A stretch of DNA of 41,978 nucleotides from a virus. The translations under genes were made by a program, and so were the position numbers. A model generated the notes under the pieces. That model was not told the DNA's origin. It saw only the letters and a list, made by a program, of their open reading frames with translations, and did no database searches. The stretch is from IMG/VR virus record IMGVR_UViG_3300009124_000036, positions 1 to 41,978 of that record; one strand, 5' to 3'. Positions 1-41,978 of this stretch are shown in pieces; position 1 is the first letter of the stretch, and each line of letters begins with the position of its first letter.

Positions 1-75
1 TGTCGGTACGGTGTAGATGTCTTGATTGCTTGTGGTAAGTTCTAAAGCAAGGGTGCGTTTTTTACGTTCTGCCAT
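1..75 (-). CDS. Virion structural protein, N-terminal fragment (runs off the left edge)
   Basis: The reading frame starts at an ATG one base after the stop of the 419-aa structural gene and stays open for 25 codons to the window edge (starts MAERKKRTLALELTTSNQ). The tight spacing and uninterrupted frame suggest the next gene of the late operon, probably a tail-associated protein. Too little is present to assign a fold. The product is truncated only by the contig end. Confidence 0.6.
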   Translation of the reverse strand, partial: MAERKKRTLALELTTSNQDIYTVPT

Positions 76-76
76 G

Positions 77-1336
77 TCAGTTACCGTCTGTTAAGTCCCA
101 AAAAGCAAGACACCCTATGATATCGTCTGTACCAGAAATTGTACGTGCGGCTAAAGTATATACGTCACTTGTACCTGCTATGGTTCTTCCTAGCTGTAAA
201 TCAAAGTTATACCCTGTTGGTACAATAGCGTCACCGGAAGATTGGTTGGTTCCCTTAGTATAGTTTTGTAAAACAATTGAACCGCCTGTTAATGCTGTAG
301 CAGTCACATCGTAGTCTACATTATTAAATGCACTGGTATTGTAAGATGCGCCAGTTAAAGTTGGATTTTTAATTAGGGCTATCTCGTAGTCTACGTTATT
401 TGGAATTGGAAACACCGTATAGTACGCTGGTAAAACTACGGCATCTAAGCTACTTGCATTTAATCGTATAGAAACCAGCGGTTCAAAAGATGTAGTTACT
501 GTGGTAGCAGCAGTCATACGTGCCCAACTTAACGCTTTAACTTGCTGATAGCCACCTTCGCTAACAATACTAGAACAAATTTGCTTCATGCTTGTACCGC
601 TAGACAGAGTATCTGTTGCAGTAATTTCGTAACGAATTGGCAAGATTGCCGTTTTCATGTACACAGACGTTACGTCGTTAGCGTGGTGAAATTTGTGACA
701 GACAATAAACTGACCGTCTATTACAAACCCGCATCTTACTGTCCCGACACCTAACCATTCAAAGTCCATAAACAAGATTTGTGCTTTGGGGCTTGTGGTT
801 ACGTTTAGGGTTTTACCACTTGGTCCTGTACCGTCTAACTTATCTACGTTCCAGTTGGCTTGTGCTACGTAGCCTGTATCATCAGCACTACCGCTAGTTG
901 ACGTACGAACAACAAACCGAATATCTGTATCGTTTTGTTCAAAGTAGACACCATCGTTGGCTCCGAAGAAACCGACCCGCTGGCGAAGGTTTGTTTGCCG
1001 CGCAGCAAATACAAACGTAGCAAGAAACAACAAGCTTTTACCCGGCTGATACGGAAATACCCGCTTTGTTTCTCTTATCACCTCATCGCCTGAAGTAGTC
1101 GTTACAGACATCTGTACGCTACTTTCGTTGGCTAAGTGAGATGCGCTTCCGCTGCCTGATGTACTCGTATCAAACTGCCCGTCTATACCAAATCGATTTT
1201 GACTGTCAAATAAGGTAAACGGTGAAGCTGTCCGTAACCGACCAAATGCGTCTACGTTTGTTCCACCTAAAGCTACGAGGTTACCATCGCCTGTACTTGA
1301 TAAGCGAACCAGATTTGGATATGACGTGATGGACAC
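77..1336 (-). CDS. Virion structural protein (tail or fibre associated), 419 aa
   Basis: A 419-aa protein rich in Ser, Thr, Gly and beta-prone stretches, without signal peptide or membrane segment. The N-terminal part (AFGRLRTASPFTLFDS) and the long beta-rich body look like a structural protein type I recall from marine myo- and podoviruses, often annotated only as virion structural protein. The start is a GTG overlapping the TAG of the upstream 43-aa gene (TAGTG), which indicates translational coupling. It lies after the lysis genes and before another structural gene, so a tail, fibre or receptor-binding role is plausible. The specific role is inference. Confidence 0.65.
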   Translation of the reverse strand: MSITSYPNLVRLSSTGDGNLVALGGTNVDAFGRLRTASPFTLFDSQNRFGIDGQFDTSTSGSGSASHLANESSVQMSVTTTSGDEVIRETKRVFPYQPGKSLLFLATFVFAARQTNLRQRVGFFGANDGVYFEQNDTDIRFVVRTSTSGSADDTGYVAQANWNVDKLDGTGPSGKTLNVTTSPKAQILFMDFEWLGVGTVRCGFVIDGQFIVCHKFHHANDVTSVYMKTAILPIRYEITATDTLSSGTSMKQICSSIVSEGGYQQVKALSWARMTAATTVTTSFEPLVSIRLNASSLDAVVLPAYYTVFPIPNNVDYEIALIKNPTLTGASYNTSAFNNVDYDVTATALTGGSIVLQNYTKGTNQSSGDAIVPTGYNFDLQLGRTIAGTSDVYTLAARTISGTDDIIGCLAFWDLTDGN

Positions 1337-1467
1337 TACTTGCTATTCCAATCCAAAACTTTACGATGCAACTTCCAAAACCAATTACCTACAGCGGTAA
1401 AGGGCTTACCACAATATAGCAAACCCCAGCCAACGTATTTAATCAAACAGCGACGGAAGCGTGTCAT
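1336..1467 (-). CDS. Small basic amphipathic protein, 43 aa
   Basis: A 43-aa protein beginning MTRFRRCLIKYVGWGLLYCG. It has a basic N-terminus, a hydrophobic aromatic centre and a second Trp-rich half. The ATG lies inside the end of the upstream 66-aa gene (29-bp overlap) and the stop overlaps the GTG of the following structural gene. A longer in-frame extension reaches 1620, but it would overlap nearly the whole 66-aa gene, so the short form is preferred. It could associate with membranes. Function is unknown. Confidence 0.5.
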   Translation of the reverse strand: MTRFRRCLIKYVGWGLLYCGKPFTAVGNWFWKLHRKVLDWNSK

Positions 1468-1639
1468 AGTCGTCTTCCAACCAGTCAAGCGTACACAAGC
1501 GGTAATGCGCTTCAGACCAGTCTTTAACAGCCTTATCCATAGCAAGTAAGTCATTTTTAGAGTTTTTAAAAACATATTCTGCTGTCTTCTTTTTTGATTC
1601 GTAAGTGTGGCGGAGTGCATCTACTGCAAGCTTGTCCAT
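1439..1639 (-). CDS. Hypothetical protein, 66 aa
   Basis: A soluble, mostly helical, charged 66-aa protein (starts MDKLAVDALRHTYESKKK) with no recognised domain. The ATG follows GAAGGGGAT at about Shine-Dalgarno distance. The gene is directly downstream of a near-perfect sigma70-type promoter (1659-1687), so it is the first gene of its own transcript as well as part of the longer late operon. Function is unknown. Confidence 0.7.
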   Translation of the reverse strand: MDKLAVDALRHTYESKKKTAEYVFKNSKNDLLAMDKAVKDWSEAHYRLCTLDWLEDDYDTLPSLFD

Positions 1640-1658
1640 ATTAATCCCCTTCGAACTT

Positions 1659-1687
1659 ATTATAGACTAAAAATGTAAATTAGTCAA
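1659..1687 (-). promoter_or_regulatory. Sigma70-type promoter (TTGACT-17-TATAAT)
   Basis: On the minus strand the 48-bp gap between the 159-aa gene and the 66-aa gene holds TTGACT (1682-1687), a 17-bp spacer and a perfect TATAAT (1659-1664). It directs transcription into the 66-aa gene, the 43-aa gene and the 419-aa structural gene. Host RNA polymerase use is inferred. Confidence 0.75.
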
Positions 1688-1688
1688 G

Positions 1689-2168
1689 TTATTTCGGAAG
1701 GAAGACAAGGAGAGCAAAAAACAAACCCATTGCTATGGCAACAACTAAACTAACCAGCACGGAGTTCTTGAGTCCTTCCATCATCTCATCGTGAGCACGT
1801 TGGGCCTCAATCTTAGCTTGTCGTTCAGCTTCTTTTGCTTCTTGTATGCGTCGTGCTCGTTCGTCAACTATGGATTGCCACGTTCCGGGGCCGAACCTCA
1901 TATCAACTAGGGTACGCATTTCGTTAACTTGTTCTTGGGCGAGTCGTGCGTCGATAACTTCTTGTGCAACCGACTTGATGCCGAACTGGTCGCCAATGCT
2001 AGTGCCAGACTTTTTAGCACGTTGTTGTTGAACCTGCTTTTCGCCAGTTAGCAGGTTGTCGATGTGCCCTGCAACCTCACTTACGTCTTTGGCGGTGTTG
2101 ATTGCAGACTTAATACCATCGACTGCACTCTTTACCAGTGCGATACCTGCAAGAGTTTCTGCAATCAT
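1689..2168 (-). CDS. Helical protein with C-terminal membrane anchor, 159 aa
   Basis: The protein starts with MIAETLAGIALVKSAVDGIK, continues through a long charged helical and probable coiled-coil region (about residues 45-135, with the recognisable stretch GPGTWQSIVDERARRIQEAK) and ends in a strong transmembrane segment (about 137-157) followed by PK. This matches a conserved but uncharacterised protein type I recall from marine phages. The tail-anchor layout close to lysozyme and holin-like genes would fit a lysis accessory or internal virion role. Neither is shown by sequence. Confidence 0.7.
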   Translation of the reverse strand: MIAETLAGIALVKSAVDGIKSAINTAKDVSEVAGHIDNLLTGEKQVQQQRAKKSGTSIGDQFGIKSVAQEVIDARLAQEQVNEMRTLVDMRFGPGTWQSIVDERARRIQEAKEAERQAKIEAQRAHDEMMEGLKNSVLVSLVVAIAMGLFFALLVFLPK

Positions 2169-2201
2169 TCGTTTTTCTCGTTCGTTGTTGGTTAGGTTGC
2201 A

Positions 2202-2387
2202 TTAGGTAAAAGCTACCCTTTTTCCTTTTTTCATTAATTCGATAGCTTTGTCAGTTGGTTTATCTGGTATGTAGATTCCTCCCGGTTCTTGTGGGCGAGG
2301 TGGTCTACGCATGTCATGTTCGATAGACTTTCCTACATCTGATCTGTTTTTTTCAGCACTTTCTTCTGCGGGTCTTCCTCTGGACAT
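2202..2387 (-). CDS. Hypothetical protein, 61 aa
   Basis: A short, polar, Arg/Pro-rich protein (MSRGRPAEESAEKNRSD at the N-terminus, ending KKGKRVAFT). The frame stays open upstream to 2483, but the ATG at 2387 has a good ribosome site (GGAGACAAGG) and sits two bases after the previous stop, so this start is chosen. The central RRPPRPQEPGGIYIP looks like an unstructured linker. No domain is recognised. Confidence 0.6.
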   Translation of the reverse strand: MSRGRPAEESAEKNRSDVGKSIEHDMRRPPRPQEPGGIYIPDKPTDKAIELMKKGKRVAFT

Positions 2388-2388
2388 G

Positions 2389-2667
2389 CTACCTTGTCTC
2401 CGTGCTACGCATGGCACCGCGAGGTTGAACTTTGCCACCATACATTTTTTGAGATCGACGATAGTCTGCATAGTCGGATGCACTACCGAAATAGCTAGGC
2501 AGTTCCATGCCCTGCTCTTTGTATATATCTTTAATATTGTCTATGTTATTTTCATAGTATTTTTTGTGCATACGATAAGGTGCACTAGAAGGAAAAGGCT
2601 TGGCTACACCACTAACTTCTTTCGGTTCCTCTTTAGCCATTCCTATTTTTTGTGCTATAGTTTTCAT
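2389..2667 (-). CDS. Hypothetical protein with C-terminal YGGK tail, 92 aa
   Basis: The ATG overlaps the lysozyme stop codon (TAATG), so this start is preferred over the longer frame reaching 2733. The protein is polar, with Tyr- and Asp-rich middle sections, and ends MYGGKVQPRGAMRSTETR. The C-terminal GGK-x-x-x-RG tail resembles the tails of three other small late proteins in the window. Function unknown. Confidence 0.65.
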   Translation of the reverse strand: MKTIAQKIGMAKEEPKEVSGVAKPFPSSAPYRMHKKYYENNIDNIKDIYKEQGMELPSYFGSASDYADYRRSQKMYGGKVQPRGAMRSTETR

Positions 2668-3152
2668 TAAAATTCTCCCGCTTTCATCGCGTCTGAAAGT
2701 ATACGTGCCCTTCGGCCTACCTGTCGTGCCCACTTCGAATCCATCATCTCAAACCCCGCAGCTTCAAAGTTTTCTTCGTGGATTGCAGACCACATCTTCT
2801 TAAATTTGCACAGACGGGGTACACCCATGTTAAATGCCATGTCCATCAGAATAAGCTGGCGAACCGCATCCAAGTTCTCTACGCATTCGTGAACCCGACA
2901 CAGTTCGCTTTCTACAATCTTGATGTCGTTCATTGCAAGAAACCGCGCATCGGCTTCGGTAATGCCGTGCTGGTACACAGTCTCAACGTTTGGAATATCT
3001 AGGTAAGCAAGCTCTTCTTTGCTAATCCCTCTGTCTTTCAAGTTACGACCGATACCGATTGTGTCGATACCAAGCGTATCCTGATAGACGGTAAGAACCA
3101 TACCCTCGTGTTCGATAAGCTTATCTAAGAAATGCGAAGTGTTGTATTTCAT
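2667..3152 (-). CDS. Phage lysozyme (GH24 family endolysin), 161 aa
   Basis: Muramidase that cleaves the MurNAc-GlcNAc bond of peptidoglycan during lysis. The catalytic triad spacing of T4-type lysozymes is intact: E16, eight residues, D25, five residues, T31, within HEGMVLTVYQDTLGIDTIGIG. The C-terminal WARQVGRRARILSDAM matches the conserved helix at the end of the family, and the length of 161 aa is typical. No signal peptide is seen, so export through a holin is expected. The start codon overlaps the previous gene by 4 bp. The neighbouring holin-like membrane proteins form a lysis cluster with it. Confidence 0.92.
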   Translation of the reverse strand: MKYNTSHFLDKLIEHEGMVLTVYQDTLGIDTIGIGRNLKDRGISKEELAYLDIPNVETVYQHGITEADARFLAMNDIKIVESELCRVHECVENLDAVRQLILMDMAFNMGVPRLCKFKKMWSAIHEENFEAAGFEMMDSKWARQVGRRARILSDAMKAGEF

Positions 3153-3379
3153 CGGTTTTCCCCGAACTCTTCCATGAGGTTATCTATATGAATTCTAGGC
3201 TGTGTTCTATCCATATACTTTTCGTACATACCCCGTACAACGTAATCTACAAGGGCATCATAGTCCCAACTAAGTACGTAGTTTTTTACAGCAACCTGTA
3301 TGTCTTTTTCTTTATAGGTTTGTACTTTAGTTCTTGTAGTAGGAAATCCCTCAGTGTTTTCCATCTTGAACATAGACAT
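3149..3379 (-). CDS. Hypothetical protein, 76 aa
   Basis: Soluble, acidic 76-aa protein between the lysozyme and the Cys-rich gene. The chosen ATG overlaps the preceding stop (TAATG) and the stop overlaps the lysozyme start by 4 bp, so three genes are translationally coupled. The C-terminal half (NYVLSWDYDALVDYVVRGMY) is probably helical. No domain recognised. Confidence 0.65.
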   Translation of the reverse strand: MSMFKMENTEGFPTTRTKVQTYKEKDIQVAVKNYVLSWDYDALVDYVVRGMYEKYMDRTQPRIHIDNLMEEFGENR

Positions 3380-3573
3380 TATATTTCCAACGCTCCTACG
3401 ATACCACACTTATATTCGACAGATGCCCACGAACCATCTTTCGGTATCTCTTCATACACCTGTCTATTTCGTTCGCATTTATTTTCGTTATCAAACCACT
3501 GAACTGTCTGATTAAAGCATTTTCCTTCTGCTGTACAAACAGTCAACACCAGTGCCCAAATTACAGTATTCAT
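3379..3573 (-). CDS. Small exported-type four-cysteine protein, 64 aa
   Basis: Begins with a short hydrophobic segment (MNTVIWALVLTVCTAEGKC) resembling a signal peptide or lipoprotein-like leader and carries four cysteines spaced C-x6-C-x13-C-x22-C. The same spacing, within one or two residues, recurs in the 90-aa first gene of the late operon (16928-17200), suggesting paralogs. ATG overlaps the previous stop (ATGA). Its position among lysis genes and the leader suggest a periplasmic role in lysis. The role is inference. Confidence 0.65.
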   Translation of the reverse strand: MNTVIWALVLTVCTAEGKCFNQTVQWFDNENKCERNRQVYEEIPKDGSWASVEYKCGIVGALEI

Positions 3574-3776
3574 TTTTGTTCGTGCCCCATCCATACAGCA
3601 AAAGCACCCGTCATGGCACCTACTACAGTTGATACAAAGGCTGTTTGCTGTGTAGTGGCTGCTGGTCCTAAGTCCATGAACCACTGTACAACTTGATAAG
3701 CCATAATAGTCATAGCCAGCATCATTGCTCTAGGTAACAATTTCCAAGCTAGGATCTTTTCCATCGTGTAGGTCAT
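3570..3776 (-). CDS. Holin-like membrane protein, 68 aa
   Basis: Two hydrophobic stretches (about residues 14-35 and 45-62) in a 68-aa protein make it a class II-like holin or antiholin candidate. It starts immediately after the 3-TM holin stop and overlaps the Cys-rich gene by 4 bp. Adjacent lysozyme supports a lysis role. No diagnostic motif exists for such proteins. Confidence 0.6.
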   Translation of the reverse strand: MTYTMEKILAWKLLPRAMMLAMTIMAYQVVQWFMDLGPAATTQQTAFVSTVVGAMTGAFAVWMGHEQK

Positions 3777-4160
3777 CTATTTCTTTCCGAAGAATTTCGT
3801 TGCCGCTCGTGTTCCAAAGCTTGCAGCAACAATCGTGCCCAAGCTGTACTGGTACCATTGAGGCATTTGCTCCAATTGTTGAAATCCACGAGATACAATT
3901 TCTTCCATTCCCGGTATGAAGGCTAGTATTAAAGGTATACTAAATAAAATAGTCAGCCATTCGTCTTTCCATGAATGCTGACTTCCACGAGCCATCTCTA
4001 AATCCCAATCGATTTCTCCGGTGGCTTTCTTTTGCATAACGATAGCTTCAGCTTCTGCCTTTGCTACTTTAGTCTTGGCTTGGGCTTTTTTCTCTTCGAC
4101 CTTACCATTTAACCAAGTTCCGGCTAGGTCTGCTATCGGGCCAACAAGTAGGTTTAGCAT
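3777..4160 (-). CDS. Holin (3TM / gene transfer agent type), 127 aa
   Basis: The N-terminus (MLNLLVGPIADLAGTWLNGK) is followed by a charged helix rich in Lys, Ala and Glu, the conserved-looking segment ATGEIDWDLEMARGSQHSWKD, then hydrophobic segments WLTILFSIPLILAFIPG and YSLGTIVAASFGTRAATKFF. This arrangement matches the holin family described as holin of 3TMs, for gene-transfer release. ATG at 4160 follows AGAGGTGG. A GTG at 4166 is an alternative. Forms the lysis cluster with the 68-aa membrane protein and the lysozyme. Confidence 0.75.
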   Translation of the reverse strand: MLNLLVGPIADLAGTWLNGKVEEKKAQAKTKVAKAEAEAIVMQKKATGEIDWDLEMARGSQHSWKDEWLTILFSIPLILAFIPGMEEIVSRGFQQLEQMPQWYQYSLGTIVAASFGTRAATKFFGKK

Positions 4161-4441
4161 TTCCACCTCTTTCTTGCTTGACGCAACCGACTATTCGGGT
4201 TCTTTGCTGCTTTCGGAAACTTCTTCATCTGTCCAGCAGAACGTGCACAGAAAGACTTGCGACGCTTGGCATCCTTGCTTCCCGGCTTTACCTTTCCGGT
4301 AACAGCAGTCTTTAGCTTGCTGCCGGGGTTCTTTTTGCGATAGGCAGCAACCCCAGCCTTAGTCATTCCCGCACCAGACTTTGTAGGGCGGAAGTTCTTC
4401 TTGTTACGGGCTGGCATCTTGTCAGGCTTTCTTGGTGCCAC
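4154..4441 (-). CDS. Conserved phage small basic protein (DUF6321-like), 95 aa
   Basis: A Lys/Arg-rich 95-aa protein with the recognisable phage motif KSGAGMTKAGVAAYRKKNPG followed by RRKSFCARSAGQMKKFPKAA and a C-terminal RLRQARKRWKC. I recall this arrangement as a widespread phage small-protein family, probably DUF6321. The family number is from memory. Strongly basic, so binding to DNA or to virion protein is possible. It overlaps the next upstream gene by 20 bp and the holin start by 7 bp. Confidence 0.75.
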   Translation of the reverse strand: MAPRKPDKMPARNKKNFRPTKSGAGMTKAGVAAYRKKNPGSKLKTAVTGKVKPGSKDAKRRKSFCARSAGQMKKFPKAAKNPNSRLRQARKRWKC

Positions 4442-4670
4442 TTTTCTTCCTTTTCTTACCTGATGCAGTGACAGACCACTTTACTTTGCGTGGACCTGTC
4501 TTTTTAGCTGCTTCTTTCTTAGTAATTCGGCTGGCGACTTTAGCTGGTCTACAAGCTGGATATGGACGTTTCTTTTTCTCTGAACCAGACCGACCACACT
4601 TCTTGCCAGTCTTTACGTCCCGCCAATCTTCCTTGAACCACTTTGTTAAGCCGCCTTTTGGTTTAGCCAT
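4422..4670 (-). CDS. Conserved phage small basic protein with two Cys, 82 aa
   Basis: Starts MAKPKGGLTKWFKEDWRDV and contains GKKCGRSGSEKKKRPYPACR, a motif I recall from uncharacterised phage proteins located near capsid genes. It is followed by a long Lys/Arg-rich tail. The two cysteines about 18 residues apart could bind metal but no full zinc motif is seen. ATG overlaps the previous stop (TAATG). Function unknown. Confidence 0.7.
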   Translation of the reverse strand: MAKPKGGLTKWFKEDWRDVKTGKKCGRSGSEKKKRPYPACRPAKVASRITKKEAAKKTGPRKVKWSVTASGKKRKKSGTKKA

Positions 4671-4849
4671 TATGCGTAAGTCCCGCCACGCTTTTTGTAT
4701 GTTTTAACTAACCAAGCATTTGCATATGCGCTAGGATACACATCAAACTTACGTTTAGCCTCTGCCTTTACCTTTGCATAAAGTGCTTTATTTTTAGGTG
4801 TAGGACTTTTAGACTTTTTCTTTGGTGTAGGTTTTTTTCTAGGTGCCAT
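4670..4849 (-). CDS. Conserved phage small basic protein (FDVYPSAYAN motif), 59 aa
   Basis: Below the usual ORF size cutoff, but clearly a gene. A Lys/Pro-rich N-terminus is followed by AKVKAEAKRKFDVYPSAYAN and YKKRGG, a motif repeatedly seen in small phage proteins. The ATG follows a GGGGG ribosome site about 9 bp upstream and is the first start downstream of a strong sigma70-type promoter (4877-4905). It is the first of three consecutive small, very basic proteins. Function unknown. Confidence 0.8.
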   Translation of the reverse strand: MAPRKKPTPKKKSKSPTPKNKALYAKVKAEAKRKFDVYPSAYANAWLVKTYKKRGGTYA

Positions 4850-4876
4850 ATGGTTTACCCCCGGCAGGGATTACTG

Positions 4877-4905
4877 CTTATATCATAAAATTAATAAGGT
4901 GTCAA
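4877..4905 (-). promoter_or_regulatory. Sigma70-type promoter (TTGACA-17-TATAAG)
   Basis: On the minus strand TTGACA (4900-4905), a 17-bp spacer and TATAAG (4877-4882) stand just upstream of the 59-aa gene. A GC-rich hairpin closes the preceding decoration-protein gene right beside it. The promoter would drive the small basic proteins and the lysis cluster independently of the capsid genes. Confidence 0.78.
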
Positions 4906-4927
4906 GGGGGCAAGTTGCCCTGCCCCC
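4906..4927 (-). terminator. GC-rich hairpin after the decoration-protein gene (weak terminator or processing site)
   Basis: GGGGGCA and TGCCCCC arms enclose an 8-nt loop 12 bp after the decoration-protein stop. On the minus strand no good U-run follows, so it may be a partial terminator, a pause site or an RNA-stabilising 3' end of the abundant coat/decoration mRNA, rather than a full intrinsic terminator. Confidence 0.5.
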
Positions 4928-4939
4928 AAGACTTTTTAG

Positions 4940-5374
4940 TTAGGAAATGGTTGCAGTCTGTTCAGTCTGCGGACCACCTGTACAATCAGCAATAACTGCC
5001 CAGACGTTGACTTTAGCGTTGATAACACCAACGGCGACAGTCAAGTCAATTGTATCCGCACTTGAGTAAAAGTTCGGAACAGTTGTTGCAAGGATTGGAG
5101 TTTCCTGTCCAGCAGCAGCAGGAGTAGAAGCCGCTACGTAGCGGTCTACATCTGTGTCGCCAAGTGACAGCGTACCGCTGTTGCCAGCAGAGTCAGCAGT
5201 CAAGACGTTGTAACCAGCGGCAAGAACCAAAGTACCTGCCTGTACGCCCAACACTTCTACAGTCTCAGTAGATGTGTGAGTGAACTTGCTGAAATCAACA
5301 ACCTCGCTGATAACCTTTACGTTAGCACCAGCAGCGGGAAAACCGGAAGTTCCGGCACCAGTAATTGTAGCCAT
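4940..5374 (-). CDS. Capsid decoration-like protein, 144 aa
   Basis: Ala, Thr, Gly and Val-rich beta-type protein of 144 aa directly downstream of the coat gene (13-bp gap). It has no membrane segment or catalytic motif, and its alternating hydrophobic pattern is that of a small beta-sandwich. Position, size and composition fit a head decoration or stabilising protein. The family is not recognised, so the role is inferred from context. Confidence 0.6.
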   Translation of the reverse strand: MATITGAGTSGFPAAGANVKVISEVVDFSKFTHTSTETVEVLGVQAGTLVLAAGYNVLTADSAGNSGTLSLGDTDVDRYVAASTPAAAGQETPILATTVPNFYSSADTIDLTVAVGVINAKVNVWAVIADCTGGPQTEQTATIS

Positions 5375-5387
5375 GTGTCAGTCTCCC

Positions 5388-6368
5388 TTAAGCAACAGTA
5401 TCTACAACACCGCGAACGAGTGCTTCTGGGCGAAGGACTTTACGTCCAAACACATGAAGACCACGAACGATGTCGGAGAAGGTTTCAGTTGACCGAACTA
5501 CTTCGGTTTTTGCAATGTGAGATGCAGTTGCAACGGCTGACATGTGACCAGCCAATACAACAGATTCACCGTCGGCTGCAGCAACACCTGTGATGCTGAT
5601 TGCATCTGTGCCGCCAGCCACAAGAGCGGTTGACTTGTAGCAGTTAAAGCCAGCAATCTGACCCTGCATTACAAGACCGTTCCGCAGTGGTGAAGTACCA
5701 TCGCCAGTTACCTGTACTTCTGCAAACTTTGCACCTGCTGAAAACAGCTTTGCATAGAATGCAGGAGAAGCAACAAACCAACGATTTTCTTCTGGAACAG
5801 ACTGTTCGTCAAGTTCTTTTGCCATTTCAAGCATCAGATTGACAGCATTGTCTGGAGCAGTGTGAACTGCAATTGGTGTACCAGCAGTACCCAGAGCAGT
5901 GTTGGTTGACAACAGACCGCCAGTCAGTGATGCGTCGTCAGCACCAGCGAGGCCAGCACCGTCGGCAATTGCTTGCAGAACGTTGAAGTCGTACTTACGC
6001 TTCAGAGAGTATGCACCTGAAGAAGTAGCCAGTGCCTCAAAGTTTACATGAGACTGACGCTCTTCGATGTCATCGATCTTGAATGCGAAAGCGTTGGCTT
6101 GATCAACAACCATTGTTGTCTGGTCGTCAGCCAAGTCCTGTGGATTAACCACTGAGCCACGTGAGTATGCGGATACAGTGATTGTTGGTTCTTTGATGAT
6201 ACGAACCGTATCGCCAAAATTCTCAATTTCGCCAGCGTAGTCGGTATTTGTGATGTCTTCAGCAACCGAAGCGCGACGGAAAAACTTGAGAACTTTTTGG
6301 CTGAAAATTTCCGGTGTAAAGTTACCGGAAGGCAGGTTATTATAACCAGCAGCGCGATTAAAAGCCAT
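5388..6368 (-). CDS. Major capsid protein, 326 aa
   Basis: Follows the scaffold gene and fits a podoviral coat protein of HK97 fold in length (326 aa) and composition. Recognisable parts are the N-terminal FTPEIFSQKVLKFFRRASVAED, the beta-hairpin GDTVRIIKEPTITVSAYSRG and a C-terminal domain with HVFGRKVLRPEALVRGVVDT. The strong ribosome site GAAGGAAGG lies about 7 bp before the ATG, as expected for a highly expressed virion protein. Fold assignment is inference from context and pattern. Confidence 0.85.
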   Translation of the reverse strand: MAFNRAAGYNNLPSGNFTPEIFSQKVLKFFRRASVAEDITNTDYAGEIENFGDTVRIIKEPTITVSAYSRGSVVNPQDLADDQTTMVVDQANAFAFKIDDIEERQSHVNFEALATSSGAYSLKRKYDFNVLQAIADGAGLAGADDASLTGGLLSTNTALGTAGTPIAVHTAPDNAVNLMLEMAKELDEQSVPEENRWFVASPAFYAKLFSAGAKFAEVQVTGDGTSPLRNGLVMQGQIAGFNCYKSTALVAGGTDAISITGVAAADGESVVLAGHMSAVATASHIAKTEVVRSTETFSDIVRGLHVFGRKVLRPEALVRGVVDTVA

Positions 6369-6396
6369 TTGCTTTTCCTTCCTTCATTTTTGAGGT

Positions 6397-7281
6397 TTAA
6401 GATTGATAGTCGATTCGCCCTTCAGCCCGTGCAGTGTCCAGTTCAGCTTCGTGCTTTTCGAACTCCCACGGTTTCATCTTGGCGATTTGTGAAGCTTTCC
6501 AAATCTTTTTATCACCTGTTGCTTCAGACGAAATGTCCTTTGCTTTTGGTGATCTAACTGCAGTAGCTGCAGCTTCGTTAGATTTAGATTGTTTCTTTTT
6601 TGAGATACCTTGATCTGCTTTGTACAAATCTAGGACTCGTGAGGCCCAACGAGCGTCGGTATTGTTTTTGTAAATACCGTCCGAAATACTTTCGGGCTGC
6701 TCTTGTAACCAAGTCAGGAATTTCTCATCTGTTTTGATTTCGTCAAAATCTGGATGATTCCTTGTTAGTTCACGGTACGCAGATTGAACCTGTGTTTCCT
6801 TTTCACGTTCCCGCAAAGTCTCTATTTCTTGTTCTAAAGTCTGAGATCTTTCTGAAGCTTTCATCGAAGCAATTGTTTCGACTACGCCGTATACATCAGG
6901 ATACTCTTCTTTGAACTTTTCTAGTTCTTCTGCGGTTTTAGGAAGAGAGATGTTTGACTGAGATGCTTGAGACATAGCGGATTCCAGTTCTTTTTCTCGT
7001 TCCTTGAAGCTTCGAACCTTATCGTCGTAGTGTTTTTTAAGGTCATCATACCGTTTCTTATAGTCGTGGTCTGATGATGTTTCTTGTTTTGTTTCTACAA
7101 ACGATTCGTTTGATTCTTGTTCTTCAGCTTCCTCTTGTTGGGCTTCTACTTCAGAGGTTTCTTGATCGTCTTCTTCGTACACTTCGTCTCTGTACTTACC
7201 ACGATAAAGTGTTTCACTGTTGATTGTCCCAAAGGAATCATTAGGTTTGTTTGCGCGGTGACCGCGTACTTTTTTTGCCAT
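6397..7281 (-). CDS. Capsid scaffolding protein, 294 aa
   Basis: An acidic, highly charged, almost entirely helical protein placed directly before the coat gene, the usual scaffold position. The N-terminal third is rich in Glu and Gln (EEDDQETSEVEAQQEEAEEQ), the middle has long coiled-coil segments, and the C-terminus is basic to mixed charge (KKIWKASQIAKMKPWEFEKH), as in scaffold proteins that contact coat through a C-terminal helix. The gap to the coat gene is 28 bp. Confidence 0.82.
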   Translation of the reverse strand: MAKKVRGHRANKPNDSFGTINSETLYRGKYRDEVYEEDDQETSEVEAQQEEAEEQESNESFVETKQETSSDHDYKKRYDDLKKHYDDKVRSFKEREKELESAMSQASQSNISLPKTAEELEKFKEEYPDVYGVVETIASMKASERSQTLEQEIETLREREKETQVQSAYRELTRNHPDFDEIKTDEKFLTWLQEQPESISDGIYKNNTDARWASRVLDLYKADQGISKKKQSKSNEAAATAVRSPKAKDISSEATGDKKIWKASQIAKMKPWEFEKHEAELDTARAEGRIDYQS

Positions 7282-7364
7282 TTTATTTACCTCATGTTGC
7301 GGGGCTACATGGCTGTAGGTAGCCGCTCCGGTTGTGCTGGGGCCGCGTTGCGGGTAGCCAGCGA
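7282..7364 (-). other. Structured 83-bp spacer before the scaffold gene
   Basis: The gap between the 762-aa gene and the scaffold contains GGCTAC...GTAGCC (about 7302-7323) enclosing a nested CTACA-TGGC-TGTAG hairpin, so two mutually exclusive stems are possible. A second copy of GGTAGCC lies near 7346. No sigma70 promoter is evident. It may tune expression of scaffold and coat relative to the upstream genes. Confidence 0.35.
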
Positions 7365-9653
7365 TTATTTAAGAGCACGGAGCACTTTAGTGGCGTAGTT
7401 TGTACCTTCGCCATAAGATGCTAAAGCTTTTTGTAAGCTGTCGTGATCTTGTAACTTTTGCATTAATGTTATGTTTGCAATTGTATCGTAGTGTTTTTCG
7501 TGTAGATTTGGATTTATTTGTCCTGTACCATACCTACCATACAACTTTTTAATATCATCTGGGGTGGATACCTTTTTACCATCCCTATACATAACTCTAT
7601 ATTTTTCTATGTTTATTTTATCGTCGCCCTGTTGGATAAGAAGATCCATATACTGTTTTTCTTCATCGCCTAACATATCGTAAAACTTGCTACGGGTTTT
7701 AATGTCTTTTAAAGTGCTTGCAGTTATTTGCATAGGACCAAACGCCGATGAGGCTGCTTTCTTACGTTTGATGCCTGTAAATATATAGGGGTTGTCTTCA
7801 AACCCTTTTATTTCTACAGTTTGTATTGCAGATTTAATATCACCAAACCTACGACCAAAATACAAATCATCATCTATTGACGGAGGGGGTTGATCAAGAA
7901 ACCCTGAACCTTGCGAAGTGGGTGTGCCGGATATTTTGGGACTGTCTGGGCCAATTACCTGAGAAACAAACCCTCTATCTATTTCAGCTATACCACCTTC
8001 GTTCAAACCGACGCCGCCGCCGTACTTAGCTTGTCTGCGCTGTACTTCAGGTTTACCTTTGTCGTTTAACTTATCTAGGAATCCCTTGCCTTTTATCTTT
8101 TCGATTTGGGCAACTACTTCAGGTTCTATGTGGCGTTCACCATCAGAAAGTGCAACATCTACCATAGGTGCATCTTTGGGGTTTTTTACTTTCTTTTCAG
8201 CTTTTGCTACTAAGCTGTCAAGCATACCCTCATACTTTTCGTTGGTGGGTTGGTTTACAATAAACGAACCTTCCTTCACACTGGTAAATCTATTGTCTGC
8301 AATAGACTCTTGTTCGGTTACAGAGTCGGGGTCTTTGTTTGTGAAGCCGTTGGTTACGTTGCCGCCGGGAGCATATTCTATGCGTCCGCCTTCTGCAACG
8401 CCTCTAGCTTCTTGACCACCACCGTAGTCGCCGCCACCGCTGCTGCTGCCCATACCACTGTCTTTATCTTCTGACCTACCGCCACCACTAGCAACATCAG
8501 CTTTACCAAAATCCGCAGCAGATTTGTTAGAAGTAAAGCCGCCACCGCCCTGATTAGCTTGACTAGTAGCAGTGTTATCATGTGGACTTCCCATTCCGCC
8601 GCCCTTGCCCCAGCCAGTGTCAGGAGAATACACCTCAAATCCTCCACCGGGTCTGTCAAAAAATGAAAACCCAGCTTTTTCCAGCCCAGTTTTTGTTGTT
8701 CCGGCTGGCATGTTACTAAATGCGTACCCCGACATTGGATTGGTAACAGGGGACCAATTACCGAATGGATCATAGCTTCCAACTATACTGCCGCCACGAG
8801 TAGGATCTGGTCTGCCTTCTCCTCTAACTGTGAAGCCTTGAAAAATGCCTGAAGTAGCAAGACTTGGGTTAGGACCAAAGGGGTCTATACCAAGTAACGT
8901 TGCAACATTATATTTATTTTCTATTTGAGAGTACGTGACTTGCGGGTCTAACCCCATAGCTACGGCTCTACCGGGGCCATATGCAGTAGGTCGATTATAT
9001 AGCAGAGAAGTAATTAAAGCATCCTCATACGCATCTTGATCAACATTGGTAAACCCGCCTATGTTACCGCTTAGAGTATACCCTTCAACGTCAAACCCAA
9101 AAAGACCAGCAATTCTGCCCGGTATAGTATCGGCTGTCGGTTTAACTCCTACGAGTTGATTACCCATTAAACCCGTACTATAATCTTTGTTAACCTGAGA
9201 CTTTGATGCTATATCGGAAAGGTTTGCCATGTTAAGCTCGTACCCTAATTCCATCAAAGGACCAAAAAAACTGGGCATCATAGCCTGAATTTGTTGTGAT
9301 ACTCCTGTAGCCCTAACTGTTCCAGTCAAAGGGTTTACAGCTTCTGGAAAACCAAAGTAAGCTTCTGCTCTATCAGATATATAATCCTTTATAGCATCTA
9401 CATACCCCGATAGAGAAGAGGTAGCGGGTGTAGCGGAAGGAGCGGAAGTTGTCGGTGTACGAGGCTCTCTATCTTCACCCCCCACATCTCTTTCAACCGT
9501 TGTACCGACTTCGGCTGTTGCAGCGGCTCTGCCCGTTCCGATGGGGCCTATAGGAAACCCACTGCCTCTTCTACCTCTAGGGGCAAAACCCCCCTCTACA
9601 CTTGTTATAGTGTAGGGAAGCACTCTCAACCCTAGTGAAGAATAGTCAGCCAT
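7365..9653 (-). CDS. Virion protein with C-terminal lytic transglycosylase-like domain, 762 aa
   Basis: The N-terminal two thirds are Gly, Ser and Pro rich without a recognised fold, including glycine-rich linkers around residues 350-430. A Lys/Asp-rich middle (about 430-560) follows. The last ~160 residues resemble a lysozyme-like transglycosylase: catalytic-type Glu614 in TVEIKGFEDNPYIF, then SSAFGPMQITASTLK (GxMQI signature, about 636-650) and a C-terminal ASYGEGTNYATKVLRALK. It lies between portal and scaffold, where podoviruses often encode ejection or head-associated proteins. A role in local peptidoglycan opening during DNA entry is likely but inferred. Starts at ATG one base after the 76-aa gene. 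Confidence 0.72.
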   Translation of the reverse strand: MADYSSLGLRVLPYTITSVEGGFAPRGRRGSGFPIGPIGTGRAAATAEVGTTVERDVGGEDREPRTPTTSAPSATPATSSLSGYVDAIKDYISDRAEAYFGFPEAVNPLTGTVRATGVSQQIQAMMPSFFGPLMELGYELNMANLSDIASKSQVNKDYSTGLMGNQLVGVKPTADTIPGRIAGLFGFDVEGYTLSGNIGGFTNVDQDAYEDALITSLLYNRPTAYGPGRAVAMGLDPQVTYSQIENKYNVATLLGIDPFGPNPSLATSGIFQGFTVRGEGRPDPTRGGSIVGSYDPFGNWSPVTNPMSGYAFSNMPAGTTKTGLEKAGFSFFDRPGGGFEVYSPDTGWGKGGGMGSPHDNTATSQANQGGGGFTSNKSAADFGKADVASGGGRSEDKDSGMGSSSGGGDYGGGQEARGVAEGGRIEYAPGGNVTNGFTNKDPDSVTEQESIADNRFTSVKEGSFIVNQPTNEKYEGMLDSLVAKAEKKVKNPKDAPMVDVALSDGERHIEPEVVAQIEKIKGKGFLDKLNDKGKPEVQRRQAKYGGGVGLNEGGIAEIDRGFVSQVIGPDSPKISGTPTSQGSGFLDQPPPSIDDDLYFGRRFGDIKSAIQTVEIKGFEDNPYIFTGIKRKKAASSAFGPMQITASTLKDIKTRSKFYDMLGDEEKQYMDLLIQQGDDKINIEKYRVMYRDGKKVSTPDDIKKLYGRYGTGQINPNLHEKHYDTIANITLMQKLQDHDSLQKALASYGEGTNYATKVLRALK

Positions 9654-9654
9654 T

Positions 9655-9885
9655 TTATATATCTCTAGCCTTTACCGCCGCGTCGTAGTCGTCTTTTAAG
9701 CCTTTAAGCGTTTCCAGTGAAGTTATCTTCCCCTGCAGCCGGAACACTTCCAGTTCCGATCTGGCCCCCACCAACGCCCGAAGCGTCATCTGGATTTGCT
9801 CCTGCAGGAGCGTTTCCAGACTGTTCCATGCTTCCTTGTTGGTCACCAACGGGCTGACCTTCCGGGCCTGTTCCTTGTTGAGCAT
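9655..9885 (-). CDS. Small helical protein overprinted on the portal 3' end, 76 aa
   Basis: A well-formed helical, heptad-rich sequence (ALVGARSELEVFRLQGKITS) that overlaps the last 182 bp of the portal gene in another frame and continues past its stop. In the overlap the portal frame encodes a low-complexity Gly/Gln/Ala tail, whereas this frame gives a compact amphipathic protein. This argues the small frame is real. It could be a connector or head-completion factor. Function unknown. Confidence 0.65.
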   Translation of the reverse strand: MLNKEQARKVSPLVTNKEAWNSLETLLQEQIQMTLRALVGARSELEVFRLQGKITSLETLKGLKDDYDAAVKARDI

Positions 9886-11806
9886 TAGCTGCTAGTCCTT
9901 TCAGCATTTCGGCAAAGATTTGTGCTTCGTTTACATCGTTGACCAAGCTGTCAGGATCGATATCCTGTGCAATTGCAAGTTCGCGCATCAAATTGGGTAT
10001 CTTGATGAACGGTGCCAGCATGGGGTTGGATACGGTCTGTAGCAGGGTGGTTAGTCGCTGACTACGAACTTCTTTTTGCATCACGGCAGCAACGCCGCGA
10101 GGCTTAATTTCTAAATCACCTTCAATGTCTGGTGCATCTTCGTTAAACTGCATGTTCCACTGAAAATACGCTTCGCCCAGCGGCTTTAGCAGTGCATCAT
10201 CAATGTTTTTAATTACAGTCTTTAGGGATAAGCTTGCGCCACCTAAAAGCATTGATAAGCCGGATGCTGTGCGTCCTGTACCACTAACGCCTGTCTGTCC
10301 GTGCATAATAGAAGGTAAACCAGTCTCTTCGTCAGCAAGCTGTCGGCTAATCTGATACATCTGGATGTTTTCAGGTGCTGTGTTAGGAAACTTGAGGCCG
10401 TTAACTGCCGTACCAGATACCCCAGATTGACGGCGGAAAATCTTGCCGGGGAAAATATCCATGTTCTGTCCGGGAACCAAGCTTGCTTCATCTACGTCAA
10501 GAACTAAGTTACCAGCAAGAGCTAAGTTGTCGATTGCCATCCGAACGTGACCGTTCATCAGCATCTGTGCATCTTCCATGTTTTCCGCTACACCAACGCC
10601 CCACATTTGATATGGGTTAATCTCGTAGGGAAATACGTGAAAAGGAATACGAGCAGGAGTAAACGGATTTAACACGCAGCGAATAACTTCATCTCCGCAA
10701 ATCCATACATTGACCTGTACTTGATCCATCGGTCCCATACTAACGGGTACGTCCATACCGACTTCATTAGCCATCTTTGCGTCTAAAACACCCCAGTATT
10801 CTAGAACTTCAAAACGATTTTCTTGATAGTAGGCTTCCGTTTCATCTTCGCGGATAGTGTCTTCATAGTATTTATCTATGTAGTTTGAGCCTTTTGCAAT
10901 TACGTCTTCGATAGCTTCTTTGTAAAAGTATGGATGATTGATAAGTCCACGAAGCTGCTGCCTATTCATACGGTGTCGTTGAATGACGTATTCCGCGTCT
11001 TCTATGCTTGTTGCAGAAGGATCGGGATGAAAGTCCCATACAGAAACGTGCTCTAAACGAGGTACAATTTTTTCGTAAGGATTGTACTCCCTGTTTCCCT
11101 CTTCGTTCTTTTCCCATCTGTGCACACGCTTGTAAAAGTTAAACGGTCCTTTTACAATACCTGTACCCAAAAGTGCAGATTCAAAAATAGCACTGCGAAA
11201 TACATTTACAGCACTGGTATCCAGTAGCTGATCGTGAATTTGCTTTTCCATGTTTAAGGCGGCTTTTTGAGCAGGAGAAATCTGAGGCTCCCCCATTAAA
11301 GCCGGACCTTGTACTAATGGTGCACCGTTATACCTGTCCTTCAATCCACCTAAGAAGTCTCCTGCAGGTGATGCTTCCAGTGCTCCCGGCTCTAAGGTTC
11401 TACCATCGCCTTCATACCCATAAGGATCAACAATATCATCTAAGGGCGTTTTTAAGTGAGCGAATTCCGCGATACCTTCAGGAACAGGCGTAGGTTCGAT
11501 AACAAGCGGGAACTTTTTATTCGCAAACAAAATGTCAATGATCTGTCCGTATGCAGCCAAGACTTTTGTTTTGGTAATCTTGATGAATACCTTTGAACGT
11601 TCGGTTTCACGATACTGAGTTGTAGAATCGTAGATACCCCGAAAATTCTTAAACGCTTTTAGCCAACGCTGTTCATAAGCGTAGCGTCCGTTTTCAGAAT
11701 CTTCAAACTTTTTGCGAATATATCCAGCAAGACCCGGCATATCCCCTTCAGGATCAATAACCGCTACCTGATCATCATCTGGTGGTTGTAGGAAATTTTC
11801 AGACAT
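9704..11806 (-). CDS. Portal (head-tail connector) protein, 700 aa
   Basis: Large protein after the TerL region that forms the dodecameric portal through which DNA is packaged. The N-terminal pattern (RWLKAFKNFRGIYDSTTQYRE, then KVLAAYGQIIDILFANKKFP), the middle HVSVWDFHPDPSATSIEDAEY and the QTGVSGTGRTASGLSMLLGGA segment are typical of podoviral portals of this size. The C-terminus is a Gly/Gln/Asn-rich low-complexity tail that is overprinted by the 76-aa gene. Upstream neighbour is 8 bp away. Confidence 0.88.
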   Translation of the reverse strand: MSENFLQPPDDDQVAVIDPEGDMPGLAGYIRKKFEDSENGRYAYEQRWLKAFKNFRGIYDSTTQYRETERSKVFIKITKTKVLAAYGQIIDILFANKKFPLVIEPTPVPEGIAEFAHLKTPLDDIVDPYGYEGDGRTLEPGALEASPAGDFLGGLKDRYNGAPLVQGPALMGEPQISPAQKAALNMEKQIHDQLLDTSAVNVFRSAIFESALLGTGIVKGPFNFYKRVHRWEKNEEGNREYNPYEKIVPRLEHVSVWDFHPDPSATSIEDAEYVIQRHRMNRQQLRGLINHPYFYKEAIEDVIAKGSNYIDKYYEDTIREDETEAYYQENRFEVLEYWGVLDAKMANEVGMDVPVSMGPMDQVQVNVWICGDEVIRCVLNPFTPARIPFHVFPYEINPYQMWGVGVAENMEDAQMLMNGHVRMAIDNLALAGNLVLDVDEASLVPGQNMDIFPGKIFRRQSGVSGTAVNGLKFPNTAPENIQMYQISRQLADEETGLPSIMHGQTGVSGTGRTASGLSMLLGGASLSLKTVIKNIDDALLKPLGEAYFQWNMQFNEDAPDIEGDLEIKPRGVAAVMQKEVRSQRLTTLLQTVSNPMLAPFIKIPNLMRELAIAQDIDPDSLVNDVNEAQIFAEMLKGLAANAQQGTGPEGQPVGDQQGSMEQSGNAPAGANPDDASGVGGGQIGTGSVPAAGEDNFTGNA

Positions 11807-11814
11807 AGGTGTCC

Positions 11815-12024
11815 TTAATAGTCGCGTTCTTCAGCCAATTTCATTACTGAAGGATCAACTGCTTTCTTTGTCATCTTCTTTGGCATGTCTTCAGTCAAAA
11901 CACCCTGCTTTGCTTTGGTGTCGAACTCAAGACCTTCCCGATACAGTTTGTTGCAGCCCATCATGTCGTCAACTTTAGTGTTGTCGCTGTTCATAATGTA
12001 AGCTGGACCCATATTCATGTTCAT
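11815..12024 (-). CDS. Hypothetical protein, 69 aa
   Basis: Small Met-, Lys- and Asp-rich protein between the recombinase-like gene and the portal (gaps of 16 and 8 bp). Begins MNMNMGPAYIMNSDNTKVDD. A Shine-Dalgarno-like GGGAGAC lies upstream of the ATG. No domain recognised. The position suggests a minor head or packaging component. Confidence 0.65.
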   Translation of the reverse strand: MNMNMGPAYIMNSDNTKVDDMMGCNKLYREGLEFDTKAKQGVLTEDMPKKMTKKAVDPSVMKLAEERDY

Positions 12025-12040
12025 GGTTTAGTCTCCCAAT

Positions 12041-14311
12041 TTATGGTGTGTAGGAAATGAAGCCTGTTGCATCTTCCCCAGAACGAGCGGCTCCTCTCGC
12101 TTGGCGTAATCTTTCTGGATTAGAAAGAAAAGAGGTTGGTACATTTTGTATAGCATCCGGTACACGTATTGGTTGTGTCATTTGGGGTTGTGCTGCCGGA
12201 ACTACGGTGTCTGCGCTAGGAGCGGCAGGTTCGTTATTCTGAAACAAGTTTGGCTGATCTGCCATGATACGTTCGATAGGACGGGCTGAACCGGGATCAG
12301 CTACAGGAGATGCCATAGATTGCCCCGCCGCAATAACATCACTAGGAGCAATCGGAAGAAACTCTGTGGCTCCTGCTACTGTCCCTGCTGCACCAGCAAC
12401 AGGTCCGGGTAGTCCCAACGCCTCTGCTTGTTGAGTGACTGCGCTACGGGTTTGTTCTGCAGCGATAGCCGCCATACCAATACCTAGTGGTCCTGCAAGG
12501 ACTTTGAGTGGCTTTGCCATCTTGAGAGCCTTTGCAAGAAAGTCCTCGCCTGATGCAACTTGGGCTGCTTTCTTTTGTCCTGACCGTGCTTCTGCAAGTT
12601 TACGTTCTGCTTCGACAATCTCTGGTGCACGTTCTGCACGTTCTATCATCTTAGCTTCTGCTGCTGCAGACTTTTCCTGTGCAGCTAGTTCGGCTGTGGC
12701 TGCAGCCTCTGCAGTCTTTGCTGCCCGAAGCTGTTCGCCCTGTGCAATCTCTTCCGGTGTCGCTACTCTGGTTTCTACAGGTGCGCCAGACGGACGTGCA
12801 AGGGCTTCTGTTTCTGGATAGTTTGCGTTAAAATCTTCAGGTAGATCTAAGCGAAGTGCTTCACCCAACCCTTTTGCATCGGAAGCACCGACAGCATCTG
12901 CCATCATTTTTTCGTAGGCAAGAAGTATTTCACCGCGCTGCTGTAAGCCACCAATGTCTTCTACATCAGTATAGTAGCCTGTCATAACTTTGTCAAGTAA
13001 GCTATCACCTCCACCTTTATGGCTGATAATTTCACTTGCTAAGTCAGGACGACCAAGTTGGTTTGCAATGGCAGAAGCAGTTATACGTCGTAGATCTGTA
13101 TAACCAGAAGGTTTAGTCAGTAGTTTGTCTAAGACTTCTTTTGGTATTTTTGGAAAAACGTGTTTCTTTAAGGCTGCAGATATCTTTCCTGTAGACATGT
13201 CTGGAAAGAGTTCGCCTGTATCTCCTGCAGCATCGAAACGACGATCTAAAATTGCACGAAGAACCGGACCTGCAGGTTTGTCTGGCCCTTTTCCTTTACG
13301 ACCACCACCTGTAGCTACTTCTGGATCACGAGAGATACCTGCTTCTCTGTCGTAGTATGGACGTGCAGGACTAACTCGTACTGCAAGGTCGCGGCTTGTA
13401 CGCATACCTGCTAAGTCTTCTCCACGATAGCCAAGAAGGGACGCCATAACAGCATCCCTTGTAACTGGATCAGGAATATCGCCTATGCCTTCCAAAACCG
13501 ACTGGAGAACTTCTGGCGGTATGGCACCTTTTGCAAGTTTGCGAGTGCCTTTTGCAGCACCTGTACGAGACAGCTTTAAGTCGGTTACATTTGTTGTTGC
13601 TGTTCTAAACGGGCGAACAATATTCTTTCGTATATCGTCGCCAATACCGCCCGTCGGTGACTTAGACAATTCTTCAAATGAATCGAACGGCTGATTTAAA
13701 TCTATTTCTTTTTTAGACAGCTTTGCAAGGTTGTTTGAAATACCCAGAGTATTACGAGCAGGACCAATTACCTCACGAGAAAATGCAGTGTTAAACTTAT
13801 TGTAAAATTCTTTTGTATCGTCTAGTTCAGCAAGAAGGGGTTCATTAGGAACACCGTCGTTGTACATCTTTGCAATAAAAGCATCACGGATAGTATAGTT
13901 ACCCGTGTCGATACGCTGCTTTACTTCTTCTAAGGACGGAATGTTACCGTCAGGAAACAGGTTTGTTTGTACCTGACGAAAAGCATCTACAACCTTTTGT
14001 TCGTTTTTGGTTAGTTGTTGTGCCATCTTTTTTGATTCGGTTGTTGGTACATCTGCTGTCATGTTTTTACGAACAGCACTTACGACGGAAGTTATTTCTG
14101 ATTTGCTAGTTAAGGGTGTTCCAATAAAATCAAAATACGCTGTTATCTGCTTGTCGGTTAGTTTCTTAGGAACAGATACTTTACCTGCACCCTTCTTACC
14201 ACCAAACGCTTCGTACAAGCCTTCATCATCTTCAGGAATAGAACCTGCATCTATCATGTTTTGTAGATCTATGGCAGCACGTTCTATTACATCATTTAGG
14301 TCATCTGCCAT
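12041..14311 (-). CDS. Late protein with tyrosine recombinase-like domain, 756 aa
   Basis: Located between TerL and portal. Residues ~265-450 resemble a tyrosine recombinase catalytic domain. Box I is MASLLGYRGEDLAGMRTSRD (R296). A basic turn GGRKGKGPDKP (K339/K341) falls at the beta-hairpin Lys position. Box II is GYTDLRRITASAIANQLG (R408, with T405 where His is usual). IISHKGGG supplies H431 and MTGYY supplies Y446/Y447. R296-R408 spacing (112) and R408-H431 spacing (23) fit the family (XerD: about 99 and 23). The nucleophile Tyr is about six residues later than usual. The N-terminal 260 residues are helical. The C-terminal third is an Ala/Glu coiled-coil, a hydrophobic patch (LAGPLGIGMAAIAA) and a Pro-rich tail, unlike integrases. 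Whether it is an active recombinase or a virion protein reusing the fold is open. Confidence 0.6.
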   Translation of the reverse strand: MADDLNDVIERAAIDLQNMIDAGSIPEDDEGLYEAFGGKKGAGKVSVPKKLTDKQITAYFDFIGTPLTSKSEITSVVSAVRKNMTADVPTTESKKMAQQLTKNEQKVVDAFRQVQTNLFPDGNIPSLEEVKQRIDTGNYTIRDAFIAKMYNDGVPNEPLLAELDDTKEFYNKFNTAFSREVIGPARNTLGISNNLAKLSKKEIDLNQPFDSFEELSKSPTGGIGDDIRKNIVRPFRTATTNVTDLKLSRTGAAKGTRKLAKGAIPPEVLQSVLEGIGDIPDPVTRDAVMASLLGYRGEDLAGMRTSRDLAVRVSPARPYYDREAGISRDPEVATGGGRKGKGPDKPAGPVLRAILDRRFDAAGDTGELFPDMSTGKISAALKKHVFPKIPKEVLDKLLTKPSGYTDLRRITASAIANQLGRPDLASEIISHKGGGDSLLDKVMTGYYTDVEDIGGLQQRGEILLAYEKMMADAVGASDAKGLGEALRLDLPEDFNANYPETEALARPSGAPVETRVATPEEIAQGEQLRAAKTAEAAATAELAAQEKSAAAEAKMIERAERAPEIVEAERKLAEARSGQKKAAQVASGEDFLAKALKMAKPLKVLAGPLGIGMAAIAAEQTRSAVTQQAEALGLPGPVAGAAGTVAGATEFLPIAPSDVIAAGQSMASPVADPGSARPIERIMADQPNLFQNNEPAAPSADTVVPAAQPQMTQPIRVPDAIQNVPTSFLSNPERLRQARGAARSGEDATGFISYTP

Positions 14312-14314
14312 GAT

Positions 14315-16033
14315 CTAGTATCCGAATACTTCGTCTTGTGCTTTGTAGACGTGATTCTTGATTGCGCCTAATTGTTGGTGTATTGCAGAGTATCCACTCA
14401 TGCGTGTCATTACCATGTAGCGTAAAGCATCGTAGGCGTGATCTTCCGCTTTTGTGTCTACGTCTTCGCTATTCGTTTTAGATAGAGGTATTCCCGCAAG
14501 CTGCTTAACGGTATGCTGGCAGGTAGAAAATACTCGTAGGCGAGGTTCTTCTGTGTAAGGATCATTGCCTAATCTTCTGTGAACTTCCATCTTGCCTTGA
14601 ATACGGTTACGATCAGATGGCGTCCAGCGTACACCGCAACGCATCATTGTTTCTGCTATGGATGGGCCGAAACCTGTTTTGTTCCAACAAGACGAATCCA
14701 AAACAGTGTAGTGAGGTAAAGGATCTAGTTCCTCTACTTCTAGTATTCTATCAGCTAAATCTTCTGCTGTCAAGTGTTTTGCGTATAACTCACGATATAC
14801 CCAAATATTATTATCCCAATCAATAGCACCCCAAAGAACTGCAGACGGGGACGAATAGCCATAGTCCGCTGCTCTAATGCGAGGCCAATTGGTAGGTAAT
14901 TCGAAAGGTTCGACAACGTGTCTACTCCGTGAAAACTCTGGGAAGGCCGCTCCCTCTGCCACATCCCAATCCCCCTCTAGAAGTCTCTTCCGCTCAACTT
15001 CTGGGAGCGAACGCAACATGGCTTCGTATTGTCCGTCAGCCATGAGGTGGGGATTATCAGTCAGCCGTGCAGGAACAAACTTGCGGTAGAACAACGGCTG
15101 ACCTGCCTTCTCGTGACCTTTAGGCCACACAAAGGGCTTCATTGTATCTATGTCGTACGCAGCAAACGCTTCGTTTTCTGTGCGTGAGTCGATGTACATC
15201 TTTTTAACCCACCAGCCACCGACACCGCCGGGGTTGGCTGTACAACGCATGTATAGATTCTTTTGAAGTTCAGGATCTGTGGAACGTAGTCTAGAACGTA
15301 AATAGTCCCAGACGTAAGGAGTTGGGTATTGGGTTATTTCGTCTATGCCTATCCAGTTAAACGCTTGCCCTTGAAAACGGGTAACGTCCTTGTCTCTGTC
15401 TAGGTATGTAAACCAAATCGTGGCACCTGATGGAAAGACCCACGTTGATTTTGATTCGCGGAACTTTGCTCCGGGGAACGCCTTTGTATATAGTTGGCGT
15501 GACTTGTCTATCAGTTCGGTTAGTTCGTCGAGGGTGCGTCTCAGAAGAAGACCCCGGTGATTGGGATTATGGCAATAGCGTAGGGGATCAGCAAGTAGAG
15601 CAAATGACTTACCACCGCCAGCCGCTCCCCCATATAGGACATCTCGCTCACCCGCTGAAAGAAACTCTTCTTGAGGGCCGGGGTTAGCTTGGAAAACAAC
15701 TTCAGAATCACCAACAAGGTCGGAAACGGATGGGGGTAGAACGGAGAGATCTCCCTCATCGATAACGTTTGTTCCTTTTCCAGTGACTCCCTTTTCAACT
15801 CTTCCAATTGTTTCTTCCAGCTTTCGGGCATAACTTCTTTGTGCTTCTGCTTTCTTTGTAGCTTGTGTAGCTTTCTTCTTTGCAGCCCGTAGACGCTTCT
15901 GTGCCCCACGACGGGCACGTTCAGCGGTGGACAGTTGATAGGTTCGTTTAGCTGGTTTCTGCTGATCTGCTTGCTTGTCTGCCACGACACGCCTTTCCGC
16001 CACTAGCCATTTTTTTTCCGTATCTCTCTTCAA
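14315..16033 (-). CDS. Terminase large subunit, 572 aa
   Basis: ATP-driven DNA packaging motor and genome-end nuclease. Walker A is GGAAGGGKS (135-143) and Walker B is WIGIDE (227-232), followed by the coupling segment MRCTANPGG. The RNase H-like nuclease domain begins at AADYGYSSPSAVLW (D390) and has further acidic positions in VLDSS (~447) and EDHAYDALRYM (~538). The first ~110 residues are an unusually long basic, coiled-coil-like extension. The start is uncertain: a TTG at 16033 gives 572 aa. A GTG at 15985 has the better ribosome site (GGAAAGG, 6 bp upstream) and would remove 16 residues. Confidence 0.93.
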   Translation of the reverse strand: MKRDTEKKWLVAERRVVADKQADQQKPAKRTYQLSTAERARRGAQKRLRAAKKKATQATKKAEAQRSYARKLEETIGRVEKGVTGKGTNVIDEGDLSVLPPSVSDLVGDSEVVFQANPGPQEEFLSAGERDVLYGGAAGGGKSFALLADPLRYCHNPNHRGLLLRRTLDELTELIDKSRQLYTKAFPGAKFRESKSTWVFPSGATIWFTYLDRDKDVTRFQGQAFNWIGIDEITQYPTPYVWDYLRSRLRSTDPELQKNLYMRCTANPGGVGGWWVKKMYIDSRTENEAFAAYDIDTMKPFVWPKGHEKAGQPLFYRKFVPARLTDNPHLMADGQYEAMLRSLPEVERKRLLEGDWDVAEGAAFPEFSRSRHVVEPFELPTNWPRIRAADYGYSSPSAVLWGAIDWDNNIWVYRELYAKHLTAEDLADRILEVEELDPLPHYTVLDSSCWNKTGFGPSIAETMMRCGVRWTPSDRNRIQGKMEVHRRLGNDPYTEEPRLRVFSTCQHTVKQLAGIPLSKTNSEDVDTKAEDHAYDALRYMVMTRMSGYSAIHQQLGAIKNHVYKAQDEVFGY

Positions 16034-16133
16034 TAGGCATTTGCATCAGTTCTTGGTAACGATCAAACTCCTCGTTCGTGAGTTCCTTTACGTTTCTGTT
16101 ACCCAAGCTTAGTATTTGACGGTCACTCCGCAT
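15948..16133 (-). CDS. Hypothetical protein with C-terminal GGK tail, 61 aa
   Basis: Starts after AAGGATAG and overlaps the TerL N-terminal coding sequence by 86 bp in a different frame. It is charged and helical (VKELTNEEFDRYQELMQMPI), ending KMASGGKACRGRQASRSAETS. That GGK-x-x-RGR tail resembles the tails of other small late proteins here. Position before TerL suggests a packaging accessory protein. No domain recognised. Confidence 0.55.
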   Translation of the reverse strand: MRSDRQILSLGNRNVKELTNEEFDRYQELMQMPIEERYGKKMASGGKACRGRQASRSAETS

Positions 16134-16136
16134 TCG

Positions 16137-16610
16137 TTAGCTATCCTTGTTTCCTTGTGCGGACCTTCCACGATGAACCCTTCCACCATAGTTATAAGCG
16201 GGTGTACTGCTAAACATACCTATAAATGCACCTATACCGGGTATAGACTTCAAGCCTATGCTCTTTGCAATGCTTGTGGCTGTCTTCGGTTTCAAGTCTT
16301 TTAATATGTTCTTTTGTTCTTTTATATAAGCAGTTCGTACCTTACGATCTTCTGTAGTGAGATCAGAAGGTTTGATTCTTTGTAACTGGGCTAGACGTGT
16401 TTCTGCAGCAGCTTTTCTAGCTTTGTTTCTTCCTTGAGAAGTTTTTTCTTTACGGGTTTCGGCACGTTGTCTCTGTATATCCCTGCCTTTGTTACGCTGC
16501 TTATTTTCTTGTCTCGCGCTAATAGCTTCAGTAGCAGCTATTGCTCCTACCGCACCAGTCATTGCTCCAGCGTATCCTAACGCTTCTTTTTCTTTTTTAG
16601 TAAGTGTCAT
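16137..16610 (-). CDS. Hypothetical protein with two hydrophobic segments, 157 aa
   Basis: Hydrophobic Ala/Gly segment near the N-terminus (GYAGAMTGAVGAIAATEAIS), a very basic Gln/Arg/Lys-rich helical middle, and a second hydrophobic stretch (IPGIGAFIGMF) before the C-terminal YNYGGRVHRGRSAQGNKDS. The chosen ATG at 16610 is one codon inside the longest frame. It overlaps the TerS 3' end by 14 bp. Possibly an ejected or membrane-interacting virion protein. Function unknown. Confidence 0.65.
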   Translation of the reverse strand: MTLTKKEKEALGYAGAMTGAVGAIAATEAISARQENKQRNKGRDIQRQRAETRKEKTSQGRNKARKAAAETRLAQLQRIKPSDLTTEDRKVRTAYIKEQKNILKDLKPKTATSIAKSIGLKSIPGIGAFIGMFSSTPAYNYGGRVHRGRSAQGNKDS

Positions 16611-17004
16611 CAATAATGACCTCTTTTTTCGGTGGCAACAGGACTACGCCGTGCACTGCCGTTACATTGTGGTTGATTTGTTCCTGCTTTGCTACGCCGA
16701 CGCGATTCAAGAGCGACTCAGCGGCTTTGAGGCGCAGGTCGTCACCTCTTTCCGGGGCGGGGTTGTCGATTGTATCGACTAATCGGTTTGCGGCTTTGAG
16801 TGCGTTGGTTGCCAAAACCGACTTGGTGCGTTCGATGATCTCATCAGCAAGTGTGGACTTAAGCCACGCTGCAGATCCACGAGAATACCCTGCATCGATG
16901 GCAGCAGCAGTTACCTGACCACCATTTTCAAACAGAAGTTCCAAGAACTGTTCCTGTTGCGGGGTCAATTCCTTCTTTTTGTGTGTCTGGGGGAGTAGAT
17001 TCAT
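16597..17004 (-). CDS. Terminase small subunit, 135 aa
   Basis: DNA-recognition subunit of the packaging terminase. The N-terminal LTPQQEQFLELLFENGGQVT followed by AAAIDAGYSRGSAAWLKSTL is a helix-turn-helix of the TerS type, and a helical oligomerisation region with RLKAAESLLNRVGVAKQEQ follows. Size and position two genes upstream of TerL agree. It overlaps the preceding 90-aa gene by 77 bp. Confidence 0.85.
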   Translation of the reverse strand: MNLLPQTHKKKELTPQQEQFLELLFENGGQVTAAAIDAGYSRGSAAWLKSTLADEIIERTKSVLATNALKAANRLVDTIDNPAPERGDDLRLKAAESLLNRVGVAKQEQINHNVTAVHGVVLLPPKKEVIIDDTY

Positions 17005-17200
17005 CGTTGTTTTCCGAAACCGACTTACAGCGACTACGTATTACAACTTCGAATACCTGTCGCTCGTAAATGTACGTTGCCATTTCATCGTTTCGCAACA
17101 TACACTCTTTTTCTGTGAGGTACGGACCTTCTGTATCACGTATTTCACGGCACAAATCTGGTCCAGTAGCTAGGCAGACAAGAATCCAAGATTCAAACAT
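16928..17200 (-). CDS. Small exported-type four-cysteine protein, first late gene, 90 aa
   Basis: Hydrophobic start (MFESWILVCLATGPDLC) and four cysteines spaced C-x7-C-x14-C-x24-C, then a Ser/Pro/Thr-rich tail. The cysteine spacing, the KEC-x-x-RN motif and the length of the Cys core parallel the 64-aa protein at 3379-3573, so the two look like paralogs. A strong AAGGAAA ribosome site precedes the ATG. It is the first gene after the main late promoter. Function unknown. Confidence 0.65.
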   Translation of the reverse strand: MFESWILVCLATGPDLCREIRDTEGPYLTEKECMLRNDEMATYIYERQVFEVVIRSRCKSVSENNDESTPPDTQKEGIDPATGTVLGTSV

Positions 17201-17318
17201 GTCTGATTTCCTTTTTTATGTTGTGGGAAGGTCAGTTTGTAGCCTCAAACCCCTAATGTCAAGCATATTGTGTTGGTTTTTGCCGGGATGTGCTAAGTAA
17301 ACCTCTGCCCACATCACA

Positions 17319-17347
17319 AGTATACCGTCTATAGCTATGTAAGTCAA
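17319..17347 (-). promoter_or_regulatory. Main late promoter, sigma70-type (TTGACT-17-TATACT)
   Basis: Minus-strand TTGACT (17342-17347), 17-bp spacer, TATACT (17319-17324), leading into the 90-aa gene, TerS and TerL. The leader of about 115 bp also contains a weaker TTGACA with TACAAA at 15-bp spacing (17236-17262). An inverted repeat (17355-17369) abuts the -35 side, a possible activator or repressor site. Confidence 0.75.
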
Positions 17348-17354
17348 CAAGAAT

Positions 17355-17369
17355 ATACCCATAGGGTAT
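17355..17369. promoter_or_regulatory. Inverted repeat ATACCC-ATA-GGGTAT (operator candidate)
   Basis: Perfect 6-bp arms with a 3-bp spacer between the divergent late (minus) and small-RNA (plus) promoters. Its core CCCATAGGGTA recurs exactly in the second control region at 23494-23504. A palindromic GAATATTC lies at 17401-17408. A common regulator binding both regions is inferred. Confidence 0.5.
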
Positions 17370-17408
17370 CTTTTTTACTAAAAAAAATAAATTTACCTAC
17401 GAATATTC

Positions 17409-17437
17409 TTGACAAATCGGAAAATTACCTATACAAT
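17409..17437 (+). promoter_or_regulatory. Sigma70-type promoter on the plus strand (TTGACA-17-TACAAT)
   Basis: Consensus TTGACA (17409-17414), 17-bp spacer and TACAAT (17432-17437). No plus-strand gene follows. Transcription would start near 17444 and meet an intrinsic terminator about 100 bp on, which points to a small RNA. Confidence 0.78.
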
Positions 17438-17490
17438 GGGGTTAAGACCCCCCGGGAAATAACCCATTACCCCCCCGGTTACCTCCAGCT

Positions 17491-17515
17491 ACCCCTACAC
17501 GTCGGTTTCATACCC
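17491..17515 (+). repeat. 25-bp direct repeat, copy 1
   Basis: Identical over 25 bp to 17578-17602, 87 bp apart start to start. It starts ACCCCTACAC, includes GTCGGTTTC and ends CATACCC. Copy 1 lies inside the predicted small RNA, copy 2 just beyond its terminator. Such iterons are common at replication origins or packaging sites. No function is assigned. Confidence 0.85.
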
Positions 17516-17524
17516 CTTCGGGAT

Positions 17525-17545
17525 ACCCCGTTGGGGTCTTTTTTT
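17525..17545 (+). terminator. Intrinsic terminator of the predicted small RNA
   Basis: ACCCC-GTT-GGGGT hairpin followed by C and a run of seven T (17539-17545) on the plus strand. Since no plus-strand gene lies upstream, its only visible client is the transcript from the 17409-17437 promoter. Confidence 0.75.
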
Positions 17546-17577
17546 GTCTAAACCCTGCCGGGGTAACCTGCCGGGGC

Positions 17578-17602
17578 ACCCCTACACGTCGGTTTCATAC
17601 CC
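17578..17602 (+). repeat. 25-bp direct repeat, copy 2
   Basis: Second exact copy of the repeat at 17491-17515. It is preceded by two tandem TGCCGGGG words (17556-17563, 17569-17576) and followed by CATATCGGTAACCCC. Confidence 0.85.
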
Positions 17603-17934
17603 ATATCGGTAACCCCTCAAATATAAAATTGCTGTCGAGATTGCATACAGATACCGGTACCCCCCGGGTGGCCCTTGTGTACCCCATAAGGGTGTCCCCC
17701 ATTGCCAATGCCGTGGATCACCACCGACAGACAAACCCACAAAACCGACGCGCATATTTTCCCCGCCTATATCGCGCCGTTTGTATCTTTTTTTTATTCC
17801 CCGTTGACACCTTGCCCATATAGAAAACCCACAAGGTAAGCTGTAGAGGTCAACATAACACACAAAACAAACACACCCGCCGCCGGATTTATCCCGCAAA
17901 TACAACCCGCAAAGCAAACATTCAGGTTGATGGC
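17603..17934. other. Non-coding part of the main control region
   Basis: No convincing gene. It holds GC-rich words (GATACCGGTACC near 17650), the inverted repeat ACCC-CATAA-GGGT (17681-17693) resembling the 17355-17369 operator candidate, one AACCGAC (17743-17749) and a lone TTGACA near 17803 with no matching -10. A 57-codon minus-strand frame (17582-17755) has a GGGGA site but runs through the repeats and is not called. Together with 17440-17602 this is the best candidate for a replication origin or packaging site. Confidence 0.5.
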
Positions 17935-17969
17935 AAAAAAGAACCCCGCCGGACTAGCCAAACGGGGTT
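17935..17969 (-). terminator. Intrinsic terminator of the early minus-strand operon
   Basis: On the minus strand the AACCCCG and CGGGGTT arms (17963-17969 and 17942-17948) form a 7-bp stem with an inner CCG/CGG, followed by CTTTTTTG. It ends transcription coming from the small early genes before it reaches the late control region. Confidence 0.75.
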
Positions 17970-18004
17970 AAGTTGGGAGGAAATGCGTCGGTTCGTCGGT
18001 TTCG

Positions 18005-18115
18005 TTACTGCCGGTAATCTTCCTTTGCAAGATCCCACAGTGCCGCAAATAGGCACCAGCAAGCAATCAAAACCCATGCCAGCAACACTAGCATGATCAC
18101 GTTAGCTATTGTCAT
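18005..18115 (-). CDS. Tiny membrane protein, 36 aa
   Basis: Too short for routine ORF calling. MTIANVIMLVLLAWVLIACW then CLFAALWDLAKEDYRQ: one strong transmembrane segment with a short charged tail. The ATG overlaps the end of the 81-aa gene (coding overlap 14 bp), consistent with translational coupling. Last gene before the operon terminator. Possibly acts on a host membrane protein early in infection. Inference only. Confidence 0.55.
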   Translation of the reverse strand: MTIANVIMLVLLAWVLIACWCLFAALWDLAKEDYRQ

Positions 18116-18347
18116 CGCTGGCCTCTTTAACTGTCAGGTTTAACCGTGCAATGGTGCGCGGGTTGTCGGTTGCATGGGTATAATGGTCAAAGCCCAAAGT
18201 TCGAAGCAATGCCTTTGCCGCCGATGCCTGTGTTTCGAGTGCTTCAATAGACTGCAAGATCAAATCGGCTTCGACTGTGGTGATAGCAACCACGCGTTTT
18301 GCGTCGGTTTCGAAATTGTCTTTATTCAGTGAAATTGTGCTTTTCAT
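18102..18347 (-). CDS. Hypothetical early protein, 81 aa
   Basis: The ATG at 18347 (MKSTISLNKDNFETDAKRVV) has a strong AAGAAGGAACC ribosome site and is chosen over the longest frame (to 18476), which would overlap the upstream regulator. Helical Ala/Leu/Glu-rich middle (EADLILQSIEALETQASAAK). An AACCGAC word is in its leader. No domain recognised. Confidence 0.65.
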   Translation of the reverse strand: MKSTISLNKDNFETDAKRVVAITTVEADLILQSIEALETQASAAKALLRTLGFDHYTHATDNPRTIARLNLTVKEASDDNS

Positions 18348-18382
18348 TTTGTTGGTTCCTTCTTTGTCGGTTTCAAGTGAGA

Positions 18383-18403
18383 CTGGCAACACCGCGCTGC
18401 CAG
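18383..18403 (-). promoter_or_regulatory. Perfect 6-bp hairpin between two early genes
   Basis: CTGGCA and TGCCAG arms with a 9-nt loop in the 82-bp gap upstream of the 81-aa gene. No U-run follows, so it is not an intrinsic terminator. An operator for the adjacent winged-helix-like protein or an mRNA processing structure is possible. Confidence 0.35.
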
Positions 18404-18429
18404 CCCCAATAGTATTAGTCGGTTTCGGA

Positions 18430-18804
18430 TTAGCTAGCAAGCTTGTATTTAGGCAAGCGATATCCCCGCCGGACACTCACAATCTCATAACCATGCCCCC
18501 GCAACCGGTGAATGGCGTTTTGCACCGCCTTTCTATCGCATCCAGTTTCGCGGCAAAGCGTGTTGATATTGACGCCATGTTTACGACTGGCAAGCGTCCG
18601 ATAGATTCGGGCAAGCGGGGAATTCGCACGGAATGGCCGCTTATCTTTGCCCCGCTGCCCCCGCGTTTTCTGCAGCGGCTGGTCGGTTTCACCCGTGCCG
18701 AATTCATCCCGCAATTTGGAAAGCAGTTCCTGCCGGATATCCTGCCGCACCGCAATGACTAGTTGGTTGCAAAGGTCAATGATGTGTTCGTTGTTGGTTG
18801 TCAT
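18430..18804 (-). CDS. Helix-turn-helix / winged-helix-like regulator, 124 aa
   Basis: N-terminal charged helical region (residues ~1-60) and a C-terminal DNA-binding-like domain. LARIYRTLASRKHGVNINTL is followed by CRETGCDRKAVQNAIHRLRG (helix-turn-helix) and a beta-wing YEIVSVRRGYRLPKYKL. Probably a transcriptional regulator of early genes acting on inverted repeats in the control regions. Target is inference. ATG preceded by AAAAAAGGAACC. Confidence 0.7.
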   Translation of the reverse strand: MTTNNEHIIDLCNQLVIAVRQDIRQELLSKLRDEFGTGETDQPLQKTRGQRGKDKRPFRANSPLARIYRTLASRKHGVNINTLCRETGCDRKAVQNAIHRLRGHGYEIVSVRRGYRLPKYKLAS

Positions 18805-18826
18805 AGTTCTGGTTCCTTTTTTCCAG

Positions 18827-18904
18827 TTAGAGGATCATTAAGAGAATAGTTACAAGCGCAACGATCCAAACAAGCTTGTAAACGGTTGCTATTAATTCAG
18901 CCAT
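18827..18904 (-). CDS. Tiny membrane protein, 25 aa
   Basis: MAELIATVYKLVWIVALVTI plus LLMIL: almost entirely one transmembrane helix. The ATG starts two bases after the DUF932-like gene stop (TAACATG), consistent with translational coupling. It fills the only gap between two genes. Small size makes the call tentative. Confidence 0.45.
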   Translation of the reverse strand: MAELIATVYKLVWIVALVTILLMIL

Positions 18905-18905
18905 G

Positions 18906-19919
18906 TTATGCCGCCAGCCCCTCAAGATATAGCCATGACGGTGACGTGATAACGTTTCGCACGTCTTCATTACGCTTGCGCTGAACCATGTGTTGGCTGG
19001 CTGTGTTCTTGCCCGTCTGCCGGTCAATCCCATCTGCACCCGTCCATGTAACGTTTGTATGGGTTGCCCAGTGGGTCAATGCATTATAAGCCGCCCACAT
19101 GGTCGCGCCCAGTTCCTGCTTTTCCGCATTAAATTGATGCATCAGGTAATTGAACAAACGTTCGTTGACTGGTTTCACCTTGCCTTGTTCGGCTGCTGCC
19201 CCAGATTTATAGCAAACGGATTGCGCCAAAATATCCCCGAATTGTTCATCCGATAATTTGGCACCCTGCCACAATTGCATCTGGTCAAGCTGGTTTTCCC
19301 ACATAGACAAACCCATTGCCGCCTTGCTAATCAATGCGGTTGGCTCGAGGTTTTTGGTGTGTTTTGATTTTTGGTGGTAAGCTTTTTCGCCGCCGAAAAC
19401 TAGCGTATTGCGGCACAGGTCACGATAAGCCCCGCTGAATATCTGGAAAGCCCAACTCATATCTATGCTGTTGAAAATATCCATGCGGCAGACAACATTA
19501 TCCTGCTTTTCACCGACGCCATGCTGTAGATCTAAAAAGTGCACGGTTCGATGAGCACGCAACCCGCCGTCATAGATTCGATCCATGACCGCAACGTTAC
19601 TGGTCGGCAAGTCGGTTGCACCCAAGACATCGGCATGATTGGCGAATAGTTCATCATGTGGGACAAGCTTATAACTAGAACCGACAGGCCGGGTCTTTAA
19701 CACTTCCCCGGTTGCGGTATTCTGCAAAGCTGAATAATCCGGCATCGGCTGATATTCGCACAATTCAACATCACTATAATGTTGAGCGGTCACCGCCTCA
19801 ATTGGCACCCGCCGCACAGAACCCATATCTTGAAAAATAGATATGTCGGCAATGTTGTTGTGTTCATAGACGGTCGCGCCGCCCTCGTTTTTGTATTCAG
19901 GTTGGATTAAGTCAAACAT
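18906..19919 (-). CDS. DUF932-like phage/plasmid protein, 337 aa
   Basis: Resembles the DUF932 phage/plasmid-like protein family in length and pattern: GEVLKTRPVGSSYKLVPHDE, then the YDGGLRAHRTVHFLD strand region and FQIFSGAYRDLCRNTLVFGG with the conserved-type C-x-NT. Function of the family is unknown. It is common on plasmids and phages next to replication or anti-defence genes. ATG preceded by GAAAGGAACCGGAC. Family assignment is by recollection of the motif pattern. Confidence 0.7.
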   Translation of the reverse strand: MFDLIQPEYKNEGGATVYEHNNIADISIFQDMGSVRRVPIEAVTAQHYSDVELCEYQPMPDYSALQNTATGEVLKTRPVGSSYKLVPHDELFANHADVLGATDLPTSNVAVMDRIYDGGLRAHRTVHFLDLQHGVGEKQDNVVCRMDIFNSIDMSWAFQIFSGAYRDLCRNTLVFGGEKAYHQKSKHTKNLEPTALISKAAMGLSMWENQLDQMQLWQGAKLSDEQFGDILAQSVCYKSGAAAEQGKVKPVNERLFNYLMHQFNAEKQELGATMWAAYNALTHWATHTNVTWTGADGIDRQTGKNTASQHMVQRKRNEDVRNVITSPSWLYLEGLAA

Positions 19920-20170
19920 ATGTCCGGTTCCTTTCGTTGATTGAACATAACATAGTTAAATCAGAAAATGACGGCACGGGCAAATAAAAAATGCAGATAA
20001 AAAACGGGACGGGAAAATTGATCCCGCCCCGCCCCGATGGATCAGCCCCCAACTCAACTGATCCGATGATGCCACCGCCGCCAGTAAAACCAACAAACCG
20101 ATGCGGCATGGCACCCCAAAAAACAAAGATAGGCATTGACAATATTTTAAGCATAGCCTGACAAAATTTG
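19920..20170 (-). other. Intergenic region with terminator and leader
   Basis: 250 bp without a credible gene. Two small frames here are GC-rich shadows. It contains the intrinsic terminator at 19999-20031 and the leader of the DUF932-like gene. A weak promoter-like TTGCCC-17-TTTAAC lies between terminator and ATG on the minus strand. Confidence 0.5.
19999..20031 (-). terminator. Intrinsic terminator after the Gp88-like gene
   Basis: Arms 20005-20014 and 20022-20031 pair over 10 bp with one mismatch around a TCAATTT loop, followed on the minus strand by TTTTTT. Separates the upstream early operon from the DUF932-like gene. Confidence 0.75.
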
Positions 20171-20854
20171 TTAGTGGGTTTGAAATAAAACCTGCATATC
20201 TTTTGCCGCCCAGCATATTGTGCACGTTGAGCACGATTCGGTTTGTCCGGTTTGCTCTGGACAGATTACCGATTTGTTTTTTACTGGCTCGTATAGGTCG
20301 GCACTATTTGCACTGAATTGCCAATCAGGTGCATTGCTGAAACGCACAGCGAATCGCTCACCATAACACCAGCGCGTATACCTAATGGAATGACCGATAT
20401 CACTTTCTGGACTGTGTCCAGTGAATCCCCAAATAGCCAAGTTGTCATATAAGTCAAGCTGACAATCCCAAAACTCAACATATTGCTTGCTGTAAAAATC
20501 GCCCAGTATATGTAATCGAATTATCACCCCGCGATATAAACCGCAAAGCTCCTCAACTTCTATTGCCAGTTGTTTTTCTAGCTCAAACCCGTGCTCAATG
20601 CGGTGGGCAAATCGCATGTTGTTTCCATAACAATCATCCCAATGGTAACAGTAGCGGGGGCACGTTGCCCGTTCCTCTAATGTCAAAGTATAAATAACAT
20701 AGCCTTTGAACCTGCCTTTTTTGATTACGGGCAATTTATCTTTGCTTAGTTTTTTGTTTCTGGATTGTTTCAAAACCGATTTAGATTCGGCAACCGTGCG
20801 GCGGCTTTTTGGATACATGGTCGCGGCGGGTTTGTTTATATCAGCTTTTTTCAT
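20171..20854 (-). CDS. Cys-rich Gp88-like phage protein, 227 aa
   Basis: Basic N-terminus, then a Cys cluster ATCPRYCYHWDDCYGNNMRF, a conserved-looking RLHILGDFYSKQYVEFW, and a C-terminal CSTCTICWA. The combination TCP..C...CY, GDF.S..Y...W and C..C..CW matches the phage Gp88-like family as I recall it. The cysteines suggest a metal or Fe-S site. Biochemical function is not known. The start overlaps the previous stop (TAATG). The length is normal for such proteins. Confidence 0.6.
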   Translation of the reverse strand: MKKADINKPAATMYPKSRRTVAESKSVLKQSRNKKLSKDKLPVIKKGRFKGYVIYTLTLEERATCPRYCYHWDDCYGNNMRFAHRIEHGFELEKQLAIEVEELCGLYRGVIIRLHILGDFYSKQYVEFWDCQLDLYDNLAIWGFTGHSPESDIGHSIRYTRWCYGERFAVRFSNAPDWQFSANSADLYEPVKNKSVICPEQTGQTESCSTCTICWAAKDMQVLFQTH

Positions 20855-21111
20855 TAGCTATACACCCCGCTCATCAATGTGACCTTGCCGTTGCATTCGC
20901 AAAATACCGGTGCCTCTGTTTCTATCCAAACACGGGCACCACATGATAATGGTTTATCAGGTGAATAAACAACATTAGACGCACCGCGAATCTCGACGCG
21001 GTCGGCATAGATATTGTGTTTGCTAGTTTTAACAGTAATCACGGGATCGGTTGTCCCGTTCTTTTTATTTGCACGAATGACGTGCTGATTAATGTGTATA
21101 CGTTTTTTCAT
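20854..21111 (-). CDS. Hypothetical early protein, 85 aa
   Basis: Beta-rich 85-aa protein (MKKRIHINQHVIRANKKNG, then DRVEIRGASNVVYSPDKPLS) with a C-terminal CECNGKV. Its leader carries two AACCGAC words, one merged with the ribosome site (AAAGGAACCGACG before the ATG). Overlaps the Gp88-like gene by one base. No domain recognised. Confidence 0.65.
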   Translation of the reverse strand: MKKRIHINQHVIRANKKNGTTDPVITVKTSKHNIYADRVEIRGASNVVYSPDKPLSCGARVWIETEAPVFCECNGKVTLMSGVYS

Positions 21112-21146
21112 TTCGTCGGTTCCTTTCGTTTGTCGGTTTGCAAACG

Positions 21147-21335
21147 TTACGGATAAAATCCGCGATGGTCAAGCGGTTTTATTTTGGCACCCTGTTTTTT
21201 TAGATAACATTTAGGACAATAAAATAAACTATCTACATAAACCATTGATGGTTCACCGCAATCATAGCACGGATAATCGCGGCTAAGTGTTGTCTTAGTC
21301 TTTTTATTTACAGTATTTTGGCTGACAAAATCCAT
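21147..21335 (-). CDS. Small zinc-ribbon protein, 62 aa
   Basis: Two CxxC pairs (PCYDCGEPSMVYVDSLFYCP with KC following: C-x2-C and C-x2-C separated by about 13 residues) form a zinc ribbon, flanked by basic residues. ATG at 21335 chosen over an upstream TTG because AAGGGGGG lies about 8 bp before it. Could be a regulator or nucleic-acid-binding protein. Confidence 0.65.
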   Translation of the reverse strand: MDFVSQNTVNKKTKTTLSRDYPCYDCGEPSMVYVDSLFYCPKCYLKKQGAKIKPLDHRGFYP

Positions 21336-21349
21336 TGACAAAACCCCCC

Positions 21350-21550
21350 TTAAAATTTAGGTAAATAAAGTCTGCCATCTAATAACGCGGCTGACAATAT
21401 TTTAAGCTGACAATTTTCTACAGTGACATCCCTGCCATTCCACTCACCGTCACTGACAATATTACGCAATCTTTTGCGTTCTAGGTTGACATTAATTAAG
21501 CGTGGATCGCTTGCCATGTCAGGGTACACGGGGTCTATGTACATGCTCAT
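21350..21550 (-). CDS. Hypothetical early protein, 66 aa
   Basis: Begins MSMYIDPVYPDMASDPRLIN with a C-terminal LKILSAALLDGRLYLPKF. ATGA overlap with the upstream gene. Polar, no recognised domain. Confidence 0.6.
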   Translation of the reverse strand: MSMYIDPVYPDMASDPRLINVNLERKRLRNIVSDGEWNGRDVTVENCQLKILSAALLDGRLYLPKF

Positions 21551-21753
21551 CGTTTGTCTTCCCAGAAGTTATCCCAAGTTTCCCGCATCAACTCGCCAAG
21601 TTCGTTGTCAGTGAAATGCGCCATCAGGTCACGGTGTGGTTCCATCTGTTGCATAAACTCACCGACAAACTCACAACCCCCGATGATTGATCCGGCAATG
21701 TCAAACCATTTGTCTTCGTTGTCCATTGCCAATGCTTTCATCTTACCCATCAT
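21547..21753 (-). CDS. Hypothetical acidic early protein, 68 aa
   Basis: Acidic, helical 68-aa protein rich in Met, Glu and Asp (HFTDNELGELMRETWDNFWE near the end). It starts within the stop of the upstream gene and ends overlapping the next start, so it is tightly coupled in the early operon. Function unknown. Confidence 0.6.
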   Translation of the reverse strand: MMGKMKALAMDNEDKWFDIAGSIIGGCEFVGEFMQQMEPHRDLMAHFTDNELGELMRETWDNFWEDKR

Positions 21754-21944
21754 TACACCTCGCCTATGTCGTGTATGTCATAATCAAACGTATCAATGTA
21801 ATCTGAAACAATCAACCCATTTATCAACGGGTCTAGCTTGAATGCTTCGATAGCCATCCGCTTTGCTTCATCCTCGCTATCAGCCCCAATAGGTACACGG
21901 GCTGAAACCGACGCAACAACATCAACTACAAATTTTCTTTTCAT
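21753..21944 (-). CDS. Hypothetical early protein, 63 aa
   Basis: Begins MKRKFVVDVVASVSARVPIG followed by an acidic helix (ADSEDEAKRMAIEAFKLDP), the beta-alpha-beta arrangement of small phage proteins that carry an EDEA-type helix. AAGGAAGCGAAC ribosome site. Overlaps the 56-aa gene by 23 bp. Confidence 0.6.
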   Translation of the reverse strand: MKRKFVVDVVASVSARVPIGADSEDEAKRMAIEAFKLDPLINGLIVSDYIDTFDYDIHDIGEV

Positions 21945-22092
21945 TGTTCGCTTCCTTCATCATCAGTTCAGCAATTCTATTAGAGACAGGACGATTGCCT
22001 GTCAACTTGATTCGTCCCATGCGGTCATACTCAGGTTCAATCTCTAGGATTTGTAAGTCCCGCTTCAGTTCTTTGAATGTCGGTACGTTCAT
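21922..22092 (-). CDS. Hypothetical early protein, 56 aa
   Basis: Short gene with a very good ribosome site, AAAGGAAACCGACG, directly before the ATG. MNVPTFKELKRDLQILEIEP starts a charged helical protein ending NNEKKICS. It fills what would otherwise be a gap, overlapping its neighbours by 23 and 56 bp. Confidence 0.6.
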   Translation of the reverse strand: MNVPTFKELKRDLQILEIEPEYDRMGRIKLTGNRPVSNRIAELMMKEANNEKKICS

Positions 22093-22312
22093 CGTCGGTT
22101 TCCTTTATTAACTGTGTTGACATTTTGTCCCATTCGCTACGCCGCATACGAAACTTCTTGTTCTGTACTGGTGTGCAAATGCGAACCCACTTGTAACCGA
22201 CAACAGCCCACACGAGCCGTGTGCCGGATACTGGTAATCTCATGTCGAAGAAATCCACGCGGTACAGCTTGGCGTTGTCCCACGCGGCTTCTTTTGGTTT
22301 AGCTACGTTCAT
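22037..22312 (-). CDS. Hypothetical early protein, 91 aa
   Basis: Aromatic-rich beta-type middle (FDMRLPVSGTRLVWAVVGYK) and charged C-terminus. Starts inside the 3' end of the 93-aa gene (14-bp overlap). The ribosome site is weak, so expression may depend on coupling. The C-terminal 18 codons overlap the 56-aa gene. No domain recognised. Confidence 0.55.
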   Translation of the reverse strand: MNVAKPKEAAWDNAKLYRVDFFDMRLPVSGTRLVWAVVGYKWVRICTPVQNKKFRMRRSEWDKMSTQLIKETDDERTDIQRTEAGLTNPRD

Positions 22313-22580
22313 CTAAATTAAACTCAAACTTTAGTTTGTCCCGTGCATCTGACAACTCTTGCAATGCGTATGCTGACACACACTTGATACCGCCCATGTC
22401 AGGATATAATGCCAAGTCCAAGACATCATCAAGCCACTTCTGTACCTCAATTACAGCGCACCGTTGTTCCATAGACAGTTTACCAATGCGGTTTCTGCGC
22501 TGTATGCGTTCCTTTTCCCGTTGGTTCTCCCAATAGGCCATGCGTTCATCAATCGTCATGTTCTCTAGTTTTTTAGACAT
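22299..22580 (-). CDS. Hypothetical early protein, 93 aa
   Basis: ATG at 22580 (MSKKLENMTIDERMAYWENQ) is preceded by AGAAGGAAACGAACG and is preferred over the longer frame from 22661. Highly charged N-terminal helix, then a helical C-terminal half (YALQELSDARDKLKFEFNLD). Function unknown. Confidence 0.6.
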   Translation of the reverse strand: MSKKLENMTIDERMAYWENQREKERIQRRNRIGKLSMEQRCAVIEVQKWLDDVLDLALYPDMGGIKCVSAYALQELSDARDKLKFEFNLDERS

Positions 22581-22788
22581 CGTTCGTTTCCTTCTTCTGT
22601 GGATACATCCATTCAGCATTGTAATAGATAACTTCCCAATTAATACCAATACAGGCATCATGGTTGTGTTTTAGGTTGTGTAACACTTCCAGTGCCTGTT
22701 CTCTGGTGAGCCAGTCACACTCCTGCATCACATCTTCAACAGACCACACAATTGCAATCTCATCATCTTTTAGTTCTAGTTTTTCCAT
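22573..22788 (-). CDS. Hypothetical acidic early protein, 71 aa
   Basis: Acidic 71-aa protein, first gene after the promoter at 22822-22850. Starts MEKLELKDDEIAIVWSVEDV, with WLTREQALEVLHNLKHNHDA in the middle, resembling small single-domain helical phage proteins. Good AAGGGAACG ribosome site. Confidence 0.65.
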   Translation of the reverse strand: MEKLELKDDEIAIVWSVEDVMQECDWLTREQALEVLHNLKHNHDACIGINWEVIYYNAEWMYPQKKETNDV

Positions 22789-22821
22789 CTTTCGTTCCCT
22801 TCATTGATTAACGATACATAA

Positions 22822-22850
22822 CCAATATCGGTTATCAAACAGGCTGTCAA
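22822..22850 (-). promoter_or_regulatory. Early promoter with overlapping operator
   Basis: Minus-strand TTGACA (22845-22850), 17-bp spacer and a degenerate -10 TATTGG (22822-22827). A perfect inverted repeat ATAACC-AATATC-GGTTAT (22817-22834) covers the -10, a layout typical of repression. A candidate ligand is one of the two DNA-binding proteins of this operon block. Confidence 0.6.
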
Positions 22851-22851
22851 C

Positions 22852-22890
22852 AAAAAAAGAAACGGGGCTGGAAAATTAATTCCAACCCCG
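22852..22890 (-). terminator. Intrinsic terminator after the first early transcript
   Basis: Arms 22863-22873 and 22880-22890 form an 11-bp stem with one mismatch, followed on the minus strand by TTTCTTTTTTT. It closes the two-gene unit 22917-23358 immediately upstream of the next promoter, whose -35 begins within 2 bp of the T-run. Confidence 0.82.
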
Positions 22891-22916
22891 CTCCCCAACC
22901 AACGAACGAAACAACC

Positions 22917-23171
22917 TTACGCAACCTCGTAAGGTATCCCTAGTTTTAGCACCACCTGTTTGTGTTCGTCAAGCCATTTTTTACATTCCCACCGACTTTT
23001 TCCGACAAACAATACAACGTGACGCAGATAGTCCACACAATCTTTTGATTTCACCAGTTCACGATCTGTCTCACCAATACGCACGGATGATACAGGAACA
23101 CACAAAGACCACTTGTAATCGTTGCGTTCGACAATTTCTATTTCAAGTTTTTTAGTCTTCAAGGACTTCAT
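22917..23171 (-). CDS. Hypothetical early protein, 84 aa
   Basis: Charged alpha/beta 84-aa protein (MKSLKTKKLEIEIVERNDYK), overlapping the ribbon-helix-helix gene by 20 bp. Ends VLKLGIPYEVA. Second gene of a short transcript that stops at the 22852-22890 terminator. Function unknown. Confidence 0.65.
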   Translation of the reverse strand: MKSLKTKKLEIEIVERNDYKWSLCVPVSSVRIGETDRELVKSKDCVDYLRHVVLFVGKSRWECKKWLDEHKQVVLKLGIPYEVA

Positions 23172-23358
23172 CTGATTCCTCTTTCAAAGCATCTAAGTAA
23201 ATATCTATGGCTTCCCTGATTAGGTCAGCTACTGCCACTTGTTCTAGGCTTTTCTTCTGCATCTCTTTAGCAAAAACCGACAATTCATCAAACTGTTTTT
23301 GTTTCATCAACAGAACGTATGTCTTAGTCGGCTCATCTATCTTTGGTGGTCGAGCCAT
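23152..23358 (-). CDS. Ribbon-helix-helix-type regulator, 68 aa
   Basis: A basic start MARPPKIDEPTKTYVLLMKQ gives the beta-strand, followed by two helices (KQFDELSVFAKEMQKKSLEQ and ADLIREAIDIYLDAL) and an acidic tail, the size and order of Arc/CopG-type DNA-binding proteins. First gene of the leftward early operon. Likely regulates the control region beside it (23494-23535). Target is inferred. Confidence 0.65.
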   Translation of the reverse strand: MARPPKIDEPTKTYVLLMKQKQFDELSVFAKEMQKKSLEQVAVADLIREAIDIYLDALKEESDEVLED

Positions 23359-23493
23359 CCTTCATTTCCTTTTTAGATAGTTTATCCAATTTACTTTTCT
23401 TCTTATTAGGTATAACCTGTTTATTATATTTTCTATCCCCTAATAGTTTAGCTATCGGGTTTATTTTATTATATGTTTTCATAATAGGTTATC

Positions 23494-23504
23494 CCCATAG
23501 GGTA
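23494..23504. promoter_or_regulatory. Operator-like CCCATAGGGTA
   Basis: Exact 11-bp copy of the core of the 17355-17369 inverted repeat, placed just downstream of the leftward -10 where a repressor would block transcription. Confidence 0.45.
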
Positions 23505-23507
23505 GGT

Positions 23508-23535
23508 TAAATAAATAGGTAGCACGGCCTGTCAA
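23508..23535 (-). promoter_or_regulatory. Leftward early promoter (TTGACA-16-TATTTA)
   Basis: Minus-strand TTGACA (23530-23535), 16-bp spacer, TATTTA (23508-23513). A second TTGACA occurs ten bases further upstream. Drives the ribbon-helix-helix gene. Confidence 0.6.
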
Positions 23536-23538
23536 GTC

Positions 23539-24396
23539 GTGTCAACCAAAAAAATGCAGTTGACAAGGTTTGTTGTATCGATTATTCCTAGTTACATGAG
23601 ATCACCGAACTGGCTAAAAGGTTATGTTGAGTCGCTGGACATCCAGCCGTTGGGACGCTATCGGTCTGACTGCCCTGTGTGTGGCAAGTCGAATACGTTT
23701 AGCGTAACCGACGACGGATTGCAACGCATGTGGTTTTGTTTTCATGCGGACTGCAACGTGTCTGGTCGAACAGGCATAGTCTTATCAAAAGACTTTGCAA
23801 AGATTGCAATCAAGAAACCGACGCCTAGTGTTGCACCTGCCGCACCGGATAAGTTTGTTATTCCTAACACATTTACCAGTCTTTCCAGAAACTTAGACGC
23901 CGAACTTTATGTAAGATCTGTACATGCCTACGATGCATACCTTGCTGGTCGTGCTGACATTCGGTACGATTTTAAACGGAACAGGGTTGCGTACATAGTC
24001 AAGGCTGACAATAAAATCGTAGATGCGGCAGGGCGTTCCTTAGATGGACGTAATCCGAAGTGGTACAGATATAACAATGCGTCTGTTCCTTTTGCTTGCG
24101 GTGACAATAGTACAGCTATAGTTGTTGAAGATTGTGCTAGTGCATGTGCAGTTAGCAACTTAGTAGCTGGCGTGGCTTTGTTGGGAACCAACTTGTCAGA
24201 TGAACACGTTGACTTTTTATCCAAGTACAAAAGGGTTTTTGTCGCACTTGACAAAGATGCAACCGACAAGGCACTTGACATGGTGAAGATTCTATGTAGA
24301 AAAATACCGACAAAGCTAATGGTATTAAGTCAAGATTTGAAAAACCTAAACAACGAGGAACGAGATGAGTTCATACGATCCCATATCAATAGATAA
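23539..24396 (+). CDS. DNA primase (zinc finger and TOPRIM), 285 aa
   Basis: Synthesises RNA primers at the fork. Zinc-binding N-terminus DCPVCGKSNTF and WFCFHADC (C45, C48, C67, C72), then a TOPRIM region with VVEDCASACAV (E197) and VFVALDKDATDKA (DxD-like, 236-242). Corresponds to the primase half of T7 gp4, with the helicase encoded separately by the next gene (32-bp overlap). GTG at 23539 gives the longest form. ATG at 23554 is equally possible and neither has a strong ribosome site. Confidence 0.85.
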   Translation: MSTKKMQLTRFVVSIIPSYMRSPNWLKGYVESLDIQPLGRYRSDCPVCGKSNTFSVTDDGLQRMWFCFHADCNVSGRTGIVLSKDFAKIAIKKPTPSVAPAAPDKFVIPNTFTSLSRNLDAELYVRSVHAYDAYLAGRADIRYDFKRNRVAYIVKADNKIVDAAGRSLDGRNPKWYRYNNASVPFACGDNSTAIVVEDCASACAVSNLVAGVALLGTNLSDEHVDFLSKYKRVFVALDKDATDKALDMVKILCRKIPTKLMVLSQDLKNLNNEERDEFIRSHINR

Positions 24397-25594
24397 ACAG
24401 ATACTTGGTTTCTGTCTCAACGCTAATTTCTTTGGTAGTGTCAAGAACATTATCGACAGGACAATGTTTGAAAAAGAGATGCGTGACATATTTGACACGT
24501 TGACATATTCGCACACCAAATACGGAAAAGACTTAACTATCAATGAGTTAGCTAGTCTGTTCAATGACCGTAACCCTGCTATGCCAGATGCGACTCGCAA
24601 CAAAGTGCAAGAAACTATTGCAACCCTAGATGTTGGCAACGCTGACAATGCTGACTTGCACCTAGACTTGGTACACAATTTCTGGTTGCGTGATCGTGCG
24701 CGGCAGATAGGGGAAAAGGCAATTGAGATATTTACGGGCGACAGTGAAGAGTTCGGTGAGTTGCGCCGCCTCATTGAAACTGTAGAGGATGGTCGCATCA
24801 GTGACAAAACTACCTATACTAAAGTTGAAGATGACTTGGATACCTTGCTAAATGATGAGGCTGGTGATCCCGACTTCCCTTTCGGTTATGACCTGATCGC
24901 AGAAAATGTGACAGGTCTAGACAGAGGTAACTTAGGTATTTTGTTTGCACGTCCTGAAGTTGGTAAGACTACATTCTGTTGTTTCCTTGCCGCATCGTAC
25001 ATCAGGCAAGGTTTCAAGGTTGTGTATTGGGCGAACGAGGAACCAGCCCCAAAGATTAAGTTGCGTATCATCCAATCGTACTTTGGTTTGACGCGAGAAG
25101 AGATGGTCAGAGACAGAGTCAGCCTGTCGGTTAAGTACGCCGATGAGATCGCCCCGTTGCTTACCATTATGGATTCAGTCGGTACGTCGGTTGAAGAGGT
25201 CGATGAATATGCCAAGCTGAACAAGCCTGACGTTATGTTCTGTGACCAGCTAGATAAGTTTCGTATTGCAGGTGAGTTCAATCGTGGGGATGAGCGGCTC
25301 AAGGAAACCTATGTGTTTGCACGGGAAATAGCTAAAAGAAACAAGACCTTAGTGTGGGCGGTTAGTCAGGCAAACTACGAGGCACACGACAGACAGTGGA
25401 TTGACTATTCTATGCTGGACAACTCACGCACGGGCAAGGCTGGTGAAGCTGACATCATTATTGGTATTGGCAAGACAGGGTCTAGTGAGGTAGAAAATAC
25501 CGTACGTCACATTTGCATATCTAAGAATAAGCTGAATGGGTGGCACGGTATGATCAATGGTCAGATAGATATAGAACGCGGAATATATTACTGA
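24365..25594 (+). CDS. Replicative DNA helicase (DnaB/T7 gp4-like), 409 aa
   Basis: Hexameric helicase. RecA-like core with Walker A ARPEVGKTT (195-203), the NEEPAPK segment (224-230) and Walker B PDVMFCDQLD (288-297), then the LVWAVSQAN motif. The N-terminal ~150 residues are a DnaB-type helical domain. ATG has a good GAGGAACGAG site within the primase 3' end. Acts with the primase encoded just upstream. Confidence 0.9.
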   Translation: MSSYDPISIDKQILGFCLNANFFGSVKNIIDRTMFEKEMRDIFDTLTYSHTKYGKDLTINELASLFNDRNPAMPDATRNKVQETIATLDVGNADNADLHLDLVHNFWLRDRARQIGEKAIEIFTGDSEEFGELRRLIETVEDGRISDKTTYTKVEDDLDTLLNDEAGDPDFPFGYDLIAENVTGLDRGNLGILFARPEVGKTTFCCFLAASYIRQGFKVVYWANEEPAPKIKLRIIQSYFGLTREEMVRDRVSLSVKYADEIAPLLTIMDSVGTSVEEVDEYAKLNKPDVMFCDQLDKFRIAGEFNRGDERLKETYVFAREIAKRNKTLVWAVSQANYEAHDRQWIDYSMLDNSRTGKAGEADIIIGIGKTGSSEVENTVRHICISKNKLNGWHGMINGQIDIERGIYY

Positions 25595-25875
25595 TGGTAC
25601 ACAGAAATACATTGCGTAATCGTAGACTGCGTGAAAGCAGGGGACGGTGGCTTGATATATACAAGCGCAATAAGGGCTGTGAGATGTGTGGTTACAACGC
25701 TGATGCTACTGCATTGCAATTCGATCACATAGATAGGTCAACTAAAGTAAATTCCATATCAAACATGCGGCATTTTAATTTATCTACGTTAATTCAAGAA
25801 CTTAGAAAGTGTCGTATACTATGCGCGAACTGCCATCACATACATAGTGATAAGCAAAGGAAAGAAGATGAGTAG
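25594..25875 (+). CDS. HNH endonuclease, 93 aa
   Basis: Zinc-finger HNH nuclease: CEMCGYNADATALQFDHIDR (CxxC with DH), then CRILCANCHHIHSDKQ (C-x-x-C plus the N..H catalytic end). The ATG overlaps the helicase stop (TGATG), so the shorter frame is preferred over the start at 25540. Probably a free-standing homing-type nuclease inserted between helicase and exonuclease genes. A role in packaging or recombination is less likely at this position. Confidence 0.8.
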   Translation: MVHRNTLRNRRLRESRGRWLDIYKRNKGCEMCGYNADATALQFDHIDRSTKVNSISNMRHFNLSTLIQELRKCRILCANCHHIHSDKQRKEDE

Positions 25876-26215
25876 CGAATATAGGTATGTCAGAACCAAT
25901 TCAAAAGGTGTGCGGATATATCGTAGAGATACGAACGAAAGCCTAGACTATGTTACAAAATTTCTGGAAGACAGGAACATAGATTATGAGACTAGAATAG
26001 GTGGCTCTCTGATTTATATATACAATGATGAAGGTAAATGCTACGCTTATTACTGGACAACAGGAAGGTGGTCAGCGCATAAAGCCATTACACATAAGCA
26101 CTATAGTAGTAAAGGAATAGAAGACTTTACAGATCGGTTTTTAAACAGCAAAAAGGAAATTACGAATGAACATCCTGACCTTCGACGTGGAAACAACCCA
26201 CATCCACAAAGATAG
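25868..26215 (+). CDS. Hypothetical protein, 115 aa
   Basis: Tyr-rich, beta-type start (MSSEYRYVRTNSKGVRIYRR) and a central YIYNDEGKCYAYYWTTGRWS. ATG preceded by AAGGAAAGAAG, overlapping the HNH gene by 8 bp and the exonuclease by 50 bp. It may have entered with the HNH gene or be its partner. Function unknown. Confidence 0.6.
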   Translation: MSSEYRYVRTNSKGVRIYRRDTNESLDYVTKFLEDRNIDYETRIGGSLIYIYNDEGKCYAYYWTTGRWSAHKAITHKHYSSKGIEDFTDRFLNSKKEITNEHPDLRRGNNPHPQR

Positions 26216-26750
26216 TGGCGGCACTACTGCCCTGCCATACTTTGGAAACCGACTCGTATCCATCGGGTACAAGCGTCTGTCTTCACCCTACATACACTAC
26301 CACTGTTACTACCACGCAGATAGGCAAGCCCACGACTTTGCCCCTGAATTATTCCAAGAGGCACTTGACGAAGCTGACATAGTTGTGGGACAAAACATTA
26401 AGTTTGACTTGTCGTGGATACGAGAGTGCGGGTTTGTTTACGACGGTGACATCTATGATACGATGGTGGCGGAATATATTTTATCGAAAGCCCAGCGTTG
26501 GCCTCTTGGACTTGCTGCTCTTGCAGAAAAGTATGACGTTACCCGCAAGGAGAAAGACCTTGTTGAGCCGTATCTTAAAAGCGGTAAGACATTCTACGAT
26601 ATACCGTGGGAGATAGTAGAAGAGTACGGTAAAGCTGACGTACTTGCTACAGAAGAAATTGCAGTTAAACAGCTTGAAGCCTTTGGCACTACCTTTGAGG
26701 AACTATACAATGCAACGGACTTTGCTACCAACCTTGAGACTGTCGCTTGA
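26166..26750 (+). CDS. 3'-5' exonuclease (DnaQ-like, polymerase proofreading), 194 aa
   Basis: DEDDy exonuclease: Exo I FDVETT, Exo II GQNIKFDLSW, Exo III YGKADVLAT with the Y-x3-D pattern. In T7-like polymerases this domain is fused N-terminal to the polymerase. Here it is a separate gene that ends 40 bp into the polymerase gene. It probably supplies proofreading in trans or in complex with the polymerase. Confidence 0.88.
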   Translation: MNILTFDVETTHIHKDSGGTTALPYFGNRLVSIGYKRLSSPYIHYHCYYHADRQAHDFAPELFQEALDEADIVVGQNIKFDLSWIRECGFVYDGDIYDTMVAEYILSKAQRWPLGLAALAEKYDVTRKEKDLVEPYLKSGKTFYDIPWEIVEEYGKADVLATEEIAVKQLEAFGTTFEELYNATDFATNLETVA

Positions 26751-28251
26751 GATGACAGACGTTCTGGCTCGTATGGAGCGGAATGGCTTGAAGATTAACT
26801 TAGATACCCTAGAAGATATCCGACAGGAATACCAACAGGAAATGGATGAACTTGAGGTTCGCCTAGAACGCCTTGCACGGGATGCTATGGGTGACACCCC
26901 TGTCAACCTGTCTAGCCCCGATGACAGAAGCGTGTTGCTCTATTCACGGCGTGTTAAAGATAAGAAGGCATGGTCGCGTGTGTTCAACTTGGGGCACGAG
27001 ATGCGCGGCAACACAATGAAGCCCAAGATGCGTACACGGATGAAGCGTGGCGAGTTCAAGTCTGCCGTAAAGAACATGACTGAGGTTGTGTACAAGACAC
27101 GGGGTCAGCAGTGTGATGAGTGTAGGGGAGAGGGTCGATTTCATCCACGCAAGAAGGATGGCACGATAGGAAAGGCTGTTCGTGTCTGTCGGCGGTGTGA
27201 CGGGGCTGGTGTTCTTTACATACCTACACGGGAAGTAGCCGGATTCAAGCTGATACCTCGTGACCCAATGGATACGGCATCTGCAGGGTTCAAGACCGAC
27301 AAGGTCACATTGGAAAACCGACAAACCGACTTGTCTGGTGATGCCCACGAGTTCGTTGTAGCCTATGTGCGCTACAGTGCTTTGCGTACTTACCTGTCAA
27401 CTTTTGTAGAAGGAATGAAGAATAATGTTGACGCGAATAGTTTCATCCATCCAGAGTTCATGCAGTGTATTACGGCGACGGGTCGTCTTTCGTCTAGAAA
27501 TCCTAACTTTCAGAATATGCCGCGTGGAAGTACCTTCGCTATACGGAAGGTTGTCGAGAGCCGCTTCACGGGCGGTTTTATACTTGAAGGGGATTACTCG
27601 CAACTAGAGTTTAGGGTGGCTGGCTTCTTGTCTAAGGATGGGCAAGCCTACATCGATGTGAAGGATGGTACAGATGTTCACAGCTATACTGCAAGTGTTA
27701 TCGGATGCACACGTCAGGAAGCAAAGGCGCACACGTTCAAACCTTTGTATGGTGGTGTCAGCGGTACAGAAAACCAGCAACGCTATTACCGTGCGTTTAA
27801 GGAAAAGTATGAGGGCGTTACGGAGTGGCACAAGGAACTGCAGAAAGAAGCAGTGCGAACCAAAGTAATTACCCTACCCAGCGGCAGACAGTATGCTTTC
27901 CCATCTGCACGTTGGACTGAGTGGGGTACAGCTACAAACCGTACGGCTATCTGTAACTATCCAGTACAGGGATTTGCAACAGCCGACTTGTTGCCAGCCG
28001 CATTGGTTCGCCTAGATAAGATGATGCGATCAAGAAAATTAAATTCTGTAATCTGCAACACCGTACACGATTCGATTGTATTGGATGTACACCCAGATGA
28101 AAAAGAGGCTTGCATCAACCTATTAGCCTATGCTATGCAGAGTTTACCTGAAGAAACAGTTAATCGGTATGGTGTCGAGTATGACATGCCTGTCGGAATA
28201 GAATTAAAAATAGGCAAAAATTGGCTTGACTCAGAAGAAATAGAACTGTAA
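26710..28251 (+). CDS. DNA polymerase family A with DnaJ-like zinc finger, 513 aa
   Basis: Replicative polymerase lacking its own exonuclease domain. Palm and fingers motifs: A EGDYSQLEFRVAGF (D294), B TRQEAKAHTFKPLYGG (R335-G349), C NTVHDSIVLDV (H453, D454). Residues 135-167 hold two CxxCxGxG repeats (C135/C138 and C160/C163), a DnaJ-type zinc finger inserted between thumb and palm, as described for the HMO-2011 phage polymerase. The ATG has GAGGA 8 bp upstream and lies inside the exonuclease gene. A longer TTG frame from 26644 is possible. Confidence 0.88.
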   Translation: MQRTLLPTLRLSLEMTDVLARMERNGLKINLDTLEDIRQEYQQEMDELEVRLERLARDAMGDTPVNLSSPDDRSVLLYSRRVKDKKAWSRVFNLGHEMRGNTMKPKMRTRMKRGEFKSAVKNMTEVVYKTRGQQCDECRGEGRFHPRKKDGTIGKAVRVCRRCDGAGVLYIPTREVAGFKLIPRDPMDTASAGFKTDKVTLENRQTDLSGDAHEFVVAYVRYSALRTYLSTFVEGMKNNVDANSFIHPEFMQCITATGRLSSRNPNFQNMPRGSTFAIRKVVESRFTGGFILEGDYSQLEFRVAGFLSKDGQAYIDVKDGTDVHSYTASVIGCTRQEAKAHTFKPLYGGVSGTENQQRYYRAFKEKYEGVTEWHKELQKEAVRTKVITLPSGRQYAFPSARWTEWGTATNRTAICNYPVQGFATADLLPAALVRLDKMMRSRKLNSVICNTVHDSIVLDVHPDEKEACINLLAYAMQSLPEETVNRYGVEYDMPVGIELKIGKNWLDSEEIEL

Positions 28252-28289
28252 TATCTATCTACAACCCTAGAAAAAGGAGCATGATTATC

Positions 28290-29150
28290 ATGGATACAGG
28301 GACAGACGTAATGAATATTGACGATATGGACGCAATTGTTTCAGCATTTAATAACGACGATGCTGAAGCCCTAATGGAAGCAAGCGGTCAAGGCGGTAAT
28401 AGTAACCGTCAAGTCGGTTTGCCCCGCATTAATATTAACTACGATACAGAGACTGAAGATGGTCAGACCTTGCCTCGTGGTTCTTGGAAGATGTACCTAG
28501 ATGGTCGGTTTATCTACGCAGAGAAAGTAAGCATGAGATTTATACTGCGTACTTTTGAATATAGCCTGTGGGATCAGGAGAGTGGTGCCTTTTCATCTAA
28601 GTCGGTACAAAAACCGACGCTGTCTGGTATGTTCCCATCAACCGATGGTATCAATAAAGCTGGAAGATTAACTCGTGAGGAAGAGGAGAAACTATCGAAA
28701 GATGACCCCGCCTACTTGCGATCACGTGCCGTTAATTGTAATCAGGTTATCTATGGTAAGATATCTGGTGACTTCAAGACAGCAGAAGGAACTGACGTAA
28801 AGGTCGAAGATCAACCAGTGGTTGCATACTTTAAGCGTTCCGGCTTTATCCCCATCAACGATTTTATTCGCGGTTTGTCTAAGCAGAAGAAGCTTATGCA
28901 AAAGTGTGAAATCTCCCTTACTACACACCGCCATAAAAATGGTAGCGTAACTTTCTGGACTCCTGTACCAGCATTGGAGAAAGAAGTCGATATCACAGAT
29001 CAGGACAAGGAACTCATGGGCTTGTTTGCAGAGACTGTAAAGGGTCACAATGAGAACGTTATGAATCAGTATCGTGAAGCTGTAAAGCTTATCGCTGACG
29101 ATGACGACATTGATCTGGCGGCGGACTTCGAAGATGCTAACGCTGCTTAA
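28290..29150 (+). CDS. ssDNA-binding protein-like, ~286 aa
   Basis: Follows the polymerase and ends in a highly acidic tail (DDDDIDLAADFEDANAA), the usual feature of T7-type SSBs that interacts with polymerase and helicase. A beta-rich core lies around residues 55-230 (SWKMYLDGRFIYAEKVSMRF; VVAYFKRSGFIPINDFIRGL). Two ATGs compete: 28281 lies one base after AGGAG, 28290 is 10 bp after it and fits better. No sequence signature identifies the family, so the role rests on tail, size and position. Confidence 0.7.
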   Translation: MDTGTDVMNIDDMDAIVSAFNNDDAEALMEASGQGGNSNRQVGLPRININYDTETEDGQTLPRGSWKMYLDGRFIYAEKVSMRFILRTFEYSLWDQESGAFSSKSVQKPTLSGMFPSTDGINKAGRLTREEEEKLSKDDPAYLRSRAVNCNQVIYGKISGDFKTAEGTDVKVEDQPVVAYFKRSGFIPINDFIRGLSKQKKLMQKCEISLTTHRHKNGSVTFWTPVPALEKEVDITDQDKELMGLFAETVKGHNENVMNQYREAVKLIADDDDIDLAADFEDANAA

Positions 29151-30027
29151 AATACAAGACTACATGACTAAGGCTCTCAGGGGGGAAACTACTGTCTCCC
29201 CTGAGACTCTTGCTGCCTTCCAAAAAGAATGCAGCGACTCTGTAGTTAAACAACTTACAACTGAACGTGGTGGTTATCGTATTCGTATGTCAGGCTTGGG
29301 TCGTCCTCTTTGCCAACAGGTGTTGGACAAGCAGGGCATCAAGGAAGAGATGGAATACAACACCCTGTTCAGGTTTATGTTCGGTGACCTAACCGAATCT
29401 ATCATCATGCTAATTATGAAAGAGGCGGGGGTAGACATCGTTGACTACCAACGTGCTGTTGAATTGAAGATTGGTGATGAAGTAGTAAAGGGAACTCTTG
29501 ACGTTATCATCCGTGATGAGATGGGCGTTGAAAAGGTTTGGGATGTCAAGTCAGCCAGTGATTGGGCATTCAACTATAAGTTTACAGGACTGGGTGGATA
29601 TGAAAAGCTAAAGGAAGATGATCCCTTTGGCTATCTTATGCAGGGGTTCTTGTACGCTGAAGCAACAGACATGCCGTTTGGCGGGTGGATTGTCGTAAAC
29701 AAATCCAACGGTCAGGTAGCTATTGTTGAAGTTCCTGATTGGTCACAAGACGATAAAGAAGCATACCTGAAGGATGCGGCAGAGCGTATCAAGTTTCTTA
29801 ACAACCCAGACGTAAAGCCATTCAAGCCGTACAAGGCTGTGCCTGAAACGTACAAGAAGGATGGCGAGATTATAGAGACTGGAAACAAACTACTGCCTAA
29901 AGAATGCAACCTGTGTGGTTACAGACACCATTGCTGGCCTAACGCGATCTTACACGACCGTGTTACGTCACGGGCTAAGAATCCACCACAAGTGTGGTAT
30001 TCTAGTCTGAAGAAGAAAGACGTGTGA
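29134..30027 (+). CDS. PD-(D/E)XK exonuclease with Fe-S cysteines (Cas4/RecB-like), 297 aa
   Basis: Nuclease of the RecB/Cas4 type. GDLTE (E88), GTLDVII (D123), VWDVKSAS (D137, K139) and MQGFLYA (Q170) make up the active site. Cysteines C60 and CNLCGYRHHC (C258, C261, C267) have the Cas4/AddB arrangement of one Cys far upstream and a C-x2-C-x5-C at the end, suggesting a 4Fe-4S cluster. Start at 29134 gives a 17-bp overlap with the SSB gene. The frame continues upstream to 29101. Probably recombination or end processing, with the SSB and endonuclease I. Confidence 0.82.
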   Translation: MLTLLKIQDYMTKALRGETTVSPETLAAFQKECSDSVVKQLTTERGGYRIRMSGLGRPLCQQVLDKQGIKEEMEYNTLFRFMFGDLTESIIMLIMKEAGVDIVDYQRAVELKIGDEVVKGTLDVIIRDEMGVEKVWDVKSASDWAFNYKFTGLGGYEKLKEDDPFGYLMQGFLYAEATDMPFGGWIVVNKSNGQVAIVEVPDWSQDDKEAYLKDAAERIKFLNNPDVKPFKPYKAVPETYKKDGEIIETGNKLLPKECNLCGYRHHCWPNAILHDRVTSRAKNPPQVWYSSLKKKDV

Positions 30028-30407
30028 TGCCGTACTTGTTTGTTAAAAACTATGAGGTGGATCTGATGAGCATGAACAAAAGCTTGCATCATATCTACAT
30101 CGAGTCGGCTTCCAAGTCTGGGGGAGAACGTCGGGTAGCCCAAATGCGCTTGCATGAAAACGGGCTACCCCTCACTCTTGTAAACAACTATAGCAAGGAT
30201 GGATCTCTTCAAGCAGAAACTGAAGTGCGAGACATGCGAACTGTAGAAGAAGAATTACAGAAAATTAGTAGAACAGCGTTTAGCGGGGCTTATGTATGTG
30301 TGCCGATGCACCCTTTAACAACAGAACTTACCAACATCGAAAGACTATCCCCAAAACTGGCAGGGTACTTGATAAAAAGATTTCAGTCGATAGGATTAGA
30401 GTTTTGA
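30027..30407 (+). CDS. Hypothetical protein, 126 aa
   Basis: Between two nuclease genes, overlapping both (TGATG at the start, 4 bp at the end). Alpha/beta composition (HHIYIESASKSGGERRVAQM, then LPLTLVNNYSKDGSLQAETE). A GTG one codon upstream (30024) is an alternative start. No domain recognised. The position suggests a recombination or replication accessory. Confidence 0.65.
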   Translation: MPYLFVKNYEVDLMSMNKSLHHIYIESASKSGGERRVAQMRLHENGLPLTLVNNYSKDGSLQAETEVRDMRTVEEELQKISRTAFSGAYVCVPMHPLTTELTNIERLSPKLAGYLIKRFQSIGLEF

Positions 30408-30772
30408 AAAAAGCGGGATACAGATCACAATTCGAACTTAATTTAGCTAGGATACTTACGGATAACAAAGTTCCTTTTGAATATGAAAATTCTAAATTCC
30501 AGTATATTCCTGAACCCCGTAACTATACACCAGATTTTTATCTTCCTGAAAGCGACATATACGTTGAAGCAAAGGGACACCTGACCAAAGATGACAGGGT
30601 AAAAATGCTGCTTGTAAAGAGACAGCACCCTGAGTTGGACATACGATTTGTGTTCCTAAGAGCGTCGAATAAGATTTACAAAGGCAGTAAGACGACGTAT
30701 GCTGCATGGTGTGAACGTTATAAATTTGAGTGGGCAGAAGGTGCGATACCCACAGATTGGTATAAAAAATGA
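30404..30772 (+). CDS. T7-type endonuclease I (Holliday junction resolvase), 122 aa
   Basis: Homologous over its length to T7 gp3 endonuclease I, which resolves branched DNA before packaging and degrades host DNA. Catalytic residues E11 (YRSQFEL), D44 (YTPDFYLP), E55 and K57 (YVEAKG) align with T7 E20, D55, E65 and K67, followed by the matching VKRQHPELDIRFVFLRA and NKIYKGSKTTYAAWCE. The start is TTG at 30404, after AGGA, overlapping the previous stop. The longer frame from 30296 has no support. Confidence 0.9.
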   Translation: MKKAGYRSQFELNLARILTDNKVPFEYENSKFQYIPEPRNYTPDFYLPESDIYVEAKGHLTKDDRVKMLLVKRQHPELDIRFVFLRASNKIYKGSKTTYAAWCERYKFEWAEGAIPTDWYKK

Positions 30773-31122
30773 GTGACAACGACGAATTTAATCAGGCTAT
30801 GGAAGCAGCATCCCTATTACCAGACAGGTATTACATCATACTAAGACCGACAGGTAACGGGGAATTTACTCTGTCAGCATACGATACGACAGGCAATACA
30901 TACGATGACGATGAAGACTTCAACCCTGCTATGTTGATACAAGAAGGTGCAATTGATATGATACGACTTCATACAGATGAACTGTACGATCAAGGTGTAG
31001 CGTCTGTGAAGTTTCGTTTAGCAGGGCAAGAGATGCTTGATGAAGCAGAGGTTGAAGACCCCAAGCTTATCAAGTCGGTTGAAGACAATGTGATTAGAGT
31101 GGACTTTGGTACAGAACAATGA
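30769..31122 (+). CDS. Hypothetical acidic protein, 117 aa
   Basis: Acidic protein with beta-type start (RYYIILRPTGNGEFTLSAYD) and a DDDEDFNP segment. ATGA overlaps with both neighbours. No recognised domain. In the replication and nucleotide gene cluster. Confidence 0.65.
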   Translation: MSDNDEFNQAMEAASLLPDRYYIILRPTGNGEFTLSAYDTTGNTYDDDEDFNPAMLIQEGAIDMIRLHTDELYDQGVASVKFRLAGQEMLDEAEVEDPKLIKSVEDNVIRVDFGTEQ

Positions 31123-31439
31123 GACACGAACAATTTATGAAATCTAAGATAGATGTAGGTAGAATAGAAGACTACCCGCCATCTTATGATCTAGCAGAAC
31201 AAGCGGGTAAAGAAGCATACGGGGGTGTAGATCTTGTCAACAGTCCGGCACACTACAATCAAGCAGGTGTCGAGTGCATTGAAGCAATCGCGGCGGCGAC
31301 AGACGATGGGTTTCAATACTACCTGCAAGGAAATATCATCAAATACCTCTGGCGGTACAGATACAAAAACGGAATCGAAGACCTTAAAAAAGCCCAGTGG
31401 TACCTCAACAAACTGATCGAAACAACAGAGAAGGAATAA
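31119..31439 (+). CDS. DUF3310 protein (SaV-like), 106 aa
   Basis: The core DLVNSPAHYNQAGVECIEAI with FQYYLQGNIIKYLWRYRYKN and GIEDLKKAQWYLNKLIE is the DUF3310 pattern found in many phages (annotated as SaV-like or nucleotide kinase-like, without proven activity). Located directly before ribonucleotide reductase, fitting a nucleotide-metabolism context. The function itself is not established. Confidence 0.88.
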   Translation: MRHEQFMKSKIDVGRIEDYPPSYDLAEQAGKEAYGGVDLVNSPAHYNQAGVECIEAIAAATDDGFQYYLQGNIIKYLWRYRYKNGIEDLKKAQWYLNKLIETTEKE

Positions 31440-31442
31440 GAC

Positions 31443-33371
31443 ATGAGCAACATGCTACCAACATCATATCAACAATTCATTCACAAGTCACGCTATGCTC
31501 GCTGGATAGATAGCGAACAGCGCAGAGAGAACTGGGGCGAAACTGTAGACCGCTACATAGCTTTTATGCTCGAACAGGTAAAAGGTAAATGCGGTGTAGA
31601 ACTGCCTACGTCTGTTCGCGAAGAAATCGAGGAAGGTATCCTGTCCCTGAAGGTGATGCCATCTATGAGAGCAATGATGACAGCAGGTCCGGCTCTTGCT
31701 CGTGACAATATCTGTGGCTATAACTGTAGCTACATTCCTGTTGATAGCCCACGTGCGTTTGATGAATGTATGTATATTCTGATGTGTGGTACTGGTGTTG
31801 GGTTTAGTGTGGAGAGAGAGAACGTCGATAAGCTTCCTGTAGTTTCCGACAACTTTAATAAATCCGACATAACTATAAAAGTTGCTGATAGTAAACCCGG
31901 ATGGGCTAAATCTTTACGTGAACTAATTGCGTTGTTGTATGCAGGTCAGGTACCAAGCTGGGATGTTTCTGAGATACGGGGAGCAGGTTCACGTTTGAAA
32001 GTGATGGGGGGACGTGCAAGCGGACCACAGCCGCTGTTAGACCTATTTGATTTTACTGTTAGTATATTCAAGAAAGCTAAAGGGCGTCGGTTGTTTCCTA
32101 TCGAATGCCACGACATCATGTGTAAAATAGGCGAGGTTGTAGTTGTAGGGGGCGTACGTCGTTCTGCACTAATTAGTTTATCTAACCTAAACGACGATCA
32201 GATGGCACACGCCAAGTCAGGCATGTGGTGGGAAAACGAAGGACAACGTGCGCTGGCAAACAACTCTGTAGCGTATAAAACGAAGCCAGAGATGGGTACG
32301 TTTATGCGGGAGTGGCTTGCGTTGTATGACAGCAAGTCTGGTGAGCGTGGTATGTTTAACCGTGAGGCGGCAGACAAACAAGTCGGTCGTAACGGACGCC
32401 GTGAGCAAGGGCACATGTGGGGAACCAACCCGTGTTCTGAAATCATCCTACGTGGTTATCAGTTCTGTAACTTGTCAGAGGTGGTGGTTCGTGAAGCCGA
32501 CTCGTTGGATGATCTCAAACGCAAGGTTCGTCTTGCAACTATCTTGGGAACCCTACAATCCACCTTGACAGACTTTAAATACTTGAGGAAGATATGGAAG
32601 GACAACACAGAGGAAGAGCGTTTGTTGGGCGTATCCTTGACTGGTATCATGGATCATCCCGTGCTTTCAAAAAACGTAGACAGCAAGCGTTGGCTAGAAG
32701 AAATGCGACAAGAGGCAGTCGATACGAACGAGAAATTTGCCCTTATGCTTGGAATACCACAGAGTGCAGCAATCACCTGTGTAAAGCCATCGGGTACTGT
32801 ATCTCAACTCGTGGACGCAGCTAGTGGTATTCACGCACGACACAACGACTACTACATCCGCACAGTTCGTGGTGACAACAAAGACCCCTTGACACAGTTC
32901 CTTATTGAGCAGGGACTGCACAACGAGCGTGACATGATGAAGCCTGATAGTGTTACCGTGTTCTCGTTTGCTATGAAGTCACCAGAGGGTGCAGTGACAC
33001 GCACACAGATGACAGCTATTCAACAGCTAGAACTGTGGAAGACGTACGCAATTCACTGGTGCGAACACAAGCCTTCTATCACCGTTACGGTAAAAGAAAA
33101 CGAGTGGATGGAAGTTGGTGCGTGGGTGTATGAAAACTTTGACGTGGCGTCAGGGGTGTCGTTCTTGCCTCACAGCGATCACACATACCAACAGGCTCCG
33201 TATCAGGACATCGAACCAGATGAATACCTAGAATGGCGCGAACAATACAAGGACGTTGTTATCGACTGGAACAAGTTGACAGAGTTCGAAAAAGAGGATA
33301 ACACTACTGGATCTAGAGAACTGGCATGTACTGCTGGTGTGTGTGAAGTAGTGGATTTGAACGCGGCATGA
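31443..33371 (+). CDS. nrdJ: Ribonucleotide reductase, class II (adenosylcobalamin-dependent), 642 aa
   Basis: Makes deoxyribonucleotides for phage DNA using coenzyme B12. Matches the monomeric L. leichmannii type: YNCSYIPVDSPRAFDECMYI (C95, redox Cys), NPCSEIILRGYQFCNLSE (radical Cys C331, E333, C342), SGTVSQLVDAASGIHARH, and the C-terminal pair C629-x4-C634 for reduction by thioredoxin. At 642 aa it is shorter than the ~739-aa bacterial enzyme. No separate activating enzyme is needed. The B12 supply would come from the host or environment. Confidence 0.92.
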   Translation: MSNMLPTSYQQFIHKSRYARWIDSEQRRENWGETVDRYIAFMLEQVKGKCGVELPTSVREEIEEGILSLKVMPSMRAMMTAGPALARDNICGYNCSYIPVDSPRAFDECMYILMCGTGVGFSVERENVDKLPVVSDNFNKSDITIKVADSKPGWAKSLRELIALLYAGQVPSWDVSEIRGAGSRLKVMGGRASGPQPLLDLFDFTVSIFKKAKGRRLFPIECHDIMCKIGEVVVVGGVRRSALISLSNLNDDQMAHAKSGMWWENEGQRALANNSVAYKTKPEMGTFMREWLALYDSKSGERGMFNREAADKQVGRNGRREQGHMWGTNPCSEIILRGYQFCNLSEVVVREADSLDDLKRKVRLATILGTLQSTLTDFKYLRKIWKDNTEEERLLGVSLTGIMDHPVLSKNVDSKRWLEEMRQEAVDTNEKFALMLGIPQSAAITCVKPSGTVSQLVDAASGIHARHNDYYIRTVRGDNKDPLTQFLIEQGLHNERDMMKPDSVTVFSFAMKSPEGAVTRTQMTAIQQLELWKTYAIHWCEHKPSITVTVKENEWMEVGAWVYENFDVASGVSFLPHSDHTYQQAPYQDIEPDEYLEWREQYKDVVIDWNKLTEFEKEDNTTGSRELACTAGVCEVVDLNAA

Positions 33372-33535
33372 ACTGTTGGCATTGTAGTTACAACTTGACT
33401 TGGGGCGGTGACCATGATACGGATGATGATCCAGATCATTCTATGGTCACCAACCTTAGTTGTGCCAACTGCGGCTCGTTTGTTTTAGTCTATTTACCCA
33501 GAGAAGAAGATGATACAAATAAAAATAACTCCTAG
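33368..33535 (+). CDS. Small zinc-ribbon protein, 55 aa
   Basis: Two CxxC pairs (MNCWHCSYNL and LSCANCGSF, C3/C6 and C32/C35) give a four-Cys zinc ribbon, with a very acidic linker (DHDTDDDPDH). ATG overlaps the nrdJ stop (ATGA). It is short and ends within the start of the next gene (26-bp overlap). Function unknown. Confidence 0.65.
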   Translation: MNCWHCSYNLTWGGDHDTDDDPDHSMVTNLSCANCGSFVLVYLPREEDDTNKNNS

Positions 33536-33998
33536 CATCATTGCCCGTGCCAAAAAGAAAGCCGCCTCTGTAGGTAATCTACAGGGCAGCATAACGGGTA
33601 GTCTATCTAATGTTGTCGGTGCTATTGGTGAGATTATCGTACAGGATTACACTGGCGGTATCGAAGCCAACAACAAAGACTTTGACTTGATGGTAGGAAA
33701 CCGACGTGTTGACGTAAAGACTAAGCGGTGCAACACAACCCCTGCACCTAACTACGATTGTTCTGTAGCGGCACACGGTACGAAGCAAGACTGCGATAGC
33801 TATGTCTTTGTCCGCATCCTTACCGATCACAGCAAGGCTTGGATATTGGGAGAGATACCTAAAGCAGACTACTACAAGAAGGCAATAAAATATCGGGTGG
33901 GTGATGTTGATCCTGCCAACGGCTTTGTTTTCAAGGCTGACTGTTACAACCTAGCAATACAAGAACTAGAGACTGTCAATGGCAAAGAAGCAGCATAA
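33510..33998 (+). CDS. PD-(D/E)XK nuclease-like protein, 162 aa
   Basis: Basic N-terminus, then GAIGEIIV (E41), DFDLMV (D59) and RRVDVKTKR (D68, V, K70): the E...D...D-x-K order of PD-(D/E)XK endonucleases. C-terminal half is beta-rich. Third nuclease candidate of this operon. AGAGAAGAAG precedes the ATG. Substrate unknown. Confidence 0.65.
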   Translation: MIQIKITPSIIARAKKKAASVGNLQGSITGSLSNVVGAIGEIIVQDYTGGIEANNKDFDLMVGNRRVDVKTKRCNTTPAPNYDCSVAAHGTKQDCDSYVFVRILTDHSKAWILGEIPKADYYKKAIKYRVGDVDPANGFVFKADCYNLAIQELETVNGKEAA

Positions 33999-34203
33999 GG
34001 CTAACCTATTTCAATTTACAGCGTATTTGAATCAGGATGGAAATGTTGAATTGGTTTGGGATGGTATACCACCGGATCAATTCGAAGCTACAATAAATAA
34101 AGGGATGCCAGAGTATGATGGTGCACACTCAATAGCATCCCTGTTAAGATATCTTAGATCGATGGGTGATGAAATGATGGAGAAATCCAGTCGGTTTATT
34201 TAG
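33979..34203 (+). CDS. Hypothetical protein, 74 aa
   Basis: Last rightward gene. Starts MAKKQHKANLFQFTAYLNQD and ends MMEKSSRFI. Overlaps the previous gene by 20 bp and ends 8 bp inside the convergent 54-aa gene. No domain recognised. Confidence 0.65.
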   Translation: MAKKQHKANLFQFTAYLNQDGNVELVWDGIPPDQFEATINKGMPEYDGAHSIASLLRYLRSMGDEMMEKSSRFI

Positions 34204-34360
34204 TCTTTTTATGTACCTTCTGTACTTCAAATCTTGCACGAATAGAAGACCCCTTATGCCGCTTGTATCCGGTTGAGGGGTTTTTCATTAGCTTATAGCT
34301 GCCATCACGTTGCTTCATCCAGTGATAGCCTTTAGGAGCACGTACGTATTTATTTGCCAC
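34196..34360 (-). CDS. Conserved small basic phage protein, 54 aa
   Basis: Too short for routine calling. NKYVRAPKGYHWMKQRDGSY, then KLMKNPSTGYKRHKG and RARFEVQKVHKK, a pattern I recall from small marine phage proteins. The start is a GTG within the end of the preceding gene. It is convergent with, and overlaps by 8 bp, the rightward operon. An intrinsic terminator for the other strand lies within it. Confidence 0.65.
   Translation of the reverse strand: MANKYVRAPKGYHWMKQRDGSYKLMKNPSTGYKRHKGSSIRARFEVQKVHKKTK
34249..34285 (+). terminator. Intrinsic terminator of the rightward replication operon
   Basis: ACCCCT (34249-34254) and AGGGGT (34276-34281) arms followed by TTTTT on the plus strand, 46 bp after the last rightward stop. 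It lies inside the coding sequence of the convergent 54-aa gene (minus strand), so the same bases serve as terminator and codons. Confidence 0.65.
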
Positions 34361-34700
34361 GCTTCTTTGCCTTTCCGCCGTACATCAAATTAACGCCCCG
34401 ACCCCTTAAAATGTCTTTTCTGGTAACCTTACCATCACCTGTTAGATCGGGGAATGTTTTGCCCCCTTCAGCCATTGGTGTGCGCTGTTGCGAATTTGGC
34501 ATAGGTGCCGCTGGCATCATCGGAGACATACTAGCCATAGTTTGTTTCTGTTGTTTCTGTTGAGGAGCAGACATGGTATTGCCGCCCATCTGCATTTTCT
34601 TGCGAGGTTTGGTTGCCTTGCCACCATACATCATAGGTTTACGGGTGTTGCCACCGTACATCATACCTTTGCGTTGACCGTTGTAATACTGTTTCATCAT
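34350..34700 (-). CDS. YGG-repeat protein with dockerin-like EF-hand loop, 116 aa
   Basis: Met/Lys-rich protein with repeats MMYGGNTRKP and MMYGGKATKP (residues 13-32), MQMGGN, MAEGGK and a final LMYGGKAKKRGK. Residues 85-96 (DLTGDGKVTRKD) fit a calcium-binding EF-hand loop of the dockerin type, with D85, T87, D89, K91, T93, D96 at ligand positions. ATG at 34700 follows AAGGATGAA, so the longer frame to 34793 is rejected. It follows the 1591-aa virion protein. Function unknown. Calcium binding is inferred. Confidence 0.65.
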   Translation of the reverse strand: MMKQYYNGQRKGMMYGGNTRKPMMYGGKATKPRKKMQMGGNTMSAPQQKQQKQTMASMSPMMPAAPMPNSQQRTPMAEGGKTFPDLTGDGKVTRKDILRGRGVNLMYGGKAKKRGK

Positions 34701-34707
34701 TTCATCC

Positions 34708-37700
34708 TTAATTAAATATTGAGGGTTGTTTAAAGTCTTCTGATCGTTTTCCGATCTCTGGGAAAAGCGGTATGCGAACACCTTCACCCACAATGGCGTC
34801 GCGTCCAGTTACAGGAATTCCCTTGTCTAAATCTGGATAGAGGGTAAATGCCCTGCCATACTTATCTTCCATAGTCACGGGTTCTGGTTTGCCAATTGTG
34901 TTTGCCGTTTTAGCGTACGAGGCAACTAGGATATTATAAAAGTCGGCTTCCCTCTTTGCAGTCAAAGGCTTTCCTGTACGCACCATTTCAAGGAACATGC
35001 CACCCAATTCAGGATCAGAAAGAATAGATCGAAGGGTGTTGTACCGTTTGTTCCTGAACTGCTGTAACAATGCCTCACTGATAACATAGCGAGGGCTGAT
35101 AACCCCACGATTAATTGCATAAAACCGACTTATGTACGATTCCATACTAAATGAACGAGGAACACCTGTAATATCAAACTGCCCACTTTGGTTGGTTACC
35201 TGTCTGTCAGCAAGAAGCTTAGAGGTGGCATCCCAAACTTTGTAACGCTTTTCACCAATTAGCTGCTTGACAAGGGCTGCTTTCTCTGGATCATTAGTAC
35301 CCAGCATCCGCTGCATTTCATCCAAGTCAATAGCCGATTCAGGAATGTTTGTTCCATCAGCAATCATAACCCGCTTGTCGGTTGCCTTAAACGTTTTTCT
35401 TTCTAAGGCATCTAAGTAAACATCTGCAAGTATTCCGTCCACCTCTTCGTCGGATACATTTAGCGTATTTTTAATCTCGCGTCTGACAGTAGATAGTTGT
35501 AAGTCTCCGCCACCAATAAGCCTATCAGCGATTTGATCTGCAGGAATACGAGCACCTGTGTAGTTTTCCAGAATAGAGACTGCTAGTTCTTTTTGTTTCT
35601 TTGCTAATTTTGCAGGTTCTAGAGTCTTTGCTAGTTGGGTTTGTATGTCACTCTGCACCTGATTCATTGCTGTGTCAAATGCTTGATCACCTACCGTCTT
35701 ACGAGAGAAGCCGATAGCGTCGTCAATGACTGTGCCTATATCAAGCATAGGCTTCATCTTACCATCTGCACCACGCATAACAAAGATTTGATTTAGGGTA
35801 TCGGCTTGTTTTGATAGTTCTGCTGGAGATATTTTACCTTGAGTGCTAATAAAGTAGTCCGCTATGGCTGTCTTTACTGTGGCTGTTACAGCGTTTGTCA
35901 TGTTAGTTCCTTCAACAAACGTGTACTGCGGCAAGCCTGTAGCCGGATCAATAACTTCATCGCCAAGAGTACGTTGCAGGGAATCGAACCACGATTTGCC
36001 TTGTACATCTGGGTCCATATTACTGACCTGCTTGACGTTAAACCACTCACGCGGGTTGGTACCGTAACGTATACCCAAAGGGTTATTTACAGACACATCA
36101 ACGTTGCTTCTGTTACCCCAAGACATCCATCTAGGCACCTGTGCCTTTTCATCCATGTCGTACCAGCGCGACTTAAACTTAGCCCACTCTCTATTGGCTT
36201 CGTTCAAGGCATCTCTCACAGGCACGATATTTGTTTGCCCTACATCGTCTGTAAAGGTGACATTCAAAGAGTTTATTGATGCACGATTGCCTTCAACGTC
36301 TATGATTTCAAACTGATCAAACTTGTTATTTACTGCTTCTTCTAAAGTCTGAAGGGTATTGGCTCTTTCCAAGTTACCCGACTGACGGGCAGTAAATCTC
36401 ATGTGACGAACTGCTTTGTCCAACTCCCGAAGCTGATTGAAGGACATATCAAATATATCAAGAGTGCTGTTTAGTTCTCCGGCTGCTTCACGCATAAACT
36501 GTACAACTTGGGTTTGATCACTGACGCCTTTTCTAAATTGTTTACCTTGAGATTCGAACGTTTTTTTGAGATCAGCAACAACTTGCTTAACCGTCTTGTC
36601 GGTTCCTTCTGCAAGAGAGGCAAAGAAGGGGTCAGATAAGGTTTGAAAGGTCTGATCTAAAATGACAATATCACCCGGTCTAATTGTTTCCCCGGTAATT
36701 TTAGGTAGAGGCAAGTCGGGTAGTCCCGTAAATATGGCGTCGAATACGTCGCTTACATTTACGGATACAGTGCCATCCAGAGCGTTTCCTGCCTCATCGA
36801 CGTAGTTGCCACCTTCTAATACACCATACAGACGCTGTGCTTTTACCTTGTCAGCGGCATGACCACTTTCTAAAAGTGCAGCAAGTAAACTTCCCGAATC
36901 ATCGAAGTTCACAATTTCTGCAGCGTTGCGTCTTCCTGCTGCTGTAACTGTAGGGCCAACAGCCCCAACTACGGCCTTTTTAGCTTGTGCTTCACTTGCC
37001 AACTCTGAACGAAGGGTATCAGCATGTTTGGTTACTACGGCTGCAACCTTATCTCGTGTATCGTTTGCTACCTTGTCGAATTCTATCTTTGGCAAGTCTG
37101 CAGCATTGATTAACTGCTGGTCTTGCAACCGACCCATAGCGTCATCAAAGCTACGTACAGTATCGGGGCCTAGCTGTTGACCATACTTTTGACTGTTACC
37201 ATCGATCAGATCTAAGTAATATTGAACACCACGCTTTTCTATGACAGAAAGATCTGCACCTAGTTGATCTATAGATTGTTGCCCAACCTCAATTGATCTC
37301 TGCACCAAACGGAAGAAGTCTCCTTTTGGCGTGTCTCCTACCCCGCCTTCGATACCTTGAAGCACACCCCTAAGTTCTGCAACCAATGTGCGTTGGGCGT
37401 TCAGGGCTTGTTCTAGTTCCTTTGTAGCGAGTGATCCTATTTGCTTTACAGAAACCTTGCTACGACTCAAATCTTCTAGTGCTTTTACTGTGACTAGGTT
37501 TGTCATTGCGCCGAAACCCTGATCTAACAACTCAGGCGGCAGTCCCTCTGCAATCAATATGTCGTAGATTTCGTCTAGGTACTCTGCACGTTGAATGATA
37601 CCTTCTTGCATTTCAGGGGAATAGGTGCTGATATTTTCTGCAAGGAACTTAACGTAGGCTTTCTTTCCTCCAAACTTTTGGTATGCTGCTGTTTTTTGTA

Positions 37701-39483
37701 AGGCTGCGTAAGCGGCGGGTATGCTTCCCTTTGCTAAACCCAAAATTAATGCGCTACCTAAACCTATGAGTTCACCCATCATTGGATCGCCTGTTACACC
37801 GTAGGTTTCATCCCGTTGCTGGAATATGTGTCCGGCTGTACCTGCACCTACCACTAAATATGTGTCAGTGACTCTTGCATCACGAATAAATTTAGGTGTG
37901 GCACTCCTACGGGCTATGGCCTGTAGTTCAAGGGTAGCATTATTAATATCTAAATCGAATTTTGCAAGTTCTTGACTGTCTTTTGCGTCGGGTGTACCCC
38001 CACGTTTTTTAACACCTGCGAAGTATGCGGCTCTGCGCTTCTTTAGATTGCTCAAGTAATTTGTTGCAGATACAACCTCTGCACGTTGACCGACTTGCAT
38101 AGCAGCATCTTCAACTTGCAAACCTTTAGTTACACGACTACCAACACTGCTTGCAATTACCTTGTTTAACCAGTTAGGTTCTGCTCCGGCCTCTACCCCA
38201 GAACGCAGATACTTGTAGTCCTCTAATAATTCATTAAAATTACGCTTGGTACCATTAGAAATTTGCTCCGCATAAAACTCCTTGAATCTTGCTACTTCTT
38301 TCTTGGAGCGTAGTGCAGTTAACGCGGATCCGGCTTTTGTTGGAAGCATAATTTCCCCAGCAACTTTTGCTATGCGAGGTGCCAAGCCTGTCATGGTGTA
38401 GATATATTCTTCCGCATCAGCTAACGAAATCTTCGTTCCTCTCTGAGCCATCGTTGCAATCATCCGATGAGAAAGAGGCTCCCAGTATGTATCCATAATA
38501 GCTTGACGACGATCACTATGCCGTATATCGAAATAGCCTAAGTCTGTATCTTCAAAGTCCAAGCTGAGATTGTCAGCAGCATCTACTAATTCACCTACGC
38601 CCCACAGAGCCATTTGAAAAGGAAACTTGATAGCGTTTTCTCCAACCATACTTGCTATCTTTTCAATGTCACCCATTCCGGGAGAAGATACTGCGTAGTC
38701 GATGATGTCTGCACGGGTACGAGCGTCTTCTATACCAGCCTTAATCAGACGTTTGTTCATCAGGTCGGCGAACAAAGGTTTACCAATTTCTGGATCAATA
38801 AAGTTTAGCGTCGTTAACATAGATGCTTCACGGTACAAATCCATGTCTTCTTCAGTCATGTCCCCTGCACGAATACGTTTAAACTCTGTTACAGGTGTAG
38901 CTTTACCATCCGCAAACTCAACTTCGCCCGTTTGTACATCAAATTCTAAAATTTGATCGGGATCGGGCAAACGAGTTTGTTCGTATATTAGGTTGTCCCA
39001 CGGGACATCGAACAGTTCTCCCTCATCATCAATTATCTTTGTTGTTCCAAATCGATTAGCAACTTCCAAGCGTTGAGCGTAGTCCATTCCTTCTGGGAAC
39101 AGAAGTTCTTCGCCTTGAGCGTTACGAACGCCTTGTGCACTTTCGAAGTTTGCCACGACTCTGTCATTGTCAAAGTTCATAACCTGCTGCAAGGTTACGC
39201 CGGGAGTTATTTTGCGGGGATCTTTTACACGAGGCTGTACGTCGGTTTTTAGTTCTATACCCAGAGCAAAGGGTTCGCGTGTAACATCAAACTTGGGGGT
39301 TTCAAATCCTGCAGCAACTACCTTTTCTAGTGAAGGAAATCTCTCTACAGGCTCTGGGCGTGACATAGGCTGAGTGTAGCTTGTAGGAGAGCCTTCAGAA
39401 CCGACGCCCATAGTCGTCAGAACTTTATCTTGCTGCATCTTTAGCATCTGTGCTTCTAAGGTTTGCTGGTCATCAATCGCCAT
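34708..39483 (-). CDS. Giant virion protein (internal/ejection protein candidate), 1591 aa
   Basis: A 1591-aa mostly helical protein with hydrophobic segments around residues 550-610 (TYLVVGAGTAGHIF and ELIGLGSALILGLAKG), long helical repeats and no catalytic motif that I can identify. The size, composition and late position fit the large internal virion proteins of podoviruses that are ejected into the cell with DNA. The C-terminus reads PLFPEIGKRSEDF. Downstream neighbour starts 8 bp away. The exact role is inference. Confidence 0.7.
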   Translation of the reverse strand: MAIDDQQTLEAQMLKMQQDKVLTTMGVGSEGSPTSYTQPMSRPEPVERFPSLEKVVAAGFETPKFDVTREPFALGIELKTDVQPRVKDPRKITPGVTLQQVMNFDNDRVVANFESAQGVRNAQGEELLFPEGMDYAQRLEVANRFGTTKIIDDEGELFDVPWDNLIYEQTRLPDPDQILEFDVQTGEVEFADGKATPVTEFKRIRAGDMTEEDMDLYREASMLTTLNFIDPEIGKPLFADLMNKRLIKAGIEDARTRADIIDYAVSSPGMGDIEKIASMVGENAIKFPFQMALWGVGELVDAADNLSLDFEDTDLGYFDIRHSDRRQAIMDTYWEPLSHRMIATMAQRGTKISLADAEEYIYTMTGLAPRIAKVAGEIMLPTKAGSALTALRSKKEVARFKEFYAEQISNGTKRNFNELLEDYKYLRSGVEAGAEPNWLNKVIASSVGSRVTKGLQVEDAAMQVGQRAEVVSATNYLSNLKKRRAAYFAGVKKRGGTPDAKDSQELAKFDLDINNATLELQAIARRSATPKFIRDARVTDTYLVVGAGTAGHIFQQRDETYGVTGDPMMGELIGLGSALILGLAKGSIPAAYAALQKTAAYQKFGGKKAYVKFLAENISTYSPEMQEGIIQRAEYLDEIYDILIAEGLPPELLDQGFGAMTNLVTVKALEDLSRSKVSVKQIGSLATKELEQALNAQRTLVAELRGVLQGIEGGVGDTPKGDFFRLVQRSIEVGQQSIDQLGADLSVIEKRGVQYYLDLIDGNSQKYGQQLGPDTVRSFDDAMGRLQDQQLINAADLPKIEFDKVANDTRDKVAAVVTKHADTLRSELASEAQAKKAVVGAVGPTVTAAGRRNAAEIVNFDDSGSLLAALLESGHAADKVKAQRLYGVLEGGNYVDEAGNALDGTVSVNVSDVFDAIFTGLPDLPLPKITGETIRPGDIVILDQTFQTLSDPFFASLAEGTDKTVKQVVADLKKTFESQGKQFRKGVSDQTQVVQFMREAAGELNSTLDIFDMSFNQLRELDKAVRHMRFTARQSGNLERANTLQTLEEAVNNKFDQFEIIDVEGNRASINSLNVTFTDDVGQTNIVPVRDALNEANREWAKFKSRWYDMDEKAQVPRWMSWGNRSNVDVSVNNPLGIRYGTNPREWFNVKQVSNMDPDVQGKSWFDSLQRTLGDEVIDPATGLPQYTFVEGTNMTNAVTATVKTAIADYFISTQGKISPAELSKQADTLNQIFVMRGADGKMKPMLDIGTVIDDAIGFSRKTVGDQAFDTAMNQVQSDIQTQLAKTLEPAKLAKKQKELAVSILENYTGARIPADQIADRLIGGGDLQLSTVRREIKNTLNVSDEEVDGILADVYLDALERKTFKATDKRVMIADGTNIPESAIDLDEMQRMLGTNDPEKAALVKQLIGEKRYKVWDATSKLLADRQVTNQSGQFDITGVPRSFSMESYISRFYAINRGVISPRYVISEALLQQFRNKRYNTLRSILSDPELGGMFLEMVRTGKPLTAKREADFYNILVASYAKTANTIGKPEPVTMEDKYGRAFTLYPDLDKGIPVTGRDAIVGEGVRIPLFPEIGKRSEDFKQPSIFN

Positions 39484-39492
39484 CAGATATCC

Positions 39493-41892
39493 TTACTTAG
39501 ATAAGATTCGTGTAATTTTTGTTTGACCTAGAGCATCTACGGCATCTTCTAACGTGTCATAAGTATCAGCAAATTTGCCTTGTGCCTTATTTATTTTAGC
39601 TAGTTTATCCTCGTCGCTCATCTCAGCAACCGACGTGTCAACACCGTCTTCTACATTTGCTCCGGGTTGAGCCAGCCTACTTGCAATCATATCTGCATTT
39701 ATATCTAACCCAGAATTGCCCTGAGAGAATTCTTGGAATTTCATAGCTGCGTAAGCTTGCATACCTCCGTTACCTACTGCACGAGAATGTTTTTCGATGT
39801 CAACTAGCATGGCTTCTGCAGCATTTAGAATTTCAAGTTCTGTACTAGCTTGTCCAAATATACTATCCATCTTCAACGCTTTCAGGATGTTTTGAACGTC
39901 TTGGTCAGAAATCGTACGACCACCAGTGCCACCTTGAATAGCTGCTGCCATTGAATAAGCAACCATAAAGCGGTAGTAGTTGCGAAGGGCAAGGTTCTTT
40001 ACAGTCTCATCGTCGGAGTCTAAACCCGCTGTGAGCCTTTTATATTCCGTTTCGTTCAGTTCACGGGCTTTTCTTTCTTCCTCTAAGAATTCTTTTGCAT
40101 TGTTGAAACCGCGTTGCTTTGCAATCTCTTCTACTTCTGCAGGGGGAACTTCTGAGAAGCTTGTAAAATAACGTCTTCCGTTTTCGTCTTTTCCGAAGAT
40201 TGTATTATATGCAGCATCAGCAGCTTGACTTTGGGATATAGACTTTAGCCCCGGTAATTTGCTTCCGATTGTTTGATTAAACAGGTGTACAGCACCATCA
40301 AAAGCAACGTAGTATTGCCCAAGAGATGTGTTGATGTCAATAAGCTGACCCTCTTCCGTATAATACGTAGCTTTCATTTTCCTAATGACGTTTACCGCGT
40401 TAGCGGCAGAGTCAGCTTGCTGTACGCGACTTGATCTCTCTTTGGCAAACAGACGACTATCCTTGTTGTTTTGTGCTCTCCACAACAAGGCAGCTTTGTT
40501 AGTACCAGCAACAGGCGGGGAAAAGGCAGAAATAACTGTCGTACCTTTATCAAAGTCGTTACCTACTGCAGACATTAACTCTATCATAATTTGTCTTTCC
40601 AAATCTGGGTTAGCTATAGTTCTTTGGTTGTCTAAACCAAGCATGTTCTTCCAAATAGGAAACAAGTTAGATCCGTCTTGCTGCTTTGTGCTTACTAGAT
40701 AGTTCACAAAGTCTAGTTGAGGCTGGGCATCTGCAAGAATAAGCTGACCCTGCGGCCCCTTTAAAAGATTTCCCGCTGGATCTTTTTTATAATTTACTAT
40801 AGTTGAAAACGTCTGTTTCGCCTTGTTCATTTCTGCTTCGGTACCGCCGGGAGCCAGATCAGCAATAACAAAATCAACAGCAGCCTTGTACTTTGGATCA
40901 AAGGGTATAGCTAAGTTAACCCGTGCAGGTATACTGGGTTCGCTTGGATCAGCGTTGGGATCTACCATAGTTGCTGGAACTTGTGCTGGGACTTGGGCCA
41001 CAACAACCTCTTGAGGTGCACCAGTTTCAGGGGATACACTGTTCACAGCCGTTGCATCAGCAATCGCTTGTCTGGAGTCTATCCCCGCCCGGATACTAAC
41101 TTCCTGCTTTAATCCGGGTATCTGTTTTAATATCGGGTATCTATTTTCTAGGTACGGCACCAAATCGGCTAATAAATCCCGACTAGGAACCATTTCCCCT
41201 GTAGCTGGATCTTTAAATGTAGTAACTTGCTCAATCAATGAGGCAGCAAAATTTCTCATTTTGCCAACACTTTCTGGTGTAGTAAGACCTACTTTATTCC
41301 AGTCTGTATTGCCAGTGCTATCTGTAGGAAGACTTCCCATCCAGTTCCTAAATACGGTAAGCTGCTGGTCCGGCTCCTTAAAATCTTTGCCGATTACAAA
41401 GTGTGCGTCCTTGCCGTCGTTATCCTTGTGCTTGATGTCAAAGAATGCTTGAGATAAATCCATAGCACCCTTCGCCTTGCTTGCAGAGAAAAGTTCAAAT
41501 TCACCTATCCGCCTGTTAGTTGTAGGATCTACCTGATAGCCCTTGTTGATTGTAGGTTCAAATTTGGTTCTGTCTTGATTGTACTCGTACAAAGGAATCT
41601 GTTTAACAGGACCAGTACGATTTCCATCGGCATCTAACGGGTAAGCGTCTACATAAGAATTTAGTACAGCTTCATCTTCTTCTTTTTTGTATGGAAATGA
41701 AATTTTTCCAACTAAAGAATCTCCGCGATATTCTGCTTGGCCTACATCCTCAAGAGTCAGACTAGGCAGTAGTCCTAGTACCTCATCAGGACTATCCGCC
41801 CGAACTATCTTGCCATCTGGGGAAGTTCCTATAAACTTTGTTGTTGTTTTTTCTTCCGGTACATCAATGAATGATTTCTGCACGGTAGACAA
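39493..41892 (-). CDS. Large virion protein, 799 aa (5' end uncertain)
   Basis: Helical 799-aa protein, probably an internal virion component made with the 1591-aa protein 9 bp downstream. Visible parts are ELFSASKAKGAMDLSQAFFD, TVISAFSPPVAGTNKAALLW and a helical C-terminus. The called start is a TTG without a clear ribosome site. The same frame stays open upstream to 41915, where adapter sequence begins, so the true N-terminus may lie beyond the contig. No catalytic motif recognised. Confidence 0.7.
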   Translation of the reverse strand: MSTVQKSFIDVPEEKTTTKFIGTSPDGKIVRADSPDEVLGLLPSLTLEDVGQAEYRGDSLVGKISFPYKKEEDEAVLNSYVDAYPLDADGNRTGPVKQIPLYEYNQDRTKFEPTINKGYQVDPTTNRRIGEFELFSASKAKGAMDLSQAFFDIKHKDNDGKDAHFVIGKDFKEPDQQLTVFRNWMGSLPTDSTGNTDWNKVGLTTPESVGKMRNFAASLIEQVTTFKDPATGEMVPSRDLLADLVPYLENRYPILKQIPGLKQEVSIRAGIDSRQAIADATAVNSVSPETGAPQEVVVAQVPAQVPATMVDPNADPSEPSIPARVNLAIPFDPKYKAAVDFVIADLAPGGTEAEMNKAKQTFSTIVNYKKDPAGNLLKGPQGQLILADAQPQLDFVNYLVSTKQQDGSNLFPIWKNMLGLDNQRTIANPDLERQIMIELMSAVGNDFDKGTTVISAFSPPVAGTNKAALLWRAQNNKDSRLFAKERSSRVQQADSAANAVNVIRKMKATYYTEEGQLIDINTSLGQYYVAFDGAVHLFNQTIGSKLPGLKSISQSQAADAAYNTIFGKDENGRRYFTSFSEVPPAEVEEIAKQRGFNNAKEFLEEERKARELNETEYKRLTAGLDSDDETVKNLALRNYYRFMVAYSMAAAIQGGTGGRTISDQDVQNILKALKMDSIFGQASTELEILNAAEAMLVDIEKHSRAVGNGGMQAYAAMKFQEFSQGNSGLDINADMIASRLAQPGANVEDGVDTSVAEMSDEDKLAKINKAQGKFADTYDTLEDAVDALGQTKITRILSK

Positions 41893-41915
41893 ACTGGCAG
41901 TGTTGAACCCTAGCC

Positions 41916-41978
41916 CTGTCTCTTATACACATCTCCGAGCCCACGAGACGTAGAGGAATCTCGTATGCCGTCTTCTGC
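41916..41978. other. Illumina Nextera adapter (sequencing artefact)
   Basis: 41916-41934 is the Tn5 mosaic end CTGTCTCTTATACACATCT. 41935-41949 is CCGAGCCCACGAGAC. 41950-41957 is an 8-nt index (GTAGAGGA). The rest matches the P7 flow-cell sequence. This is read-through into library adapter and not phage DNA. Genuine sequence ends at 41915. Confidence 0.97.

Follow-up and report, generated by a model that had tools for sequence, protein, structure and literature searches.

A divergent tyrosine-recombinase homolog of exchangeable type between TerL and portal in HMO-2011-type marine phages

The known roles of tyrosine recombinases are those of integrases and of chromosome resolvers, and the question raised by this locus is what a protein resembling one does among the head and packaging genes of a phage. 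The window, i.e. the whole stretch of 41,978 nucleotides analysed here (IMG/VR record IMGVR_UViG_3300009124_000036), carries a 756-aa gene that a preliminary description, made from the letters alone, had placed between TerL and portal and credited with a tyrosine-recombinase-like domain. The ORF was found to be real and located on the minus strand, with all of the quoted motifs present, and its position in the head and packaging cluster was borne out by Pfam and PHROG matches of the flanking TerL and portal genes. The genes at and around this position, hereafter the slot, are as follows:

14315 to 16033, minus strand: TerL, directly upstream of the slot gene (phrog_979, 1.2e-61; Terminase_6N, 7.4e-9)
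12041 to 14311, minus strand: slot gene, 756 aa, ATG start (ORF and translation; homologs at the same slot)
11815 to 12024, minus strand: 69-aa gene between the slot gene and the portal, always there in close relatives
9704 to 11806, minus strand: portal (SU10_portal, 7.9e-26; phrog_332, 1.5e-76)

A gap of 3 bp separates the TerL stop from the start of the slot gene. The window TerL was nearest to those of Roseobacter phage CRP-2, Puniceispirillum phage HMO-2011 and pelagiphages, and the window was therefore assigned to the HMO-2011-type marine podophages; in the HMO-2011 and CRP-2 genomes, the slot between TerL and portal was empty. Homologs of the window slot protein were found in IMG/VR (40 in one search and further ones in another), and the order TerL, slot gene, 69-aa gene and portal was observed in every homolog contig reaching both neighbours, a check that the preliminary description had proposed. 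Downstream of the portal, positions 7365-9653 encode a 762-aa protein without a Pfam match, which is 33-72% identical among relatives whose portals are 71-100% identical, and whose C-terminus resembles a lytic transglycosylase (FGPMQIT). The right end of the window (41917-41978) corresponds to an Illumina Nextera/P7 adapter, CTGTCTCTTATACACATCTCCGAGCCCACGAGAC-index-ATCTCGTATGCCGTCTTCTGC, and not to phage DNA.

Direct searches with the window protein alone were negative in each of Pfam, PHROGs, PDB sequences and isolated phages. The PF00589 profile, suggested at the outset as a check, thus did not match it directly; however, when 53 slot proteins were scanned (that of the window and 52 others), 19 matched Pfam Phage_integrase (best 5.1e-23) and 21 matched the phrog_1 integrase. 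An iterated profile, seeded with five of the Pfam-positive slot proteins (Z = 20000), reached residues 266-440 of the window protein at 2.5e-9 before its inclusion. None of the 2658 decoys compared with this profile reached 1e-3 or better, except for the window gene's own copy, a partial homolog (L038) and an integrase annotated as such in MW202701. The core profile returned nothing but unrelated weak matches from PDB sequences, and its hhalign comparison with single slot relatives or with the L044-type alignment yielded probabilities of 2-4%; the homology therefore rests on the many-member iteration. At the level of sequence, these searches confirmed that the ORF at 12041-14311 carries a predicted divergent tyrosine-recombinase catalytic domain, with homology established via intermediates. 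The domain and its presumed catalytic positions, with conservation counted in 27 window-type homologs (26 of which extend to H431 and Y447), were located as follows:

12956 to 13516, minus strand: tyrosine-recombinase catalytic domain, residues 266-452 (iterated profile, 2.5e-9 before inclusion; Foldseek top matches)
13424 to 13426, minus strand: R296, box I arginine (27/27 homologs)
13295 to 13297, minus strand: K339, beta-hairpin lysine (27/27)
13088 to 13099, minus strand: T405-D-L-R408, box II, with Thr replacing His (R408 in 27/27; T405 as Thr in 26 and Ser in 1)
13019 to 13021, minus strand: H431, box III His/Trp position (26/26 of those reaching it)
12971 to 12973, minus strand: Y447, presumed nucleophile (26/26 of those reaching it; local pLDDT <50)

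R296, R408, H431 and the tyrosine, on whose conservation the preliminary description had staked the domain, were thus kept in every homolog reaching them. Its two less precise assignments were each narrowed to one residue: of Y446/447, Y447 was invariant and Y446 often Phe, and of the basic residues K339/K341, K339 was invariant and K341 varied. Moreover, profile-aligned columns placed R296, K339 and R408 on the family columns. The only catalytic residue missing from the window type was the box II His, whose replacement by Thr405 had been correctly read. The residue at this position differed among slot types, with a His present in L089, L092 and L093. Among 34 clusters of slot proteins (<60% identity), the box I Arg was found in 32/32, the box II Arg in 32/33 (one cluster lacked it) and the hairpin Lys in 25/34, so that about one cluster in four varied at the latter position. 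Across the tyrosine recombinase superfamily, a His in box II is not invariant; in view of its absence here, we refer to the window protein as a divergent homolog rather than a canonical member.

The AlphaFold2 model of the core (pLDDT 79, pTM 0.73) showed, in order, a helix, the Arg, short strands, the Lys, helices, the box II helix, the His and the Tyr helix, a succession that agrees with a recombinase catalytic domain, although the Tyr region was modelled with low confidence (pLDDT <50). When this core was compared with known structures, as had been proposed, recombinases ranked first but with weak E-values: lambda Int, VchIntIA and XerH headed the Foldseek matches in the PDB (E 0.07-0.20), and viral integrases those in BFVD (top three, E 0.003-0.006, prob 0.98-0.99). 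The modelled fold supports the recombinase identity, but E-values this weak fall short of proof. Two further regions were delimited on the models:

13562 to 14014, minus strand: helical domain, residues 100-250, in a position resembling that of a core-binding domain (AlphaFold2 core, pLDDT mostly 80-95)
12554 to 12757, minus strand: long helix / Ala-Glu coiled coil, residues 519-586 (full-length AlphaFold2 model, DSSP)

From its placement in the model, we infer a core-binding role for residues 100-250. Overall, the window protein resembles tyrosine recombinases and phage integrases (PF00589; lambda Int, XerH, VchIntIA) in its domain homology via intermediates, its R-K-R-H-Y order and, with weaker support, its predicted fold, whereas it differs from phage integrases by having no Pfam match, a Thr at the box II His, an H431-to-Y447 spacing of 16 residues versus about 10, a long C-terminal tail, a location in the packaging cluster and no recognised lysogeny gene. 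As judged from its sequence, it is a divergent tyrosine-recombinase homolog and not a canonical phage integrase.

A fold may be kept while its chemistry is lost, and the preliminary description had offered a structural protein that co-opted the fold as one of its two readings. The missing box II His is consistent with such a structural or DNA-binding protein, as are the cluster devoid of the box II Arg and the variable hairpin Lys. In the window family, however, R, K, R, H and Y were all kept, and the catalytic domain was the most constrained part of the slot protein, with dN/dS (NG86) values of ~0.07-0.13 versus ~0.13-0.48 in the tail. Such strong purifying selection on the domain (dN/dS ~0.1) makes a merely structural role unlikely, and the conserved chemistry, together with the stronger constraint, argues for an enzyme. 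We therefore disfavour loss of chemistry, which we regard as improbable, and infer from these sequence data that the slot protein is probably an active enzyme.

The occupancy of the slot was surveyed on the basis of TerL, with loci binned by TerL identity and slot proteins assessed with a strict recombinase profile, then with a later iteration. In the HMO-2011-type marine phages related to the window, the slot nearly always held a protein of 540-1050 aa, and all close relatives in the survey had a slot gene. At TerL identities of at least 80%, 51 of the 53 loci passed the strict profile, and the two others (L062 and L065) passed the later iteration; at 68-80%, 10 of 11 loci passed and L075 did so later. 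A recombinase was found in the slot of 6/22 loci at 58.5-68%, and of 0/23 below 58.5%. The recombinase itself was far from constant: in phage pairs with TerL at least 95% identical, the recombinase domains were less than 35% identical in 38% of pairs, and in the L044 and L016 phages, whose TerL proteins are 99.8% identical, they shared 31% identity. The slot is thus a fixed position at which hypervariable recombinase types are freely swapped, a new finding that goes beyond the preliminary description. In more distant relatives, the same slot encodes large proteins without a detectable recombinase (L101:8593-10008, L104:3720-5885, L108:1470-2702 and L005:5222-6826), among them an SGNH hydrolase in phage phiM6, which suggests that the slot accommodates cargo in general.

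Outside the catalytic domain, the helical, coiled-coil, hydrophobic and Pro-rich regions had been described beforehand as unlike integrases; the tail extends over 250-500 residues in slot proteins. Overall, the window protein joins its tyrosine-recombinase domain to a tail with coiled-coil, hydrophobic and disordered parts, and has the following terminal modules:

14018 to 14311, minus strand: optional N-terminal extension, residues 1-98 (blastp of the segment against slot proteins)
12305 to 12553, minus strand: C-terminal Ala/Gly-rich hydrophobic module, residues 587-669 (C-terminal profile; hydropathy)
12044 to 12304, minus strand: Pro-rich tail ending in TGFISYTP (low pLDDT; C-termini compared)

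The N-terminal extension was missing from most homologs, and relatives of it occurred on other recombinase types (L057 and L071). The C-terminal hydrophobic module was common to L044-, L058-, L067- and L072-type proteins according to the C-terminal profile, with the remaining slot types bearing an Ala/Gly-rich segment of their own. Similar short C-terminal peptides were seen in other slot proteins (DNFLTMQP, SFLYGGIVR and GFIQP). The tail's likeness to virion-associated proteins is not accompanied by any annotated domain match. A C-terminal module common to several types and an N-terminal extension that crosses types indicate that heads and tails have been recombined at a fixed slot. Swapping this extreme at a single slot might suggest a self-mobilising cassette, whose recombinase mainly drives the exchange of its own module between phages. 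The conserved fusion to shared tail modules points beyond mobility, however, and no inversion-type or flanking repeats were found around the slot gene, which leaves this explanation with very little probability.

Swapping is also a habit of temperate phages, in which integrase types are often exchanged, and the slot protein might be an ordinary integrase encoded in the late cluster by chance, with each swap changing the attachment site. This would agree with the recombinase homology, and with the absence of a second recombinase from the relatives G001 (52.7 kb) and G002 (54 kb), which have the slot recombinase only, while in G011, a relative with no slot gene, an ordinary integrase of 370 aa is encoded elsewhere in the genome, in line with what has been described for the group (PMC9038755). 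G001 is probably complete, because it bears a 141-bp direct terminal repeat; its stretch that is missing from the window reads as tail or structural-looking genes. However, in the window ORFs and the remainder of G001, no repressor- or excisionase-like gene was recognised, in agreement with the earlier statement that the gene is not beside a repressor. A prophage form was sought without success: 385 genomes of one class yielded no match, and the closest TerL-bearing bacterial contigs examined carried no slot recombinase, although such negative results weigh little. Moreover, neither the late-cluster location nor a 250-500-residue tail is typical of integrases, and we consider a chance-placed temperate integrase unlikely. 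Both the window (26166-28251) and G001 encode the exonuclease and polymerase parts of a DNA polymerase in two overlapping frames, with a CxxCxGxG zinc-finger-like stretch in the polymerase ORF, and in both the helicase gene is followed directly by a small ORF of HNH type (25540-25875 in the window).

No cognate DNA site of the slot recombinase was found, and there was no tRNA or Rfam match. A non-coding region of ~900 bp upstream of the packaging operon (17180-18120) contains several CGTCGGTTT copies, together with a direct repeat of 39 nt whose copies are 87 bp apart. The CGTCGGTTT repeats (17.2-18.1 kb) were considered as a site for the recombinase; they were present with three recombinase types in close relatives and absent with the window's type in distant ones. 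Since they follow the phage clade rather than the recombinase type, they are unlikely to be its site, and the region may be a packaging or replication site.

Among known systems, VLF-1 of baculoviruses and bracoviruses and the phage polyvalent proteins are the closest precedents, and neither is the same. VLF-1 is a lambda-integrase-family protein located at nucleocapsid ends, which binds cruciform DNA, is present in virions and serves particle formation, and whose catalytic Tyr is needed for infectivity (PMC6669607, PMC3649998). It belongs to an unrelated virus, with an unrelated architecture, and is a conserved core protein, whereas the slot protein, whose place in the virion would be a prediction, is hypervariable. 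Polyvalent proteins (PMC5512222), like the N4 virion RNA polymerase and P1 DarB, recall the slot protein as large multidomain proteins encoded near late genes, with an enzymatic domain and predicted ejection; of these features, the slot protein shares its large size, its proximity to late genes and a putative enzyme domain. It differs from polyvalent proteins in that no MuF or metallopeptidase domain was among the Pfam families matched by the window protein or the 53 slot proteins, and the words integrase and recombinase are absent from the polyvalent-protein paper (PMC5512222). The ejection protein gp44 of 80alpha, encoded by a portal-adjacent gene, has a proposed role at the ends of the ejected genome, where it would favour circularisation (PMC7290940); the likeness is limited to gene position and proposed post-ejection role, gp44 being a non-enzymatic DNA-end binder and the slot protein a recombinase homolog. 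Within the same wider phage group, the tyrosine-recombinase gene int of HMO-2011-type phages lies upstream of the replication module (PMC9038755), and the slot gene instead has TerL and portal as its neighbours on either side. When the literature was searched for tyrosine recombinases in the virions of tailed phages, nothing on point was returned, and a tailed-phage tyrosine recombinase within the packaging cluster, fused to a long virion-type tail, appears to be undescribed.

The VLF-1 precedent, together with the position of the slot gene directly behind TerL, would suit an enzyme of the packaging stage, which is not ejected but stays in the producing cell or at the packaging vertex, where it resolves branches and multimers in replication DNA for TerL. 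Acting on the phage's own DNA, however, gives no obvious reason for domain swapping between near-identical phages, and more distant HMO-2011-type phages manage without a slot recombinase; we therefore regard a purely packaging-stage role as unlikely, though less so than a temperate integrase. The reading that we favour, with about an even chance of being correct, is that of an active divergent tyrosine recombinase whose tail anchors it to the packaging machinery or the virion and which acts on DNA at packaging or after ejection. The slot protein would be made late, together with the packaging and head proteins, and its long C-terminal tail would join it to the packaging machinery or the virion; the strand-cleaving domain may then act on DNA at genome packaging or just after ejection, and the swapping of types would change its target, be it a site of the phage itself, of the host or of a rival phage. 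In favour of this tail-tied recombinase, we counted the domain homology, the R-K-R-H-Y conservation, the Foldseek ranking, the slot synteny, the purifying selection, the type swapping, the shared C-terminal module and the lack of a second recombinase in G001 and G002. Against it, we counted the Thr at the box II His, the weak Foldseek E-values, the poor Tyr model, the negative single-relative profile-profile comparison, the lack of a cognate site and the tail without an annotated match. It overlaps with the packaging-stage enzyme, and the two differ in carriage into the next cell.

More tentatively, the slot proteins might be recombinases of a separate class, delivered by the virions of lytic phages that abound in the sea, in which a constant packaging/ejection tail carries a rapidly exchanged head that acts in the next cell, whether on the phage genome that has just entered, on the host chromosome or on a rival phage. 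If the slot protein does act in or from the virion, it would be a phage counterpart of baculovirus VLF-1, and its activity would be a new one for ejected phage proteins. The rapid exchange of types among near-identical phages, in a group reported to dominate marine waters, opens the question of its target to direct testing.
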